Assembly: GCF_000378205.1 (NCBI RefSeq)
Contig: NZ_KB899407.1
Location: 62,001-126,000, forward strand
Source: Sediminispirochaeta bajacaliforniensis DSM 16054
GTDB taxonomy: Bacteria > Spirochaetota > Spirochaetia > DSM-16054 > Sediminispirochaetaceae
Length of the DNA stretch: 64,000 nucleotides
Reading direction: 5' to 3'
Shown here: in pieces, positions 1-64,000 of the stretch
Position numbering within the stretch: position 1 is the first letter of the stretch
Layout: every line of letters begins with the position of its first letter
Position numbers and translations under genes: made by a program
The notes under the pieces: generated by a model
What the model saw: the letters and a program-made list of their open reading frames with translations, nothing else
Database searches by the model: none
What the model was told of the DNA's origin: nothing

Positions 1-607
1 GGAGAAAACCTTCCGCAGCACGATAATCACCCATCATCCAAAAACAATAACCGATACGGCAGAGTACGGATTCGTCATGCACCTCATCCATCGCCCGCTC
101 ATAAAGGTCAACAGCGTCCTGATAACGGCCGCATTTTTCACAGCTCAGGCCCCAAAAACGATAAATATCGTCATATTCCACGCCGAAACGGTCAGCCTTG
201 GCATAGTCCTCCACTGCCTCTTCATGGCGATCAAGATACGCAAGAGTATTGGCACGGGCATAATAGGCCAATCCGTAGTCGAAACGAAGACGGAGCGCCT
301 GATCGTAGTATTCAAGCGACTCTTCATTTCGTTCCAGAGCGTTGAGAACAAGTCCCGTATTGAAAAAAAGCTTCTCGTCTTCCGTATCGTATTCAAGGGC
401 CCTGAGATCATCTTCAAGCGCTTTCTCATACTGGCCAAGGCTGTGATATGCGGCTCCCCGATTCATGAGGGCACCTACATGTTCGAAATCGATACGCAGG
501 ACATCACTGTACCGTCTCACCGCCATATCGAATTCACCCTTATCGAAAGCCTCGTCGGCCTCTTCCAGCAGCGCATCGATCTCCGGTCTATCTTCCCGAA
601 AATCCAT
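1..607 (-). CDS. TPR-repeat protein (3' end outside window)
   Basis: The reverse strand encodes 202 codons from an ATG at 605-607 to the window edge without a stop, so the C-terminus is missing. About six consecutive tetratricopeptide repeats are readable, starting near residues 20, 46, 79, 113, 147 and 179, each with the alternating small/aromatic pattern (for example GAAYHSLGQYEKALEDDLRA). No signal peptide is visible, so it is probably a cytoplasmic scaffold. It starts 21 bases after the hydantoinase-type gene and is probably cotranscribed with it. TPR arrays bind other proteins; the partner cannot be told from here. Confidence 0.88.
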   Translation of the reverse strand, partial: MDFREDRPEIDALLEEADEAFDKGEFDMAVRRYSDVLRIDFEHVGALMNRGAAYHSLGQYEKALEDDLRALEYDTEDEKLFFNTGLVLNALERNEESLEYYDQALRLRFDYGLAYYARANTLAYLDRHEEAVEDYAKADRFGVEYDDIYRFWGLSCEKCGRYQDAVDLYERAMDEVHDESVLCRIGYCFWMMGDYRAAEGFL

Positions 608-628
608 TTCCACTGCTACATCATGACC

Positions 629-2020
629 TCAGTGGAGGCGGGCGTCAATACCGCTGCGGCTGATATATTTCCCCATTCCTGCGGCACCTACAAAGCTTCC
701 TTTATCAATAACAGCACGCCCCCGAACAAGGGTGCTTTCAACCTTTCCAACCAGTTTCATTCCCTCATACGGGGTCCATCCACAGCGCTCATGAAGGGTT
801 TCGGCCGTCAGGCAATGCTCTTTCTCAGGATCGAAAATCACGATATCGGCATCTTTCCCCGGAGCAATCTCACCTTTTCGGTCAAAGCCGTGAAGTCGGG
901 CCGGAGCGGCACAACACACATCGATCCATTGTTCAGGTGATATGTACCCGCTACGAACCCCTTCGCTGTAGAGAGCAGACAGCCGCATTTCGATGGAGGG
1001 AACCCCTCCGGGAATCTTATGAAAGCCGGTTCCCAATCCTCTTTCTTTTTCTTCCGCCAAGAAGGGGCAGTGATCGGTCGATACAATCTGCAATGCGCCC
1101 GAAGACAGAGCGTCCCACATGGCGGTGCGGTCGGCCTCCGGACGTATCGGAGGAGAACAAACGGGATATGCCCCTTCGACGCCCTCACGTTCAAAGGCAT
1201 CGGTGGTGAGAAATAGATACTGCGGACAGGTCTCTCCGAATAGGGGGATATTCTTTTTACGGGCATCCTCAATGGTCCTGGAAACGGCACGATTTCCGAC
1301 ATGAAAGATTTCCGCAGGAAAGGAGAGGTAAGCGGCAATCGCCGCAACCTTCGAGACCGCCTCAGCTTCAAAGGAAGAGGGACGACACTTTTCATGCCAA
1401 CGGGGATGGTGTTCACCGGCATGTACCGCACGTTCGACCAAAAAAGAAATCAAGTCCCAGTTTTCGGCATGAACTACCGACAGCCCCCCTGCACGACCGA
1501 CAGCCTCCATTGCCTGAAAGAGTTGGCTGTCGGAGAGTCGATAACCATAGGCCATATAAAGCTTGAAGGTAACGATGCCAAAAGATTTTATCCGATTAAC
1601 TGCCGCCTGGAGACCTCCCGGTTCTTTGAAAGCATCGGGGCCGATGTTCATGTGCCAGCCATAATCGACAACGACATCCCCTTCAGCCTCATTTTGCCGT
1701 CTGCGAAAAGCCGATTCCATAGTCTCCCCAGACTCCGGATGAACAAAGGGAACAACCGTAGTGGTACCGCCGAAGGCTGCCGCACGAGTACCGGTGAAAA
1801 AATCATCGGAAGAAATCAGACCGCCCCCAAGATCAAGTGAAAGATGGACATGGGTATCCACAGCACCGGGGATAACCAATTTGCCACCGGCATCAATTTC
1901 CCGTTTACCGGAAAGCCCGAGACCGACGGCGACGATCGTCTCGGAAGAGACGGCGACATCGGCCTCGATCATACCCCAGCTATTAACAACCGTGCCATTT
2001 TTGATTACAAGATCATACAT
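629..2020 (-). CDS. dihydropyrimidinase/D-hydantoinase-type amidohydrolase
   Basis: A 463-residue member of the cyclic amidohydrolase family (dihydropyrimidinase, hydantoinase, allantoinase). Binuclear metal ligands are in place: HxH at H57 and H59, the lysine that is carboxylated at K153 (TFKLYMAYG), H184, H240, and the catalytic Asp D316 in STDHCPF. The FKLYMAYG segment and the H-N segments resemble dihydropyrimidinase and D-hydantoinase more than dihydroorotase, so ring opening of 5,6-dihydropyrimidines or hydantoins is the best guess. GGAGG lies six bases before the ATG. No pyrimidine transporter, ureidopropionase or dihydropyrimidine dehydrogenase gene is adjacent, so the physiological substrate is open. 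Confidence 0.9.
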   Translation of the reverse strand: MYDLVIKNGTVVNSWGMIEADVAVSSETIVAVGLGLSGKREIDAGGKLVIPGAVDTHVHLSLDLGGGLISSDDFFTGTRAAAFGGTTTVVPFVHPESGETMESAFRRRQNEAEGDVVVDYGWHMNIGPDAFKEPGGLQAAVNRIKSFGIVTFKLYMAYGYRLSDSQLFQAMEAVGRAGGLSVVHAENWDLISFLVERAVHAGEHHPRWHEKCRPSSFEAEAVSKVAAIAAYLSFPAEIFHVGNRAVSRTIEDARKKNIPLFGETCPQYLFLTTDAFEREGVEGAYPVCSPPIRPEADRTAMWDALSSGALQIVSTDHCPFLAEEKERGLGTGFHKIPGGVPSIEMRLSALYSEGVRSGYISPEQWIDVCCAAPARLHGFDRKGEIAPGKDADIVIFDPEKEHCLTAETLHERCGWTPYEGMKLVGKVESTLVRGRAVIDKGSFVGAAGMGKYISRSGIDARLH

Positions 2021-2046
2021 ACGTACCCTCCAATAACTTTAAGACA

Positions 2047-3300
2047 TCAAAACTTATCGGACGAAAGAAGGTTTCCGGAAGCAAGGCACTCCTGAACCCC
2101 GGTAATCGCCCTGTACCAAAGAAGGGCGGATGCTCGACTACTAACAAAATTAAGACGAAAGAGCATTCCTTTATGGTAAAATTCGAGTTTTTCCTTGTCC
2201 TGTACATTGACGGCTTCAAGTTCATTAACAGGAAAGGAAAACCCCTCACGCAGGGGAGTTCGAAAATAGAGTGTATCTCTGGAAAAGAGAGCACGACCCG
2301 TTCTGAGCTTTTTCAAACGCTGTGCCCGATAGCCGGTCAAAAGCATGGCAGGCCCCTCTTCCATAAAAATTTGTTCACCGTCGGAAAGCTCACATATACG
2401 TTCGATGAGTCTTTTCTGCTGCCACTCGTTCCAATCGCCCAGTTCCGAAAAACGAAGAGGACCTGTGACAGGTCCAAGCTCTCCTGTTTCCTCATAGGTA
2501 AAGGCATAGCCGCAGGAAGAACATTCGACAGTATTATCATGAGAAACAAGGGTGGCAACCCCTTCACAGGAGGGACAGAGGTATAAGAGTTTTTCAACAT
2601 ATTCCGCACGCCGTTTACCAACAAACCGGAGTTCTTTTTCTCTAGCCCAGGCAATATCGTCATGGAACAGTTGTTCTTCCATAAGCTGTTTTACCTCTTC
2701 CCAACCAAGGCCTTTCAGCTCTTCACCAGAAAAGAGAGAAAAGTATTCCAGCTCGACAAGCCCTTTGCTCCTCTTTCTTGCCCATCGGGGACGGGCGAGA
2801 AAAGCACCCTTGACCCTTACCCCTACGACAGGGAGGGCCAATCGCTGAATCAGCTTGGAAACCTGAGGAACGTGCTCAAGACTGCGACCATCCCAAGTCC
2901 TGCGTCCCTCGGGAAAGATACCGATCACTCCCCCGCCTTTGATGATCCTCACGATTTGGGCTACAGTTGCCGCATCACTCATAAATTTCGACTTCGGAAT
3001 GGAGCCGAACAGCTTCATGATAACCCCAAAAAGGCGAGTACGAAAGATGTTATCCGAAGTAACGAACTGGGGTATCTCTTTGATATAGAGCCCCAGCAGA
3101 AAGGGATCCCAGAAATTTACATGATTTCCGACAATGATATAGGGGGGATGGATTGCAGCCAACTCCTTCGAACGGATAATCTTGATGGTATAGAGTCTCG
3201 GAAGAAGCCAATGAAGAAAAGGCTTTATGACTTTGATGAAAAAGGGACTCGGCGTGATAGTTTTATGTCTTTGTTTTTGTTTCTTATTGATGTTAGGCAT
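2047..3300 (-). CDS. PlsC-family acyltransferase with C-terminal zinc ribbon
   Basis: 417 residues. The N-terminal half is a 1-acyl-glycerol-3-phosphate acyltransferase domain with the catalytic HX4D motif (H60, D65) and the phosphate-binding EGR motif (E131-R133). The C-terminal half is unusual: a four-cysteine ribbon (C242, C245, C260, C263), then a region of about 140 residues without a motif I recognise. PlsC proteins of about 240-270 residues are usual, so this is a long variant. It probably makes or remodels phosphatidic acid at the inner membrane. AAGGA upstream supports the start. The 26-base gap to the hydantoinase gene allows cotranscription. Confidence 0.9.
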   Translation of the reverse strand: MPNINKKQKQRHKTITPSPFFIKVIKPFLHWLLPRLYTIKIIRSKELAAIHPPYIIVGNHVNFWDPFLLGLYIKEIPQFVTSDNIFRTRLFGVIMKLFGSIPKSKFMSDAATVAQIVRIIKGGGVIGIFPEGRRTWDGRSLEHVPQVSKLIQRLALPVVGVRVKGAFLARPRWARKRSKGLVELEYFSLFSGEELKGLGWEEVKQLMEEQLFHDDIAWAREKELRFVGKRRAEYVEKLLYLCPSCEGVATLVSHDNTVECSSCGYAFTYEETGELGPVTGPLRFSELGDWNEWQQKRLIERICELSDGEQIFMEEGPAMLLTGYRAQRLKKLRTGRALFSRDTLYFRTPLREGFSFPVNELEAVNVQDKEKLEFYHKGMLFRLNFVSSRASALLWYRAITGVQECLASGNLLSSDKF

Positions 3301-3374
3301 CTATGATCCTTACGGAAGAGATACTCACATTGTAAAAAAGAAGCAGCAGGGCCGCAACTACTTTCAATCACACC

Positions 3375-3403
3375 TTGACCGATGAAATTGTCCATGGTTC
3401 AAT
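3375..3403 (+). promoter_or_regulatory. sigma-70 promoter for the gene at 3410
   Basis: TTGACC at 3375-3380, a 17-base spacer and TTCAAT at 3398-3403. The -10 box ends six bases before the GTG start, predicting a leaderless mRNA. Confidence 0.5.
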
Positions 3404-3409
3404 AGTCCC

Positions 3410-3817
3410 GTGAATAAAAAAAACCTGAAAACAATCATCATCGCCGTGCCTATCCTTGTGATTGCAATTGGTCTGAAACTTTTACAGGGAGACGGTCGTC
3501 TTCTTTACATGTCATCGGATAGACCTGCGGCCATGCAGGCCCGATTTTATCGCTTCTCCGACGAGAAAGAACGCAAAGTGGGGTTATCACCTGGCGACGA
3601 GCTGATTATTCGATGGGAAGAGACGGAAAAGGCAGGAAGCTTGCGGCTTGAAATTTCCGATCCAGAAGGGAAGCTGATCAAACGTATCGACAAAGGTCCG
3701 GCCGAATACCGATGTATAGCGGCACAAAAGGGAAATTATCGGCTTATGGCTGTCGGAGAAAAGGCTCGGGGCTCCTTTTCCGTTTCCTGGGACTATATTC
3801 AGGCCCTTGACAGATAG
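3410..3817 (+). CDS. membrane-anchored small protein, unknown function
   Basis: 135 residues from a GTG start. I do not recognise the family. A short basic N-terminus and one hydrophobic segment (about residues 8-24) suggest an uncleaved membrane anchor. The remaining 110 residues look like a compact beta-rich extracytoplasmic domain (repeated short strands such as ELIIRWEE and LRLEISDPEGK). There is no Shine-Dalgarno sequence. The promoter sits so that transcription would begin at the start codon. It lies directly upstream of perR, whose promoter overlaps its 3' end, so the two need not be coexpressed. Confidence 0.75.
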   Translation: MNKKNLKTIIIAVPILVIAIGLKLLQGDGRLLYMSSDRPAAMQARFYRFSDEKERKVGLSPGDELIIRWEETEKAGSLRLEISDPEGKLIKRIDKGPAEYRCIAAQKGNYRLMAVGEKARGSFSVSWDYIQALDR

Positions 3818-3845
3818 AAGCAGGATCACTACTCTTCATAGTAGT
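3807..3845 (+). promoter_or_regulatory. perR promoter with overlapping inverted repeat
   Basis: Consensus TTGACA at 3807-3812, a 17-base spacer and TACTCT at 3830-3835, giving a leader of about 11 bases. ACTACT (3828-3833) and AGTAGT (3840-3845) form an inverted repeat over the -10 box and the probable +1, well placed for autorepression. It does not match the classical Per box. Confidence 0.45.
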
Positions 3846-3852
3846 AACGATT

Positions 3853-4281
3853 ATGAATAAGGCGCTATATCGAAACAGCAAACAACGCAATGCTCTTTAT
3901 CAGTATCTGCTCTCGACGGATACGCATCCTACGGCCCAGGAGCTGTACGAAGCGCTACGTCCCGATTTCCCTAATCTCAGTTTCGGTACCGTTTACAGAA
4001 ATCTCGGTATATTGGAACAGCAGGGGATGGTTCGAAGACTGGGGCGTGGAAGTACCTTCGATCGATTTGATGCGACGGTAGAGCCCCATTATCATTTTAT
4101 CTGTGACAAATGCGGAAGGATTTACGATTTGCCTCTTAACGTTGATCTCTCGCTTGAAGAAAAGGTAGCACAAGCGACAGGGCATACCGTTACCGCACAC
4201 GAATTGGATTTTCATGGTATCTGCGTGCATTGCAAGGAAGCCGAACGGCAAAGAGAGAAAGATCTTGTACAAAAGGCTTGA
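3853..4281 (+). CDS. perR: PerR-type peroxide-sensing Fur family repressor
   Basis: 142 residues with an N-terminal winged helix (about 1-75) and a C-terminal dimerisation and metal domain. The regulatory metal ligands of PerR can be aligned: H25, D73 (in RFD), H79, H81 and D92. Having Asp in the RFD position is typical of PerR rather than Fur. The structural zinc cysteines are C84/C87 and C124/C127. In this family, iron-catalysed oxidation of the regulatory-site histidines releases the repressor from DNA. The gene lies 68 bases before a peroxiredoxin whose promoter carries a perfect palindrome, so that gene is the likely target. Confidence 0.9.
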   Translation: MNKALYRNSKQRNALYQYLLSTDTHPTAQELYEALRPDFPNLSFGTVYRNLGILEQQGMVRRLGRGSTFDRFDATVEPHYHFICDKCGRIYDLPLNVDLSLEEKVAQATGHTVTAHELDFHGICVHCKEAERQREKDLVQKA

Positions 4282-4305
4282 CAATTCTTTTATTTCGTTT
4301 ATTAT
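4278..4305 (+). promoter_or_regulatory. peroxiredoxin promoter
   Basis: TTGACA at 4278-4283 and TATTAT at 4300-4305 with a 16-base spacer, close to consensus. It overlaps the perR stop codon, so the peroxiredoxin has its own promoter. Confidence 0.65.
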
Positions 4306-4308
4306 TAG

Positions 4309-4323
4309 TAATCGTTCCGATTA
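4309..4323. promoter_or_regulatory. 15-bp palindromic operator, probably PerR-bound
   Basis: TAATCGTTCCGATTA is a perfect 6-3-6 palindrome that begins four bases after the -10 box and so covers the likely transcription start. Its size and AT-rich arms suit a Fur-family site, although the sequence is not the Bacillus Per box. Assignment to PerR is by position. Confidence 0.5.
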
Positions 4324-4349
4324 TTATTTAAATTATGGAGGTAATTAGT

Positions 4350-4991
4350 ATGGAGCATTCATTTCCCCTCATTGGCGAGGCTTTTCCCGAACTCGAAGTT
4401 CAGACAACGCACGGCAGGAAGTCTCTTCCGGGCGACTACAAGGGGCGATGGTTTGTCTTGTTCAGCCATCCCGCGGATTTTACGCCGGTTTGTACAACCG
4501 AATTTGTCGCCTTTGCAAAGCGGGCCGACCAATTTGCAAAGCTCGATTGTGATCTCATAGGACTTTCGATCGACCAGGTATTCAGCCACATCAAATGGAT
4601 TCAATGGATCAATGAAAAACTTGAGGTAAAAATCCCCTTTCCCGTCATCGCCGACGATACAGGGCTTGTGGCACAGAAATTAGGCATGATTCATCCCGGA
4701 AAAGGAACAAACACCGTCCGAGCGGTATTTATCGTAGATCCCACAGGAATCGTTCGACTGGTTCTCTACTATCCCCAGGAAATCGGTAGAAATATGGATG
4801 AGGTACTCCGTGCCGTTCGAGCACTCCAGGTCGCGGATAAAAACGATGTGGCCTTACCCGCAGGCTGGCCCGAGAATGAGTTGATCGGAGATCGAGTCAT
4901 CATTCCGCCTCCTGCCGATGAAAAAAGCGCGGAGACTCGACTTTCAGAACACGAAGGCTTTGATTGGTGGTTCTGCCATAAGAAGCTTTAA
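4350..4991 (+). CDS. peroxiredoxin, Prx6/thermophilic 2-Cys-like class
   Basis: 213 residues from the ATG at 4350, which has GGAGG eight bases upstream; an in-frame ATG at 4335 lies before that ribosome site and is rejected. The peroxidatic motif PxxxTxxC is present (P41, T45, C48). A second cysteine near the C-terminus (C209, in DWWFCHKKL) matches the arrangement of long Prx6-type enzymes in which a C-terminal Cys helps resolve the sulfenate. It reduces hydrogen peroxide and alkyl peroxides in the cytoplasm. Its control by the upstream PerR is inferred. A strong terminator follows, so it is monocistronic. Confidence 0.93.
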
Positions 4992-5007
4992 CGCCATTCC
5001 CATGGCT

Positions 5008-5043
5008 GCCGAACGAAGTTTATAGCTTCGTTCGGCTTTTTTT
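5008..5043 (+). terminator. intrinsic terminator after the peroxiredoxin gene
   Basis: Perfect 11-bp stem (5008-5018 with 5026-5036), seven-base loop, then seven T. Confidence 0.92.
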
Positions 5044-5073
5044 AATTCTTCACGAAGCTATTATGGTACCCGG

Positions 5074-5102
5074 CTGTTTTTTTTACGACAACAATCTATA
5101 GT
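5074..5102 (+). promoter_or_regulatory. probable Omp85 gene promoter
   Basis: Good -10 box TATAGT at 5097-5102, seven bases before the ATG. The -35 (CTGTTT at 5074-5079) is weak. Confidence 0.35.
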
Positions 5103-5109
5103 ATAGTCT

Positions 5110-6372
5110 ATGAGACTATTATCGACTATTTCACTCGGATTATGCCTCTTTGTTACAGTCCTTAGCCCGCTGTTTTCCTACAATGAAGGAGAAACAGCGT
5201 TTCCCCAAAGCAAAGAACCTCTTACCGTCAGATCAATTACCATCACAGGCCTTGAAAAAACCCGCCGTTCAGCCATTCTTCCCTTGCTAAGTATCCGCCT
5301 CGGAGATCCTTTACGTAAGGAAGATGTGGAACAATCACAGCAGCGGCTCAAGCAAACCAATCTTTTCTCGGAAATTCAGTTTCGCTACAACAAGGAGGGG
5401 TCGGAGGTCGACATAGAACTGGTGGTTGAAGAAAAGCTCTCTGTTGTAGCCATCCCCGTGGTTGCCTCAAACGGCGACTCGCTGATGTTCGGCGCAACGC
5501 TGTTTGAAGCAAATTTCCTCGGCTTACGGCGTCAATTTATCGGCGCGGCCTTTTATACGCTAAACGAAAGTGTGAATGCCACTATTGGCTATATCGATCC
5601 TTCGCTGTCCAATGGAACGTCGACGCTGGTCCTCTTTGCCGGAGGTGGAAAAAGCGAGAGGGAAGACCTGCTTCAGGACAAGACCAGCATCCGTTCTTTT
5701 ACCAGTCAGGGGTTTCGTATAAACGGCGAGCTGGAGACACGAACCGACGCACGCTTGCAGCCCGGAGTTCGAGTGAAGTACGACAGTACATTTGTCGAAG
5801 ATGGTGACGTGGACTCGGCCCAGATGATCGGTATTGGCCTCTCGCTAAGCTGGAAGGATCTTTATTATCTGGAATTCTTCGAAAAGGGACTTTGGGCAAA
5901 CGTTTCTTTCGATGTCGGCTATGATTTTTATGAAAAGGAATCACCTCTCTTCACCGAAACAGAACTGAACATTGCCTATACCCTCCCTTTTGCAGGGAAG
6001 CATCTGCTTAAATTCGGAGCGCGAGGGGGAGACGCCACCGCTCCGACCGCACTGTTGAACGCCTTGAATGGGGATGGCTTCAGGGTCCTTCCGTCGGGAG
6101 ACAGTGTGGGCTGGCAATACATGGCAGGTTCCGTTACAGCTGAATTCTCGCTTCTCTCTTTTCCATGGGGAACGGGAACCATGGCATTCTTCTTTGACGG
6201 CGGCACCTACGCTCCACAGGAGCGGAATCATTATACGCGCTTCTACGGGCCGGGAGGTGGAATTCGACTCTATTTGAACAAAATTGTCTTCCCTGCTCTT
6301 CAGTTTAATATCGGTTGGAATATTCCGGAAGATGTTTCTTTCTTCTCTTTTTCCATCGGTATGGGGCGATAA
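5110..6372 (+). CDS. Omp85/BamA-family outer membrane protein with one POTRA domain
   Basis: 420 residues: a signal peptide (about 1-24), one POTRA domain (about 38-110, containing RSITITGLEKTRRSAILPLL and the RLKQTNLFSEI helix), then about 300 residues of alternating strands with Gly and aromatic residues, ending in a surface-antigen D15-like barrel. BamA carries five POTRA domains and TamA three, so this is a short form. It could insert or export a subset of outer membrane proteins, or act in a two-partner-like route; no exported partner is adjacent. No Shine-Dalgarno sequence; the -10 box places transcription at the ATG. The upstream terminator isolates it. Confidence 0.82.
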   Translation: MRLLSTISLGLCLFVTVLSPLFSYNEGETAFPQSKEPLTVRSITITGLEKTRRSAILPLLSIRLGDPLRKEDVEQSQQRLKQTNLFSEIQFRYNKEGSEVDIELVVEEKLSVVAIPVVASNGDSLMFGATLFEANFLGLRRQFIGAAFYTLNESVNATIGYIDPSLSNGTSTLVLFAGGGKSEREDLLQDKTSIRSFTSQGFRINGELETRTDARLQPGVRVKYDSTFVEDGDVDSAQMIGIGLSLSWKDLYYLEFFEKGLWANVSFDVGYDFYEKESPLFTETELNIAYTLPFAGKHLLKFGARGGDATAPTALLNALNGDGFRVLPSGDSVGWQYMAGSVTAEFSLLSFPWGTGTMAFFFDGGTYAPQERNHYTRFYGPGGGIRLYLNKIVFPALQFNIGWNIPEDVSFFSFSIGMGR

Positions 6373-6380
6373 GAGCTATC

Positions 6381-6409
6381 TTGACATGATAGATTGTTCC
6401 GGCTATGCT
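6381..6409 (+). promoter_or_regulatory. tRNA-Ala promoter
   Basis: Consensus TTGACA at 6381-6386, 17-base spacer, TATGCT at 6404-6409. The tRNA starts 12 bases after the -10 box, so the 5' leader would be only a few bases long. Confidence 0.7.
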
Positions 6410-6421
6410 TTTGTTATCTCC

Positions 6422-6495
6422 GGGGGTGTAGCTCAGTTGGCTAGAGCGCGTGAATGGCATTCACGAGGTCATGGGTTCGATTCCCACCACCTCCA
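6422..6495 (+). tRNA. tRNA-Ala (anticodon GGC)
   Basis: A 74-nt cloverleaf. The acceptor stem GGGGGTG pairs with CACCTCC with one G-U. The D arm contains AGCTCAGTTGG. The anticodon stem CGTGA/TCACG holds loop ATGGCAT, giving anticodon GGC. The T arm contains GGTTCGATTCC. The discriminator base is A, and CCA is not encoded (TAAC follows), so it must be added after transcription. Confidence 0.97.
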
Positions 6496-6524
6496 TAACC
6501 TTCTTTTTTTATCAGGAAAATGTC

Positions 6525-8165
6525 TTGAGTGATAACATTTTTTCGGGAGACATCGACCCAGAAATTGCGGAACTCATGGGTATGGAGCCCCAGGGTTCTT
6601 CCGATACCACTCCGGATTTTTCCGATCTCTTCGACGAAGGTCAAATAAGCGAAGAAGCGGTTGGGGTAGAACAGGTTGATCTCAACAAGACGACTTTTAC
6701 GCCCATAGCGAAATTTCAATCAGATAAACCGCTTCCCTACTTTTCGGAGGCATCGTTCTATAAGGTTGTCCTATCCGGCGAAGGGGAAGATGCTAAGCGC
6801 CTTCATTCCCTTCTTTCTAAATTCCTTAATGCAACGGACGTCAAAGATAAATCACTCTATCGGCAAAAGTTGATCCCCGCCTATTGGAATGTTGCCGCTT
6901 CGATTGCGGCAAGAATACACGGCCATCTCCCCGAGCAAAAGAAGTATATGTTTCGGTACGGTTTTTTAATACCTACCATCGTTTCGAAAGAACAGCGGGA
7001 GATGATTGCCAGAATCATTCCCGAGAACCAGACCGATGAACCGGTCTATTATATCGACGAATGGCTCGAAAAGATCGCCATCGGAGCCATTTCGGCCTCG
7101 GCAACCGACGAGGTAAAGGCAAAACAGCAAAATCAGGGGCAGCGCCTCACCGGTCAAATTGAAAAAGCCCGAGGCCACAAAGAAGTCCAGATCGGCCTGA
7201 TTCGGTCGAAAATGATAGAAATCGAAAGTGCCGAAAAACTCATCATAGCAAAAATGAACGATGTCATGCATCATCCTCAGCACGAACGATTTCCACAGGT
7301 CAAACTCCCTTATGAGGCGAGCCAGAGAAGCTGCCTTGGAGAAATCATGCAAACGGTTCGAAGGCTCCAGGCAATGGACAAAGAGATATCTCTCTTTTTC
7401 CGTGATCTGGAGTCGGCGGATAATCAGCTGGAAGAGCTTTTATCAAAAGCCGGAAAGTCAGGGAACTTTTCCGCTGTCGACAGCAAAACACTGCAGGAAG
7501 AGTTCAACACCGTTCGTCAGATGGCGAAGATGTGTGTAGGGCGGCAGGGTAATCATTTCCCCATACTTATGAAGCAATATCTTAAGCCTTCCATTCGTGA
7601 GATAGGTACCAGAGAAAATATCATCGCCGAAATGACCTCGATCGAACACCTTGATCCCGGTGTTTTTCTCAGGACCTTTAAGCGACAAACAAACAGAATC
7701 GTACCCTATATCGTCCTCGTTCCCTGTTATGGGGACAAGGGGATTTGCTGGGAACCTTTCGATCGTTACAACCGTGCGACAAGCCGCGGGAGGATCGCTC
7801 TCCCCATGTACCCTAAGGATCTCAGAACGGCGGTGCTCAGCGCCATTGCCGATCTACGTTGGCAGGTCGCAAAGGAAAAGGCCCAGCATTATTGGATGGA
7901 AGAGGGGCTTACCGGTCATTACTACCAATGGTTTATTGCACAGAAAATTCGCGGAGACGTGAAAGAATATTTCATACAGGATTATATCCTCTGGATTACC
8001 AAAGAAAGCGAAGGGACCCAAAAACTCGACAGAGAAGTGCGCGGCATTTTTTGGCGCAATATGCCCTTCCCTCAGGAACTCAAAGAAGAACTTCGTAAGC
8101 GCGGCTATGTTTACAACGAACTATACAAAAAAGATATAAACCGCTCCATCTCAGACGGCTATTGA
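6525..8165 (+). CDS. large hypothetical protein, possibly spirochaete-specific
   Basis: 546 residues from a TTG at 6525 that has AGGA seven bases upstream; an in-frame ATG at 6450 falls inside the tRNA and is rejected. I do not recognise a domain. The first 60 residues are acidic and low in complexity. The centre (about 180-330) is helical and charged, probably coiled coil. The C-terminal 170 residues are richer in aromatics (for example PYIVLVPCYGDKGICWEPFD and a Trp/Tyr-rich stretch after it) and look globular. No signal peptide or membrane segment is seen, so it is presumably cytoplasmic. It starts 29 bases after the tRNA and may share its transcript. Confidence 0.8.
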   Translation: MSDNIFSGDIDPEIAELMGMEPQGSSDTTPDFSDLFDEGQISEEAVGVEQVDLNKTTFTPIAKFQSDKPLPYFSEASFYKVVLSGEGEDAKRLHSLLSKFLNATDVKDKSLYRQKLIPAYWNVAASIAARIHGHLPEQKKYMFRYGFLIPTIVSKEQREMIARIIPENQTDEPVYYIDEWLEKIAIGAISASATDEVKAKQQNQGQRLTGQIEKARGHKEVQIGLIRSKMIEIESAEKLIIAKMNDVMHHPQHERFPQVKLPYEASQRSCLGEIMQTVRRLQAMDKEISLFFRDLESADNQLEELLSKAGKSGNFSAVDSKTLQEEFNTVRQMAKMCVGRQGNHFPILMKQYLKPSIREIGTRENIIAEMTSIEHLDPGVFLRTFKRQTNRIVPYIVLVPCYGDKGICWEPFDRYNRATSRGRIALPMYPKDLRTAVLSAIADLRWQVAKEKAQHYWMEEGLTGHYYQWFIAQKIRGDVKEYFIQDYILWITKESEGTQKLDREVRGIFWRNMPFPQELKEELRKRGYVYNELYKKDINRSISDGY

Positions 8166-8174
8166 TTCAAAAAG

Positions 8175-8450
8175 CTATCGCTTACGGCTCCGAAAAATGG
8201 GATGAAAATATTTTTCCATGTCTATCTTTTTCGAGATAAAACCGACCAACTTGTGGTAGACAAAAAAGCTCCCTCCCACCGATGCAGCAAAAATAAGGAG
8301 AAAAACAAATTGTCCAAGACCGGCGCCAGTACCGGCAGGTAAAAGCAAAGAAGCAAGGGCAAAAAGCCCCAGCATGAGAAGAATCATAATGACAATATTG
8401 AAAAATGATGCGGCGAGGATAAAAATCACGGTATTGACTTTCTTGTTCAT
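8175..8450 (-). CDS. small integral membrane protein
   Basis: 91 residues with three hydrophobic stretches (about 6-35, 45-67 and a weaker one to 75) and a basic C-terminal tail. Family not recognised. Its ATG overlaps the lspA stop by four bases, so it is translationally coupled to the signal peptidase gene and is third in the nif3-lspA operon. A role at the inner membrane is all that can be said. Confidence 0.78.
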   Translation of the reverse strand: MNKKVNTVIFILAASFFNIVIMILLMLGLFALASLLLPAGTGAGLGQFVFLLIFAASVGGSFFVYHKLVGFISKKIDMEKYFHPIFRSRKR

Positions 8451-8944
8451 TGCTTCCTTTCCTCCAGAAAAAACGAGATTAGAAGGGCGATGCCTGCTAC
8501 CACAACCGTAGAATCTGCGACATTAAAGGTAGGCCAGCGATCGAGCCCGAAAAGCCCATAGAATTTAACATCGATAAAATCGACAACCCCCTCGGGACGA
8601 AAGATCCTATCAATGATATTCCCAAACCCTCCGCCGACAATGGCGGCAAGCACCCAACGCTGGAAAGAGGAAAGGTCCCGACCTTTCACAAGATAAACGG
8701 AAATTGCAACAAGGGCGATGAGAGGCACCAAAATAAATAAGAAAAGCTTGACTGGTTGCGGGAATCCATTTCCAAGACTAAAGGCCACCGCAAGATTACG
8801 CGTATGAATGATACGCAAAAAATCTCCGCCGAAACTCCAGGCCACCGTATGATAGGGAACGTGAGAGGCAATCAACCATTTTGTAAGCTGATCCAGCAGA
8901 ATGACAGCTGCGGTGAGAAAAAACGGGCGATACGGCTTCTCCAT
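8447..8944 (-). CDS. lspA: lipoprotein signal peptidase (signal peptidase II)
   Basis: 165 residues, four transmembrane segments. The aspartyl protease dyad is in the conserved places: D122 in VVDF and D144 in FNVADS, with GNIIDR just upstream. It cleaves prolipoproteins before the lipidated cysteine in the inner membrane. Several lipoproteins in this window (at 35751, 55236 and 57679) would be clients. Its start overlaps the nif3-family stop by one base (TAATG), and its stop overlaps the next gene by four bases, so the three genes form one translationally coupled operon. Confidence 0.95.
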   Translation of the reverse strand: MEKPYRPFFLTAAVILLDQLTKWLIASHVPYHTVAWSFGGDFLRIIHTRNLAVAFSLGNGFPQPVKLFLFILVPLIALVAISVYLVKGRDLSSFQRWVLAAIVGGGFGNIIDRIFRPEGVVDFIDVKFYGLFGLDRWPTFNVADSTVVVAGIALLISFFLEERKQ

Positions 8945-9705
8945 TACAGCCCCGTCGGAAGATCAATAAAACAGGTTTCAATCCCGGTATCCGCTTCCAG
9001 CTTGCCCGCCATCAATTGAACACCATACACCTCGGTTCGATAATGACCGGCAGCAATGAGATTGATACCCGATTCCTGACACAGATGATAGACCTGATGG
9101 CTCAGCTCTCCTGTGAGATAGAGATCGACACCCTTTTCAATCGCCTGCTCTACATCTTTGTCCGCACCACCCGAGATAATGGCCACAGAAGAGATCTTTT
9201 CAGGGCCAAAAGCGAGAACGCCCAAAAGCTCTTCCCGATCCATTCCCAGCAGCGTAAGAACATCATCGATGGTTTGGGGTGTTTCAAAACTACCGGCACA
9301 GCCGATTCGGACTCTTCGAAATATACCAAAGGGTTCTATATCCTTCAGACCAAGCTGTTTGGCAAGGCCTGCATTATTGCCGTATGCTTCGTGCATGTCG
9401 AGAGGCAAATGTGCCGCATACAGGGCAATATCATTCTCGATCAAAGCGGCAATACGCCGATAATGGGAACCGGTTATACTCTGTTCCTTTCCCCAAAAAA
9501 GACCGTGATGTACGAAGAGCATCTGAGCGCCGATATCTTTTGTTCGGAGGATGCTCTCTTCGCAGGCATCAACGGCGAAGGCAACCTTTCGCACCGGCAT
9601 GTCAAAACGCCCGACCTGCAAACCATTGAGGGAGTAATCGACTCCGGTAAGATCATCGATGGCAAGAATCGAGCGAAAATAGGCATCAAGTTCACTGACT
9701 GTCAT
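8944..9705 (-). CDS. Nif3/YbgI-family dinuclear metal-centre protein
   Basis: 253 residues. Metal-binding features of the Nif3-like family are present: VHHGLFWG (H66, H67), an Asp/His pair around AAHLPLDMH, and the C-terminal GHYRTE segment. Family members form toroidal hexamers with two metal ions per subunit. Some have been described as GTP cyclohydrolase type 1-like, and the true reaction in most bacteria is unsettled. It is first in an operon with lspA. Its promoter has a perfect TATAAT ending seven bases before the ATG, with no Shine-Dalgarno sequence. Confidence 0.92.
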   Translation of the reverse strand: MTVSELDAYFRSILAIDDLTGVDYSLNGLQVGRFDMPVRKVAFAVDACEESILRTKDIGAQMLFVHHGLFWGKEQSITGSHYRRIAALIENDIALYAAHLPLDMHEAYGNNAGLAKQLGLKDIEPFGIFRRVRIGCAGSFETPQTIDDVLTLLGMDREELLGVLAFGPEKISSVAIISGGADKDVEQAIEKGVDLYLTGELSHQVYHLCQESGINLIAAGHYRTEVYGVQLMAGKLEADTGIETCFIDLPTGL

Positions 9706-9712
9706 AGGGTCT

Positions 9713-9742
9713 ATTATACGCTTCGCCCCTCTCGCTTGACAA
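9713..9742 (-). promoter_or_regulatory. nif3-lspA operon promoter
   Basis: Read on the reverse strand: TTGTCA (9742-9737), 18-base spacer, perfect TATAAT (9718-9713), seven bases, ATG at 9705. Its -35 box shares five bases with the divergent lon-like promoter. Confidence 0.7.
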
Positions 9743-9765
9743 CCCGAGAGGACGCTAACTATAGT
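9728..9765 (+). promoter_or_regulatory. lon-like gene promoter with inverted repeat around the -35
   Basis: TTGACA at 9736-9741, 18-base spacer, TATAGT at 9760-9765. CCTCTCG (9728-9734) and CGAGAGG (9745-9751) form a perfect 7-bp inverted repeat that brackets the -35 box, a likely repressor site. It is not the CIRCE sequence. Confidence 0.6.
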
Positions 9766-9782
9766 GGGGAACTGGAGTCTTC

Positions 9783-12173
9783 ATGAGTAAACAAGAATTG
9801 AATGCCGAGTCCCTTGAACTTATCATCACCGAAAACGAAATCTCCGAATTCGGAGCTCACATCGACAGTCCCGATATTATTGGCCAGCCCCGAGCCATCC
9901 GGGCCCTAAAAATGGGAACGGAAATGAGAGGACGAGGCTATAATGTTTTCGTCACCGGTCTTCCAGGTACAGGGAGAACAAGTGCCATACGAAAAATTCT
10001 TGCATCGCTTAAGCCCAGACAGAGTTCCTCGTTGGAAGATGTGGTGTATGTCTACAACTTTGACGATCCCGACGCTCCGAAAGTGCTTTACCTTGAAAAA
10101 GGAAAGGGACGTCTCTTCAAACGGGAAATTCACGACCTTGTTGAGGAACTCAAGACAGCCCTGCGAACAAGACTCGAAAGCGACGAAGTAAAAGAGCGGC
10201 GGAATGGGTTGGTAAGGACGGTGGAAGAGCAGGAAAACCTCGTCATCACCGATCTCGAGGCCCGCTTTCGGAAAGAGGGATTCCAAATCATACAGATCCG
10301 CGAACAGGAAAAAGAAACCACCGATCTGAAGCCCATCATAGAGGGGAAAGCCATTGATTTCGATGAGCTCCAGGAACAGGCGGCAAGGGGCGATATCACG
10401 GACCAACAGTGGGAAAAGCTTCGCGAAGCCTATTTTCGGCTTATGGATGAATTGAAAAAACAGTTTGAAGAGCTCCACAGCGGCCGTGTCGCCCTAGATA
10501 AGGAGATAGAGGCCCTCAAAACAGAGGTGCTTCAACCGGTAATCGATGCAGCAATCGACAACATAGCGACCGATTACCGCTCAGCATCGGTTGAAGCCTA
10601 TCTGAACACTCTTCGAAACGATCTACGTTCCCATACCTATCTTTTTTTAAGAGAACGTGGCGAAGAGGACGATGGACCAATTCCCGCGCTCATCCGTTAT
10701 GGAGTAAATGTAATCGTAGATAATGGCACCACAGAGACCGTGCCTGTTATTTTCGAAAATCATCCTACCTACTCAAACCTCTTCGGAGTCATCGAATCAC
10801 GTTTTGATCTCGGAGGAGAGGGGGGGACGACCTTCATGATGATAAAATCTGGCTCTCTCATTCGTGCGAGGGGAGGTTTTATTGTCCTCAACGCCCACGA
10901 TCTTCTCCAGGAAGAAGGAGTATGGGAACATCTGAAACGGGCGTTGCAAACCGGAGAGGTGGAAATACAGGGACCGGAAGGGGGAATCACTCTTCAGCAT
11001 ACGGTTCTTAAACCCAAGGCCATATCCATCGATACCAAGGTTATCCTTACCGGCACAGAAAATCTCTACGATCTGCTCTACGGCCAGGATATGGACTTCG
11101 CAAAGCATTTTAAGATAACCGCGGAATTCGATTCGGTTATGGAGCGGACGGCCGAAAATTGCGGCCGTTATATTGGTTTTGCAAACATGATCTGTGATGA
11201 TGAATCATTACGGAGAATCGCCCGATCGGGAATGGCCGCAATCATCGAGTACGGAATCAAATTATCAGAACAACGCGACCGTCTATCCACTCGCTTCTCC
11301 CTTATTGCCGATCTGATCAGAGAGGCGGACTACTGGAGTGGTAGACAGGGAAAGAAGGATATCGACAGAGAAGCCGTTGCCAGGGCCCTTGAGGAACGGA
11401 AATTTCTTTGGAATCTTCCGGAAGAAAAGATGACCGAGATGATTCTCAGTGGTGAAATGCTGTTGCAGCTTGAAGGAAATGCGGTAGGAAAGGTCAACGG
11501 CCTTGCCGTTCACGACCGAGGCTATTACGCCTATGGTCTTCCTACCGTTATATCTGCGAGTGCCGCCCCCGGCAGTGAGGGAATCATTAATATTGAACGT
11601 GAAGTCGGTCTTTCCGGAGAAATCCACGACAAGTGGCTTCTGATTATCGAAGGATTTCTCCGACGCACCTACGCAAGAGAAATTCCCCTTTCAATCTATG
11701 CAAATATTTGTTTTGAACAAAGCTACAGCGAAATAGACGGCGATTCGGCAAGCTCAACCGAGGTCTATGCCCTCCTTTCGGCCATAGGAGAGATTCCACT
11801 CAGGCAAGATATTGCCGTTACCGGATCGGTAAATCAACTCGGACAACTCCAGCCTGTCGGAGGAATCAGTGAAAAAATTGAAGGCTTTTTCAATATCTGC
11901 CGTCAAACAGGACTTTCGGGTAGTCAGGGAGTCATTATACCCGCGATAAACCAAAATAACCTGATGTTGTCCGATGAAGTCTGCGATGCGGTACGAAACG
12001 GAAGTTTTCACGTCTGGTCGGCCGATACCGTAGGAGAGGGAATGGAACTCCTCACAGGTCTGGAAGAGGGAAAACGGAACAAAAAAGGGATCTACCCCCC
12101 TGAAAGTATCAACGGAAAAGTAGCGAGAAGGCTGAAAGAGATGGCCGACCTCGTAAAAAACTATTCAAGCTAA
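9783..12173 (+). CDS. Lon-like ATP-dependent protease (LonB/YcbZ type)
   Basis: 796 residues. An N-terminal AAA+ module carries Walker A GLPGTGRTS (59-67). A long, charged coiled-coil insertion follows (about 110-260). The C-terminal Lon protease domain holds the Ser-Lys dyad, Ser in DGDSASS near 655 and Lys in SEKIEG near 697. This order matches the Lon-related AAA_32 proteases rather than classical LonA, which has a separate N-terminal substrate domain. GGAG lies five bases before the ATG. Divergent from the nif3 operon, with overlapping -35 boxes. It degrades misfolded or regulatory proteins in the cytoplasm; specific substrates are unknown. Confidence 0.92.
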   Translation: MSKQELNAESLELIITENEISEFGAHIDSPDIIGQPRAIRALKMGTEMRGRGYNVFVTGLPGTGRTSAIRKILASLKPRQSSSLEDVVYVYNFDDPDAPKVLYLEKGKGRLFKREIHDLVEELKTALRTRLESDEVKERRNGLVRTVEEQENLVITDLEARFRKEGFQIIQIREQEKETTDLKPIIEGKAIDFDELQEQAARGDITDQQWEKLREAYFRLMDELKKQFEELHSGRVALDKEIEALKTEVLQPVIDAAIDNIATDYRSASVEAYLNTLRNDLRSHTYLFLRERGEEDDGPIPALIRYGVNVIVDNGTTETVPVIFENHPTYSNLFGVIESRFDLGGEGGTTFMMIKSGSLIRARGGFIVLNAHDLLQEEGVWEHLKRALQTGEVEIQGPEGGITLQHTVLKPKAISIDTKVILTGTENLYDLLYGQDMDFAKHFKITAEFDSVMERTAENCGRYIGFANMICDDESLRRIARSGMAAIIEYGIKLSEQRDRLSTRFSLIADLIREADYWSGRQGKKDIDREAVARALEERKFLWNLPEEKMTEMILSGEMLLQLEGNAVGKVNGLAVHDRGYYAYGLPTVISASAAPGSEGIINIEREVGLSGEIHDKWLLIIEGFLRRTYAREIPLSIYANICFEQSYSEIDGDSASSTEVYALLSAIGEIPLRQDIAVTGSVNQLGQLQPVGGISEKIEGFFNICRQTGLSGSQGVIIPAINQNNLMLSDEVCDAVRNGSFHVWSADTVGEGMELLTGLEEGKRNKKGIYPPESINGKVARRLKEMADLVKNYSS

Positions 12174-12247
12174 TACTTGACAGCATCGCCTTACTGCCTG
12201 ATCATTAATACCGTTTGCAAGCATATTGTTAGGCAGGTAGTAGTTTC

Positions 12248-13729
12248 ATGGCACCGGAAGTAAATGTACCACAGATTCAGAAGGCGGCACGTAACGCCGT
12301 TCCTATTGCAATTAAGACCTATACCCTTCCACGAGAGACCGAAGTATATCTCGAAGATGTACTCGGTATTTTTCTTTCCGAGTTTGGGCAGGAACATCTC
12401 AAGGACCGCATCGCTTACTGTTTGAAAGAGCTTTCGGTAAACGCCAAAAAAGCCAACACAAAGCGGGTTTACTTTAAGGAAAAAGAACTGGATATCAATA
12501 ATGCAAGAGACTATGCAGAGGGTATGAAACGTTTTAAAGAGGAAACCCTTTCCAATATTACCCATTTTCTTGAGTTGCAAAAACAAGCAGGCCTGTATAT
12601 CAAGGTTGTTTTTCAGGCAAGAGGGAAGACCTTTACCCTGAGTGTCAAAAATAATGTGGAGATAAGCAAAAAGGAACAAATCAGGGTCTACGACCGCATT
12701 GCTCGTTCCCGAGCCTTTGAAACAATGGAAGAAGCCCTATCCACGGTCCTTGATGACTCGGAAGGGGCGGGGCTTGGCATCGTCATCCTTGTATTGATGC
12801 TGAAAAAGCTGGGACTCGATGAGGATGCTTTCGACATCGATACCATAGACGGAGAGACCGTAGCAAAGATAACCATTCCCTTCTCGGATGTTCACATCGA
12901 GAACCTCGATAAACTCTCGGAAGAAGTGGTTTCAGAGATCAACGAGCTTCCTCAATTCCCCGACAATATCGTTTTCTTACAGAAGCTTATCAATGATCCC
13001 GACTCGGAAATAACCGACATCGCAAGGCAGATCAGCACGGACCCCTCGTTGACCGCCGATCTTCTCAAGCTTGTTAACTCGGCACAATTTATGCTGCCCA
13101 AACGGGTCGATAACATAGTGGAAGCGGTCAAGTTGGTAGGCCTACGGGGATTGAAGAACCTCCTTTACAGCTACGGGACCCAGAAAATTCTCTCCCAGGA
13201 CCAAAAATGGCTTTGGGACCACTCCTACCGTACAGCTTTTTACGCCTATTCCCTTGCCAGAAGCTTCAAGAAAAAGAAGGACCTTCTCGACGATGCTTAT
13301 GTCGGAGGGATCCTTCATGATATGGGAAAGATTGTCTTTGCACATGTCCACCCAAAACTTCTCGACAGAATCAGCAATTTCTGTACGGAACGTGAAATCG
13401 ACAGAGATCTTTTTGAAGACCTATCCGCCGGCCTCAATCATGCGGAAATCGGTGGTCGTATTGCAGAAAAATGGAATTTCCCCGCAACCCTTGTAGAAGC
13501 AATCAGATTCCACCATGAACCTTCCGAATGCGATCCGGAATATCGGGATGTTGTAGAAACCGTCTATCTTGCAAATGCGCTGGCAAATCTGGAAAACGGT
13601 GAAATTACCTTTGAGCAGATCGATCCGAAGGTACTTGCAGGGTTTCATATCCGTTCGGAAGAGCAAGGGAATGCCATTTTGCAAAGGCTTTCCGACGCCT
13701 TTTCTAAAGACACCGACAACAGAGAGTAA
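12248..13729 (+). CDS. GHKL ATPase-like / HDOD fusion signalling protein
   Basis: 493 residues with two parts. Residues about 20-220 have the landmarks of a histidine-kinase-type ATP-binding fold: an N-box-like ELSVNAKKAN, a glycine-rich EGAGLGI, and a closing beta strand GETVAKITIPF. Residues about 235-440 are an HDOD domain, including the SLTADLLKLVNSA segment, and retain HD-like residues (LHDMGKIVFAH, then FHHEPSE). No phosphoacceptor His domain or signal peptide is present. HDOD proteins usually act in signalling or stress regulation without a known enzymatic output. A modest AGGCAGG site precedes the ATG. The ATPase-like call is from motif spacing alone. Confidence 0.85.
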   Translation: MAPEVNVPQIQKAARNAVPIAIKTYTLPRETEVYLEDVLGIFLSEFGQEHLKDRIAYCLKELSVNAKKANTKRVYFKEKELDINNARDYAEGMKRFKEETLSNITHFLELQKQAGLYIKVVFQARGKTFTLSVKNNVEISKKEQIRVYDRIARSRAFETMEEALSTVLDDSEGAGLGIVILVLMLKKLGLDEDAFDIDTIDGETVAKITIPFSDVHIENLDKLSEEVVSEINELPQFPDNIVFLQKLINDPDSEITDIARQISTDPSLTADLLKLVNSAQFMLPKRVDNIVEAVKLVGLRGLKNLLYSYGTQKILSQDQKWLWDHSYRTAFYAYSLARSFKKKKDLLDDAYVGGILHDMGKIVFAHVHPKLLDRISNFCTEREIDRDLFEDLSAGLNHAEIGGRIAEKWNFPATLVEAIRFHHEPSECDPEYRDVVETVYLANALANLENGEITFEQIDPKVLAGFHIRSEEQGNAILQRLSDAFSKDTDNRE

Positions 13730-13735
13730 CTACTC

Positions 13736-13857
13736 TGTTCGGAATCCTGGCGGCACATGAAAAAACTCTCCTTTTCTCTTAGTTGCAGCTTATCAGGGCC
13801 TTGTCTTCTCAGCTTCCCTCATATGTCTGGAGATAGAAATCACCAGGATTCCTAACA
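13736..13857. repeat. short inverted-terminus repeat element, copy A
   Basis: TGTTCGGAATCCTGG at 13736-13750 is matched in inverted orientation by CCAGGATTCCTAACA at 13843-13857 (14 of 15), enclosing 92 bases with no ORF. Related ends occur at 36465-36608 and, singly, at 17813-17828. It lies between the HDOD stop and the nrdH-like promoter. Confidence 0.5.
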
Positions 13858-13870
13858 CTAATGACAACAA

Positions 13871-13899
13871 TTGACATTCATATTGTTATATAGTATTAT
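13871..13899 (+). promoter_or_regulatory. redoxin gene promoter
   Basis: TTGACA at 13871-13876, exactly 17 bases, TATTAT at 13894-13899; one of the best promoters in the window. Confidence 0.8.
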
Positions 13900-13929
13900 T
13901 TATATATAAAATTCCAAAGGAGTGTATCC

Positions 13930-14160
13930 ATGGCTATAACAATCTATACGACTCCGTCATGCGGCTACTGCGTAAAAGCAAAAGAGTATTTTCGTGGCCG
14001 CGGCGTCAATTTTACCGAATACAATGTGGCCCAGAATATGCAGAAAGCGGAAGAAATGGTTAAGAAGTCCGGGCAAATGGGCGTTCCGGTTATCGACATC
14101 AATGGTAGAATCATCATCGGATTTAATCAGTCGGAGATAGAACGGGCCCTCCATCGCTAA
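13930..14160 (+). CDS. glutaredoxin/NrdH-like redoxin
   Basis: 76 residues, a single thioredoxin-fold domain. The CxxC active site is C11-G-Y-C14 after the first strand, and the cis-proline loop GVPVID is in place. Small redoxins of this length supply electrons to ribonucleotide reductase (NrdH) or reduce protein disulfides; no reductase gene is adjacent, so the partner is unknown. AAGGAG is seven bases before the ATG. The last 38 bases overlap the 3' end of the convergent trmH-like gene, and a long hairpin follows the stop. Confidence 0.92.
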   Translation: MAITIYTTPSCGYCVKAKEYFRGRGVNFTEYNVAQNMQKAEEMVKKSGQMGVPVIDINGRIIIGFNQSEIERALHR

Positions 14161-14992
14161 TGGTTGTTTCGTGCCGTCGGACTTCAGGTCCGACGGCACG
14201 AAACTGCGAAAACCAGGCATGAAGGACGATGCCGGTGGCTACCGACACATTAAGAGACCCTTTGCGTCCCCCCGTTTCTATAGAAACAGTGCCTCCACTC
14301 CGATTTGCCTGTTCCATTAAGGCAGGTGAGACTCCCAGTTCTTCCGAACCAATAACAAGTATTCCACCTGCCGGAAAGTGAAAATCATTTAACGGACAGC
14401 CTCCCGTTTCAAGGGCAACAATCTTATTCGAAGCAATGTGGGTTTGTATCTCGTTAAAAGAAGAGCGACACCAAGGAACGATATCGACACATCCCATGGC
14501 ACTTCTCTGCGCCCGGGGATGTCGTGGGTCCGCACTAGCAGGGGAAAGAAAAATCTTTCGGACTCCAAAAGACTCGGCGGCCCGAAAGATGCTTCCGACA
14601 TTAAAGGGTGAACGGATATCGTCGAGATAAAGATCAAGCTCAATGGTCTTTCGCACCTGTTCACAGCCTCCCTCTTCTAAAGGTGGGGGGGGCAAGAGGT
14701 CCCAATCGGCGGGGGAAGCGCCTATTTGTTCGAGAAGGAGATGCCGCAATCCATTGCAGGAGCGCTGTACGTCATTTTTACCTATACACTGCAGATTAAG
14801 AGCCGACACTTTCTCACGAACAGCACTAGTAACGGAGGGATCTTCGGAGATCAGGGAAAATAAATCCCGTAAGTACGTAGTATCGATGGAGACATCATTT
14901 CGGAGACCTTCTTCAAAAAATCGTATGAGCCTCGGATATTTTCGTATACGCGTCGAAGGCGGAAGCCCTGCCAATTTTTTTATGGTAATCAT
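14123..14992 (-). CDS. TrmH/SpoU-family RNA 2'-O-methyltransferase
   Basis: 289 residues. The C-terminal SPOUT domain shows the three SpoU motifs: motif 1 around DDIRSPFNVGSIFRAAES, motif 2 at VIGSEELGVS, motif 3 at ETGGRKGSLNVSVATGIVLH. The N-terminal 110 residues are helical and not recognised; other family members carry varied RNA-recognition extensions there. The target nucleotide (tRNA or 23S rRNA) cannot be told. It starts nine bases after the iron-ADH-like gene. The final 13 codons run into the 3' end of the redoxin gene, and the preceding part of the C-terminal tail is encoded by the hairpin. Confidence 0.9.
   Translation of the reverse strand: MITIKKLAGLPPSTRIRKYPRLIRFFEEGLRNDVSIDTTYLRDLFSLISEDPSVTSAVREKVSALNLQCIGKNDVQRSCNGLRHLLLEQIGASPADWDLLPPPPLEEGGCEQVRKTIELDLYLDDIRSPFNVGSIFRAAESFGVRKIFLSPASADPRHPRAQRSAMGCVDIVPWCRSSFNEIQTHIASNKIVALETGGCPLNDFHFPAGGILVIGSEELGVSPALMEQANRSGGTVSIETGGRKGSLNVSVATGIVLHAWFSQFRAVGPEVRRHETTISDGGPVLSPTD
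14167..14203. terminator. 16-bp hairpin inside a convergent overlap
   Basis: Perfect stem TTTCGTGCCGTCGGAC (14167-14182) with 14188-14203 and a five-base loop. There is no T-run on either side beyond the arm ends. It follows the redoxin stop by six bases but lies wholly within the reverse-strand trmH-like coding sequence. Confidence 0.6.
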
Positions 14993-15001
14993 GCAGCAGA
15001 A

Positions 15002-16147
15002 CTACCACGCCTGTTGAAGCAGCTGCATCAGGTCGTCATAGGAAAGAGGCCCCGCTAAATCAGCGATGAAAGGAAGCTCCCTCGCTTTCGCAACAACCTC
15101 GGGGAAAGCGTCACGTTCAAGGTCCAGCTCCGAAAGGCGACCGGGGAATTGATGAGACCCGATGGAAGAACGCAGCCGCTCGACCGTCCTGTCTGCGGCA
15201 GCAACCACTGAAAGCCCCTTTAAATTTTCACCCAGGATATTTCCCATCCTGGCAATCTTCTCCGGCGCGGACCTCAACCCATATTCGAGGATATAGGGAA
15301 GCATGATGGTAGAGGCAACGGCTTTAGGTACAGATCGATGAGCACTTATGCTCCAGGAGAGGGCCGTACCGGCTCCAGGTGAACCTGAAGCAGTTCCGAG
15401 CGCGTTGAAGAAGGCCGCCTGCGCGGCAAAGAGTCCGGCACTTTCAACCTTACCTGCCTCCATCCCGGCCACTGCATCAACAGCAAGTGCAACCGCTTTT
15501 AGAAAAGCCGTCTCAGACAAGAATGTATTACGACCGGAAAGGTAGCCCTCCACGGAAAGGAGGAGGGTATCAAGCAACAGGGCCACCCGATACTTTGGCG
15601 ATAAGCCCCCGCTCAATTCAGGGTCGATCACAGCGGCAAAGGGGAAAAAGCCCTCGGCATTGACCAATCGCGGGGTTCGACTTCTGGCATCGACAATGAA
15701 AAACCTATCGCTGCACATGAAGGGACTGCGAAGCGTCCCGGGAATCTCTATATAAGGAAGCGGGGGCGCAGAAACGGTAGATCCGGAGAGAATATCATCG
15801 ACACGTTTATCGGAGTTGGCTGCAAGTGCCGTCATTCTGGCAATACCAAGAGCCCTTAGCCCTCCGAAGCCGATAACGGCATGCAACCTACTTACCTTTG
15901 CAAGCTCGGAGGCAGCCTCTGCACTACGACTGTCCGCCCGGGCCGGAAGGTCGGTAAAAATCATCACCTCACCGCCTTCCCGTTCTATAAGCGATCGTAT
16001 CCGATCAACCTCCACACGCTCTGAAAGAGCACGTTCCGTGACAAGGAGAAAGCGGTTTCCAAGCAATCCAATAGTCTCTGCCAGCCGTAGCAGAGAACCA
16101 GCAGAACAAAATATCCTCGTCGGCATGTAAAGGGATAAATCCTGCAT
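15002..16147 (-). CDS. degenerate iron-containing alcohol dehydrogenase family protein
   Basis: 381 residues from an ATG with AGGAGG seven bases upstream. Its length and block order follow the iron-ADH family along the whole chain, yet key positions are changed. The nucleotide-binding GGGSxxD is GFGGLRA (93-99). The GTxxGTGSE block is GTLRSPFMCS. Of the four metal ligands only D193 remains: the next His is L197, the His of PHG is K275 (PKA), and the position 14 residues before it is Thr. The frame is intact, so it is probably a selected protein with another role and not a decaying gene. It could be a pseudoenzyme or bind another ligand. Confidence 0.82.
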   Translation of the reverse strand: MQDLSLYMPTRIFCSAGSLLRLAETIGLLGNRFLLVTERALSERVEVDRIRSLIEREGGEVMIFTDLPARADSRSAEAASELAKVSRLHAVIGFGGLRALGIARMTALAANSDKRVDDILSGSTVSAPPLPYIEIPGTLRSPFMCSDRFFIVDARSRTPRLVNAEGFFPFAAVIDPELSGGLSPKYRVALLLDTLLLSVEGYLSGRNTFLSETAFLKAVALAVDAVAGMEAGKVESAGLFAAQAAFFNALGTASGSPGAGTALSWSISAHRSVPKAVASTIMLPYILEYGLRSAPEKIARMGNILGENLKGLSVVAAADRTVERLRSSIGSHQFPGRLSELDLERDAFPEVVAKARELPFIADLAGPLSYDDLMQLLQQAW

Positions 16148-16216
16148 TGGCAAACCTCCTCACAAAATCCTTATATCACTATTACAGGAGATACCGAGCT
16201 ATGCAAGAGGAGTAAT

Positions 16217-16245
16217 AAAAAAAAGACCACCCGGTAGGGGTGGTC
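16217..16245 (-). terminator. intrinsic terminator after flgM
   Basis: On the reverse strand, an 8-bp stem GACCACCC/GGGTGGTC with a five-base loop is followed by eight T. Confidence 0.9.
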
Positions 16246-16270
16246 GGAATAGTACTATCGAAGGCATAAC

Positions 16271-16558
16271 TCAGGAGATGCCGAACATATCCATGATTGA
16301 ATCGGCGACATCACCAAGGAGCTTATCATTTATGTAGGAAGGATCCTCCAATTTTCGGCGGACCTCTTCGACACGATCGGCCCTGATATCGGGAGACGCC
16401 TTAACCGTTTCAACGGCCTTATACACCTCAGCCATGGTTTTTGCATCATTGGATATGGAAATTGAGTCCTTTTCCCCGGGCTTTATCGGTTTAGAGGTTT
16501 TGTTGGTCTTCCCAAGCTTGTTTACCGGATCAACCGGTCCTAATCTCTCAATATTCAT
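16271..16558 (-). CDS. flgM: FlgM-like anti-sigma-28 factor
   Basis: 95 residues from an ATG with AGGG six bases upstream. The N-terminal 35 residues are polar and probably disordered. The C-terminal half has the FlgM pattern: a SISNDAKTM segment, then IRADRVEEVRRKLED and a short helix around VADSIMDMFG. FlgM holds the flagellar sigma factor FliA inactive until the hook-basal body is complete and FlgM is exported. This is the only flagellar gene in the window. It is 48 bases after rsmI and ends in a strong terminator. Short and divergent, so a moderate call. Confidence 0.75.
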   Translation of the reverse strand: MNIERLGPVDPVNKLGKTNKTSKPIKPGEKDSISISNDAKTMAEVYKAVETVKASPDIRADRVEEVRRKLEDPSYINDKLLGDVADSIMDMFGIS

Positions 16559-16606
16559 TTCCAACCCTGCCTTTCATCCTATATATCGGATGGAATACTC
16601 TTAATA

Positions 16607-17287
16607 TTAACGTTTTTTCTTTCCGGATACAAGGACGGAAAACTCTCCTTTAATAGATTCCCTACCGGAAAAATCATTAAGAAGCTCCTGAGCGCTGCCC
16701 TGCAGGTACTCTTCATGGAATTTGGTCATTTCTCTCCCAATAAGAACCAATCGCTCAGGATCAACATCGGCAATATCGGTCAAAAGCTTGATAATCCGAT
16801 GAGGAGATTCGTATAAAACGAAATTTCCCCCCCGTTCCAACAACTCTTCAAGCCGCTTTTTCCGCTTCCCGGCCTTTGGACTTAAAAAACCGTCAAAAAG
16901 GACACTCCGACCGGGAAATGATCCTACGCTCATTAATGCGGCAAAAGCAGATACTCCGGGTATCGGAACCGCTTCGAAACCGGCTTCACGAACCGCATGT
17001 ACCAAGGCCCCTCCGGGATCACTCAGGCCGGGGGTTCCGGCATCACTGACATAGGCAACGGATTTATCTTCCTGGAGAAGCTCAATGATACGATCTGCGG
17101 CAATGCTTTCATTGTGCGACCTACAGCTCACCAGAGGCTTTTGTATCTCATAGTGGTTAAGAAGCTTAAGGGTTTGCCGAGTATCTTCACAGGCTATAAC
17201 ATCGGCTTCCTTCAGCGTTTTTAGTGCTCGAAAGGTGATATCGGCGAGATTGCCAATAGGAGTTGCAACAATATAGAGTGTTCCCAT
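16607..17287 (-). CDS. rsmI: 16S rRNA (cytidine-1402 2'-O)-methyltransferase
   Basis: 226 residues, a tetrapyrrole-methylase fold. Diagnostic segments: LYIVATPIGNLADIT at the N-terminus, the ACEDTRQT segment, VAYVSDAGTPGLSDPG, and YESPHRI. RsmI methylates C1402 of 16S rRNA and supports start-codon fidelity; this is of interest because two genes in the window seem to use unusual starts. It is shorter than the E. coli enzyme, lacking the C-terminal extension. AGGA and GGAGG precede the ATG. Confidence 0.95.
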   Translation of the reverse strand: MGTLYIVATPIGNLADITFRALKTLKEADVIACEDTRQTLKLLNHYEIQKPLVSCRSHNESIAADRIIELLQEDKSVAYVSDAGTPGLSDPGGALVHAVREAGFEAVPIPGVSAFAALMSVGSFPGRSVLFDGFLSPKAGKRKKRLEELLERGGNFVLYESPHRIIKLLTDIADVDPERLVLIGREMTKFHEEYLQGSAQELLNDFSGRESIKGEFSVLVSGKKKR

Positions 17288-17334
17288 ACCTCCATCCTAA
17301 CCGGAATCGGGGCACCTGCCAATAGAAAAGATAC

Positions 17335-17363
17335 TTGCACTTTCTCAAGGAAGAGGGTACACA
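17335..17363 (+). promoter_or_regulatory. promoter of the gene at 17370
   Basis: TTGCAC at 17335-17340, 17-base spacer, TACACA at 17358-17363, six bases before the ATG. The -10 is weak. Confidence 0.4.
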
Positions 17364-17369
17364 AATTAT

Positions 17370-17792
17370 ATGGTTGAATTGGCAATCGGTGCAGTTTCGG
17401 CGGTAGTGGTGGCGGCTTTGGTTATTCTGCTCTTAGGAAGCGGCAAAGGCGGGCATAGTAAAAAAACGCAAACAAAGCTTACACACCCACAAACAAAGCG
17501 AGAACGACAGTGTCCTCTTTGTTCAGCCGACCTGGCAAAGGGGCAAAGTATAAGATCGGTTCTTTATCCGAAATCACAGGGTGCACCGGACAGACTGATG
17601 GAAATTAAAGGATGTCCCTATTGCTACCCTGCCCCAGGCAAGCGAAAAAGGATTTGCCCAGTCTGCGGGAAAGAGGTCCCCTATGATGGAGACGTCATCG
17701 CACGAGTTTTCGATTCAGGAGAGAGACGGCATGTACATGTGCTAGGATGCAGTGACTGCTACCGGCGGAAAAAGGATACCGAAAAGAATTAG
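17370..17792 (+). CDS. membrane-anchored double zinc-ribbon protein
   Basis: 140 residues with an N-terminal membrane segment (about 4-22) and a basic linker, then four cysteine pairs: C48/C51, C82/C85, C96/C99 and C127/C130. They read as two consecutive rubredoxin-like or zinc-ribbon units of the same plan (CPLC...CPYC, CPVC...CSDC). The positive residues after the membrane segment suggest the ribbons face the cytoplasm. No family name is recognised and no enzyme motif is seen. Divergent from rsmI. No Shine-Dalgarno sequence at normal distance. Confidence 0.8.
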   Translation: MVELAIGAVSAVVVAALVILLLGSGKGGHSKKTQTKLTHPQTKRERQCPLCSADLAKGQSIRSVLYPKSQGAPDRLMEIKGCPYCYPAPGKRKRICPVCGKEVPYDGDVIARVFDSGERRHVHVLGCSDCYRRKKDTEKN

Positions 17793-17812
17793 TACAATGC
17801 CCTGTCCCTGCA

Positions 17813-17828
17813 CCAGGATTCGGAACAC
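17813..17828. repeat. single end of the inverted-terminus repeat, copy C
   Basis: CCAGGATTCGGAACAC is the exact reverse complement of the left end of copy B. No partner end is found nearby, so it is a remnant or a coincidence. Confidence 0.35.
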
Positions 17829-17850
17829 TATATAGAGGTTGAAACCACCT

Positions 17851-18504
17851 CTATTCAGGAATCTCCACGGTCTCACCGAGAAATCTTGGACCGGTATGGA
17901 AGAAGTGTAAATCCAACATAGCCTTCACCCTGGCAAAGTACTCCCTTCCCCGTATCCGCCGGCCCGAATAGCCTCCGACATCTTTTGCGTTAAAAGCCAC
18001 GGCGACGATCCCAAAATGGCGAGCAATGTACAAGGCCCGCTCGTTGTGAAAGCGCTGACTTACAATAATAAAATGATCCTGCCCAAAAACCTCCTGGCAG
18101 CGAACAACCGAATCCAGGGTCCGAAATCCGGCATAGTCGAGAACTATCCGATCAATCGGGACCCCCATTTCAACCAAAGCCTGGCGCATCTCTACCGGTT
18201 CATTGTAGGACTTTCGAGCATTATCTCCACTTACCAGGAGATAACGGACCTTTCCCGCATCAAACAAGGCCTTTGCAGCCTCGATGCGATAACGAAAGTA
18301 GAGATTGACCTTTCCGCCCGGACGATAACGGCTGGTTCCCAGGACCAGAGCCGTTTTTACGGTAGGGACCTCCGATATGCTATCATAAAGACGCTCTCGG
18401 GCCACGACACTCATGGAGCGATCGATAAAGAGCATCAAAATCAATAATAGAAAAAATAAACATATAATAGCTATGCCAATCACGATAAGACTCTTTCGTT
18501 TCAT
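17851..18504 (-). CDS. SanA/YdcF-like DUF218 membrane protein
   Basis: 217 residues from the ATG at 18504. The longer reading (to 18573) and an ATG at 18516 lie upstream of the predicted transcription start. One N-terminal membrane segment (about 6-28) precedes a DUF218 domain: ALVLGTSRY, RIEAAKALFDAGKVRYLLVSG, a DYAGFRTLDSVVR segment and IIVSQRFHNERA. SanA-type proteins affect envelope barrier function in enteric bacteria and the domain is thought to act on envelope precursors; the reaction here is unknown. It shares a divergent promoter region with aspS. Confidence 0.88.
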   Translation of the reverse strand: MKRKSLIVIGIAIICLFFLLLILMLFIDRSMSVVARERLYDSISEVPTVKTALVLGTSRYRPGGKVNLYFRYRIEAAKALFDAGKVRYLLVSGDNARKSYNEPVEMRQALVEMGVPIDRIVLDYAGFRTLDSVVRCQEVFGQDHFIIVSQRFHNERALYIARHFGIVAVAFNAKDVGGYSGRRIRGREYFARVKAMLDLHFFHTGPRFLGETVEIPE

Positions 18505-18517
18505 AAACCGGAACATA

Positions 18518-18547
18518 AGTATAGCCTGAAGTTCGAGTCTCTGACAA
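18518..18547 (-). promoter_or_regulatory. sanA-like gene promoter
   Basis: Reverse strand: TTGTCA (18547-18542), 18-base spacer, TATACT (18523-18518). The leader to the ATG at 18504 would be about seven bases. Confidence 0.55.
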
Positions 18548-18576
18548 TGACAGCTTGAAAAGGGAACGTTCATAAT
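18547..18576 (+). promoter_or_regulatory. aspS promoter
   Basis: ATGACA at 18547-18552, 18-base spacer, CATAAT at 18571-18576, leader of about eight bases. It abuts the divergent sanA-like promoter. Confidence 0.4.
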
Positions 18577-18590
18577 GTAGAGTCATCTTT

Positions 18591-20375
18591 ATGGAAAATA
18601 TGAAACGAACCGCTACGTGCGGAGAACTGAACAGTTCAAGGGTCGGAGAAACCGTTACCCTTAATGGATGGGTCCATAGAAATCGGGACCACGGCGGCAT
18701 CCTTTTTATCAATCTCCGGGACCGCTACGGCATCACGCAGGTCGTAATCGACGAAGATGCCTCCGCTCCATTAAAAGAGAAAGCCAAAGAGCTCAAATTT
18801 GAATACTGCATCGCTGTCGTCGGTATCGTCCGTCGCCGCCCCGACGAAATGGTCAATAAGGATATGAACACAGGAGAGATCGAGGTGGCGGCCTCGCAGA
18901 TTGAAATACTCACGAAATGCGATGTCCTCCCCTTCATGATCGACGAGAAAAGCGACGCAAAGGAAGACCTTCGGTTGAAATACCGCTATCTCGACCTGCG
19001 ATCCTTCTCTATGCAGCGTAAGATACGACTGAGAACCGATGTAACCTTCGCAGCACGAGAGTTTCTCATCGGTAAGGGGTTTATGGAGATCGAAACTCCA
19101 ACCATGATCAAATCAACCCCCGAAGGAGCACGGGATTTTCTTGTACCAAGCCGCATACACGCCGGAAAATTTTACGCTCTTCCTCAAAGCCCTCAGCTCT
19201 ACAAACAGATCTTGATGGTTTCCGGCTTCGATCGCTATTTTCAAATCGCCCATTGCTTTAGGGACGAAGATGCCCGAGGCGACCGACAGCCGGAACACAC
19301 CCAGATCGATATGGAAATGAGTTTCGTCAGCAAAGACGATGTATTTGAAGTCGTCGAGGGGATGATGAGCTACATCTTCGACAAAACCCTTGGGGTAAAA
19401 CTCGAAACACCTTTCCAGCGCTTGCCCTATGACGATGCCCTTAACCGTTTCGGAAGCGATAAACCGGACCTGCGTTTCGGTTTGGAAATGAAAACCGTCG
19501 ACGAGCTTGCCTCAAAAAGCGGTTTTAACGCCTTCAAGTCAGTCGTTGCCGAAGGGGGATGCGTCAAGGCCCTGGTGGCAAGCGGTTGCTCAGGCTACTC
19601 CAGAAAGCAGATCTCCGAACTTGAGGATGCGGCAAAGGTCTACGGAGCAAAGGGCCTTGCCTGGATGAAAGTCGGAGAATCGGGCATCGAAGGTGGCGTT
19701 TCAAAATTCTTCGACGGAATTGCCGAAGAGCTGCTTACAAGCCTTGGAGCACAGCACGGAGACCTGATCCTGATGGTCGGGGACAAATGGAACGTCGCCT
19801 GTACCAGTCTTGGCGCGGTTCGCAGCAAACTCGGCAAAGACCTCGGGCTGATCGAAGCAGGGACCTTCCGATTCTGCTGGATCGTAGACTTCCCTCTCTT
19901 TGAGTACAATGAAGAAGAACAGCGTTGGGAAGCTGCGCATCACATGTTTACCATGCCCCAGGAGCAGTACCTCGACACCCTGGAGGAAAACCCCGGTGCG
20001 GTAAAGGGAGACCTCTACGATCTTGTCTGTAACGGCTTTGAGCTGGCTTCCGGTTCCATCAGGATCCACGATCCTGAAATTCAGAAGCGCATCTTCAACA
20101 TTGTCGGATTTTCCAGCGAAGAAGCGGAAAACCGTTTCGGATTTCTCCTCAACGCCTTCCGCTACGGGCCGCCTCCCCACGGCGGAATAGCTCCGGGCCT
20201 CGATCGGCTGGTCATGATCATGGCAGGAGAGAACTCGATCAAAGAGGTGATTGCCTTCCCGAAGAACAACCAGGCCTACAGCCCCATGGACGATTCTCCC
20301 AGTCTCGTCGATGAAGACCAGCTCAAGATGCTTCACATTAAACTGGATATGCCGGAGAAAGAGGAAGAATCCTAA
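18591..20375 (+). CDS. aspS: aspartyl-tRNA synthetase
   Basis: 594 residues, the usual bacterial length. The anticodon-binding OB fold (about 1-110) is followed by the class II core with motif 2 (FRDEDARGDRQPEHTQID), the bacterial GAD insertion (about 280-420) and motif 3 (GIAPGLDRLVMIM). It charges tRNA-Asp in the cytoplasm. A second in-frame ATG at 18600 is an alternative start. No clear Shine-Dalgarno sequence lies before either. No asparaginyl-tRNA synthetase or amidotransferase gene is nearby, so discriminating or non-discriminating activity cannot be judged. Confidence 0.97.
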   Translation: MENMKRTATCGELNSSRVGETVTLNGWVHRNRDHGGILFINLRDRYGITQVVIDEDASAPLKEKAKELKFEYCIAVVGIVRRRPDEMVNKDMNTGEIEVAASQIEILTKCDVLPFMIDEKSDAKEDLRLKYRYLDLRSFSMQRKIRLRTDVTFAAREFLIGKGFMEIETPTMIKSTPEGARDFLVPSRIHAGKFYALPQSPQLYKQILMVSGFDRYFQIAHCFRDEDARGDRQPEHTQIDMEMSFVSKDDVFEVVEGMMSYIFDKTLGVKLETPFQRLPYDDALNRFGSDKPDLRFGLEMKTVDELASKSGFNAFKSVVAEGGCVKALVASGCSGYSRKQISELEDAAKVYGAKGLAWMKVGESGIEGGVSKFFDGIAEELLTSLGAQHGDLILMVGDKWNVACTSLGAVRSKLGKDLGLIEAGTFRFCWIVDFPLFEYNEEEQRWEAAHHMFTMPQEQYLDTLEENPGAVKGDLYDLVCNGFELASGSIRIHDPEIQKRIFNIVGFSSEEAENRFGFLLNAFRYGPPPHGGIAPGLDRLVMIMAGENSIKEVIAFPKNNQAYSPMDDSPSLVDEDQLKMLHIKLDMPEKEEES

Positions 20376-20408
20376 AGGCTCCGCTGCTTTTCCATTTGGA
20401 ATAATGTA

Positions 20409-20450
20409 TATACGACTCCGGATTGGCTACAAGCTTTCCGGAGTTGTATA
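20409..20450. other. long imperfect hairpin between convergent genes
   Basis: TATACGACTCCGGA (20409-20422) pairs with TCCGGAGTTGTATA (20437-20450), 14 pairs including one G-U, 14-base loop. No T-run on either strand, so it may stabilise mRNA 3' ends more than terminate. Confidence 0.45.
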
Positions 20451-20472
20451 AAACTCCTGATGCAATCTGTAA

Positions 20473-21252
20473 TCAGGCAATGATCACGTTTACACCTATA
20501 TTCGTAAACTTCTCGAGCGTTTCAGAGGGCGCGGATTTATCGGTGATAAGAATATCAATTTCGTTCAGTGCAGTTGAAACAAAATTTGAAACGCGTCCAA
20601 TTTTAGAGTGATCGGCCAAAACAACTACCTTGCCATTCGTATTCTCGATCATTGCCTGGTTGATACTACATTCCTGATGAACAGCTGTAGTCAGACCTTT
20701 TTCGAGACTGATTCCGTTTGTTCCGAGAAAAGTGATATTGCTGTTGATATTCTTTATCGCTTCCAGGGTCATGATACCAATAAACGATCTCGATTGTTCC
20801 CTGTATTCTCCCCCCAAAATCATCAGTTCAAGCTCCGGGCCTTTCTTGCAAGATACCGCCCAAGCATTATTCGTAAACACCCTCACTCGGGCATCTCGGA
20901 GAGCCTCTAAAAAATGAAGTGTCGTCGAACCACTGTTCAGGAAAATGATATCATTGTCATGCACAAGCTCGAGGGCTTTTCTGGCTATGGCCTTCTTTTC
21001 TTCGGTATTGATCAGGCCTTTTTCCATGAAATCTCTTTCGGGAAGAGAGTTTAATGGAGAAGAGGCTATGCGAGCCCCTCCATGCCTCCGTTCAAGAAGG
21101 CCTTTTTGTGAAAGATACTCCAAGTCACGCCGTATTGTTCCCTGCGAAACATTAAGGTGCATACTCAATTGATCGACACGCACAAACCCCTTTCGATTAA
21201 GAATATCCAGCAATTTCAGATGTCGGTTTGCCACGATGGAACTTTCAGACAT
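20473..21252 (-). CDS. DeoR-family repressor of the ascorbate locus
   Basis: 259 residues. An N-terminal helix-turn-helix (about 15-60, with VSQGTIRRDLEYLSQKGLL and the HGGA segment) is followed by a DeoR C-terminal sensor domain of the sugar-phosphate isomerase fold (FLNSGSTT, NNAWAV, ADHSKIGR). Such repressors sense phosphorylated sugars; UlaR of E. coli is a DeoR protein that responds to ascorbate 6-phosphate. It is last in the operon that begins with ulaG, 98 bases after the UroD-family gene, so it would regulate its own operon. The palindromes at 26948-27075 are the likely operators. Confidence 0.93.
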   Translation of the reverse strand: MSESSIVANRHLKLLDILNRKGFVRVDQLSMHLNVSQGTIRRDLEYLSQKGLLERRHGGARIASSPLNSLPERDFMEKGLINTEEKKAIARKALELVHDNDIIFLNSGSTTLHFLEALRDARVRVFTNNAWAVSCKKGPELELMILGGEYREQSRSFIGIMTLEAIKNINSNITFLGTNGISLEKGLTTAVHQECSINQAMIENTNGKVVVLADHSKIGRVSNFVSTALNEIDILITDKSAPSETLEKFTNIGVNVIIA

Positions 21253-21350
21253 GAAAATGACCTCTTGCTTTCTTTTGTATCACTATTATCTACCATTATG
21301 ACCGCTTTTGGCAAAAGTTTCGAGGCTGTTCGTCCCTGAGTTCACCTCCC

Positions 21351-22493
21351 TCAATAGACGCCAAACTCCCGGGCGGCTTCGAACATTGCCACAATATTCT
21401 CGGGTGGAACATCTTTTTGGATAATATGCACCTGACTAAAAATAAACCCGCCACCGGGTGCAAGGATATCGATTTGACGTCTTACCTCCTCTTTTACCTG
21501 GGAAGGCGAGGCATTGGGGAGAATCGACTGTGTATCAATCCCTCCCCCCCAAAAGGTGATATCTTTGCCAAATTCTTTCTTTAACAAAACAGGATCAATA
21601 CCGGGCACTGTGTATTGAACAGGATTGAGGCAGTCGATTCCCGCCTCGATCAAATCGGGAATAACCGGCAGGATTGCACCATCTGAATGCATAATGATTT
21701 TAGCCCGACCCCGAGAAGCCGTTTTAATTCCGGCAAACAGTTTTTTGTGCCGGGGCAGAACAAGATCCCGATACATTTCGGGTGAGATCAGCATCGAATC
21801 CTGGGCACCAAGATCATCACCTATGCGAATCAACGACAAATCGGGAATGGTCTGAAATGCCTGAGTCCACCAGGCGAGTTGCTGCTCGAGCTGCCGATCC
21901 ATTATGTACTCCGCCGCCTTTGGATCCAGGGCAAGCATCATATAAAAATTTGCCGAACCACATAGATTGAAACCTGCGTCAAAAAGCTCAAGGCCAAGTG
22001 GAAGGTCGAGAATCGGTACCTTCTCTTCTTTACAGATCGTCCGGGCACGGTGAGTAAGTCCGGCAAGCCTGGAAGGCTTTGAATAATCCGGCCAGTGAAC
22101 CTCTCGAAGCATCTCCTCGTCCGGCATCTCGGAAAAAAGCGGTGTCCGGCATTCAAAATAATCACCATCATCTTTTTGCCGCTCCCAACCCACCCCCCAT
22201 TCGTCACGATACGTTTCCCTGGAGCCATCGTCCGACCATACAAGTTGGGAAAACGGGGGAACTAGGGGACGAAAATCGGTATGGAAAAGTTGATGGACAG
22301 CTTCATCGATAACGGCGGTCCTCTGGCGATATCGCTCAATCCGAAGCTGGTCCAAACTCATGCCGAGGTATTCAAGAAGCTTGCGATAGGCATCGATATG
22401 AATACCGGAGATAAGATGACCGCCAAAATCGACAGGTACACGATCGGCTTCTTTATGATCAAGCGCCAGAAAAATCCGTTCAGTTGAGTTCAT
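21351..22493 (-). CDS. uroporphyrinogen decarboxylase (UroD)-family protein
   Basis: 380 residues from the ATG at 22493, which has AGGA seven bases upstream; a longer frame to 22619 is rejected. The UroD-like TIM barrel is recognisable from DHKEADRVPVDFGG, RIGDDLGAQ and GIDCLNPVQ. True UroD residues for the tetrapyrrole are not apparent. The HxC zinc motif of corrinoid methyltransferases (MtaA type) is replaced by HSDG in IIMHSDGAI. Proteins of this subgroup occur beside sugar ABC transporters but have no established function that I can name. It lies 11 bases after the second permease and is clearly in that operon. Confidence 0.88.
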   Translation of the reverse strand: MNSTERIFLALDHKEADRVPVDFGGHLISGIHIDAYRKLLEYLGMSLDQLRIERYRQRTAVIDEAVHQLFHTDFRPLVPPFSQLVWSDDGSRETYRDEWGVGWERQKDDGDYFECRTPLFSEMPDEEMLREVHWPDYSKPSRLAGLTHRARTICKEEKVPILDLPLGLELFDAGFNLCGSANFYMMLALDPKAAEYIMDRQLEQQLAWWTQAFQTIPDLSLIRIGDDLGAQDSMLISPEMYRDLVLPRHKKLFAGIKTASRGRAKIIMHSDGAILPVIPDLIEAGIDCLNPVQYTVPGIDPVLLKKEFGKDITFWGGGIDTQSILPNASPSQVKEEVRRQIDILAPGGGFIFSQVHIIQKDVPPENIVAMFEAAREFGVY

Positions 22494-22504
22494 ATTGTTT
22501 CCTG

Positions 22505-23338
22505 TTATCCCTTCACGGCACCGGCCGTCATTCCCATGATCAGCTTTTTTGCCGCGGTAAATGTAAAAATAAAAGCAGGTATGGCGGTAATGGTTGCAAT
22601 AGCCGTGATTTTTCCCCATTCCGTCCCGGCATCGGTAAGAAAAAGTGAGACAGCCACCGGCAGTGTCCTGGTAAAACGGTTGGTCAATACAAGGCTCAGG
22701 ATATATTCGTTCCAGGCAATTCGAAAGGTAAAAATTCCAGCCACAGAAAGGCCCGGTGCAATAAGCGGAAGAATGATCCGGGAAAAAACCATCCAGTCGG
22801 AACAGCCGTCTATGGTTGCCGACTCGTCAAGCGATCTGGGAATTTCGGAGATAAAGGTTTTCAGGACCCAGATGTTAAAAGGTAAATTAAGACCAATGTA
22901 TACGAGGACCAGGCCTATCCTGGTATTTGCAAGCCCCAGAGAATTCCAGATAACGAAAACGGGAATTACCAGGATAACAGGAGGAATCATGCGAAGCAGG
23001 AGCGTAAAAACGATAAGCAGCTTTTTCCCTTTATATTTGAAACGGGAAAATGAATAGCCGGCAAGGGCGCCCGTACAGACACTGAAAAAGGTTGTTGAAA
23101 GCGCAACAACAACGCTGTTGAAAAAATAACGTCCAAAGCCATTGCTTAGAAGTACATTCCGGTAGTTTTCAAATGTCGGCCGAAATATCCATTTCGGAGG
23201 AAGAGAAAAGGCATCCACCTCATATTTAAATGATGTCGAAACCATTTCGTAAATGGGAAATAGGCAAATTACCATTCCCACCAGAACTATCATGAGAACA
23301 ATAAACCGATTGAGTCGTTTTCTATTCTTAAACGTCAT
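22505..23338 (-). CDS. sugar ABC transporter permease, MalG type
   Basis: 277 residues, six membrane segments. The EAA loop that docks the ATPase is SLDESATIDGCSDWMVFSRI. The ATG at 23338 has GGGG five bases upstream. An ATG at 23356 overlaps the previous stop by four bases and is a possible alternative. It forms the heteromeric channel with the adjacent MalF-type permease. No ABC ATPase gene is in the cluster, so a shared ATPase (MsmK or MalK-like) must be supplied from elsewhere. The clustered enzymes point to ascorbate or a related sugar acid as cargo. Confidence 0.93.
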   Translation of the reverse strand: MTFKNRKRLNRFIVLMIVLVGMVICLFPIYEMVSTSFKYEVDAFSLPPKWIFRPTFENYRNVLLSNGFGRYFFNSVVVALSTTFFSVCTGALAGYSFSRFKYKGKKLLIVFTLLLRMIPPVILVIPVFVIWNSLGLANTRIGLVLVYIGLNLPFNIWVLKTFISEIPRSLDESATIDGCSDWMVFSRIILPLIAPGLSVAGIFTFRIAWNEYILSLVLTNRFTRTLPVAVSLFLTDAGTEWGKITAIATITAIPAFIFTFTAAKKLIMGMTAGAVKG

Positions 23339-23352
23339 TATGCCCCTGCCTT

Positions 23353-24237
23353 TCATGTTTCATCTTTCATATTTTTGGTAATAAAAATTATAGAAAGCAG
23401 CGTTATGATACCAAGCAAAATAACAGCCACAGCAGAGGCCTTTCCCAGGCGCTGATCGGTGAAGGCTGTTTTGTAAAGATGAAGGGAAAGGATTTCCGTC
23501 GACACTCCCGGCCCGCCGTTGGTCATGATAAACATGACAACCAGCCCCCGAAAGGCATCAATGAGTCGAAGCACGGCGGTAATGCCGATAACACCGGAGA
23601 TACAGGGCAGTTTGATATGAATCAAATTCTGAAGATAGTTGGCTCCGTCGACCCGGGCCGCATCACTGAGATCAGAGGGAATTCCCTGAAGTCCGGCAAG
23701 CAAAAGCAAGAACACAAAGGGAGTCCATTGCCAGATATCGGTTATGATAATCGAGATGAGCGCCATGTGGGGGTCCGAGAGCCATCCGATCTCTTTCAAT
23801 CCCAGAACCGAAAGAAAGTAGTTTATCTTCCCATACGAAGGGTTGTAAAGGAATTTCCAGACGACACCGACAACGACAGGAGCAATCATGACAGGTAAAA
23901 TGAAAACAGTACGAAAAAAGCGAAGTCCGGGGAGACCATCTTCAAGTAAAAGAGCAAGAACCAATCCAACGAATAACTCCAGACAAACCACACTAATGGT
24001 AAATACCAATGTGACACGAATGCTGGTCTGAAAGTTCTCGCTTCCGAACAAGTCGACAAAATTCCACAGTCCGACAAATACCGGTTCCTTTCTGATATCC
24101 CGCAAAAACCATTCAAAAAAGCTTAGTCTGATACCCGAAGCGACAGGTACCACCATAACCAGTAACAGAACGGCAATTGCCGGCAATGCAAAAAGATATG
24201 GGCTTTTATTCCGTTTCATGACACCATTGCTGAACAA
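23353..24237 (-). CDS. sugar ABC transporter permease, MalF/UgpA type
   Basis: 294 residues from a TTG at 24237 with a perfect AGGAGG seven bases upstream; the first in-frame ATG (24219) is too far from it. Six membrane segments and the EAA loop DLSDAARVDGANYLQNLIHI. It pairs with the MalG-type permease encoded next. A 14-bp hairpin precedes it, which could reduce its expression relative to the binding-protein gene. Confidence 0.94.
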   Translation of the reverse strand: MFSNGVMKRNKSPYLFALPAIAVLLLVMVVPVASGIRLSFFEWFLRDIRKEPVFVGLWNFVDLFGSENFQTSIRVTLVFTISVVCLELFVGLVLALLLEDGLPGLRFFRTVFILPVMIAPVVVGVVWKFLYNPSYGKINYFLSVLGLKEIGWLSDPHMALISIIITDIWQWTPFVFLLLLAGLQGIPSDLSDAARVDGANYLQNLIHIKLPCISGVIGITAVLRLIDAFRGLVVMFIMTNGGPGVSTEILSLHLYKTAFTDQRLGKASAVAVILLGIITLLSIIFITKNMKDET

Positions 24238-24256
24238 ATCCGGACCTCCTGAATCA

Positions 24257-24289
24257 CGGACGTATCCGCAATGCCTGCGGATACGTCCG
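24257..24289. other. intercistronic stem-loop between binding protein and permease genes
   Basis: Perfect 14-bp stem CGGACGTATCCGCA (24257-24270) with 24276-24289 and a five-base loop. No T-run follows on the transcribed (reverse) strand. Similar stem-loops after binding-protein genes stabilise the upstream mRNA and lower permease output. Confidence 0.75.
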
Positions 24290-24307
24290 GCACACTACTG
24301 CTTCTGT

Positions 24308-25666
24308 TTACTTAATATATCCGGCTCGGACCATGATCTCCCGAATAGGTGCCATGATACCGTCCATGGCCTCTTGGGGCTCTTTCTCTCCGGTCAATAC
24401 CTGGTTGACCGCAATACCCATGATATTGTCGATTTCCCCCCATTCAGGAATGATGGGCCGCCAATCGGGATTTACGTGTGGCAGCTGCAGAGCAAGAGCC
24501 TTGAATTCCGGATACTCGTCCTGAAGAATGGGATCGTTTACCGAAGAAGTTCGGAAGGGGGCTCCTCCATTCTCTATAACCTTCCGTTCGGTCTCCTTGC
24601 TTGTGATCCACTGAAGGAACAGAAATGCAGCTTCCGGATGGCTCGCATTTGCCGGTATCGCCAGGCCGAATCCTCCCGACTCACTCAATCTGTTTTCCTG
24701 CTTCGGATGCATTGCATAGCCAAGTTTATCATAGACCTTCGACTGCTTCGGATCTCTGGCCTTACCGGCAAAAACGCTTGCATCAAGGTACATGGCGGCA
24801 TCTCCCTGCAAAAAGGCCTGAAATTCGCCGTCCTGGGCAAAACTGGTCATTCCCGGAGGTCCATAGCTGAACATCTTTTTCATCCACTCAAGTGTTTTGA
24901 TAGATTCAGGGGAATTAACCACCGGTTCCCAATTCTCATCAAAGACTCTTGCCCCAAAAGGTGATGCATGCAGCAGGTAAGCGGCATTCGCCTGATGCCC
25001 GGAAGCACCCCGGCTTGTCATCCCATACATGCCGTCAACATTTTCATAGATGAATTTGGCAGTTTCGAGCACCTCATCATAGGTCTCGGGAACCTTAAGA
25101 TTATATTTATCAAAGATATCTTTTCGATATATCAATATGCTGGTTTCGGCACCAAAAGGGATACCGTAAAGTTTGGCCCCCGGACCGCCGAGATAGATTT
25201 TTTTGCCTCCTACATAGCCGGTATTTTCCACATAGGCAGGGACAAGATCGTCAAAGTCGTAATCCGGATATGCCAGAGACGGATCATTGAAAAAGGGTTC
25301 GAGTTCCTTCAGCATACCGGCGGCGGCATACTCACTTTTCCACATACACACCATTGAAATCAGATCATAATCGCCGGAAGGCTTACTCATCTCCAATACC
25401 TGTTTATCGTGCATCTTCATGTACTGGAGCAGATCGACCTCCACCTTGATACCGGTAAGCTCCTCGAACTCGGGAATCAGGGGCATCAATGCGTTATACG
25501 TCACATGGTTCGGAAAGCATGCAACAATGGTCTCTCCCTCATATTGTCTCCAGTTAAACTCACCTGACGCACTCTTCGGAGAGCTTCCGGCAGCATCCTG
25601 CTGCCCATTGGAAAAGACAAAACTTGAAGTAAAGATCAACAGGAGCACAACCACAAATCTTCTCAT
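24308..25666 (-). CDS. sugar ABC transporter substrate-binding protein
   Basis: 452 residues from the ATG at 25666, with GGAGG five bases upstream; an in-frame ATG at 25678 precedes that site and is rejected. A signal peptide (about 1-20, MRRFVVVLLLIFTSSFVFS) lacks a lipobox cysteine, so it is probably a free periplasmic protein. The mature part is a family 1 extracellular solute-binding protein (LYGIPFGAETSILIYRKDIFD, and the C-terminal GEKEPQEAMD helix). The ligand is probably L-ascorbate, a ketogulonate or another sugar acid, judged from the neighbouring enzymes only. Confidence 0.94.
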   Translation of the reverse strand: MRRFVVVLLLIFTSSFVFSNGQQDAAGSSPKSASGEFNWRQYEGETIVACFPNHVTYNALMPLIPEFEELTGIKVEVDLLQYMKMHDKQVLEMSKPSGDYDLISMVCMWKSEYAAAGMLKELEPFFNDPSLAYPDYDFDDLVPAYVENTGYVGGKKIYLGGPGAKLYGIPFGAETSILIYRKDIFDKYNLKVPETYDEVLETAKFIYENVDGMYGMTSRGASGHQANAAYLLHASPFGARVFDENWEPVVNSPESIKTLEWMKKMFSYGPPGMTSFAQDGEFQAFLQGDAAMYLDASVFAGKARDPKQSKVYDKLGYAMHPKQENRLSESGGFGLAIPANASHPEAAFLFLQWITSKETERKVIENGGAPFRTSSVNDPILQDEYPEFKALALQLPHVNPDWRPIIPEWGEIDNIMGIAVNQVLTGEKEPQEAMDGIMAPIREIMVRAGYIK

Positions 25667-25761
25667 GTAATCCTCCATTTTCCCTTCACAATAAACGCAA
25701 AGGTGGTCAATTGATTTTAAGGATTCAAGCGAATCCGGAATCGCAAACTACTGACACAGTT

Positions 25762-26826
25762 TTACAGCATGGATTTGAAAGGCAAATCGGGCTCGATGGA
25801 AAAAGCATCATCAAAACCCCGGGGATAATGGTATTCAAGCAGATCTTTATCATCCGGATAGACAAACTTGCCACCAACCTGCCAGATGAAGGGCTTGAAC
25901 CGATATTGCAGACGGTGTTTCCGCATATTCCATAGAACCAGAATTTCCATGGGATCGGCCTGGAAATTGGTCCAGATATCATGGTGAAAAGGAATCACCA
26001 CCTTGGTTCTCAAAGATTCCGCCATTCGCAGAATATCGACAGAAGTCATCTTATCGGTCATTCCCCTGGGATTCTCGCCATACGAGCCCAGTGCAACATC
26101 GATTTCATGATCATTGCCGTGCTTTGCATAATAGTTGGAATAATGCGAATCGCCACTATGATAGATTGTTCCTCCGGGGGTCTTGATCAAGTAATTAACG
26201 GCGAGACGATCCATATCCTGGGGCATCTTTCCCTTCAGGACGACACCCCTGGGTGCGGTAACCAGCTCGGTCCTATCAAAAGAATCAAGAACAATGATCT
26301 GAACATCACCGATCTGCAGAGAATCCCCCGGCCTGACGACCCGGCAACGTTCCTTCGGTACGCCCCAACTTGTCCAGAGATCGACACAGGCCTGCGGCCC
26401 GACAAACGGTACTTCTGCGGAAATATTCTGCAACACCGCTGCTGCAACATTTTCATCGATATGGTCACCATGGTCATGTGTCGCCAGAATAGCTTCGACC
26501 TTTCGAATAGCAAAGGGGTCGATTACGCAGGGAACATTTCTGAGATTGGGCTGAAGTTTTCGACAACCAATCATCCGCTGGTGCTGATGCTGTTCCTTCA
26601 TCAGGGGATTCTGCTTTGTGCGTTTCCCAGTCTTTGTCCAGAGATCGATACAGATATTTGTATTCCCTTCCGATTTCACCCAGATGCCGGTACATCCAAG
26701 CCACCACATGGCGAAGGTCCCCGGCCTGACGTTTTCTTCGTCAATCTCCTCATTCAACCAGGTCCCCCATTCGGGAAACGTACTGAGAATCCATGATTCC
26801 CGTGTAATGGTATCTATCTTGCTCAT
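25762..26826 (-). CDS. ulaG: L-ascorbate-6-phosphate lactonase
   Basis: 354 residues from the ATG at 26826 (GGAG six bases upstream), the same length as E. coli UlaG. A longer frame to 26931 is rejected. Sequence agreement with what I recall of E. coli UlaG is very high throughout ([48 protein letters not shown]). The metallo-beta-lactamase metal motif is HDHGDHID. It hydrolyses ascorbate 6-phosphate to 3-keto-L-gulonate 6-phosphate, which UlaD, encoded divergently, decarboxylates. It heads the operon with the ABC transporter, where a PTS would be expected. Confidence 0.96.
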
Positions 26827-26853
26827 GCAAACTCCAATCTGCTGTGGATAGTT

Positions 26854-26883
26854 AATCTTCACACCGTTATGTTCATATGTCAA
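26854..26883 (-). promoter_or_regulatory. possible ulaG operon promoter
   Basis: Reverse strand: consensus TTGACA (26883-26878) with a weak -10 (AAGATT, 26859-26854) at 18 bases. Confidence 0.3.
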
Positions 26884-26947
26884 TAAAAAAATTGATTTTT
26901 TGATCACAACGTATGTAAAATTTATAGCCAATCATATAGAAAAGTCG

Positions 26948-26964
26948 AATTGTACAATACAATT
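26948..26964. promoter_or_regulatory. 17-bp palindromic operator candidate
   Basis: AATTGTA CAA TACAATT, a perfect 7-3-7 inverted repeat in the middle of the ulaG-ulaD divergent region. Confidence 0.45.
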
Positions 26965-27032
26965 ATATATGTTAAATATAATTACTATTATATACCAAAG
27001 CACACCAATATATTTCTTCATCCAAAAATACA

Positions 27033-27075
27033 AAAACAAACTTGACAATATGTTTGTTTTGATCATTTAATGATC
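27033..27075 (+). promoter_or_regulatory. ulaD operon promoter with two overlapping inverted repeats
   Basis: TTGACA at 27042-27047 and TTTAAT at 27066-27071, 18-base spacer. AAAACAAAC (27033-27041) and GTTTGTTTT (27052-27060) form a perfect 9-bp inverted repeat whose loop is the -35 box. GATCAT TTA ATGATC (27061-27075) is a second palindrome that contains the -10 box. Both suit repressor binding, probably by the DeoR protein. Confidence 0.6.
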
Positions 27076-27098
27076 TATATAAACATATCGGAGTAACT

Positions 27099-27755
27099 AT
27101 GAAGAGACCATTACTACAAATTGCCCTGGACCACACGGATTTGAAGGCAGCTCTTGAATCGGCAGGAAAGGTTGCAGAAGAAGTAGACGTTATTGAAGCA
27201 GGAACGATCCTTTGCTATGCCGAAGGGGCCAAAGCGGTGAAACAGATACACGATGCATACCCCGGTCATACCATCGTTGCCGACCTGAAGGCGGCGGATG
27301 CCGGAGAAGTCGTAGCAAATTTGGTGTTTTCCCGGGGAGCAAGCTGGATGACATGCATCTGCAATGCCCCGCTGGCTACAATGGAGGCGGCCAAAAAAGT
27401 TGCAGACACATACAGCGGCGAGATACAGGTAGAGCTATACGGAGCGTGGTCATTCGATCTGGCCGCAAAATGGCTCGATATCGGCATCAACCAGGCGATC
27501 TACCACCGGGGGCGTGACGCTGCGGCGGCTGGACAAAACTGGAGCGATGAGGACATACAGAAGATCCGGCATCTGGGAGAAATGGGGTTTGCGGTTTCGG
27601 TCACGGGAGGACTCGCACCGCAGGATCTATCACTATTTCGGGGAATTCCGGTTAAATGCTTTATTGCTGGTCGATCGCTTTACGAGGCGAAGAATCCCAT
27701 AGCCGCGGCCCGTGCCTTTAAGCAGGCGATCAGGGACAACTGGAACCAGGGATGA
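27099..27755 (+). CDS. ulaD: 3-keto-L-gulonate-6-phosphate decarboxylase
   Basis: 218 residues of the orotidine phosphate decarboxylase superfamily. Active-site elements match UlaD: IALDH near the N-terminus, the EAGT strand, the metal-binding DLKAADAG (Asp, Lys, Asp), YHRGRDA, and the phosphate loop TGGLA...FIAGRSL. It converts 3-keto-L-gulonate 6-phosphate to L-xylulose 5-phosphate and CO2. GGAG lies six bases before the ATG. It heads the four-gene catabolic operon, and its stop overlaps the ulaE start by four bases. Confidence 0.96.
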   Translation: MKRPLLQIALDHTDLKAALESAGKVAEEVDVIEAGTILCYAEGAKAVKQIHDAYPGHTIVADLKAADAGEVVANLVFSRGASWMTCICNAPLATMEAAKKVADTYSGEIQVELYGAWSFDLAAKWLDIGINQAIYHRGRDAAAAGQNWSDEDIQKIRHLGEMGFAVSVTGGLAPQDLSLFRGIPVKCFIAGRSLYEAKNPIAAARAFKQAIRDNWNQG

Positions 27756-28621
27756 CCCTCCAGGACCTGAAATTCGGTATCTACGAAAAAGCCTTGCCCG
27801 AAATGGCATCCTGGCCGGAAAAACTGGATCTGGCGAAGCGCCTCAACTTTTCCTTTGTGGAAATGTCCATCGACGAATCAGAGAGGCGGCTGGCCCGTCT
27901 CGAGTGGGCAAGGGACGAACGGAAGGCTTTCATAAATTGTGTCTTTGATTCGGGAATTTCCGTACCATCCATCTGCCTTAGCGGGCACAGGAGGTTCCCA
28001 CTCGGCAGCCATAATCCCGATATCAGAGCAAGGGCCCGGAAAATACTGCACGACGCTATCAACTTTTCTGCCGAGGTCGGAATCAGAACCATCCAGCTTG
28101 CCGGCTATGATGTGTATTATGAAACGGGAGACAACGACACCTGGCAATGGTTTCTGGACGGTCTGAATGAGGGGGTCCAGAAGGCGGCAAAGGAACACGT
28201 TATGCTATCCATGGAGATCATGGACACACATCGAATCAGTTCGATTGTGCGTTTCATGAATCTCAAGCGAATGATCATGAATCCCTGGTTTACGGTATAT
28301 CCCGATCTGGGAAACCTGACCGCCTGGGGCAACGATGTCGTGCAAGAATTGGAGCTTGGGAAGGATCTCATCACGGCAATCCATCTCAAGGATACACTGG
28401 CGGTGACAAAAACATTTCCCGGTCAATTTCGTGATGTATCGTTCGGCGACGGCTGCGTCGATTTCGTCGCAGCGTTTCGAGCCTTGAAAAGGCTGCACTT
28501 TACCGGCCCCTTTCTCATGGAGATGTGGTCGGGGAAAGGCAAGAACCCGGTCAAAGAAATAGAGGAAGCCAGGGAATGGATTATTACAAGAATGAAAGAA
28601 GGTGGTTACATCAATGAGTAA
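27752..28621 (+). CDS. ulaE: L-xylulose-5-phosphate 3-epimerase (UlaE/SgbU type)
   Basis: 289 residues, a xylose isomerase-like TIM barrel of the UlaE family. Recognisable segments include MEIMDTHRISS, PDLGNLTAWG and IHLKDTL, which carry the metal-binding Glu, Asp and His residues, and a final Glu in LMEMW. It converts L-xylulose 5-phosphate to L-ribulose 5-phosphate. The start overlaps ulaD (ATGA) and the stop overlaps ulaF, so it is translationally coupled on both sides. Confidence 0.95.
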   Translation: MTLQDLKFGIYEKALPEMASWPEKLDLAKRLNFSFVEMSIDESERRLARLEWARDERKAFINCVFDSGISVPSICLSGHRRFPLGSHNPDIRARARKILHDAINFSAEVGIRTIQLAGYDVYYETGDNDTWQWFLDGLNEGVQKAAKEHVMLSMEIMDTHRISSIVRFMNLKRMIMNPWFTVYPDLGNLTAWGNDVVQELELGKDLITAIHLKDTLAVTKTFPGQFRDVSFGDGCVDFVAAFRALKRLHFTGPFLMEMWSGKGKNPVKEIEEAREWIITRMKEGGYINE

Positions 28622-29315
28622 ACATATAGATAGTCTTATCGAAGCGGTTTTTAAGGCGAACCTCGAGCTTCCGGCTCGGGGCTTGGTAACCTTCACCTGG
28701 GGAAACGTCAGCGCCGTTGACAGGAAGCAAGGGTGGATTGTGATAAAACCAAGCGGCGTTCCCTATGAAAAATTACAAGTCGAAGATATGGTCGTCACCG
28801 ATATGGATGGCAACATCGTACACGGAACAAAACGCCCATCCAGTGACCTGGCAACCCACATCGCGTTGTACAAGGGCTTTCCCTGCTGCGGGTCAATTGT
28901 TCATACCCATGCAAGAAACAGTACGGCATGGGCCCAGTCCTGTACGGACCTGCCTCCTCTGGGCACCACTCACGCAGACTATTTTTTCGGCGCCGTTCCC
29001 TGTACCAGAAAGATGACCGACCACGAGATTCAGAAAAACTACGAACTGGAAACAGGCAATGTCATCGTAGAGACGTTCAGGACACGGGCCATCGATCCGG
29101 AAGCGGTCCCATCCGCCCTGGTGGCCGCTCATGGCCCCTTTTCCTGGGGAAAAACACCCGAAGAAGCACTCTATCACGCAGTAGTTCTTGAAGAAATTGC
29201 CTGCATGGCGATGGCTACCATGTCGATACAACCCGCTATTTCCCACATGCAACAAACCTTACTGGACAAACATTTCCTACGAAAACATGGAAAAAACGCC
29301 TATTATGGACAATGA
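28614..29315 (+). CDS. ulaF: L-ribulose-5-phosphate 4-epimerase
   Basis: 233 residues from the ATG at 28614 (AAGGTGG about eight bases upstream); an in-frame GTG at 28602 is less likely. Class II aldolase family: GNVSAVDR, the zinc ligands in IVHTHARNS and a later His in VAAHGPFSWG, with the Asp/Tyr segment at the C-terminus. It forms D-xylulose 5-phosphate, which enters the pentose phosphate pathway. The start lies inside the end of ulaE. It completes the UlaG-D-E-F route. Confidence 0.95.
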   Translation: MSKHIDSLIEAVFKANLELPARGLVTFTWGNVSAVDRKQGWIVIKPSGVPYEKLQVEDMVVTDMDGNIVHGTKRPSSDLATHIALYKGFPCCGSIVHTHARNSTAWAQSCTDLPPLGTTHADYFFGAVPCTRKMTDHEIQKNYELETGNVIVETFRTRAIDPEAVPSALVAAHGPFSWGKTPEEALYHAVVLEEIACMAMATMSIQPAISHMQQTLLDKHFLRKHGKNAYYGQ

Positions 29316-29327
29316 GCGTGTATAGAT

Positions 29328-30803
29328 ATGATACTCATTATTGATGCAGGAACAACCAGTATCCGCGGAATTCTTTACGACAAGGAAGGGAACGCCGCTT
29401 TTATCTCTCAGCACCACTCCTCGCCTCAATTCTTGCCCGACGGCCGTGTCGAACAAAATCCGCTTATCTGGAAGCAGCTTCTGGAAACAGCCCTCAAGGA
29501 AGCGGTTGAGCATCTTGATCAACACCACCTCTCCCTCGAGGCAATCGGGCTAACGGCATTCAGATCCCCTGTCTTTCCCGTCGATAAAAACGGCACTCCG
29601 CTTCTTCCGGCAATCATGTGGCAGGATAAAAGGACCGACTGCCTGCTGGAGAGGTTTAGCTCCCACCACCTGGATATCTATATGCGTTCAGGCCTTCCTG
29701 TTTCTTCGGTCTTTTCCGCCATCAAAATGTACTGGATTAAACAATACAAACCGGAAGAATACCAGCAATCATGGAAGCTTATCGGCATCTATGAATATCT
29801 TCTCTTCCTGCTGACGGGAAGAATGGTCACCGATCATTCCGTGGCCAGCAGAACAAATCTCTTCAACCTGCAGGCCAAGGATTGGGACGATAAACTCATA
29901 TCATATTTTGGTATTGATAAAGCCAAACTGGCAGAACTTGTTTCTCCAGGCTCTGTCTGCGGAGAACTATGCAAAAAGATCCGAAAAGAGCTTTCGATAA
30001 GCGGATCGATTCCGGTCGTTGCAGCGGGGGGCGATCAGCAATGCTCGGTTCTGGGATTCGGGATCACCACCCCCGGAACCATCACGGTAAATACCGGCAC
30101 AGGTGCTTACGTCCTTACCATATCACCAGAGCCGGTCAGAAACGAGGCATGTTCGATATATTCCAATGTGGCCGCAGCGGGAGATTACCTCATCGAATCT
30201 TCACTATCGACCGCAGGAACGGTATATCGCTGGTTCGCAGAGGTCAGTACGAAAACAACCACAACGGAAAAGAACAACTTCTCACTGCTCGATAGCGAAA
30301 TTGCACAATCGCCTCCAGGTGCAAACGGCGTCATGCTTATTCCCCGATTCAAAGGTCCAGCCGATCCGGCAGGTCAGACCTTTTCAAAGGGAGCATTCCT
30401 TAATCTTGATCTCTCAACAAAACGGGGAGATATGGCCCGGGCAATACTTGAGGGCATATCCTTCGAACTACACGAGAGGATCATCGAGATAGAATCACAA
30501 ACCAACACTCATAATCGAATTTTTGCATCAGGAGGCATGACAAGATTCCCCCTATACAATCAGATCCTCGCCGATATATTTCAAAGGCCCGTAACAAGCA
30601 TGAAAAACGGGGAAGCAACTGCATTCGGGGCATGGCTGAATACAAACCGGGCATTCACGGAGTCTCAAACAGGTGTAGAATTTTCCGACAACATGAAAGA
30701 GGCGGAAGCCGACACCTACCTTCCTCATAGAAAGCACTCCGCATTATATCGCAGCATATTGGAAAGGCGTAAACAAACCATGAAAGCTCTTGGTTATTCC
30801 TGA
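29328..30803 (+). CDS. FGGY-family carbohydrate kinase, candidate ascorbate or ketogulonate kinase
   Basis: 491 residues. The N-terminal phosphate loop DAGTTSIRG, the catalytic Asp in AAGGDQQCS, the NTGTGAYV adenosine-binding segment and FASGGMTRFPLYNQI identify an FGGY kinase. It is the last gene of the ulaDEF operon, 12 bases after ulaF. The E. coli ula operon has no kinase because its PTS phosphorylates ascorbate during uptake; the related sgb/yia operon includes LyxK, which can phosphorylate 3-keto-L-gulonate or L-xylulose. Here, with ABC uptake and a UlaG lactonase, the best inferred substrate is L-ascorbate; a LyxK-type role is the alternative. Confidence 0.92.
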   Translation: MILIIDAGTTSIRGILYDKEGNAAFISQHHSSPQFLPDGRVEQNPLIWKQLLETALKEAVEHLDQHHLSLEAIGLTAFRSPVFPVDKNGTPLLPAIMWQDKRTDCLLERFSSHHLDIYMRSGLPVSSVFSAIKMYWIKQYKPEEYQQSWKLIGIYEYLLFLLTGRMVTDHSVASRTNLFNLQAKDWDDKLISYFGIDKAKLAELVSPGSVCGELCKKIRKELSISGSIPVVAAGGDQQCSVLGFGITTPGTITVNTGTGAYVLTISPEPVRNEACSIYSNVAAAGDYLIESSLSTAGTVYRWFAEVSTKTTTTEKNNFSLLDSEIAQSPPGANGVMLIPRFKGPADPAGQTFSKGAFLNLDLSTKRGDMARAILEGISFELHERIIEIESQTNTHNRIFASGGMTRFPLYNQILADIFQRPVTSMKNGEATAFGAWLNTNRAFTESQTGVEFSDNMKEAEADTYLPHRKHSALYRSILERRKQTMKALGYS

Positions 30804-32422
30804 AACAGAAGAACGCCTTCAGAGGAAGATACAAGGATAGTTTTTTCAACTCGGGGCAAAAAGAATGCAAGCTCCCCCAAATCTCTAACGCCCTCTTCCA
30901 AATATTCAAAAAGCTGGGAGGGCGAAAAGTGGAAAAATCCCGATAGCTCCGGCACATTGCCTGAAGTGGCTTCATCTATGCGATCCCAGAGGGCGAAAAT
31001 TTCAATAATATCATGAACGACCTCGCCTTCTGCCTGCAATCCCCTGTCAGTAAAAAGCTTTAAAAGGTATATCTGCTGAACCTCGCTCATTGCCTGATCA
31101 TGCCCATCTGATATTTTGCCTTCCAGCCAGAGAGAAAAATCAAGAAAAAACCGGGAGGGGTTGATTCCAAGTCTTTCGATAATGATGTCAAACCACGGAA
31201 CAGCGTTTCCCTGGTTGTAGAACAGGTCGATTGCAGAAGCGATACGTGAAGCAACAGCCATATCTTCGGAATGAAAGTCGGAAGATGCGTGGACGAGATA
31301 GGGATCATCGCTATCTCGAACAAGGCCGAAGGAGTCCGCTTTATCGTATAGTATGGTTCCCGGAAGAACAGCAAGAGGAAAGATATCGATATGGTTCGGT
31401 ACCATAGAAAAGGCAAAGTCAATGCTTGCAAGAAACCCCTCAAGAGAATCCCCAGGTAAACCGTAGATGAGATCAAAGCCATACACGACTTCAGCTTCGT
31501 GCAGGAAGAGCACTTTCCGGCGGAAATCATCCTGTTTAATGCTTCGATTAATGTTACGGAGTACCTTTGGATCGGCACTTTGCAGTCCAATTTGCAGGGA
31601 ACAGGAGAGGCCGGAAAAGAGTTCGGCGAGTTCCTGATCGAGAAACTCACTTCTGACTTCAATGTTGTAATGAATATCGGGCGCAATCTTTTGCATCAAG
31701 CGCAGTAATTTCTTGGCCCTTGTACGGTTGTGATTAAAGGTAGGGTCGAGAATAAAAAGTTCCCGGACTCCGGCATGGGCGAACAGCTCAAGTTCACGAG
31801 TAATTCGCTCCATGGAGAAATATCTGACCTGTTCGGAGCCCTTGGATTCAAAACAAAAATGACAACGGAAAGGACACCCCCTGGAGAGTTCCCACAGCAA
31901 ACCGGTATAAGCAGCCGGATCCAGCGTCCCGTCCAAATAAGGAGAGGGAAGAACGGTAAGATCAACGCTCTGCGGGAAAAGGACTGAGGTACCGGGCCTA
32001 CCGGCAAGAAGCATATCCAGGCCCTGAAGAATCGATCCCTCACCTTCTCCGGGGAGGAAAAGATCAAAACAACCCGGGTATGCTTCACCGAGGCGATGCC
32101 AATCGGCCGTTACCTCCGGTCCTCCCGCAAAGATCGGAAGATCGGGCAGTTCCGTTTTTATACACCGAGCGATTTCAATACTCTTCCGCCTATTCCAGAG
32201 GTATATGGAAAAAGCAAGGATATCGGGCTGCAGTTCCTTGATCGCCGCTACACAAAGGGCTATATCCTGATCAAGGAAGAAATCAAGAATAATCGGTTTA
32301 ACCCGGTCCCCATGGCGTGCCTGAACGAGGGCCGCAACCGAAGCCGCACCGAGAGGGACGGCACGAGCCCCCCGATCTATATGGATCGAGACTATAACCA
32401 ATCTTTTTATGGAACTAGGCAT
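30794..32422 (-). CDS. B12-binding-domain radical SAM protein
   Basis: 542 residues from an ATG at 32422, chosen because the promoter places transcription there; a frame extends to 32485. Residues 5-145 resemble a cobalamin-binding Rossmann domain. The radical SAM cluster motif CxxxCxxC is C183, C187, C190 (GCPFRCHFC). The C-terminal 150 residues are helical, probably a DUF4080-like tail. Family members carry out methylations, ring contractions and other radical reactions; substrate unknown. It is convergent with the kinase gene (10-base overlap) and divergent from the deaminase gene. Confidence 0.9.
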   Translation of the reverse strand: MPSSIKRLVIVSIHIDRGARAVPLGAASVAALVQARHGDRVKPIILDFFLDQDIALCVAAIKELQPDILAFSIYLWNRRKSIEIARCIKTELPDLPIFAGGPEVTADWHRLGEAYPGCFDLFLPGEGEGSILQGLDMLLAGRPGTSVLFPQSVDLTVLPSPYLDGTLDPAAYTGLLWELSRGCPFRCHFCFESKGSEQVRYFSMERITRELELFAHAGVRELFILDPTFNHNRTRAKKLLRLMQKIAPDIHYNIEVRSEFLDQELAELFSGLSCSLQIGLQSADPKVLRNINRSIKQDDFRRKVLFLHEAEVVYGFDLIYGLPGDSLEGFLASIDFAFSMVPNHIDIFPLAVLPGTILYDKADSFGLVRDSDDPYLVHASSDFHSEDMAVASRIASAIDLFYNQGNAVPWFDIIIERLGINPSRFFLDFSLWLEGKISDGHDQAMSEVQQIYLLKLFTDRGLQAEGEVVHDIIEIFALWDRIDEATSGNVPELSGFFHFSPSQLFEYLEEGVRDLGELAFFLPRVEKTILVSSSEGVLLFQE

Positions 32423-32431
32423 AGCCGAGAG

Positions 32432-32460
32432 TATATACGTGGAAGAGAAAAGCGTGTCAA
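32432..32460 (-). promoter_or_regulatory. radical SAM gene promoter
   Basis: Reverse strand: TTGACA (32460-32455), 17-base spacer, TATATA (32437-32432), nine bases, ATG at 32422. No Shine-Dalgarno sequence. Confidence 0.6.
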
Positions 32461-32466
32461 CGGCCC

Positions 32467-32495
32467 TTCCCCGCAAAGCTTTCATGAATTACAAT
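32467..32495 (+). promoter_or_regulatory. adenosine deaminase gene promoter
   Basis: Weak -35 TTCCCC at 32467-32472, 17-base spacer, good -10 TACAAT at 32490-32495, six bases, ATG at 32502. Confidence 0.4.
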
Positions 32496-32501
32496 ATCAG
32501 C

Positions 32502-33590
32502 ATGGTTACAAAAGAAATGATACGGCAGATTCCCAAAGTGGAACTGCATGACCACCTCGATGGAGGTTTGCGACCACAAACCATTGTTGAAATGGCTGAT
32601 GAGTACGGAATTTCACTTCCCGAAAAAGATCCCGAACGCCTTGCTCAGTGGCTTCACCGGGGCTCCGATAGAAAAAGCCTGCCCCTCTACCTCGAAAGTT
32701 TTGGGGTGACGGTGGCTGTTCTACAGAAGGCTGAAGCCCTTGAACGCGCTGCTTACGAGGCGATCCTCGATGTGGCAAAGGAACATGTGGTCTACATCGA
32801 AATGCGCTTTTCTCCGGTACTGCACCTCAAAGAGGGACTAAACGTGGAAGCGGTAGTTGAATCCGTGCTTAAAGGACTCGAGCGGGGCCGCAGGGAAACG
32901 GGGACCGAATACGGGTTGATTCTCTGCGCCATGCGAGATCAAAGTGCCGCCATCAGCCTTGAAATCGCCGAGCTTGCCGTTGCCTTCAGCGACCGTGGCG
33001 TCGTCGGCTTCGACATTGCGGGTGACGAAAATGGACATCCCCCTAAAAAACACCTTGAAGCCTTCCAGTATATTCGCAATCGGAATTTCAACATAACCAT
33101 TCACGCAGGGGAAGCCTTTGGTTTGGAATCGATCTGGCAGGCCATTCAAATCTGTGGAGCTCACCGCATAGGCCATGCAACCCGCCTCATTGAGGATATG
33201 TCGGTCCACGGTACCAGGATCGAAAAAATGGGGACACTTGCCCATTTTATCCGGGATAAACGTATTCCGCTTGAGGTGTGCCTCTCAAGCAATATCCAAA
33301 CCGGTGCCGCCCCCAATTTCGACGATCATCCCTTTCACATCTACTTTCGCAATGGTTTTCGTGTTTTTCTCAATACGGATAACCGCCTTATGAGTAATAC
33401 CACCCTCAGCAAAGAGATGGAATTGGCTGTAAAGCATTACAATCTCAGCCTAAAGGACCTTGAACGGCTGACCATAAACGCCATGAAAAGTTCATTTGCT
33501 CACTACGACGAGCGAATCAAAATCATCTATGATGTTCTGAAACCGGGATACGCTGAGGTGGAAAAAACGTCAGGTTACAATGGACATTAG
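32502..33590 (+). CDS. adenosine deaminase
   Basis: 362 residues from the ATG at 32502; an upstream ATG at 32484 lies before the -10 box. Metal-dependent deaminase motifs are complete: HDHLDGG (HxH), AGDE, IHAGE (His and catalytic Glu), HRIGHATR and the late NTDNRLMSNT with the metal-binding Asp. It converts adenosine to inosine in purine salvage. It could also belong to the adenine deaminase-like subgroup, but the NTDNRLMS form is typical of bacterial adenosine deaminases. It is transcribed away from the radical SAM gene. Confidence 0.93.
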   Translation: MVTKEMIRQIPKVELHDHLDGGLRPQTIVEMADEYGISLPEKDPERLAQWLHRGSDRKSLPLYLESFGVTVAVLQKAEALERAAYEAILDVAKEHVVYIEMRFSPVLHLKEGLNVEAVVESVLKGLERGRRETGTEYGLILCAMRDQSAAISLEIAELAVAFSDRGVVGFDIAGDENGHPPKKHLEAFQYIRNRNFNITIHAGEAFGLESIWQAIQICGAHRIGHATRLIEDMSVHGTRIEKMGTLAHFIRDKRIPLEVCLSSNIQTGAAPNFDDHPFHIYFRNGFRVFLNTDNRLMSNTTLSKEMELAVKHYNLSLKDLERLTINAMKSSFAHYDERIKIIYDVLKPGYAEVEKTSGYNGH

Positions 33591-33604
33591 GCAGAGGGCG
33601 GATT

Positions 33605-34360
33605 CTAAAAGGCCCCATAGGGATGGAGATCTTCAAGATCGATTCTAATGCGAACGGTGCTCCGATATCCACCCGCAGAAACTGCGGATATCGGGGCTTC
33701 GGCCAGCACGACACGTCCGGTAGCGACTCGAGGTTTATTCGGTTCTATGGAACGCAGATAGTCCCGGAAGGCCTGTTTGATTGCCTGCCGATGAGCCTCG
33801 ATGCGGCCGAGATATCCGAGGGAGAGAGCCGCCTCCGCACTAGCCGACGCAGAAGCGTGCACCCCGCTATTCCAGAAACGAAGACGAAGCATCTGGTCCG
33901 GCGACAGATCGTAGCGGATCCTGGCAAAAAATTTATTCCCACGCATCCAGGTATCGAGTACGCGCAAGGCAGGATCTCCCCAGGGGATGGTCGCCACAGG
34001 ATCGGCATGAAAAACCTCGCTGACCCCTCGGCTGCGATCAAGAGGAGTATACTCCAGTCGATAGCCGTAGATCATCCCCGAAATCACAAACTGGGCCTCC
34101 TCAAGGAGTCGGTGAATTGCCTCCTCCCGCTTTAGAGGAACAGGAGAAATCGGAAGGATCTCAGGCTTCTGAGACGTACTCTCTTGGGAATCGCCTTTAT
34201 CAGTCGTAGGAATGGAAACAGCGGGTGTAAGTTCGACCCATAATTCCGCAGTAAGAAAATCAACTTGCTCATCATACGCCCAAAGGGGAACAAGAAAAAA
34301 AGAAAGCAAAAAGAAAAGAAGCAGCCACCCGATTCTTTTTAGGGAAAACCCAATCCTCAT
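33605..34360 (-). CDS. exported hypothetical protein
   Basis: 251 residues with a signal peptide (about 1-28, cleaved near LWA-YDEQ). A Pro/Ser/Thr-rich linker (about 50-75) leads into a mixed alpha/beta domain ending in a basic, beta-rich segment. I do not recognise the family and there is no lipobox, so it is probably periplasmic or outer-membrane associated. Its start overlaps the rhomboid stop by four bases, so the two are translationally coupled. Confidence 0.78.
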   Translation of the reverse strand: MRIGFSLKRIGWLLLFFLLSFFLVPLWAYDEQVDFLTAELWVELTPAVSIPTTDKGDSQESTSQKPEILPISPVPLKREEAIHRLLEEAQFVISGMIYGYRLEYTPLDRSRGVSEVFHADPVATIPWGDPALRVLDTWMRGNKFFARIRYDLSPDQMLRLRFWNSGVHASASASAEAALSLGYLGRIEAHRQAIKQAFRDYLRSIEPNKPRVATGRVVLAEAPISAVSAGGYRSTVRIRIDLEDLHPYGAF

Positions 34361-35001
34361 CTCCTTCCGCCGCCTCGAAACACGTCTATGGGATTGATGT
34401 TAAGACGGACGAGGAAGTAGAAAAATGCAAAAACGAAACCTGCCAGATGCGTGAGATGAGCCACACCCGAGTTGATGGATAAAAGCTGGCTAAAAAGTTC
34501 GATAGCGGTATATCCAATGACCAAAAGCGGGGCCTTTACCGGAATAATTCCCATAATGTAGATGTTTGCATACGGAAAGTAGACGGCAAAGGCAAGAAGA
34601 ACCGCAAAAATAGCCCCTGATGCCCCCAGCAAAACAGCGCCGTACATTCCGGTGAACATATAGACAATAAAAGAGAAGAGACCGGCCAGAAATCCTGTCA
34701 AGAGATAGAACAGCAGAAATTCACTGCTCCCTATGCGGCGTTCGACCTGGGTTCCAAAGAAAAAGAGGCCGAGCATGTTAAAAAAGATGTGGCTTATATT
34801 GGCATGCGTAAACATATAGGTAAAAAACTGCCAGTAGAAGCCTTTACCGATGATTAGACCGGGAATCAGGGCGGTATAATAGCGACTTTGGGGCGATATG
34901 GTATTAAAAACGAAAAAGACAATATTGATGATAATGATGCCGAATGCCGCGTTGTAATAACGATAGCGGAACGGTCTTCTGATGATCGATCTGTTATCCA
35001 T
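34357..35001 (-). CDS. rhomboid-family intramembrane serine protease
   Basis: 214 residues with six hydrophobic segments. The catalytic features of rhomboids are present: HANISHIFFN (oxyanion His and Asn), GASG with the nucleophilic Ser, and a His in the last membrane helix (HLAGFVFAF). It would cleave membrane proteins within or near the bilayer; the exported protein encoded immediately after it is not obviously a substrate. AAGGAAAG lies before the ATG. Confidence 0.93.
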   Translation of the reverse strand: MDNRSIIRRPFRYRYYNAAFGIIIINIVFFVFNTISPQSRYYTALIPGLIIGKGFYWQFFTYMFTHANISHIFFNMLGLFFFGTQVERRIGSSEFLLFYLLTGFLAGLFSFIVYMFTGMYGAVLLGASGAIFAVLLAFAVYFPYANIYIMGIIPVKAPLLVIGYTAIELFSQLLSINSGVAHLTHLAGFVFAFFYFLVRLNINPIDVFRGGGRR

Positions 35002-35080
35002 GCTTTCCTTCCTACAAAGAAAGTAGTCAGTTTTTCTCCTCGGGTCAACCGCATAAAAAGAAAAGGCGACGGCTCTATCG

Positions 35081-35110
35081 TTGACCGATAAGGCCTTCTG
35101 TTCGTATGCT
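35081..35110 (+). promoter_or_regulatory. rlmE promoter
   Basis: TTGACC at 35081-35086, 18-base spacer, TATGCT at 35105-35110, predicting transcription from about 35117. The in-frame TTG at 35081 is therefore the -35 box, not a start codon. Confidence 0.55.
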
Positions 35111-35146
35111 AAAAGAAAACCTCTAAACGGGAAAAAGGAGAGACAG

Positions 35147-35758
35147 ATAGCTTCAAATAAACGTGCAACAGCTGACTACTACAGCCAGCTGGCAAAAAAA
35201 GAGGGATATCCCGCTCGTTCGGTCTACAAGCTTGAAGAGATCGAGAAACGTTTTGCGGTGATCAACGCAGAACTTCCCATCCTGGATGTCGGAGCGGCAC
35301 CCGGCAGTTGGAGCCTCTTCATTTCCAGGTTAATCAAAGCCAAGGGATTGCAACCGACCATCGTTTCGGTTGATTTGAAAGAAATGACGGTCCCCAGAAA
35401 AAGCGGCATCACCGTCATCACCGGAGATGCCTTTGCGGGAGATGCATGCCAAAGCATTCGAGACAGGGGCCCCTATGGTACCATTGTCTCCGATGCGGCT
35501 CCGGCTACGACCGGCAACCGTATCGTCGATACAAGAAGATCTTTTTCGCTTGCATCATCGGTTATCACCCTTGCCGAAGAATTTCTCACCCCGGGTGGAA
35601 ACCTGGTTGTTAAGATTTTCCAGGGAGGAGATGAGCAAGAGCTGATGGAGATGGTGCGCAGCCGCTTCTCTCAGCTGAAAACCCTCAAGCCTAAGGCGTG
35701 TCGTAAAGACTCTTTTGAGACCTATTTGATCGGGCTGAGGAAAAAACACAATGGCTGA
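35147..35758 (+). CDS. rlmE: 23S rRNA 2'-O-methyltransferase RlmE (FtsJ), apparent AUA start
   Basis: About 203 residues of FtsJ/RlmE. AdoMet motif DVGAAPGSWS, then VDLKEM, VSDAAPATTGN and the C-terminal KPKACRKDSFETYLIG give the K-D-K-E-type catalytic set of 2'-O-methylases. The family modifies U2552 of 23S rRNA. The start is odd. AAGGAG at 35135-35140 sits six bases before ATA (35147), and no ATG, GTG or TTG in frame lies between the predicted transcription start and the conserved core. The open frame reaches TTG 35081, but that would lie in the promoter. Translation from ATA gives the normal N-terminal length. The stop overlaps the lipoprotein start by eight bases. Confidence 0.9.
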   Translation: MASNKRATADYYSQLAKKEGYPARSVYKLEEIEKRFAVINAELPILDVGAAPGSWSLFISRLIKAKGLQPTIVSVDLKEMTVPRKSGITVITGDAFAGDACQSIRDRGPYGTIVSDAAPATTGNRIVDTRRSFSLASSVITLAEEFLTPGGNLVVKIFQGGDEQELMEMVRSRFSQLKTLKPKACRKDSFETYLIGLRKKHNG

Positions 35759-36461
35759 CGTAAACATCGCCGCACGTGGTTCCACATTGCTTTTCCTCGT
35801 CGTAGGTGCCTATGCCGCCCTCATCCTCTCCTCCTGTGCGTCTCTGTCCCCAATTGGTTCATCGAGAACGTCACCATCCGCAATGGGTAACATGCTCACA
35901 GGCCCTGCCGCAGAAACCCAGCAAGCACTGATCGACTCCGCCTATACCCTACTTGGAAAAAAGCGGCTTGCCGTAAAAGGTAAAAACTTTCGGCTCGATT
36001 GCACCGGAGTCGTGCAGGCAGTCTACTGGGGAGCCGGTATCGATCTCGTCGCCCCTCTTTCCCGCTATACGGGAAACGGTGTGTCACGATTATATGCCTA
36101 TCTCAACGATCAGGGGCTGCTTGAAGAAGCAAGCACTCCGAGTCCGGGAGATCTGATCTTCTGGGACGACACCTACGACAGGAACGGTAATGGCAAAGTT
36201 GATGACCCCCTTACCCATATTGGTATGGTTGTTAACGTTTGGGAAAACGGCGATCTTGAGTATATTCATCACAACTATCGAAAAGGCATAGTCCTCGAAA
36301 AGATGAACCATAAGACTCCATCTTTATATACAAGGGAAGAAAATGGTAAGTCCATTATTGTCAACAGCCCAATGCGTATGCGGGGAAGTCCGGCATACGA
36401 TAAGACCTTGTCGGGGGAGCTCGTGCATGCCTGGGGCCATGCCTACCTTCTTGCCTATTAG
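35751..36461 (+). CDS. NlpC/P60-like lipoprotein with an EF-hand-like loop
   Basis: 236 residues. A lipoprotein signal peptide ends in a lipobox (LILSSC). The domain has the NlpC/P60 arrangement: catalytic Cys in RLDCTGVVQAVYW, His in LTHIGMVV and a following HHN. It would cut peptide bonds in peptidoglycan stems from the periplasmic face. Between Cys and His is DRNGNGKVDD, which fits a calcium-binding EF-hand or dockerin-type loop and is unusual for small family members. It overlaps rlmE by eight bases. Confidence 0.87.
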   Translation: MADVNIAARGSTLLFLVVGAYAALILSSCASLSPIGSSRTSPSAMGNMLTGPAAETQQALIDSAYTLLGKKRLAVKGKNFRLDCTGVVQAVYWGAGIDLVAPLSRYTGNGVSRLYAYLNDQGLLEEASTPSPGDLIFWDDTYDRNGNGKVDDPLTHIGMVVNVWENGDLEYIHHNYRKGIVLEKMNHKTPSLYTREENGKSIIVNSPMRMRGSPAYDKTLSGELVHAWGHAYLLAY

Positions 36462-36464
36462 ATA

Positions 36465-36608
36465 GTGTTCCGAATCCTGGTGGTAATGTGTTCTTTTTGC
36501 AGGAAAATTCCTTGATTTTTCCCTCTTGCCTGATTTTTATATGTATATCTTTGTAATTGACGATAAGAAAAAAGATTGTATGTTACGGACCACCAATATT
36601 CGTAACAC
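36465..36608. repeat. short inverted-terminus repeat element, copy B
   Basis: Left end GTGTTCCGAATCCTGGTGGT (36465-36484); right end ACCACCAATATTCGTAACAC (36589-36608), the inverse of the left at 17 of 20 positions. The 104 bases between hold no ORF and are AT-rich. It immediately follows a stop codon, as copy A does. Confidence 0.5.
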
Positions 36609-36629
36609 TGATAAAAAACAATATAGGGC

Positions 36630-36679
36630 TTGATATCATACTGTTTTAGTAGTATTTTACTCTCATTGAATAGTTCAAT
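36630..36679 (+). promoter_or_regulatory. marR-wrbA promoter and operator
   Basis: TTGATA (36630-36635), 17-base spacer, TATTTT (36653-36658). ATTGAA TAG TTCAAT (36665-36679), a perfect 15-bp palindrome, lies over the predicted transcription start and is the likely MarR site. Confidence 0.6.
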
Positions 36680-36714
36680 ACGGAACTAATGGTCATCGGT
36701 CGGAGGAACACAGC

Positions 36715-37173
36715 ATGAGCACACATTACATCGGCAGCGAAAAGGAACGAGTCGCCCTGGATACCTTTATAAAACTAAACAGGGCCCTCCAGGGCCTTTC
36801 CGATCGAACGTTTGCGAAAGCACCATTACCGGCTTCGCTTTCTCCTGTACGATTCGGAATTCTTGAGACACTCTATCACCTTGGTCCATTGCATCAGAAC
36901 GAGTTACGAGAGAAGCTCCTTAAGTCGAAGGGAACCGTTTCAATCTCTGTTGAGCAGCTTGAGCGGGCCGGTTTGGTGTCACGGAGTGAGGGAAACGAAG
37001 ATCGCAGGTTTCGTAAGGTGGCTATTACCGAAGAGGGAACAGGATTGATTAGTGCCTATTTTCCGCAGTATACGGCAGCACTAACCAAGGAGATGGAATC
37101 GCTGACCATCGAAGAACAGCGATTATTAGGAAATTTGGCGAAAAAGCTCGGAAAGAAGGAGGAGCAAAAATGA
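36715..37173 (+). CDS. MarR-family transcriptional regulator
   Basis: 152 residues with a winged helix-turn-helix (about 45-110: LHQNELREKLLKSKGTVSIS, LERAGLVSRSEGNEDRRF wing) flanked by dimerisation helices. GGAGG precedes the ATG. The stop overlaps the wrbA start by four bases and a palindrome covers the promoter, so it most likely autoregulates the pair, probably in response to quinones or other electrophiles. The ligand is inferred from WrbA. Confidence 0.93.
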   Translation: MSTHYIGSEKERVALDTFIKLNRALQGLSDRTFAKAPLPASLSPVRFGILETLYHLGPLHQNELREKLLKSKGTVSISVEQLERAGLVSRSEGNEDRRFRKVAITEEGTGLISAYFPQYTAALTKEMESLTIEEQRLLGNLAKKLGKKEEQK

Positions 37174-37781
37174 AAATCGCCGTTGTTTTTTATTCAATGT
37201 ACGGTCACATGCATGCCATGGCAGAGGCGGCCCTGGAAGGAGCCGTAACCGTGCCGGGAGCAGAGGGAGGTCTCTATCGATTTCCCGAAACGCTTGATCC
37301 CAAGGTTCTGGAGATGTTGGGAGCTACTGAAGTACAGAAAAAACTGTCGTCGATACCGGAAGTGACCCTTGATGTCATCAAAGATGCGGACGGCATCATT
37401 TTCGGTATTCCCACCAGATTTGGAAACATGCTTGGTCAGGCTCGCGCTTTTTTCGATACAACCGGTCAGCTTTGGGCCCAGGGGGCTTTGATCGGTAAGG
37501 TCGGTAGTGTGATGTCCAGCTCCGCTACTCAGCACGGTGGTCAGGAAAGCACAATCCTCACCTCCATCGTGACACTCATGCACCACGGGATGGTTATTGT
37601 TGGGCTCCCCTACTCATTCCAGGGACAAATGACCATAGACGAAATATCAGGAAGCTCTCCCTACGGGGCTTCAACAATTACCGGGGGAAAAGGCGAGCGG
37701 ATGCCCAGTGAGAATGAGCTGTCGGCGGCGCGGTTCCAAGGGGAATACGTGGCCGAGATTGCAAAAAAACTGAGCACATAA
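37170..37781 (+). CDS. wrbA: NAD(P)H:quinone oxidoreductase WrbA
   Basis: 203 residues, flavodoxin-like. The FMN phosphate loop VVFYSMYGHMH, the GIPTRFGNM loop and the SSSATQHGGQE segment are diagnostic of WrbA. It performs two-electron reduction of quinones, avoiding semiquinones, and is typical of the cytoplasmic defence against redox-cycling compounds. It is translationally coupled to the MarR gene and ends at a hairpin terminator. Confidence 0.95.
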   Translation: MKIAVVFYSMYGHMHAMAEAALEGAVTVPGAEGGLYRFPETLDPKVLEMLGATEVQKKLSSIPEVTLDVIKDADGIIFGIPTRFGNMLGQARAFFDTTGQLWAQGALIGKVGSVMSSSATQHGGQESTILTSIVTLMHHGMVIVGLPYSFQGQMTIDEISGSSPYGASTITGGKGERMPSENELSAARFQGEYVAEIAKKLST

Positions 37782-37807
37782 CACCATCTCCCACAACACG
37801 CATAACA

Positions 37808-37849
37808 GGGCCTGTGACACTAAGAAGATGTCATGGGCCCTTCCTTTTT
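37808..37849 (+). terminator. terminator after wrbA
   Basis: 12-bp stem GGGCCTGTGACA (37808-37819) with 37829-37840 including two G-U pairs, nine-base loop, then TTCCTTTTTG. It overlaps the 3' end of the convergent flavoprotein gene. Confidence 0.7.
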
Positions 37850-39288
37850 GTACACCTCTCATCTGCCGCTTCCGGACCGCTTCCCTTTTCTCCCCGTTTT
37901 GCCTCCCGAGCAGCCATGGCAAGGACCGGCTTATAGGGGGTAAGCATGAAAGTTTGCATATTCCTGACCATCTTCCGTTGGATGGGAGGTAATGATGTTA
38001 TTCCCCCGATTAATCGATATCCCAATAAGGCAAGAGGACGTTTGTGAGGCAAGGTTTTATAGATCTTGTTCCGATGATAAAATCGATGATCCCCGTGGAA
38101 CACCATCCGAAGATGCATATATACTTCATCGCGAAAAAGGTTCATGCCTGCAATTGCAGGGAAGGTTTGCGACTTCCGGTAGGAATATTCCTGTGCCGTG
38201 TCTATCTTTTCGGCCAGGGTGTCAATACAGCCGTCGATAAAGGAGCAATCTTCCGTCTCATCACATATGGTATCGATAAGACTTCCCCCCTGGCACGCTA
38301 TGTAGTCGGAAAGTCCAGCATACAAAACAGGGTTGGAGGTTAAGCTTCCATCCAGAAAAAGCGCCACCTGCTTTCCCGTCAGGAACGGCTGGTGGGTATG
38401 AAAAAAACCTCGATCAATAAAGGCCTTCAAAAGAGAGGAAACCCAACGCCCCCGGATGGTCCCGGCAATGACCAGCACATCTGCAGGATGGATCTTTTCC
38501 TCATAGATCCGCCGAACTTCGTCGGTCTTGTCATACCGGCACATATTTTTGGGCCCGCAATGAAGGCAGCCCATACAACCACTAAGCATCTTGATACGAT
38601 TCAAATCGACAATCTCCACTCCATCGGAAAAGCAGGAGGCAAAACGTTCTATCATGTTCCCAAGGCTGCCTTCCGTAGAGTCCGCAATTACCGTTATTTT
38701 ACAAGCTTCCATAGAGTGGATGTTCACTGGCGCAGAAAGTGAGCGATAGCTTGGTTTCTGCGAAGGAACTGGAGGGAACTGTCGGCAGACAGGACGTTTT
38801 TGTCCTGCAAGATGAAGAAAAAAGGAAAAAAACCGTTCCAGGGCCTGGCGGCCTTCGGCCTTTACCAAATCATCCATGGCGGGAGAGTGCATTGCAATGA
38901 AGTTCATTTTCCAATCTTCGCAGACCGCCTTGATATAGTCGTGGGCAATGTGGTCGAAAAAGTGGATTGAGGTAGAGAGACTCGCCGCAGGTTTTCCTGC
39001 AAAGGCCTCAATTGCACCTCGTTCCTCCACCAATTCGAGGAAACGAAGATACTGGGAACAAACGCAGAAAATGTAGAGGGGAAAAGCCCAAAGAATTGCA
39101 TCCGCCTGGCGGATATCCTCTATTAATTGCTCAAAGGCCTCTTCATTTTTCTCAAGACGCCGAATATCATGTGCAGGAAATCGTTTCTGAAATATAATTT
39201 CGGGATATTTTAGCTCAAGATAATGTACATACTGCATTGTCACACTGATTTCACCCTTGGGGCTTCCTCCCAAAACAATCATCTTCAT
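37831..39288 (-). CDS. tandem flavodoxin-fold protein (NADPH-FMN reductase fusion)
   Basis: 485 residues with two flavodoxin-like domains. Domain 1 (about 1-165) starts MKMIVLGGSPKGEIS. Domain 2 (about 200-345) starts KITVIADSTEGS and contains SGCMGCLHCGPKNMCRYDKTDE, a cysteine-rich loop like that of NADPH-dependent FMN reductases and iron-sulfur flavoproteins. The C-terminal 140 residues are basic and helical. Two such domains in one chain are unusual. Probably binds one or two FMN. Its start overlaps the PadR stop by four bases, so PadR likely controls it. Confidence 0.85.
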   Translation of the reverse strand: MKMIVLGGSPKGEISVTMQYVHYLELKYPEIIFQKRFPAHDIRRLEKNEEAFEQLIEDIRQADAILWAFPLYIFCVCSQYLRFLELVEERGAIEAFAGKPAASLSTSIHFFDHIAHDYIKAVCEDWKMNFIAMHSPAMDDLVKAEGRQALERFFSFFLHLAGQKRPVCRQFPPVPSQKPSYRSLSAPVNIHSMEACKITVIADSTEGSLGNMIERFASCFSDGVEIVDLNRIKMLSGCMGCLHCGPKNMCRYDKTDEVRRIYEEKIHPADVLVIAGTIRGRWVSSLLKAFIDRGFFHTHQPFLTGKQVALFLDGSLTSNPVLYAGLSDYIACQGGSLIDTICDETEDCSFIDGCIDTLAEKIDTAQEYSYRKSQTFPAIAGMNLFRDEVYMHLRMVFHGDHRFYHRNKIYKTLPHKRPLALLGYRLIGGITSLPPIQRKMVRNMQTFMLTPYKPVLAMAAREAKRGEKGSGPEAADERCTKRKGP

Positions 39289-39878
39289 CTCTTTTCCCCC
39301 TTATCAATTTGAGAAAGTTCATGCAGGGAAGTATCACACCACTCCCGGATGCCTTGGTAATACCGAAGTCCAAATTCGACTGTCATTCTCCAATACGGTA
39401 GTCCTGCCGCAAACGTACCCACCGACTGCTCAGGAAGATTTTTTCCATGATCATCCTCCAGATGATCCATAATCTGCTGAAGATTTTTGATCATGGAAGA
39501 ACAGAATGCGGATTCACTGTGAAGCTTGTCTTCAATAGTTTCGAAAGATATCCATTGCCCGAAAAAAAGTTGCAACAGCAATTCTTTCCGCAGGATTTGC
39601 CGTTCAGGACTCCCGGCAAGCCAATCCAGAAAAACCTGTCGTCCCTTCACCGTTATGGTGTACACCTTTCGCGGCGGAGCGGAGTCTCCTTGCTGGAGTT
39701 CCATAGTAACAAGGCCCTCTTTCATCATTCGTTTAAGGACTGGATAAATGTTGCCGTAGTTTTCATTCCAGAAATGTCCAATACTGTGATCACTTATCTT
39801 TTTTATATCGTATCCGCTCATTGGCTGATAATTCAGCATGCCGAGAATGGCATATTGCGTTTTATTTGTGCGTGCCAT
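39285..39878 (-). CDS. PadR-family transcriptional regulator
   Basis: 197 residues. The winged helix is at about 5-85 (ILGMLNYQPMSGYDIKK, NIYPVLKRMMKEGLV, the KVYTITVKG wing), with the long C-terminal helical dimerisation region of the Vir-type PadR subgroup. AAGGAGG lies four bases before the ATG. PadR repressors respond to phenolic acids or drugs; its operon partner is a flavoprotein. An AT-rich inverted repeat lies upstream. Confidence 0.93.
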   Translation of the reverse strand: MARTNKTQYAILGMLNYQPMSGYDIKKISDHSIGHFWNENYGNIYPVLKRMMKEGLVTMELQQGDSAPPRKVYTITVKGRQVFLDWLAGSPERQILRKELLLQLFFGQWISFETIEDKLHSESAFCSSMIKNLQQIMDHLEDDHGKNLPEQSVGTFAAGLPYWRMTVEFGLRYYQGIREWCDTSLHELSQIDKGEKR

Positions 39879-39916
39879 GATGCCTCCTTGAGCATGAATA
39901 TAGATGCAACTATACT

Positions 39917-39937
39917 ATATATATTCAAGATATATAT
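39917..39937. promoter_or_regulatory. AT-rich inverted repeat upstream of padR
   Basis: ATATATAT TCAAG ATATATAT, 8-5-8, about 40 bases before the padR start. It may be the PadR operator, but alternating AT arms are weak evidence. Confidence 0.35.
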
Positions 39938-40045
39938 CTAAAATATATAATAAACCACAATGGTCTTGTTGACAACACCGCGTTACAATACGGAGGCGGT
40001 TCCTAACTCAAAAAAAGCGCTGTTTGGTAACTGGTAGGTAATCCT

Positions 40046-40552
40046 TCAGCCGTTCTGCTTCTGTTGATGCTGTTCCAGCAGATCCACCACATCCTGGAAC
40101 TCATGTCGGTTCGCATCATCAAGATTAATTAGGGCTTTGTGGGCTCGAAGGATCATGTTGAGATTATCATTCTGTTTGGAGACGGTATGGGAGCCCCCCA
40201 CCTCAAGTTCCTCAAGGCTTTCCGGGGTATCGAGGGATGAAACAATGTGAAAAATGCGATCAAACCTGACACTACGAAGTATTCTGTTGATATCGTTATG
40301 GGGACTTATAAGGGTAACGGAAGGTTTCCCCATGCGTCGGGAACGCTCTGCAATTCGAGCAAGGAGGCCAAGATTCGTTGAATCGATAAAGATCGCATCG
40401 GAAAGATCGACAACAACATCACGATATTCCTGGGAAAGAAAATCATCTAAAAACATATCGAAAGCGGAACTTCCGGTATACTTCAAATTCCCTACCATTC
40501 GAATAAAGGTGATGCCCTCGCGTTCCGCCACAAAGTACCTACCGCGCTCCAA
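40046..40552 (-). CDS. STAS-domain anti-sigma factor antagonist
   Basis: 168 residues from a TTG at 40552 with GGGAGG six bases upstream; the start lies 14 bases inside the phosphatase gene. A STAS domain (about 5-108) has the conserved segment IFIDSTNLGLLARI, in which the Ser after Asp is the usual phosphorylation site. The C-terminal 60 residues are polar and helical. Such antagonists bind anti-sigma kinases when dephosphorylated. The adjacent SpoIIE-type phosphatase is the likely activator. No RsbW-type kinase is encoded here. Confidence 0.88.
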   Translation of the reverse strand: MERGRYFVAEREGITFIRMVGNLKYTGSSAFDMFLDDFLSQEYRDVVVDLSDAIFIDSTNLGLLARIAERSRRMGKPSVTLISPHNDINRILRSVRFDRIFHIVSSLDTPESLEELEVGGSHTVSKQNDNLNMILRAHKALINLDDANRHEFQDVVDLLEQHQQKQNG

Positions 40553-41807
40553 GGGGCACCTCCCTGCGAACAAGCAATAGCGTAATATCGTCCGGCAGCG
40601 CAACAGGCATTGCAAGCCCAAGTTTTTGCAGCGCATCACCAATATCAGGCTCGTGTTCTCCGAAAAGCGTAAGCAATTTCTGCTGCTTTTCTTCGATGCT
40701 CCCCTCTTTCATAAACTCGAGAATCCCATCGGATATAATCAAGAGAGATCCGCCCTCCGGAAGTACGGTACCTGCTTCGATAAAATCAGGAGCGGAAAAA
40801 AGCCCCACAGGTGTTCCGCTCTCTTCCAAGGTCTCCTGCCTGCCCCCTGCAATCCTCATCGGATAGGGAAACTGTCCGCAGTTACAGTAGTCGATCCGTC
40901 CGGAATCAGTATCAAGCACTCCGAGGAAAATCGTCAAATACTTACCAAGGTTTTCGCGTAAAAGCTCCGAATTTATCCTGGAAGCAAGATCAAGCGGATG
41001 AAGAACGAGATCAACACCCTCTTCCTTATAAAGCTCAAGATAAGTGTCCATAAAATTCTTCAGCAAAACCGTAACAATAGCCGACCCGATGCCATGTCCT
41101 GAAACATCGGCAATGTAGAATCCGATATGCTGATCATCTATTTCATAGTAATCAAGAAAATCGCCGCTGAGAGACATCGAGGAAAAAAGCCGGCTTGAAA
41201 AAGTATAGTCACCGAAACGACGGTCCTGGTCCGGCAAAAGTCGTTGCTGCATTCTGCCACCTGCCGCGTGGTCGCTTTCGAGCTTTGCAATATAGGAACG
41301 AAGTTTTAAGTTTGCATCATTCAGCGCTCTGGTACGATCTGCAACCTTCTGTTCCAGCTGCCTGTTCAAATCGGCGATGGTCAGCAAATCGGCGTAACTT
41401 CGAATCGCCGCGATCACCGAGGTGATCAGCTTTTGCGAGGTAAGATCGACCTTTTCTTTGTAATCATTAATATCATAATCAATAACAACCCGGGCTTCGG
41501 GAGCCTGGCCGGGCTGACCGGTACGAAGGATGACACGCATGAGCTTATCATGGAGCTTATCTCTTACGGCCCTGACAAATGTCAAACCGGCATCATCCCG
41601 CTCCAGGACGACATCAACAAGAGCGACGGCAATATCCCGCTGCCGCTCGCAAATATCGAATGCTTCTTCTGCAGTATGCGCACTTATCAGTTCCAGGGGC
41701 TTATCCCTAAATTCAAGCCCCTTCAAGACCATCCTGGTGACGATATGAACCTCTTCTTCATCATCAACAATGAGAATTTTCCAAGGGCTCTTCGAATTTC
41801 CGCTCAT
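40539..41807 (-). CDS. receiver-SpoIIE (PP2C) phosphatase
   Basis: 422 residues: a receiver-like domain (about 8-135, ILIVDDEEEVH and ALVDVVLERDDAG), a coiled linker (about 145-185), and a SpoIIE/RsbU phosphatase domain with the metal Asp motifs MSLSGDFLDYY, FYIADVSGHGIGSA and the late LPDDITLLLV. This plan links phosphorelay input to dephosphorylation of a STAS protein. The receiver has lost the usual Lys-Thr arrangement in part, as in other large receiver-phosphatases. It lies four bases after the receiver-only gene. Confidence 0.92.
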   Translation of the reverse strand: MSGNSKSPWKILIVDDEEEVHIVTRMVLKGLEFRDKPLELISAHTAEEAFDICERQRDIAVALVDVVLERDDAGLTFVRAVRDKLHDKLMRVILRTGQPGQAPEARVVIDYDINDYKEKVDLTSQKLITSVIAAIRSYADLLTIADLNRQLEQKVADRTRALNDANLKLRSYIAKLESDHAAGGRMQQRLLPDQDRRFGDYTFSSRLFSSMSLSGDFLDYYEIDDQHIGFYIADVSGHGIGSAIVTVLLKNFMDTYLELYKEEGVDLVLHPLDLASRINSELLRENLGKYLTIFLGVLDTDSGRIDYCNCGQFPYPMRIAGGRQETLEESGTPVGLFSAPDFIEAGTVLPEGGSLLIISDGILEFMKEGSIEEKQQKLLTLFGEHEPDIGDALQKLGLAMPVALPDDITLLLVRREVPLGAR

Positions 41808-41811
41808 ATCA

Positions 41812-42222
41812 CTAATGCTCCGTGGATGCCAGCGCCAAATTTAACACCCGACCCAATTCAAGAATCGAATACGGCTTATATAAGAGATAAGAAACTCCTA
41901 TCGCCTTTGCCGAACTGATGATCTCTTCATCTACATGCCCCGTGGAAATGATCACAGGAAGCAAGGGGAAGGTTCTCCGAAAATAGCGGAAAAGTGCAAC
42001 CCCATCCATATCCGGCATTTGAAGATCGATAATAACCGCAGAGGGCGCTTTACCCTGCTCTTTTTCAACATAGTCGATCAAATCTCTGCCTGAGTCGAAA
42101 ACCTCCACATCATAACCACATGCAATGATCATTTTCCGTGCAACTTTCCGTAAGATGAGCTCATCATCGCAGAGAAGAATCAAACGACTTTTGTCGGTGC
42201 TAATGCCCTCGACTTGTGCCAC
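41812..42222 (-). CDS. single-domain response regulator
   Basis: 136 residues from a GTG start. One receiver domain: LCDDE acidic pair, phosphoacceptor Asp in VIIDLQMPDMDG, Thr in IISTGH and Lys in LLYKPYS. No output domain. The promoter (-10 TATTCT) ends six bases before the GTG and no Shine-Dalgarno sequence is present. It is the first of the three signalling genes, and its partner kinase is not in the window. Confidence 0.92.
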   Translation of the reverse strand: MAQVEGISTDKSRLILLCDDELILRKVARKMIIACGYDVEVFDSGRDLIDYVEKEQGKAPSAVIIDLQMPDMDGVALFRYFRRTFPLLPVIISTGHVDEEIISSAKAIGVSYLLYKPYSILELGRVLNLALASTEH

Positions 42223-42228
42223 AGTTCC

Positions 42229-42257
42229 AGAATAGGAAGGAGGAGCAAGGAAGTCAA
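42229..42257 (-). promoter_or_regulatory. promoter of the response regulator operon
   Basis: Reverse strand: TTGACT (42257-42252), 17-base spacer, TATTCT (42234-42229), six bases, GTG at 42222. Confidence 0.6.
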
Positions 42258-42272
42258 CAGGGTGTTTGTAGT

Positions 42273-43061
42273 CTACCGGTAGGAATGGAGTCCGCTGGCG
42301 AGAAAATTAACTCCAAGAAAAGTAAAAAGCGCAAGTGCAAAACCGAGAACCAAAACGGCCATGGGAAAAGCTCCCCGACGCTTTCTTCCTAGCCGAATAT
42401 GAAGATACAGGGTGTAAACAAGCCAGGTCACCAAGGCCCAAATCTCTTTAGGATCCCACCCCCAGAATCGGCCCCAGGCATACTGAGCCCAGATGGCCCC
42501 GAACAGAAGCGCTCCCAAAGTATAAACGGGATAACCGAGAGCAACAGCAGCCGAGGCAACGGCTTCAGCCTTATTCTTCGTTTCCGGTCGTCTCGCAAGA
42601 AACCAGGTGATTGCTGCAGCAAAGGAGACGGCGAAGGCGGCTTCACCGAGAAAACTGAAAGAAACATGCAGTACGAGCCAACCGGACCGGAGAGCCGGAA
42701 CCGGATAGGAAAGAGAAGAAGGGGCAAGAGGGCTGGAGGCAAGGGCAAGAAGTACCGCAGCCACCAAGAAGCCCCAGAGCCTGATCATCCGGGATGCCCG
42801 CTCTCCCTTTCTCATCATAAAGAGGGTCAAGCCACCGATTGCCCCGGAGAAAAAGGTCAAACCTTCATACATACCGGTCAACGCAGGAAAACCGATGGAA
42901 AATGAACGCCAAAGAAGGAGGATGAGAAGCAAAAGCACGGCTATGGCTGCAAGAATACGGGCGATCAGATCGCAAAAAATAGTAGCGCGTTTTGTAAAGA
43001 GAGAGCAAGCAGATACGGCTGTTGCCGCAAGAAACAAGAAAAAAGAGAGGGTAGCGTTCAT
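42273..43061 (-). CDS. ccsA: CcsA/ResC-like cytochrome c biogenesis protein
   Basis: 262 residues with about eight membrane segments. The tryptophan-rich haem-handling WWD motif is readable (WGRFWGWDPKEIWALVTW), with flanking His residues in the membrane helices. With ResB it forms the system II synthase that exports haem and attaches it to apocytochrome c. The start overlaps the ResB stop by four bases. The presence of system II implies at least one c-type cytochrome in this organism; none is seen in the window. Confidence 0.93.
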   Translation of the reverse strand: MNATLSFFLFLAATAVSACSLFTKRATIFCDLIARILAAIAVLLLLILLLWRSFSIGFPALTGMYEGLTFFSGAIGGLTLFMMRKGERASRMIRLWGFLVAAVLLALASSPLAPSSLSYPVPALRSGWLVLHVSFSFLGEAAFAVSFAAAITWFLARRPETKNKAEAVASAAVALGYPVYTLGALLFGAIWAQYAWGRFWGWDPKEIWALVTWLVYTLYLHIRLGRKRRGAFPMAVLVLGFALALFTFLGVNFLASGLHSYR

Positions 43062-43690
43062 GATGCCTCCAGAAGCGATCGCAATTTCGGAACATAGGTC
43101 ATACCCATCCCCATTACCATAAAAGCAATGGAGATAAAGGCAAGGGGAGAAGATGGATCTTTTACCGCAAGGAGAACACTCACGGCACCTCGTTCGCTTT
43201 CCTGCCAGGATGACTGGTATATCAAATAAGGGCCAACGCGGGCCGGATGGTTAACCCGCACCTCCGCATTTTTTGTCTCTCCCCCCTTGGAAGATACGAC
43301 AAGCGCCGAAACCCATTCTTTCGGTGCCCCGTTTTCATAATGTTCTATTCGAAATTCCTCGAGAACGACCACATGCGTCTCATCAAGGCGGGCCGCCTCA
43401 CCGGGTGAAAGCGCAACCTGCCCTTCCCAACGGCCGAATAACGAAATCAACCCTGATATGATCATCAGAATAAGCGCAATATGGACCAGATCAGGACCGA
43501 CATGCCACATCTGACGTCCCGAAATCTCTCGGTACAAACGGTATGCCGTACACGAAACTAAATTCAGAGCGAACAAGCCAAGGGGAACCAAAAAGAAAGG
43601 AAAGCGAAAAGCCTCGGATCCTTTTCCTGTAATGCCGGAAACAGCAGCATAAAGGGCAAGGAAAATGATAAGGATGAGAGCGAGTTTCAT
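43058..43690 (-). CDS. ResB-like cytochrome c biogenesis protein (short form)
   Basis: 210 residues from the ATG at 43690; a longer frame to 43876 overlaps the NusG II gene and is rejected. Membrane segments near 4-22, 33-52, 70-90 and 185-203 flank an extracytoplasmic domain of about 90 residues. A His is at HVGPDLVHIALILM. ResB proteins are often 400-550 residues, so this is a compact form similar to those of epsilonproteobacterial and spirochaetal type. No Shine-Dalgarno sequence is seen; translation is probably coupled to the upstream gene. Confidence 0.82.
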   Translation of the reverse strand: MKLALILIIFLALYAAVSGITGKGSEAFRFPFFLVPLGLFALNLVSCTAYRLYREISGRQMWHVGPDLVHIALILMIISGLISLFGRWEGQVALSPGEAARLDETHVVVLEEFRIEHYENGAPKEWVSALVVSSKGGETKNAEVRVNHPARVGPYLIYQSSWQESERGAVSVLLAVKDPSSPLAFISIAFMVMGMGMTYVPKLRSLLEAS

Positions 43691-43706
43691 GGAGCGCAAA
43701 ATTTTT

Positions 43707-44099
43707 TTAATAACTAAGAAAGTCAATTGAAGCTTCCTTCGACGAATTGTCCTCAATGGCAGCAAGGACCTTATTGGGAAGGCAGGCGGTCCATTCACCG
43801 GGATTCTCAAGCCACCCATAGGCAACACATATCTTATCTCGACACGGAGAATCGACAAATCGGGCCCGCCCGTCACGTATCTCTATGGTGGTTGTGCCCA
43901 GAGGGCCTTTTACCTCAATGATGCGGTCCTGGTCGAGAGGATAGACAAAGGTACGGCCCTCACTCTGAACAAGCAGACGAGCAGCGCTCCCCTTGCCTCC
44001 GTACACCTCAATGGAAATCAAAACGATAACAAGTACCGCTATAATGATAATGACCGCGTCCAAAGGACGCGGCCACCGTTTCAGCCGGGTGGTATTCAT
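43707..44099 (-). CDS. exported NusG domain II (DUF1312) protein
   Basis: 130 residues with one N-terminal membrane segment (about 14-32), then a NusG domain II: RIIEVKGPLGTTTIEIRDG, SPCRDKIC and the ACLPNKVLA segment with a third Cys. These free-standing exported NusG II domains often accompany redox or flavin-related membrane genes, and their function is not established. Here it is 16 bases upstream of resB. The three Cys are of interest next to cytochrome c maturation genes. A weak TAGAGT box ends six bases before the ATG. Confidence 0.88.
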   Translation of the reverse strand: MNTTRLKRWPRPLDAVIIIIAVLVIVLISIEVYGGKGSAARLLVQSEGRTFVYPLDQDRIIEVKGPLGTTTIEIRDGRARFVDSPCRDKICVAYGWLENPGEWTACLPNKVLAAIEDNSSKEASIDFLSY

Positions 44100-44118
44100 A
44101 CCACGACTCTACCACAAA

Positions 44119-45990
44119 TCAGAGAGCTTTCTCCAGAATGCGGTTGAGATGCTTTACAAATTCGGCAGGTTTTTTTAATTCGACCCCTTCGATCAACAAT
44201 GCCTGATCAAGCAAAAGCTGGGCAACATCATCGATCAGAGAATCATCACCGGAGGATTCAAGCCCTTTGACTATGGGATGAGTGGGATTTACCTCAAGAA
44301 TAGGTTTGAACTCGGGCATGTTTTTCTGTCCCATCGCCTTGAGCATCTGCTGAAGCTGAGCCGTGGGATCATCCTCGTCGGCCACGATACAGGAAGGGCT
44401 GTCGGAGAGACGGGTGGAGGCGACAACATCCTTAACGCGATCACCAAGAGCCTTTTTTAGTTTTTCCATCAAAGGCTTTGCCGATTCTTCAGTTTTCTTA
44501 TCGTCGTCACTTTTCAGGTCGTCTGCGGCACCTGTGCGATTGACAGCCTTTAATTCCACATCGTTAAATTTGCCGATGGAAGGTACCACGATCTCGTCAA
44601 TCTCATCATTCATGACGAGAACCTCGATACCCTTCCCCTTATAGGCCTCAAGAAGCGGGCTGCTGCGAAGGGTTTCTTCATCACCTCCGGTAATGTAATA
44701 GATCGCCTTCTGATCTTCTTTCATGCGCTCCTTGTATGCGGCAAGGCTGGTAAAGCCTTCTTGAGATGTTGACTTAAAGCGAACAAGTTCCAACAGAAGA
44801 TCCCGGTTGGCGAAATCAGAATAGAGCCCCTCTTTCAATGGCCTGTTATACTCGGTAATAAACTCGTTGTATGTTTCGGGATTGTTCTCGGCCAGGCTTT
44901 TAAACTCACCCAAAACCTTCTTAACCGATGCGGTCCTGATACTGTTCAGAACCCTGTTCTGCTGAAGAATTTCCCGGCTTACATTCAAGGGCAGATCCTC
45001 GGAATCAATCACGCCACGAAGGAAGCGAAGATAGGTAGGCATCAACTCCTTTTCATCATCGGTAATGAAGACCCGCTTCACATAGAGCTTCACACCGGGA
45101 CGGTAATCAGCCTGATAGAGATCAAAGGGAGCATGCTTGGGAACAAAAAAGAGGGTCGTGTACTCAAGGGTTCCTTCCGCTCTTGTATGGATATAGAGAA
45201 GAGGCTCCTCGCTGTCGTGACCGATGCTTTTGTAGAACTCGTGATAATCTTCATCGGTAAGCTCATTTTTGGGACGCTTCCAGAGTGCCGCGGCACTATT
45301 GATCTGCTCCCGCTTATGTTCGATCTCTCCAGTCTCTTTACCTTTATCGTCGTATTTCTTTTGGTCGTAGCTAAGAAAAATCGGAAAAGGAATATGATTG
45401 GAATACTTCTTCACCAGTTGATCAATCTCCCAACGGCTGGCGTATTCCACACCTTCGTCGTTCAGGAAAAGCGTAATAGTCGTCCCGGGCTCCTCACGCT
45501 GTCCCTCTTCAATGGTAAAATTGCTCTTCCCATCGCTTTTCCATATCCACGCCTGTTCCTCTCCTGCCTTCCGCGTCAGGACTTCCACCCTGTCGGCAAC
45601 CATGAAGCAGCTGTAAAAGCCGACTCCGAATTGACCGATCAGGTTTGCATCCTTTTTTGCATCCCCCGACAGCTGATCGATAAAGGCCTTGGTTCCGGAT
45701 CGGGCAATGGTACCAAGCTGGTTGGTGAGATCTTCTTTATTCATACCAATCCCGTCATCGGATATGGTAATCGTCTTGGAAGGGCTCTCCTGGAAGGAAA
45801 TATCGATTTTTGGATCAAAGGCAATTTCCTTATAGGCGTCATCCGTAAGGGTGAGGTATTTCAGCTTATCCAGCGCATCGGAAGCATTGGATACCAACTC
45901 CCGCAAAAATATCTCCTTATGTGAGTAAAGGGAGTGGATGATGAGGTGAAGAAGCTGTGACACCTCAGTCTTAAATGTGTGCTTTGACAT
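44119..45990 (-). CDS. htpG: molecular chaperone HtpG (Hsp90)
   Basis: 623 residues from the ATG at 45990 (GGAGA seven bases upstream); a longer frame to 46062 runs through the promoter and is rejected. The GHKL ATPase domain (about 1-220) has LVSNASDALDKL, SDDGIGM and GQFGVGFYSCF. Middle and C-terminal dimerisation domains follow at normal length. It is a cytosolic ATP-dependent chaperone. The NusG II gene follows after 19 bases and may be read through. Confidence 0.97.
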   Translation of the reverse strand: MSKHTFKTEVSQLLHLIIHSLYSHKEIFLRELVSNASDALDKLKYLTLTDDAYKEIAFDPKIDISFQESPSKTITISDDGIGMNKEDLTNQLGTIARSGTKAFIDQLSGDAKKDANLIGQFGVGFYSCFMVADRVEVLTRKAGEEQAWIWKSDGKSNFTIEEGQREEPGTTITLFLNDEGVEYASRWEIDQLVKKYSNHIPFPIFLSYDQKKYDDKGKETGEIEHKREQINSAAALWKRPKNELTDEDYHEFYKSIGHDSEEPLLYIHTRAEGTLEYTTLFFVPKHAPFDLYQADYRPGVKLYVKRVFITDDEKELMPTYLRFLRGVIDSEDLPLNVSREILQQNRVLNSIRTASVKKVLGEFKSLAENNPETYNEFITEYNRPLKEGLYSDFANRDLLLELVRFKSTSQEGFTSLAAYKERMKEDQKAIYYITGGDEETLRSSPLLEAYKGKGIEVLVMNDEIDEIVVPSIGKFNDVELKAVNRTGAADDLKSDDDKKTEESAKPLMEKLKKALGDRVKDVVASTRLSDSPSCIVADEDDPTAQLQQMLKAMGQKNMPEFKPILEVNPTHPIVKGLESSGDDSLIDDVAQLLLDQALLIEGVELKKPAEFVKHLNRILEKAL

Positions 45991-46032
45991 AAACAGATCT
46001 CCTGAATTCAGTTTTTTCTTGAGGTTGAAGAA

Positions 46033-46062
46033 AATATACTGATAATCCTCTTCGATCGGCAA
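46033..46062 (-). promoter_or_regulatory. htpG promoter candidate
   Basis: Reverse strand: TTGCCG (46062-46057), 18-base spacer, TATATT (46038-46033). No CIRCE element is seen. Confidence 0.4.
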
Positions 46063-46071
46063 ATTCCGAGA

Positions 46072-46101
46072 TTGGATTGTTCGGAAAAAAACTGCTATGA
46101 T
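46072..46101 (+). promoter_or_regulatory. promoter of the CorC-type gene
   Basis: TTGGAT at 46072-46077, 18-base spacer, TATGAT at 46096-46101. The ATG at 46113 is 11 bases further, leaving almost no leader. Confidence 0.5.
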
Positions 46102-46112
46102 AATAAAACTCT

Positions 46113-47375
46113 ATGACCATTCCACTATGTACATTAATAGTACTCATTTTTTTATCCGCGGTTTTTTCTTCCACGGAAACAGCCTTTACCAGTTTGTCCA
46201 TCGTGCAACTCCAGCTCCTTTCCAGCAGGCAGGGGAAAGCAGGAAAATTGGTTGCACATCTATCAAAGCGGCCGGATACGCTGCTGACGACCATCCTTTT
46301 CGGAAATAATCTGGTAAATATTGCGGCTTCTGCATTGGCCACTCAGCTTACCATCAGGATTTTCGGTAGTGCAGCCGTCGGCATCATGACAGGAGTTCTT
46401 ACCCTCGTCATTCTGATCTTTGCCGAAGTTACCCCAAAACAGATAGCAATTATCCACAACGAACGGATATGCCTCGCCATGGCCTATCCGATCCGCATAC
46501 TTTCCATCATCCTGCTGCCCTTCATCGCCATGATCGGTACCATCAGCATGGCCATTACCAAGCTGTTTACACCGAAAGAACGCAGTTCAAAAATCAGCTT
46601 GGAAGGGATCCTCCACATGGTGAGCCTTGCGGAACATGAGGGAGTGGTTGAGGATTACGAGACAAGGATGGTCCGCGGCGTCTTCCGTTTCAACGATATA
46701 ACCGTTGGTTCGATTATGACCCACAGGACGGATCTCTTTCTCGTCGACCAGGAAGTAACGATTAAGGAGCTGCTTCCCAAAATCATCGAAAACGGCTTCA
46801 GCAGAATCCCTGTTTACCAGGAAGATCCCGAACATGTGGTCGGAATTCTTTTATACCGGGACATCATGGAAACTCTGTCGGAAGGAGCAGATGAAGCACG
46901 AAAGCGTAAGGCAAAAGAGTTGATGGTCGAGCCGATTTTTGTCTTTGAAAACCGGAAAGTAAGCGAACTCTTTTTTCAATTCAAAAAAGAAAAGCTGAAT
47001 CTTGCGGTAGTCATGGATGAATATGGAGGTTTGGCAGGAGTGGTCACGCTTGAAGATATTGTCGAGGAACTTTTCGGTGAGCTCTACGATGAAAATGAGA
47101 TAAAGGGGTTTGAGAAGATTACCCAAATCGAACCGGGACGTTTCAGAATCATGGGAGACACCAGCCTTCTACAAATGACCGACCGCTTCGACGTGGTCTT
47201 ACCCCACAGCAAGTATGTCCAAACCATTGCGGGATTTCTGACCGAATACCTTGGAATAATTCCGGAAAAGGGACAGCGGATAGATACCGGAGCAGGGTGT
47301 TTTACCATCGAAAGTCGTAGCGGCAACAGAATCGAGTCACTTATATTCGAACCGGCCGAAAAGGAAGAAGAATAG
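46113..47375 (+). CDS. CNNM/CorC-type membrane protein (DUF21-CBS-CorC_HlyC)
   Basis: 420 residues in the standard order: DUF21 membrane domain (about 1-185, four hydrophobic stretches, [11 protein letters not shown]), two CBS domains (about 205-320, [11 protein letters not shown] and [17 protein letters not shown]), and a C-terminal CorC_HlyC domain. Homologues are implicated in magnesium or other cation efflux; older annotations call them hemolysins. It sits at the inner membrane. There is no Shine-Dalgarno sequence. Confidence 0.93.
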
Positions 47376-47394
47376 CCTCGTAAGCATAGGCTCA

Positions 47395-47423
47395 TTGACG
47401 CACACCGATCGTGACGATATCAT
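47395..47423 (+). promoter_or_regulatory. leuS promoter
   Basis: TTGACG at 47395-47400, 17-base spacer, TATCAT at 47418-47423, seven bases, ATG at 47431. Confidence 0.55.
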
Positions 47424-47430
47424 GGCGATT

Positions 47431-49842
47431 ATGAGCAAATATCCCTTCGCAGATATCGAGAAAAAATGGCAGGATTACTGGGAACGTAATAAGAGTTTTC
47501 ACGTTGTTGAAGATCCTGCAATTCCGCCGGAAAAGCGGGTTTATGTCCTTGATATGTTTCCCTATCCCTCCAGTCAAGGGCTCCATGTCGGCCATCCGGA
47601 AGGCTATACCGCCACCGACATATATTGCAGATACTTGAGGATGAACGGTTATAACGTCCTACACCCTATGGGTTTCGACTCTTTTGGTCTACCGGCGGAA
47701 AATTATGCCATCAAGACCGGTACGCACCCGAAGGCCACCACCGAATCAAATATCAATATGTTCCGCTCCCAGATTAAGCGGCTGGGGTTTTCTTACGACT
47801 GGGATCGGGAAATATCAACCCATAAAATCGAGTACTACCGCTGGACTCAGTGGATATTTCTTCAGCTCTTCAAAAAAGGATTGGCGTACGAAGCTCAGAC
47901 ACCGATCAACTGGTGTCCATCCTGCAAAACGGGGCTTGCCAACGAAGAGGTAAAAGAGGGGAAATGCGAGCGTTGCGGTGCTCAGGTGACAAGAAAGAAT
48001 ATCCGACAGTGGATTCTCAAGATCACCAACTATGCCGATCAGCTTCTTGAGGGATTAGAGGACCTCAACTGGTCGGAGGCGATCAAAACGATGCAACGAA
48101 ACTGGATCGGTCGCAGCGAAGGGGCCGATGTGGTCTTCACTGTCGAAGGTACCGAGGACGAAATAACGGTCTATACGACCCGTCCCGACACCCTTTTCGG
48201 AGCAACCTATATGGTTCTCGCTCCCGAACATCCGCTGGTCGCAAAAATCACCACAGAGGGGCAGAAGGCTGCGGTACAAGCATACCTGGATGAAGCGGCA
48301 AAGAAATCGGATCTTGAAAGAACCGATCTTGCAAAAGATAAAACCGGTGTTTTTTCCGGTGCCTATGCCGTCAATCCTGTCAACGGAGAGAAAATTCCGG
48401 TATGGATTGCGGACTACGTTCTGATATCATACGGTTCCGGTGCCATTATGGCGGTCCCGGCCCATGACCAGCGAGACTGGGAGTTTGCAAAAAAGTTCGC
48501 TATCCCGATTATTCGCGTTCTCGAAGGCGGCGATATCGAATCCGAAGCCTATACAGGTGACGGTATTCATGTCAATTCCGGCTTTCTCGACGGCCTCGGC
48601 AAGGAAGAAGCCATTGCCAAGATGCTCGACTGGCTCGAAGAACGAAAGCTGGGCAAACGCTCTATCAACTACAAGCTCAGGGACTGGATCTTCAGCCGTC
48701 AGCGCTACTGGGGTGAGCCGATTCCCATCGTACACTGTCAAAAGTGCGGTGTAGTTCCGTTGTCGGAAGAAGAGCTGCCCCTGACCCTTCCGGAGGTCGA
48801 AAGCTATGCGCCGACAGGAACCGGAGAATCGCCCCTTGCCGCCATTGATGAATGGGTCAATACAACCTGTCCGAAATGCGGGGGACCGGCAAAACGGGAA
48901 ACAAACACCATGCCCCAGTGGGCCGGTAGCTGCTGGTACTATCTTCGCTATCTTGATCCGCATAACGATAAAGCGTTTGCCTCACGGGACAAGATCGATT
49001 ACTGGATGCCGGTTAATCTCTACGTCGGAGGTGCCGAACATGCGGTACTGCACCTCCTCTACAGCCGCTTCTGGCACAAGGTGTTGCATGAAATCGGCGC
49101 CGTTAATACCACCGAGCCCTTTCAGCGCCTGGTCAATCAGGGCATGATCCTGGGAGAAGGGGGCGTCAAGATGTCCAAGAGCCTCGGTAATGTCATTAAT
49201 CCCGATGATATTATCAAGGAATACGGTGCCGATTCGATGCGGGTCTATGAGATGTTCATGGGACCGCTGCAGGTTTCAAAGCCGTGGTCGACCAACGGAT
49301 TGGCAGGTGTCCACCGCTTTCTCGACCGAGTCTGGCGCCTTGGGGAACGGGATGTGATCGATGGTCCTGCCCCTGATGATCAGAGAAAGGTACTTCATCA
49401 GACCATCCGTAAGGTGAGCCAGGATACCGCCGCCCTGGAGTTTAACACGGCAATCGCTCAGATGATGATTTTCATCAATGAGATGTTCAAAAGTGAGAAA
49501 CTGTACCGGGAAATATGGGAGCCCTTTGTGTTGATTATTGCTCCATATGCTCCCCATCTTGCCGAAGAACTCTGGGACCGTCTCGGTCATAACGAAACGC
49601 TGGCCTACGAGCCATGGCCCCAGTGGGACGAAGCATTGTGCCAGGAAAATGAAACCGAAGTTGTTTTTCAGGTAAACGGAAAGGTGCGGGCTAAGTGTAT
49701 GCTTCCCGTCGGTATGGCAAAAGAAGAACTTGAAAAGCAGGCCATGGCCAACGAACGGATACAAGAGCTGATCGACGGGAAAAGGGTAATCAAGGTGATT
49801 GCCGTTCCCGATAAGCTGGTCAATATTGTTATCGGCACATAA
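47431..49842 (+). CDS. leuS: leucyl-tRNA synthetase
   Basis: 803 residues, class Ia, bacterial-type. HIGH is HVGH (GLHVGHPEG), KMSKS is VKMSKSLGN. Zinc ribbons (CPSC/CERC and CPKC) and the CP1 editing domain are present with its conserved [14 protein letters not shown] segment. Of the possible starts, the ATG at 47431 ([13 protein letters not shown]) gives the normal family N-terminus and lies at the predicted transcription start. A TTG at 47395 and an ATG at 47422 fall in the promoter. It charges tRNA-Leu and edits mischarged products. Confidence 0.96.
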
Positions 49843-49862
49843 TCGCAAAAAAGCTTGATGTC

Positions 49863-49894
49863 GCCCCTGCCGAAAGCGGCAGGGGCTTTTTTTT
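49863..49894 (+). terminator. terminator after leuS
   Basis: 10-bp stem GCCCCTGCCG (49863-49872) with 49877-49886, four-base loop, eight T. Confidence 0.93.
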
Positions 49895-52391
49895 ATTCCG
49901 CATCCCCGGATCTTGCTTCAACCCGTTCCAGGGCCCAAAGTGTGTATTTTCTTATTTTCTTGTCAGGATCCTCTTTCAAGGCCTCCAGTATTTCTCTACC
50001 GCTTTCGGTCCCGAGCTTTTCAAGGGCCTTTGTTACCATCACACGAACCTCCTGATCGGGATCGCGCCCGGCAAGAACGATTCCGCGAAACGCCGCAAGG
50101 GTCCCAATCTTGGAAAGGGTTTCGGCGGCCTCTCTTCGAACCCGGGGATCCCGATGGTTTAGTTTCCTAATCGCATGCTCGACGTATCCTGTCGCCTCAA
50201 GAACCTCGGTTATAAGAGGAGTTAAAGAGCCGATCTCCTCGGAAAGCAGGGCCAGCAATGGTCCTTCAGCCTCTTCCCCCATCCGTCCGAAGGCAACAGT
50301 GATACGCTCCCGCAGCTCGGGTCCGGCGTCCTTCATTTTCTCGATAAGTTGCTTAACCTGTTTTTTCTCCCGCAATTTCGAAAGGGCCTCAATCAGGGGA
50401 TCGGTCAAATCCTCGGAAGGATCTTTGAGAAATTTTACAAGAATATCCACGGCCCTCTGTCCGGTGGATTGGGAGAGGCCTTTGATTGCAGCAAGTTTTA
50501 CCGATTCAACCTCGTTTTCATCGGCTATAAGATTTTCAAAATTCCCAAGCATTGAGTCACCGGCCTTGGAGCTAAGAGCCCTTGCAGCTTCCATACGCAC
50601 CCGTTCAACGGGATCCCTAAGAAGATCGAAGGAAGATTTTATCGACTTCTGGTCGCCGTACTCAAGCAGCGCCCATACGGCAGCCCGCCTGACCTCGGGA
50701 TCTGCATCTCCCACAGCATCACGAATCGGTGTCAGGAAATCCTTTACTCCTGTGGCCGGAATTGCTGAAATAAGTGCGGCACGAACCTTACCATCGTCTT
50801 TTTCCAATGTGTCGAGAACACGTTGCTGGAATAATGTACCGGCATACTCTTTCAGGTGAAGGGAAAAATCTCGTGCTTCATCAAAAGGAAGTACAGGCAT
50901 CTGCTCAAGGAGGAATTGCATGCAGTAGGTCAACTTCAATTTGCCAAGCAATATCAGAGCGGAGATTCGAACGGCATGGGCATACCCTTCTCTACCGCTT
51001 TTCAGGATATCCATCAGGCGATCAAGGTACAGAGAAGGAGAATAACACAGAAAAGCATCATGGAGAGCATTTCTGTATGTTTCATCACACAAATTTTCTT
51101 CAAGAATTTTGAGTAATTCGGGAAGGACGAGGTGAGGGAAGCCTGCCGGCAAAGCATCAAGTATCAACCTGGCCCCGGCATCCGAGATCCGACACCGACG
51201 ATCCAGCTCTTCTACCGCCATAGAAACGGAAGATTCGGTCCCTCGCTCCCGCACTGCGGTAAGAGAGGAAGAAAAAAGCCGAAACAGGTCAGGATCACCC
51301 CCACGAAAAACCCCATTCTCTTCATGGATCGTTCCCACAAGAGGAAATACCTTTCGAAGCAGATCGGCAATCAAACCGCGATCCCCCGAATGTTGCAGAA
51401 GATCGGCAGCGATCTGAAGCGATACCCTGTTCTCAGAAAAGGGCAAGGTATTAAGGAATCCGACGACATTCACTTCGACAGCATTCCCGAGAAGCATTTC
51501 CACCCGTTTCAGACCCTCGACATCCTCTCCATCGGCCTCGGCAAAAAGAGTATCCAAACTCCCTGACTCCTGGAGGAACTGGGCCGCGGCAAAGCGAATC
51601 TCCAAATCCTTATGCTCCAGCAGCGCAAAGGCTTTTCTCCGATCTTCGGTAGATGAAAGATCGAATTGTTCGACCACATGAAGTACGGCGGCAGGTGCGA
51701 GGTCCGAAAAATCGATAACATAACGGTCAGAAAACGACGAAAGGAGTCGCTTTTTCGCCTCACTGCGGACCTCAAACGCCGTATCATCGGTAAGAAAAAC
51801 AATCAGTTGATTATAAAAATCATCCTTCTCCCGATCATCCTTGGGCTGAAATTCCGCAATGAGGGTCCGCCGGATAAGCGGATGTGGATCGTGAAACAGC
51901 TCAATAAGCGCACGGCGGGAGCGTTCCTCATCATCGGCAAGCAAGGTCTTTACCGCCATATAGCGGGCCGGCCATTCCGGATCACCGGTCATCTCCCGGA
52001 TGCGATCAAGCTGCTGAGAAAAGAAGCGAAAGGCTTCCGTTCCATCGAAGGATTCGCCCCTGCCAGTGAGGGCAATTCGCCTGAATACAAAAAGATCATC
52101 ACTGGCCTCAATCCAGGCCCGTAACACTGTGGCGATTTTTTCATTACCGAGCGCAGCCAGAAAAACGGAAAACAGTCCCATATCCGGGGCCTCTTCCAAA
52201 ATCCAAAGGGCCGTTTTTTTGGCCGGACGACGAAGGAATGAATCGATTCTTTCCTTAACACTTTTTCCCGCTGATCTTCTTTTCATCGCCAGAAATACCA
52301 CGACAATGCAAACGATAACCGCGAGAACAGCCGCAGCAATCGCCCAGACAGGAAAGTTTCCGACTCTGATCGATAGAAAATCACTGTTCAT
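49893..52391 (-). CDS. membrane-anchored HEAT-repeat protein
   Basis: 832 residues. One N-terminal membrane segment (about 12-35) and a basic stretch precede a long alpha-solenoid. HEAT/PBS-lyase-type repeats are clear in the last 350 residues (for example DADPEVRRAAVWALLEYG and HRDPRVRREAAETLSKIG), with a Gly or Asp/Arg ladder. Topology suggests the solenoid faces the cytoplasm. It would act as a protein-binding scaffold. AAAGGAG precedes the ATG, 10 bases after the cyclase stop, so the cyclase and this protein are one operon. Confidence 0.9.
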   Translation of the reverse strand: MNSDFLSIRVGNFPVWAIAAAVLAVIVCIVVVFLAMKRRSAGKSVKERIDSFLRRPAKKTALWILEEAPDMGLFSVFLAALGNEKIATVLRAWIEASDDLFVFRRIALTGRGESFDGTEAFRFFSQQLDRIREMTGDPEWPARYMAVKTLLADDEERSRRALIELFHDPHPLIRRTLIAEFQPKDDREKDDFYNQLIVFLTDDTAFEVRSEAKKRLLSSFSDRYVIDFSDLAPAAVLHVVEQFDLSSTEDRRKAFALLEHKDLEIRFAAAQFLQESGSLDTLFAEADGEDVEGLKRVEMLLGNAVEVNVVGFLNTLPFSENRVSLQIAADLLQHSGDRGLIADLLRKVFPLVGTIHEENGVFRGGDPDLFRLFSSSLTAVRERGTESSVSMAVEELDRRCRISDAGARLILDALPAGFPHLVLPELLKILEENLCDETYRNALHDAFLCYSPSLYLDRLMDILKSGREGYAHAVRISALILLGKLKLTYCMQFLLEQMPVLPFDEARDFSLHLKEYAGTLFQQRVLDTLEKDDGKVRAALISAIPATGVKDFLTPIRDAVGDADPEVRRAAVWALLEYGDQKSIKSSFDLLRDPVERVRMEAARALSSKAGDSMLGNFENLIADENEVESVKLAAIKGLSQSTGQRAVDILVKFLKDPSEDLTDPLIEALSKLREKKQVKQLIEKMKDAGPELRERITVAFGRMGEEAEGPLLALLSEEIGSLTPLITEVLEATGYVEHAIRKLNHRDPRVRREAAETLSKIGTLAAFRGIVLAGRDPDQEVRVMVTKALEKLGTESGREILEALKEDPDKKIRKYTLWALERVEARSGDAE

Positions 52392-52401
52392 ATTCGCTCC
52401 T

Positions 52402-53988
52402 TTAGCTTACCTGCTTCAGAACACTAAAAATGTGGATAGGTTTCTCTTTTCCCTTAACCTTGACAGGCTCCAATTCCTTAAGTTTAAAACGCTCTCCTAT
52501 AAGGGACCTGGTATCTTCGGTGATGATGACCTCACCCTTTCCCGCAACCCCTTCCAATCGCGCAGCGACATTGACGGTATCACCGATAACCGAATAATCC
52601 ATCCTTCGGTTGCTGCCGAGATTGCCGGCCACAAGCCTGCCGGTATGCATTCCGATACCAATAGAAAGCTTCGAAGCGGCTCCGGTAAAAAAGGTACGTT
52701 TTTTGGATTTGACGAGTTCCTGAATTTCCACTGCACAGGAAACGGCGGAAATTGCATCCTGTTCATCGGAAAATACAGGGACACCCCAGGCAGCCATAAT
52801 ACAATCGCCTATGAATTTATCGATGTAGCCCCGATGTTTGATCACCACCTCCACCGCTTGGCTGAAGTACTCATTTAAGACTTCGATGATATATTCAGGC
52901 TCTTTTGATTCGGAAAAGGAGGTATAACCACGTATATCGGCAAAAAATACGGTCGCGATTTTCTTCGCTCCTCCCGGCCGGACAAGCTCGGGATGTTCGG
53001 TCAGGGCCTGAACAATATCCCCGGAGAGATAACGACTAAACATGTTTTTAATAACACGTCGCTCTTCCACCGCAACCTTCATTTCATCTTGAAGTTTTCG
53101 CTCCCTGCTCTGATCGGTAAACAACAAGGTCAGCCCCTCTTTTCGGCCGCGCTTACCCCGTAACGGAGCAATGGTAAGGGCAAAGTCGATATCCTCTTTC
53201 CGACCATCGCCCATGATGATCCCCTTTGCAATTCCCTGAATCCCCGGCCGTTCTTTTCCGTCCCGATCCGATTCGGCGATGGCACTCAACACAGCCTTAC
53301 TCAGATTGGAAGAAAAGAGATCCCGCACACTTTTCCCATAGGCACTCTCATCCAGGCCGAATCGTTCGACAGCAGCCCGGTTGAAATAGTGAATGGCACC
53401 GCTTTCATCGGTAGTGATTAAAAGATCGGTCATCGAGGAAAAGATGCTTTCCTGATATCGCTCAAGGGCTTCGGTATACTTCAGCTGTCGATCAAGCTCC
53501 CGATAGAGCAAGGAACTGCGAAGCATTCCACCCGCAAGAGTCGAAAGAGAATCAAGAAACAAAAAACGATCCTGCATGTAATGCCGGGGATGAATGGAAT
53601 TAAGATAGAGAAGCGCAAGCTTCGATCTTGGGGTAAAGAGCGGCAAAATAATACCGCTGCGCATATCCGGGTGAAGAAAGGCATCTGAAAAGAAGGGTCG
53701 ATCTCTATCATGAAGAATCAGACTTTCGCCGCATTCTTCAACGAAGGCAACACTTTCACTATTACGATCGATACTATTCGGAATTTCATAATCCCCCCGC
53801 TGATACACATTGCGCAACAATGCAGAAGGATTCTCCGGATCGGAATAGGCAAAAAGGGCCGCAACGGATGAGCGGGAGACATCGATCGCCTGCTCGACTA
53901 AAATAGAGATCTGACTGGTATAGCGGGTCTCGTCCGAAAGACGGGAACCAGCACGGACCAGCTCACCAAAAACGTAGGATTTCATCAT
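52402..53988 (-). CDS. GAF-PAS class III adenylate cyclase
   Basis: 528 residues: GAF-like domain (about 20-165), PAS domain (about 185-300, SMTDLLITTDESGAIHYFN), and a class III cyclase domain (about 335-520). Metal Asp residues are in FFADIRGYTSF and FIGDCIMAAWG. The Lys in DKFIGD and the Asp in MDYSVIGD support ATP over GTP. Transition-state Asn and Arg are in NVAARLE. It makes cAMP in the cytoplasm in response to signals sensed by GAF and PAS. There is no membrane segment. Its promoter predicts a leaderless transcript. Confidence 0.92.
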   Translation of the reverse strand: MMKSYVFGELVRAGSRLSDETRYTSQISILVEQAIDVSRSSVAALFAYSDPENPSALLRNVYQRGDYEIPNSIDRNSESVAFVEECGESLILHDRDRPFFSDAFLHPDMRSGIILPLFTPRSKLALLYLNSIHPRHYMQDRFLFLDSLSTLAGGMLRSSLLYRELDRQLKYTEALERYQESIFSSMTDLLITTDESGAIHYFNRAAVERFGLDESAYGKSVRDLFSSNLSKAVLSAIAESDRDGKERPGIQGIAKGIIMGDGRKEDIDFALTIAPLRGKRGRKEGLTLLFTDQSRERKLQDEMKVAVEERRVIKNMFSRYLSGDIVQALTEHPELVRPGGAKKIATVFFADIRGYTSFSESKEPEYIIEVLNEYFSQAVEVVIKHRGYIDKFIGDCIMAAWGVPVFSDEQDAISAVSCAVEIQELVKSKKRTFFTGAASKLSIGIGMHTGRLVAGNLGSNRRMDYSVIGDTVNVAARLEGVAGKGEVIITEDTRSLIGERFKLKELEPVKVKGKEKPIHIFSVLKQVS

Positions 53989-53994
53989 GATATT

Positions 53995-54023
53995 ATTGTA
54001 AGCGAAGAGTTTTCCCTATACAA
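53995..54023 (-). promoter_or_regulatory. cyclase-HEAT operon promoter
   Basis: Reverse strand: TTGTAT (54023-54018), 17-base spacer, TACAAT (54000-53995), six bases, ATG at 53988. Confidence 0.6.
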
Positions 54024-54101
54024 GTTAAGAATCGGCTTCATATTGGAGCACCGACGGATCACATCTCCTCGGCAGGATCATCTCTTTTCGGCTTTAGCAT
54101 G

Positions 54102-55013
54102 TTAAAACGACAGACTTGGGAGCAATCCTCGAATGCTGTCTTTGATGAACTCAATGAATACAAATAGGGAAGGAGCGGTATTGCATTTCAACCAAGCAAT
54201 ATAGTTATCCGTATAGGTTTCTTTTCTGTCATAGTCGATATAAACGATTTCCGATTGATTAGGTTGCCTGAACGACCGCGGCATAGGAACTATGGCCATG
54301 CCCGACGAAACCATAGCCATACAGTTTTCAAATCTTTTTACTAATGTGACACTGCTCATATCAACGCCGCTTTGGACCAACCGTTCATGGACTCCGTGCA
54401 TACTTTTGGCACCCACATGCTGGTCAACCATAACGATCTGCTCCCCTTTGATATCATCTTCCGTCAGTTTTGCCTTTCTTGCCAGACGGTGGGATTTATG
54501 CATGGCAAAACAGGTATAATCCCGGTATAGGTAAAAACTCTCGATCTGGTTGTTATGCGTGATCTCGGCCCCTTCGACAAAGGCCACATCAAACTGCCTT
54601 GTGACCAAGCCGTTGGGCATCTCTCCCCAGTTCTCAACGGCCAGTTCAAGTTGGAAATCCCTATTTTCTTTCTGAAATTTCTGAATCATCGGCAGGAGAA
54701 AGGTCCAGTTTGGAGGACCATGATAGCAAATGGAAAGGTGGTTATTTTCTCTATTTGCAATTCTCCTGGTTTGAGCCAGCACCGCTTCGTATTTCTCAAT
54801 TAACTCAAGAAATTCCTGCTTCAGAAATTCTCCGGCGGGAGTCAGCATAACATTCCGTTTATTCCTTACGAACAGCTGAACGCCGATTTCATTTTCAAGC
54901 CCTTGAATCTGCTGGCTCATGGAAGATTGGGTAATGCACTGTTTTTCCGCTGCACGGGTAAAATTCATAAGTTCCGCCAGGCTTAAAAAACAGCGTATAC
55001 GATGTATATCCAT
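54102..55013 (-). CDS. LysR-family transcriptional regulator
   Basis: 303 residues. The N-terminal winged helix (LSLAELMNFTRAAEKQCITQ, then GLENEIGVQLFVRNKRNVMLT) and the periplasmic-binding-like effector domain are standard. It is divergent from the lipoprotein flavin reductase at 55236 and probably regulates it with the reductase substrate or product as co-inducer. GGAAG lies about eight bases before the ATG. Confidence 0.94.
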   Translation of the reverse strand: MDIHRIRCFLSLAELMNFTRAAEKQCITQSSMSQQIQGLENEIGVQLFVRNKRNVMLTPAGEFLKQEFLELIEKYEAVLAQTRRIANRENNHLSICYHGPPNWTFLLPMIQKFQKENRDFQLELAVENWGEMPNGLVTRQFDVAFVEGAEITHNNQIESFYLYRDYTCFAMHKSHRLARKAKLTEDDIKGEQIVMVDQHVGAKSMHGVHERLVQSGVDMSSVTLVKRFENCMAMVSSGMAIVPMPRSFRQPNQSEIVYIDYDRKETYTDNYIAWLKCNTAPSLFVFIEFIKDSIRGLLPSLSF

Positions 55014-55148
55014 GATTTTTTCTTCCAGATTAAATAGAACAGTAAATTCTTATACCAAGCCTGCTCTCAGGTCAAGAGGAATGGAAAGGAACGCCGACGT
55101 AAATAATCGGTAATTCCGATAGTGTCAGCAAGATAATTAATTTCTTAT

Positions 55149-55159
55149 CTTTCAGAAAG
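55149..55159. promoter_or_regulatory. small palindrome in the LysR-reductase divergent region
   Basis: CTTTCAGAAAG (5-1-5) lies upstream of a TTGTAT at 55162-55167. LysR sites are usually T-N11-A dyads, so this is only a candidate. The rest of 55014-55235 is AT-rich with no clear single promoter. Confidence 0.25.
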
Positions 55160-55235
55160 TGTTGTATATATACCATATTAGTTAAATTTTTATTGATAAT
55201 AAAATGCTGAGAAAATTGGAGGAGTAACGTATCGT

Positions 55236-56768
55236 ATGAAAAGTAGTTCAGGAAAAATCATGGTCTCGCTTCTTATCCTGTTGTCACTGTTCTCCTGTTC
55301 GAAGGCGGAGAACGTCGCAACCCTGAATAATCCGGATTTACATGCCGATGTTGTCGTTGTAGGAGCCGGCGGAGCGGGATTGTCGGCAGCAATCCAGGCT
55401 CGACAACTGGGGTTGAATGTAATTCTCCTGGAAAAAAACGGGTATCCAGGAGGAAGTACGATCATGACAGAAGGGATGTTTGCCGTGGGTTCTCACTTTC
55501 AGAAAGAAGCTGGTGTAAAGACAAGCTCGAGAGATATTCTGTTATCTGTCGAAGAGTATCACCACTGGATACCCGATAGTACGCTTTTAGAGAAATTTTT
55601 CGCCAGCTCCGCAGAAACCATCGACTGGCTGGAAAGTCTCGGCGTTACGTTTACAGGGGTCTCTTTCATGGGTGATTCTGTACAAACCTGGCATCTTTTC
55701 AAGGGAAAGGGAGAAGAGTATATAAATTCACTGCATAAGGCAGCTACTAAAGCGGGAGTAAACCTGATGCTCGAAACCCCCGGAAAAGAGCTTGTCATGG
55801 AAGAGGGAAAGGTCAAGGGGATTATTGCGGAAAAGAAGGATGGTACAAAGCTGAACATCGAGGCTCCAGTTGTAATCCTTGCTACCGGCGGATATTCAGA
55901 TAATCCTGAAATGATGAGAAAATACGCTGGCATTAACCCGGAAAATGCCGTTCAAATCGGAATGCCCGGACGTACCGGGGACGGAATCAATATGGGTATC
56001 GACGTCGGTGCGGATACTTCCAATCTCGGGACTGTTATGTACTACGGAGGAAATCTGAAAGGGGTTCCCTATGGTACTCATCTGTATACGGCATCGGCCT
56101 TCCAGCCTACCATGGTGTGGGTAAATCAGGATGGTGTCCGCTTTGCCGATGAAAGTATTGCCGGCCGTAATTTTTCGTACTCCGGCAATGCCATTAAGGG
56201 GCAGGACAAAGTATACAGCATCATGAATAAGGCAAATCTGGACTATCTCGTGGAAAAAGGGTGTATTTTAGGAACGGGCGAATATACCGTGACAGGGACA
56301 AAACTGACTGATCTGTATAAAGAGATGAATGAACAGTTGAGCAAACCGGATTCTGGCATCTTTATTGCCGATTCTCTTGAAAAACTGGCTACGCTGATTC
56401 GCGTAGATAAGGAGTCTCTGCTTACGACCATGAATAATTACAACTCCTATTGTGAAGCAGGAAATGACGAAGAATTCGATAAGGCATCAAAGTTTTTGGT
56501 ATCAATGTCCGAGGGACCATATTATGCCTTTGCCTTGGAGGTGGGATATTTCACTACAGTCGGAGGACTGACTGTCAACAAGAATGCTCAGGTTCTCGAT
56601 CTGGATGGCAATATTATTCCCGGATTGTATGCCGCAGGAAGCGATGCAGGCGGCCTCTACGGCGATTCCTATGATGTCGTGTACTGTGCCGGATCACAGC
56701 AGGGTTGGGCAGTGAATTCCGGTCGTTTCGCAGCAAAAGATGCTGCTATATTCTTAGGGAAAGAATAG
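55236..56768 (+). CDS. lipoprotein flavin reductase, fumarate/urocanate reductase-like
   Basis: 510 residues. A lipoprotein signal (LLSLFSC) is followed by an FAD-binding domain with VVVGAGGAGLSAAIQA (about 39-54), EKNGYPGGST and the C-terminal FAD loop PGLYAAGSDAGGLYGDSYD. The capping domain holds RFADESIAGRNFS, where an Arg would serve as proton donor in this family. No haem motif (CxxCH) and no FMN_bind domain are present, so electrons must come from another protein. Substrate could be fumarate, urocanate, an acrylate or similar. GGAGGAG is 11 bases before the ATG. Divergent LysR gene. Confidence 0.88.
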   Translation: MKSSSGKIMVSLLILLSLFSCSKAENVATLNNPDLHADVVVVGAGGAGLSAAIQARQLGLNVILLEKNGYPGGSTIMTEGMFAVGSHFQKEAGVKTSSRDILLSVEEYHHWIPDSTLLEKFFASSAETIDWLESLGVTFTGVSFMGDSVQTWHLFKGKGEEYINSLHKAATKAGVNLMLETPGKELVMEEGKVKGIIAEKKDGTKLNIEAPVVILATGGYSDNPEMMRKYAGINPENAVQIGMPGRTGDGINMGIDVGADTSNLGTVMYYGGNLKGVPYGTHLYTASAFQPTMVWVNQDGVRFADESIAGRNFSYSGNAIKGQDKVYSIMNKANLDYLVEKGCILGTGEYTVTGTKLTDLYKEMNEQLSKPDSGIFIADSLEKLATLIRVDKESLLTTMNNYNSYCEAGNDEEFDKASKFLVSMSEGPYYAFALEVGYFTTVGGLTVNKNAQVLDLDGNIIPGLYAAGSDAGGLYGDSYDVVYCAGSQQGWAVNSGRFAAKDAAIFLGKE

Positions 56769-56788
56769 CAAGATTCTTATAACACAAG

Positions 56789-56826
56789 GGCTGTTTCATG
56801 CTATGGCATGGGTCAGCCCGATTTTG
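56789..56826 (+). terminator. weak terminator after the flavin reductase gene
   Basis: GGGCTG (56789-56794) pairs with CAGCCC (56815-56820), enclosing CATGC/GCATG; only a short T-run follows. Confidence 0.4.
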
Positions 56827-56899
56827 AAAACACGAGACAGGCGGCCGAACTTAGCGGCTATAGGTCGCCGTTATACACTTCGATGCCAATAGAAAGCGG

Positions 56900-57679
56900 T
56901 TATCGCATTATCCCCCATACACATTCCGATCCGTCGCAATCGATAATAAGTATGCATTCGGGCAGACAAAAGTAATGACGCCCCTTGTAGATATCCTTCA
57001 GAATCAGCGTTCCGTCGACAAGAAGGGTTGCAGCAACGCAAGAAGAAGCATCCAAGGGATCAAGAGCAGAATCAATATTAGGACATAGGAAAGCAGGAAG
57101 ATAAAAAGTCGTGTCGAAACGGGGCAGAAGGCGAACGGAATATGCGGAAAAACAACGAAAGAGAAGATCACATTGAATCCGTCTGCAATCTATGGCCCGC
57201 ATCTCTCCGCCCGATACCGCGACCATCCGCACATAGAGGCGTTCGATGTTTAGATCTTCGAAATCCTGCCGCCGTTTCCACAGGGTAAGCATGATATCCG
57301 CCACCACAGCCCCCTCCCGGCATAAAGAAAGCTCACGGGATGCATCGGGATTATCATCCCCTGAGAAGCGCCAGAACGGAGGCTCTCCCAAAGGGCCACA
57401 TCCTCCCCTCCAAAGGATTCCTCCAGCCTCAAGCCATGGCCTGTTGGGTGAGCGCGCCCACACTGGCTGCAAAACGCCCCTACAGATTGCCAGACGAATA
57501 GAGGAGGTCCCAACAGGCACTGCTACCGAACGAACGATTTCGTTGCAATCGGGGAAGTGCACCTCCCAGCCCTCTGCATCGGGTAATCGGACAAGCAGGG
57601 AAACATCCCCTGAGAAAAACGTACAAGAAGAAAACCCAAGAACAAGAAAAGCGAAAACCAAAAAACGAAGACATCTCAT
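56900..57679 (-). CDS. lipoprotein of unknown function
   Basis: 259 residues from the ATG at 57679 (AAGG upstream); a frame to 57712 is longer but lacks a site. A lipobox (LVLGFSSC) follows a hydrophobic stretch. The mature part is beta-rich with about a dozen cysteines, including pairs such as CRRIQC and CNE...C, which suggests disulfides. I do not recognise the family. The preceding 130 bases (56769-56899) hold only the weak hairpin. The DUF4416 gene ends 45 bases upstream, so the two may be cotranscribed. Confidence 0.75.
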   Translation of the reverse strand: MRCLRFLVFAFLVLGFSSCTFFSGDVSLLVRLPDAEGWEVHFPDCNEIVRSVAVPVGTSSIRLAICRGVLQPVWARSPNRPWLEAGGILWRGGCGPLGEPPFWRFSGDDNPDASRELSLCREGAVVADIMLTLWKRRQDFEDLNIERLYVRMVAVSGGEMRAIDCRRIQCDLLFRCFSAYSVRLLPRFDTTFYLPAFLCPNIDSALDPLDASSCVAATLLVDGTLILKDIYKGRHYFCLPECILIIDCDGSECVWGIMR

Positions 57680-57724
57680 GTACCTTCTACACGGCAGAAA
57701 AAGCCCAGGCACTTCAGAAACATG

Positions 57725-58246
57725 CTAAGAAACAGAAAAGCCAAGCTCCTTTAACTGCTTATGATACATAGCACGAATATCTTTCAGTATCTTTTGGTAT
57801 GCCTCACTCCTAAAATCGGGATAGGTCCAGGGAAGGGCCTGATATGATCCTGCCCGGAAAAAAAGGGTTACTTCCGCATAGATGCCTTCGGAAAGGGGAA
57901 TCCTGTGCCCAGGACCTTTTGTAGAAGCAAGAATGAGCCGCCCCAAACCAAGAAGTCCGGGATCAAGGTTTATACGACGGTGGCCCGCTTCGCCCCACAC
58001 CCCTTCAAGCTTGTTGGATCTCCTCTTTACAGAAGCAAGACGTTGCGGATCGATCGGCTCACGAAAGGCATAAAACTTGCGGAAGATCGGTGTGCCCATC
58101 TCGTCGTCATAGTAGGTGGTATAGGTAAAAGCAAGCTCCTCACTGCTGTAGTCGATAGCACCGAACTCCTCTCTCAATTGCGGCTCAACCCGAACAAAAC
58201 GGTCGGGAAGCGAAGAGAGCACCCCGATAATAAGCTTCTCGGGCAT
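57725..58246 (-). CDS. DUF4416-family protein
   Basis: 173 residues from the ATG at 58246; the open frame to 58279 would begin at a TTG. The pattern is that of DUF4416: KLIIGVLSSL at the N-terminus, EFGAIDYSSEELAFTYTTYY, EMGTPIFRKFYAF, RRINLDPGLLG and GIYAEVTLFF. Members are common in deltaproteobacteria, spirochaetes and other anaerobes, and no function is established that I know. A TATTAC box seven bases before the ATG may be its -10. Confidence 0.88.
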   Translation of the reverse strand: MPEKLIIGVLSSLPDRFVRVEPQLREEFGAIDYSSEELAFTYTTYYDDEMGTPIFRKFYAFREPIDPQRLASVKRRSNKLEGVWGEAGHRRINLDPGLLGLGRLILASTKGPGHRIPLSEGIYAEVTLFFRAGSYQALPWTYPDFRSEAYQKILKDIRAMYHKQLKELGFSVS

Positions 58247-58287
58247 AAAATCTGTAATAGTTCCCACGATAGCCCCCAAACAGCTTG

Positions 58288-58316
58288 TTGCTGATTTTTC
58301 TATTTTACGTGATAAT
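58288..58316 (+). promoter_or_regulatory. promoter of the gene at 58326
   Basis: TTGCTG at 58288-58293, 17-base spacer, GATAAT at 58311-58316, nine bases, ATG. Confidence 0.55.
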
Positions 58317-58325
58317 AGTAACCCT

Positions 58326-59744
58326 ATGGAAGGGACAGACGGTTTTACAGAACAGCTGGAAGAGGCAATTCTCTCTTACCGCAACCATCTTGAAGGAAAT
58401 GAGCTTCCGAAGCTGAAAGATGCGTCACGTAGCTATTACGCCTCCTTTCAAGCTTTCTATAATGTCATGCTGCGTAAGAGCCTTGTACATGAGGACCCTT
58501 ACAAGCACGACATGAAAATTTCCGAGGTCGAGGCCCCGGAGAGCGGCCCCATCATCGAAAGCGAAAAAGCCGACCGCATGAGCCAGCGCCTTTCCATGTT
58601 CGACAGCCAGCTTGATTTTCTCAATCACTACTATCAGTTTAGTGCCGACTTTCTGACCATGCCACGCATCAAACGAATTAAAGAGTTGATCACCTACATC
58701 CATTGGGAAAGCCTTGCCGAAAGCTCATCGAATATGACCACACGAATTATCGCCGAACTTTTGGGCAGGATGCGGCAGGGAAGCGACCCCATAAGCAGCG
58801 GTGTGATCAACGATTCGGTGCTGCAGATGGCGAAAGCGACAAAGCAAATTCTCACCGCTCTAAAAAAGACAACGATATATCAGAGGGAGCGCTACAAGCT
58901 TGAACTCCGCAGGAATCTGCTTGCCACCATGGAACTCCAGACCGAGGCCATTCGGGAACGCCGGGAAGAGGTCATCAAAGCAATTAAACGCAAATTCCCC
59001 CAGGTCTTAGGTGATACCCCTTATTTCCCAGAGTTGGTGGAAGAAATTCTCGACGAAGATGCTGCCTATGATTTTGAAAAAAGAAGAAAGGAGCTGATCG
59101 ACAGGCTCCAGATCCGCCGGGAAAAACAGCACAACAAGGCACAGCAATCCTTCAAACCCCACCTTCTCGACGGCTGCCGCATCCTTTCGGCCGCTTCGAC
59201 GCCTGTGGAACAGGCCGTCCGTAAACTCAACCATAACGCCATGATTCTGGCAGAGCAGCCAGTTACCATGGGAGAACGATTCAAACGATGGGTCCGCAGT
59301 CTGGTAATGAAAGAGGACGAGAAACGAATCTATGAGATAGAGCTGTTCGACCAAAACACGGGGACTTCGCGAACCGTCAAACTCGATTTCGACCTTTTTG
59401 TGGAAGAGACACAGAAACTCGCGCGGATGCTTGCGGTTATGGGAAATAAGATGGGGCCGACCTATAAACGCCTCGAAGGCTTTTCCGAAGAAAAGGTCTT
59501 CGAGTTTTTAAGCAGCAAGATCGATGAGATCATCAAACTGAACAACAAGCTACCGGCTCTGGATACCTACTTCAAAAGTGAGGCCCCCCGACTCCAGCGG
59601 CAAATGATTCGCGGCATCAAACTCGAGATCACCGCCATCAAAAACAGCGTGGTGAAGGCTAATCAAAAACGCCACGAATATGTCAGCCAAAAAGAAGAGA
59701 TAGAACAGCTCAAGAACTTGGGCGTCCAGCCCGATCTCGAATAA
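58326..59744 (+). CDS. large helical hypothetical protein
   Basis: 472 residues, no signal peptide or membrane segment. Almost wholly alpha-helical with many charged heptads (for example around 185-275 and 430-460), so coiled coil is likely. No family recognised; I suspect a spirochaete-conserved protein. One region (about 315-350) is followed by a beta-like EIELFDQNTGTSRTVKLDFD segment. It is divergent from the DUF4416 gene and convergent with the DAHP synthase fusion gene, with only four bases between stops. No Shine-Dalgarno sequence. Confidence 0.82.
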   Translation: MEGTDGFTEQLEEAILSYRNHLEGNELPKLKDASRSYYASFQAFYNVMLRKSLVHEDPYKHDMKISEVEAPESGPIIESEKADRMSQRLSMFDSQLDFLNHYYQFSADFLTMPRIKRIKELITYIHWESLAESSSNMTTRIIAELLGRMRQGSDPISSGVINDSVLQMAKATKQILTALKKTTIYQRERYKLELRRNLLATMELQTEAIRERREEVIKAIKRKFPQVLGDTPYFPELVEEILDEDAAYDFEKRRKELIDRLQIRREKQHNKAQQSFKPHLLDGCRILSAASTPVEQAVRKLNHNAMILAEQPVTMGERFKRWVRSLVMKEDEKRIYEIELFDQNTGTSRTVKLDFDLFVEETQKLARMLAVMGNKMGPTYKRLEGFSEEKVFEFLSSKIDEIIKLNNKLPALDTYFKSEAPRLQRQMIRGIKLEITAIKNSVVKANQKRHEYVSQKEEIEQLKNLGVQPDLE

Positions 59745-59748
59745 GGTC

Positions 59749-61638
59749 CTATCTCGATTCGTATACTCCGAGAAATCGCAGGTCATCGCTTACCGGCTCC
59801 AACGCCGTAAGGCTCTTTTTCAGAACCTCTTCATCTGTGACCTCAAGCGCAACAAAAAAACGATACTGCCACGGTTTTCCCTCGATGGGGCGGCTCTCAA
59901 GTTTTTTCATGTTCAGACCATTATCGGCAAAGACCTTGAGACAAGCAAAGAGGGCTCCTGGTTGATCCGGGGTTGCAAAAGAAACAGCAGCCATACTCAC
60001 CCTCTCCCGGAGAGCGGTAACGGGATCATCGCTTCTTGTAATAACGAAAAAGCGGGTGTAGTTTCTCGGATTCGTCTCGATCCCCTTCTGGAGGATCTCC
60101 ATGTTGTAGGTTTTTGCCGCCTCTTCTCCTGCAATAGCCGCACACTGCGGATCATTCATCTGAGAAACCTTGGCCACAGCCCCGGCGGTATCATAGAAAG
60201 GAACCCGCTCCATTTCAGGATGCCTGTCAAAAAATGCCGAGCACTGGGCAAGCCCCTGGGGATGACTAAAAACCTTACGAACGTCGGCGATATCCGCTCC
60301 TTTTTGTCCGATAAGGTTGTGGATGATCCTGACCTTCTGTTCCCCAACAATGGTGATATCGGGATACTGCTGCAGAAGATCGATATTTTCGTAGATGGTG
60401 CCGGCCAGGCTATTCTCAATCGGTACCACACCGAAACGAACCTGTCCGCTTAAAACCGTTTCGAAAACCGATCTGAAGGAAGGGCAGGGAAGCGTGGATG
60501 CCTCTTCCCCAAAATAACGCACAATGGCCCGTTCGCTGTAGGCCCCATGCATTCCCTGAAAAGCAATCTTTCCGGAAGATTTTCCGTTTACGGAAACAGT
60601 CGGCGATGCAATTGAGACCGGAACCCGTTCTATTTCTCGTTCTATGACAGGGCTCAGTGCCTGGAGGTCACGCATCAGCTTTTCAAATTGATCGGGAAGA
60701 AGGGACTGAGGGCCGTCGGAGAGGGCCTGTTCAGGATGGGGATGGACCTCCACCATAAGGCCGTCCGCCCCTGCGGCAACAGCGGCCAGAGCCATAGGAT
60801 GGACCTTTTCCCTGAGCCCCGTGCCATGACTGGGATCGACCAGCACCGGCAGATGGCTCAATTTCTTAACGACGGGAATAGCAGAGAGGTCAAGGGTGTT
60901 TCTGGTATAAGTCTCAAAGGTCCTGATTCCCCGTTCACATAGAATCACATTATCGCTGCCGTGAGCCATAAGGTATTCCGCCGCCATCAGCCACTCTTCA
61001 ATGGTGGCGGAAAGCCCCCGTTTCAGGATAACAGGCTTGCCCAGAGACCCGACCCGTTTCAGAAGCTCAAAATTCTGCATATTTCTGGCTCCGACCTGAA
61101 AAACATCGACATAATCGTTCATCAGGTCGGCGTAGTCGGTTCCCACAATCTCGGTCACAATCGGAAGGTCGTACTTTTCTCCCGCTTCCTTAAGGAGTTT
61201 CAACCCCTCTTCTCCAAGGCCCTGAAAGGAGTAGGGACTGGTTCGGGGTTTAAACGCCCCGCCGCGAAGCAAGACAGCCCCGCCTTCACGGACCGCCTGG
61301 GCGGCTTCCATAATCTGTTCACGAGACTCCACGGCACAAGGTCCGGCAATAACTACGACACGGTTACCGCCGATCCTGACCCGGCCTACCGGAACAATGG
61401 TATCCTGCTTTTTCAACTCACGACTTGCAAGCTTGTATGGTTTGCTTATCGGAATAACCCGGTCAACCCCAGGCAGCAGTTCGACTTCACGTTGATCGAT
61501 CCGAGCTTTTCCAACAGCACCGAGGATGGTTTCCTCTTCACCGACGATCTCCCTCACCGAAAACCCTTTCCGGGAGAGAAACTGCCGGGCATGTTCTTTA
61601 TTTTCGGGAGATATATTTTGTTTCAGTACGACAATCAT
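59749..61638 (-). CDS. DAHP synthase-prephenate dehydratase-ACT fusion
   Basis: 629 residues with three parts. Residues 1-335: class I-beta DAHP synthase with its N-terminal ferredoxin-like regulatory domain ([35 protein letters not shown]). Residues about 360-540: prephenate dehydratase ([23 protein letters not shown] and the catalytic TRF in NYTRFFVI). Residues about 545-625: ACT domain with the Phe-binding ESRP motif. It joins the first step of the shikimate route to the dehydratase step of phenylalanine synthesis, so Phe binding to ACT could inhibit both. No chorismate mutase part is present. The promoter predicts a leaderless mRNA. Confidence 0.93.
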
Positions 61639-61644
61639 AGAGAA

Positions 61645-61673
61645 ACGCTATTTACTTCCCTTCCCTCTGTCAA
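61645..61673 (-). promoter_or_regulatory. promoter of the DAHP synthase fusion gene
   Basis: Reverse strand: consensus TTGACA (61673-61668), 17-base spacer, TAGCGT (61650-61645), six bases, ATG at 61638. It overlaps the end of the transglycosylase gene. Confidence 0.45.
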
Positions 61674-62367
61674 GTACATAACGAACCTTCCCCGCCTCTT
61701 TCGCAGCACTCTTTCCGCGAAGATGGAGATGTTCAAATCGCTCATTGAGTTCTTCCTGATAATCAAGGATCCGTGATATATAGTCCAGGGTCATCTTGGG
61801 CGTCCCCCTTCCGGTGACCCTGCTTCTCCCGGCGTTATACATGGCAAGAGCGACCACTCGATTCTCGCCGACATCCAGACAGTAGCGCAGATAGTGCAAG
61901 CCTTCTTTGGCATTCGTCACCGGATCAAAAAACTGCTCTTCGGAAAGATGAGGGAAACTGTGACTGTTCAGCTGAAACAATCCCCTGTCGACGGAACCGG
62001 AATTACGGTTTACGGCGTCGGTTCGATAGCGACTTTCCACCCACGCAAGGGCAAAGGCAAGGGTGGGGGGGATATCGTTCTTCTCAGCTTCCTGCAGGAC
62101 GATATCGGCGATGCGCTGAGAACCGGTTTCTGCGGTAAAAAAATCCTTCACTTGCTGATGAAACATCGGATTACCGTAAAGTGCAAGAACAATATCATCA
62201 TCCGCCGCCACATCTATGGAATAAGACGTCTCATCCGCAGCACCGGAAACAGCTTCCACATCAACAAGATCGGCAGCCGGCTCCGGCGGCATCTCATTTC
62301 TGGAAACAATATGAGCACAGGTAAGGGTAATCGGTACCATCAGCAGAAAAAATGGAAACTTTCTGAT
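61648..62367 (-). CDS. lytic transglycosylase (SLT domain), apparent AUC start
   Basis: About 239 residues. The C-terminal SLT domain has the catalytic Glu in LAWVESRYR, then GLFQLNSHSFPHL and VALAMYNAGRSRVTG, as in Slt70 family 1 lysozyme-like domains. It cleaves glycan strands of peptidoglycan in the periplasm. TAAGGAGG lies six bases before ATC at 62367, and reading from there gives a proper signal peptide (RKFPFFLLMVPITLTC). The next ATG (62340) has no ribosome site and no positive residues. The open frame to 62505 is longer but implausible. Confidence 0.88.
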   Translation of the reverse strand: MRKFPFFLLMVPITLTCAHIVSRNEMPPEPAADLVDVEAVSGAADETSYSIDVAADDDIVLALYGNPMFHQQVKDFFTAETGSQRIADIVLQEAEKNDIPPTLAFALAWVESRYRTDAVNRNSGSVDRGLFQLNSHSFPHLSEEQFFDPVTNAKEGLHYLRYCLDVGENRVVALAMYNAGRSRVTGRGTPKMTLDYISRILDYQEELNERFEHLHLRGKSAAKEAGKVRYVLDRGKGSK

Positions 62368-62545
62368 GGTGGGCCTCCTTAAATCAATCTTCAAAGGTAA
62401 CAAAAATATGTACCCGAAACTGATGAAAAGCGGTGGAAAATCTGTGCTGTTCGGGATTTTCGGGCTCCATTTATAGCGATAGAAGGGGGAAAGATCAACG
62501 GGCAAAGGCGCTGTTCACACCATATTTTTATGATAAACTAGCGAA

Positions 62546-63505
62546 ATGGGAGAAAAATGCAAGATCCCGGGGGGATTGGGAATCGGGACCTGGCAATTCG
62601 GAGATGATCCTTACTGGCCCGGCCAGCAGCGGAAAGAAAGTTTGAAGGCAATAGATGCGGCCCTGCGGGCAGGCATCATCCATTTCGACACGGCGCAGGT
62701 GTACGGGAACGGCAGAGCCGAGCAACTGATCGGTCAACGCCTCAGGAAAAGGAACGGCGAGCTTTTTCTGGCGACAAAGCTTTTTCAGTGTCCTCCTTCA
62801 TCGGTGGAGAAACGGATAGCATTGAGCCGGAGACGACTTTTTCGTGAGAGCATCGATCTGCTCTACATCCACTGGCCTAAAGAGGGAGAGGATCCGAGGC
62901 CGATGATGGAGGCTCTTGAAAGAGAACGCCACAAAGGCAGTATTGCAGGAATCGGTCTAAGCAATTTCACTGTGGAGCAGGCGGATAAGGTCCTGTCGGT
63001 GGGAAAGATCGATGCCTGCCAGATAGGCCACTCCCTTCTTTGGCGCCACGCCGAAGGGGGCATCATTCCGTGGTGCAGAGAGCACGACATCCCGGTTATA
63101 GCCTATGCCCCCCTTGCCCAGGGGCTTCTTGCAGGATCCTTTGAAAAGATTCATAGCAACAAAGAGGACAGGCGAAACAGGCTGCTTCCGATGGATCCTA
63201 TCCTTTCCTCGGCCCTGGGCCGTTTTCTCGAATCCTTCGAACATGAGGCCGACAGCATAGGAGTTCCACCCGCCGGGCTCGCCCTGGCCTGGAGTCTATC
63301 GCGTCCCTTTCTCCAGGCCGTCGTCGTCGGTGTCAGAAACAGAAAGCAGGCAGAGAAGGCCGCAGCCGCTCGATCCTTCATGCTGTCCCCGCAAACCGAG
63401 GCAAATTTGGAGACAATCTCTCTGCGTTTTAGAAAAGCGTGCGAAGAGCTTGCGGATTTTTCGGCACAGGACAACATCTTCGGCCATGGGAGGAAGCATG
63501 CTTGA
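62546..63505 (+). CDS. aldo/keto reductase
   Basis: 319 residues, AKR TIM barrel. The catalytic tetrad can be placed: Asp and Tyr in HFDTAQVYGNG, Lys in FLATKLF, His in LYIHWP. The NADPH-binding end is VVVGVRNRKQAEKAA. Substrate unknown; it is in the group of general sugar or aldehyde reductases. A TATGAT at 62529-62534 lies 11 bases before the ATG, with no Shine-Dalgarno sequence. The stop overlaps the next gene by eight bases. Confidence 0.92.
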   Translation: MGEKCKIPGGLGIGTWQFGDDPYWPGQQRKESLKAIDAALRAGIIHFDTAQVYGNGRAEQLIGQRLRKRNGELFLATKLFQCPPSSVEKRIALSRRRLFRESIDLLYIHWPKEGEDPRPMMEALERERHKGSIAGIGLSNFTVEQADKVLSVGKIDACQIGHSLLWRHAEGGIIPWCREHDIPVIAYAPLAQGLLAGSFEKIHSNKEDRRNRLLPMDPILSSALGRFLESFEHEADSIGVPPAGLALAWSLSRPFLQAVVVGVRNRKQAEKAAAARSFMLSPQTEANLETISLRFRKACEELADFSAQDNIFGHGRKHA

Positions 63506-64000
63506 ACCCAAAGAAGCTGCCGAGACAGAAATCGAGATCAAGAAAAGCCGTTTTATCGCCCTGGCACAGCGTGTTTCCGATGCCGAGGAGGTCCGTCGGC
63601 GCATCAAAGAGACAAGGGAGCTTCATCCTGGAGCAAACCATGTCGTCCATGCCTTTGTCACCTCAGGAGGTGATATCTTCGGTATGAGTGACGACCGGGA
63701 ACCAAAAGGAACTGCGGGCAGGCCCGTACTTGAGGTAGTCAAAGGCAGCGGCATCGACAACCTTCTGGTCATGGTCGTTCGTTACTTCGGAGGCACAAAA
63801 CTGGGAACCGGAGGCTTAGTAAAGGCCTACACCGAAGCGGCCCAGGCGGTGATCAAGGTTTTGCCGACACGGCCTTTGATTGAAAGCAGCAATTTCAGAA
63901 TAGTTCTTTCCTACGATCAATATGAGCCAATAAAAAAAGAGCTTGGACCGTTGCTCCTGGAGCCACCGGAAGAGGCCTTTATGGAGCAAGTTATCGTCAC
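63498..64000 (+). CDS. YigZ/IMPACT-family protein (3' end outside window)
   Basis: The first 167 residues of a UPF0029/IMPACT-family protein, cut by the window edge. The family signature is complete: HVVHAFVTSGG, SDDREPKGTAGRPVLEV, VVRYFGGTKLGTGGLVKAY. GGAGG is five bases before the ATG, which overlaps the end of the aldo/keto reductase gene. YigZ has been linked to translation or to nucleotide binding, but its function is not settled. Confidence 0.93.
   Translation, partial: MLEPKEAAETEIEIKKSRFIALAQRVSDAEEVRRRIKETRELHPGANHVVHAFVTSGGDIFGMSDDREPKGTAGRPVLEVVKGSGIDNLLVMVVRYFGGTKLGTGGLVKAYTEAAQAVIKVLPTRPLIESSNFRIVLSYDQYEPIKKELGPLLLEPPEEAFMEQVIV

Follow-up and report, generated by a model that had tools for sequence, protein, structure and literature searches.

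Comparison of two genomes indicates that rlmE of Sediminispirochaeta is probably translated from an AUA start codon

The stretch of Sediminispirochaeta bajacaliforniensis DNA analysed here (the window, 64,000 nucleotides) carries rlmE in the open frame 35057-35758 (+). We sampled the genus with two genomes, both of free-living spirochaetes, the window's own (G000) and a second one (G001). From the profile matches and the codon differences between them, the gene is read as 35147..35758 (+), with 203 residues including the one encoded by its putative initiation codon, ATA (35147..35149, +). Upstream lies the Shine-Dalgarno (SD) sequence AAAGGAG (35134..35140, +), seven bases complementary to the 3′ end of 16S rRNA and identical in G001; the anti-SD sequence GGATCACCTCCTTT was found in both genomes. 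An earlier note on this DNA had placed AAGGAG at 35135-35140, six bases ahead of ATA 35147, and these coordinates are correct, as is its observation that the sole ATG, GTG or TTG in frame upstream of the conserved core is TTG 35081. The promoter that it predicted, TTGACC-18-TATGCT at 35081-35110, is present with 9 of 12 matches and is unchanged in G001, but chance alone would yield 0.7 such sites over the same stretch, which makes it unremarkable as a motif and by score no better than chance. We treat its two parts, the −35 hexamer TTGACC (35081..35086, +), which includes the in-frame TTG that we do not read as a start, and the −10 hexamer TATGCT (35105..35110, +), as putative. The RNA 5′ end predicted from them falls near 35117 (+), and the leader shows no notable RNA structure (z 0.37).

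Two neighbouring genes adjoin this region. A divergent gene for a rhomboid-family protease (34357..35001, −) has its intergenic region in common with rlmE. Downstream, the ATG of an NlpC/P60-like gene (35751..36461, +) overlaps the rlmE stop by eight bases (35751-35758), and the overlap is kept in G001. Given this overlap the two genes are possibly translationally coupled, and the output of the NlpC/P60-like gene may be affected by the rlmE AUA as well.

The encoded protein matches the whole FtsJ-like methyltransferase domain profile (PF01728, positions 1-181) with 137.1 bits against a cut-off of 24.1. Its best NCBIfam match, across nearly its whole length, is rrmJ (TIGR00438), with 145.6 bits, under the strict equivalog cut-off of 300.15. 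It is also the only non-TlyA protein of the genome with an FtsJ domain above the Pfam cut-off; the second match above that cut-off is a fragment that scores best as TlyA, under TlyA's own cut-offs. The name rlmE rests on these two observations, and the product is, by best match, a putative 23S rRNA U2552 2′-O-methyltransferase. The residues of the K-D-K-E tetrad, which we take to be the catalytic motif of the family, look present by eye. The encoded enzyme is thus, by best match, that of the RlmE/FtsJ (RrmJ) family; what differs is the start codon, AUA here and AUG, GUG or UUG in the family.

The earlier note had proposed comparing this codon in related genomes, and in G001, whose RlmE is 95% identical to that of the window, ATA, SD and six-base spacing are all kept. 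The two genomes agree in every base from the SD through the spacer and the ATA to the 11th base past it, and each contains the 20-mer AAGGAGAGACAGATAGCTTC a single time, at the start of rlmE. Above this block the genomes differ by a one-base indel between TTG and SD and by a five-base indel above the TTG. The TTG-to-ATA distance is 65 bases in G001 compared with 66 in the window, which puts the TTG out of frame in G001. In G001 an in-frame TAA stands upstream and ATA is the twelfth codon after it, so that coding upstream of ATA could extend there by at most 11 codons; ATG, GTG and TTG are absent from this stretch and onward as far as the conserved Asp9. From the TAA to Asp9, ATA is the sole codon in G001 with a central U, the one base described as common to all bacterial start codons in the excerpted text of PMC4611024.

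Downstream of this point the differences change in character. From ATA on, 34 of 204 codons differ (stop included), 23 synonymously and 11 non-synonymously, the differences numbering 8 at first, 5 at second and 22 at third codon positions, and the first four differing codons are all synonymous. Upstream of ATA, in contrast, the differences break the frame. Frame-breaking changes before ATA and synonymous changes after it are, as judged from the alignment, the pattern of a coding start at ATA. With a third-position divergence of rlmE of ∼0.11 (22/204, between two species), an A would stay the same in both genomes in about nine cases out of ten even without selection. The conservation of ATA speaks against an error, yet it is no proof that AUA has been selected.

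We then placed the ATA among the starts of other Spirochaetia. A match to rlmE was obtained in 90 of 98 genomes (the eight without one are left out of the counts), and starts were read in all 90, from 30 loci and 60 stretches; a further 13 named loci, eight of them outside Spirochaetia, stand outside these counts. A canonical start precedes the core in 88 of the 90 genomes, the only exceptions being the two Sediminispirochaeta. The last canonical codon lies at most 25 codons before Asp9 in 85 genomes (ATG in 74, GTG in nine, TTG in two) and only further up in four, namely the window (TTG at 31 codons), L020 (ATG at 51), L106 (ATG at 37) and L137 (TTG at 28, with an additional ATG at 38), while G001 has no canonical codon before Asp9. 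A few of these last codons are probably internal; in L102, for example, a TTG lies one codon before Asp9 and an ATG at seven. The chosen start lies 5-13 codons ahead of Asp9 in 81 of the 88 other genomes, bracketing ATA at nine, and in 14 of the 88 it lies exactly nine codons before Asp9, the place of ATA. All 90 genomes have Asp9 itself, 89 have Ala15 and 75 have Tyr11 (positions from tblastn alignments). The earlier note had named orthologues with an ATG further upstream, giving conserved N-terminal residues, as evidence that would tell against AUA. The 81 bracketing starts agree with AUA; in L020, L106, L137 and L141 the N-termini are longer.

A paired screen of G000 against G001 covered 1.07 Mb of G000, ∼23% of the genome, with the C5 stretches left out. 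Of the 1,124 pairs whose pattern looked coding-like, 765 were kept as coding pairs; by reading, these include some shadow frames (e.g. a4205, a4221). By simple rules, 533 of the 765 pairs share a canonical start led by an SD, and another 57 share an ATG that closely follows a −10-like box. In 168 pairs the shared canonical start has neither of the two signals, and in seven the part that was read lacks a shared canonical start. An SD of at least 6 ahead of an in-frame ATH codon is by itself not rare, being found before 45 of 2,970 shared ATH codons in the vicinity of gene starts (ATA in 14 of the 45 cases), often because a real ATG adjoins. What is unusual at rlmE is that no other start is available.

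Three filters were applied to these pairs. The first required a shared ATH, CTG or ACG with an SD of at least 5 and excluded pairs in which a shared canonical start has an SD of at least 4; it gave 27 pairs, and most of those inspected closely look internal. The second gave 51 rows in 41 pairs, among which only rlmE combines an SD core with three or more synonymous changes past the codon and an excess of synonymous over non-synonymous ones. The third asked for an ATH codon at a spacing of 4-9 from an SD of at least 6, with no canonical start further up that carries an SD, and left 17 rows. Eleven of these have an ATG or TTG one to three codons further on; in two of the eleven, a2033 and a3934, that codon is an ATG without an SD of at least 4, preceded in a2033 by a −10-like box. 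In a3934 the candidate codon is an ATT, three codons before the ATG. Three other rows have only SD-less upstream canonical starts and look internal, and in a1909 an SD-led ATG follows 24 codons later. The remaining two rows are rlmE and a candidate ATC, a2672, at 62365-62367 in the ORF 61648-62514 (−), which encodes an SLT-domain (lytic transglycosylase-like) protein with homologues in 34 of 60 genomes. Here TAAGGAGG stands six bases before ATC, which is followed by RKFPFFLLMVPITL and precedes a signal-peptide-like stretch, with the same ATC and SD in G001. TTG codons without an SD lie 9 and 12 codons upstream, in a strongly conserved stretch, which makes a2672 less certain than rlmE. Among the 765 pairs, rlmE is thus the clearest non-canonical start.

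Within the genus, then, rlmE has no usable ATG, GTG or TTG, has an AUH codon at a proper distance from its SD, and keeps this arrangement in two of two genomes. The proposal that rlmE starts at AUA is well supported by the comparison, through the upstream stop in G001, the shared SD and ATA, and the start positions of relatives, and as the best explanation of these observations as a whole we consider it very probable that rlmE in Sediminispirochaeta is translated from AUA 35147. The shared ATA and the lack of a canonical start in G001 make a sequence error, an upstream start and a downstream start all unlikely. An ATA misread for ATG might be suspected because the assembly behind the window is a draft in 75 contigs, but the same ATA in identical context in G001, a single contig of 4,653,970 bases, leaves this reading with virtually no chance of being right. 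Initiation at TTG 35081, the sole in-frame canonical codon upstream, would make the N-terminus 22 residues longer. We find this extremely unlikely: the TTG is preceded by no SD, sits in the putative −35 box and, in G001, is out of frame with an intervening stop. The lack of an SD alone excludes no start, given the 168 pairs with neither SD nor −10 box. The same apparent absence of an SD from some genes of the genus lends something to a downstream start. One such start would be codon 15, a CTG in the window but in G001 a TTG to which automatic gene callers would be driven; the other would be the GTG 37 codons past ATA, the first canonical codon common to both genomes. A start at codon 15, however, would lose Asp9 (90 of 90) and position 11 (Tyr in 75 of 90), would use a CTG in the window, and has no SD to be seen before it, while the GTG lies inside the methyltransferase domain; a downstream start is in our judgement quite unlikely. 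A small upstream frame of six codons (ATG 35106, stop 35124-35126), found from ATG to stop in both genomes, might be thought to feed rlmE by frameshifting or re-initiation. Its ATG falls within the −10 box, 5′ of the predicted RNA start, and it ends 20 bases before ATA, where re-initiation would need the AUA anyway, so this too is highly improbable.

A different question is whether the AUA, taken as the start, does anything. It may be a tolerated, near-neutral weakening of an ancestral AUG in a gene of which little product is needed, with no regulation, and we give this an even chance of being right. The change amounts to one third base in one genus, seen in two genomes of modest divergence, the other 88 of 90 genomes have ATG, GTG or TTG, and the leader is without RNA structure. 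On the other side, a seven-base SD with good spacing has been kept, and the easy one-base reversal to AUG is absent in both species; these two points are suggestive only.

Returning to AUA as a functional start, AUA is a codon that ribosomes normally reject as a start, and initiation at rlmE might proceed as follows. The putative promoter at ∼35081-35110 would give a short leader of ∼30 bases, on which AAAGGAG, six bases before AUA, would hold the 30S subunit at the start. Initiator fMet-tRNA (CAU) would then pair with AUA despite a mismatch at the third base, as known AUA-start genes suggest, and the protein would be expected to begin fMet-Ala-Ser-Asn-Lys. IF3 is described as discriminating against starts without a 3′ G, AUA included (PMC4611024, in excerpt), and because of this preference an AUA start is expected to reduce the output of RlmE and to tie it to IF3 activity. 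By analogy, AUA probably keeps RlmE output low, it may let the cell tune that output, and control of rlmE by IF3 is plausible.

The closest parallels come from Staphylococcus aureus. According to the excerpted text of PMC13009471, infC, ccpN and citZ start at AUA there, retapamulin profiling marks infC and ccpN, and extended SDs are stated for infC, ccpN and cvfC1 (AUU). Reporters with the AUA of ccpN or citZ or the AUU of cvfC1 reached ∼10% of the output seen with AUG when the medium was poor, the ccpN reporter up to 30% in rich medium, and the non-canonical start of ccpN is conserved between S. aureus and B. subtilis (same excerpt). The strong SD before AUA in infC and ccpN is as in rlmE, and the lower output measured for ccpN and citZ would be expected for rlmE by analogy. 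These are, however, other genes in another phylum, and the excerpt bases their starts on ribosome profiling, with reporters as well for ccpN and citZ, whereas the rlmE start is proposed from the comparison of genomes.

Escherichia coli infC, which reportedly starts at AUU and is autoregulated by IF3 (the work is said to be that of Butler in 1986), resembles rlmE in that a gene for the translation machinery has a non-canonical AUH start, which IF3 could in principle sense. Since RlmE is a different protein from IF3, any control loop would be indirect, unlike that of E. coli infC. In G000, G001 and G002 (L047, L048, L049), the last a member of the same family outside the genus, infC starts with GGAGGAAGA-TTG and not with AUU or AUA, and the E. 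coli IF3 loop is thus not mirrored in the genus.

The rlmE starts of relatives show a second unusual feature. A −10-like box, here a TAnnnT hexamer that ends 5-8 bases before the chosen rlmE start and scores at least 4 (the number of matches to TATAAT, increased by 2 where TGn precedes), occurs in 25 of the 90 genomes, none of which has an SD of at least 4; of the rest, 34 have an SD (the window genome and G001 included) and 31 have neither. When the test was shifted upstream by 15, 25, 35 and 45 bases, 3, 4, 6 and 10 of the 90 genomes scored. The 25 genomes are related and hence not independent, and their sequences suggest that the rlmE mRNA is leaderless in 25 of 90 Spirochaetia genomes. Leaderless translation is doubtful for two of them, L096 and L116, which start with GTG, since AUG is said to be needed (PMC4611024, in excerpt). 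Within the same family, G003 belongs to the −10-box class and G002 has TATACT ten bases before its ATG. We also noted TGCTATACT or a similar −10-like box six bases before the rlmE ATG in L006, L007, L008, L009, L012 and L028. Leaderless transcription may be common in the genus Sediminispirochaeta, in up to 57 of the 765 pairs if a loose rule is applied that also counts internal codons. Outside the window, G000:C2:56926-57819 and G000:C2:235241-236029 have an ATG with a −10-like box at 5-8 bases.

Leaderless messages, too, are described as antagonised by IF3 (PMC4611024, in excerpt). In an excerpt of PMC11194073, E. coli without ten 23S modification enzymes accumulates free 30S and 50S subunits, and RlmE restores this profile at 37 degrees but not fully at 25. 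These observations are compatible with the idea that translation of RlmE in Spirochaetia is tied to IF3-disfavoured initiation, through a leaderless AUG or an SD-led AUA, and senses a 50S assembly defect by feedback. Low RlmE would let free 30S accumulate, IF3 per 30S would fall, and the discrimination against AUA or leaderless starts would relax, so that RlmE would be made until 50S maturation recovers. The loop is coherent as a hypothesis, although we think it speculative, with the chances well against it.

AUH starts are already known (E. coli infC; S. aureus infC, ccpN and citZ), and rlmE would join them. Among the matches listed for the genus, for RlmE and U2552, and for start codons and leaderless messages in titles and abstract openings of the open-licence PMC literature, none describes an AUA start of rlmE. 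To our knowledge, standard gene finders allow only NTG starts, and databases would then list genes with AUH starts in shortened form or at the wrong place. With an AUA on a late 50S-assembly factor in two species, the small set of known AUH-start genes would gain a member from the translation apparatus. The AUA may also offer a simple test case of whether start-codon stringency, exerted through IF3, is used to balance subunit production.
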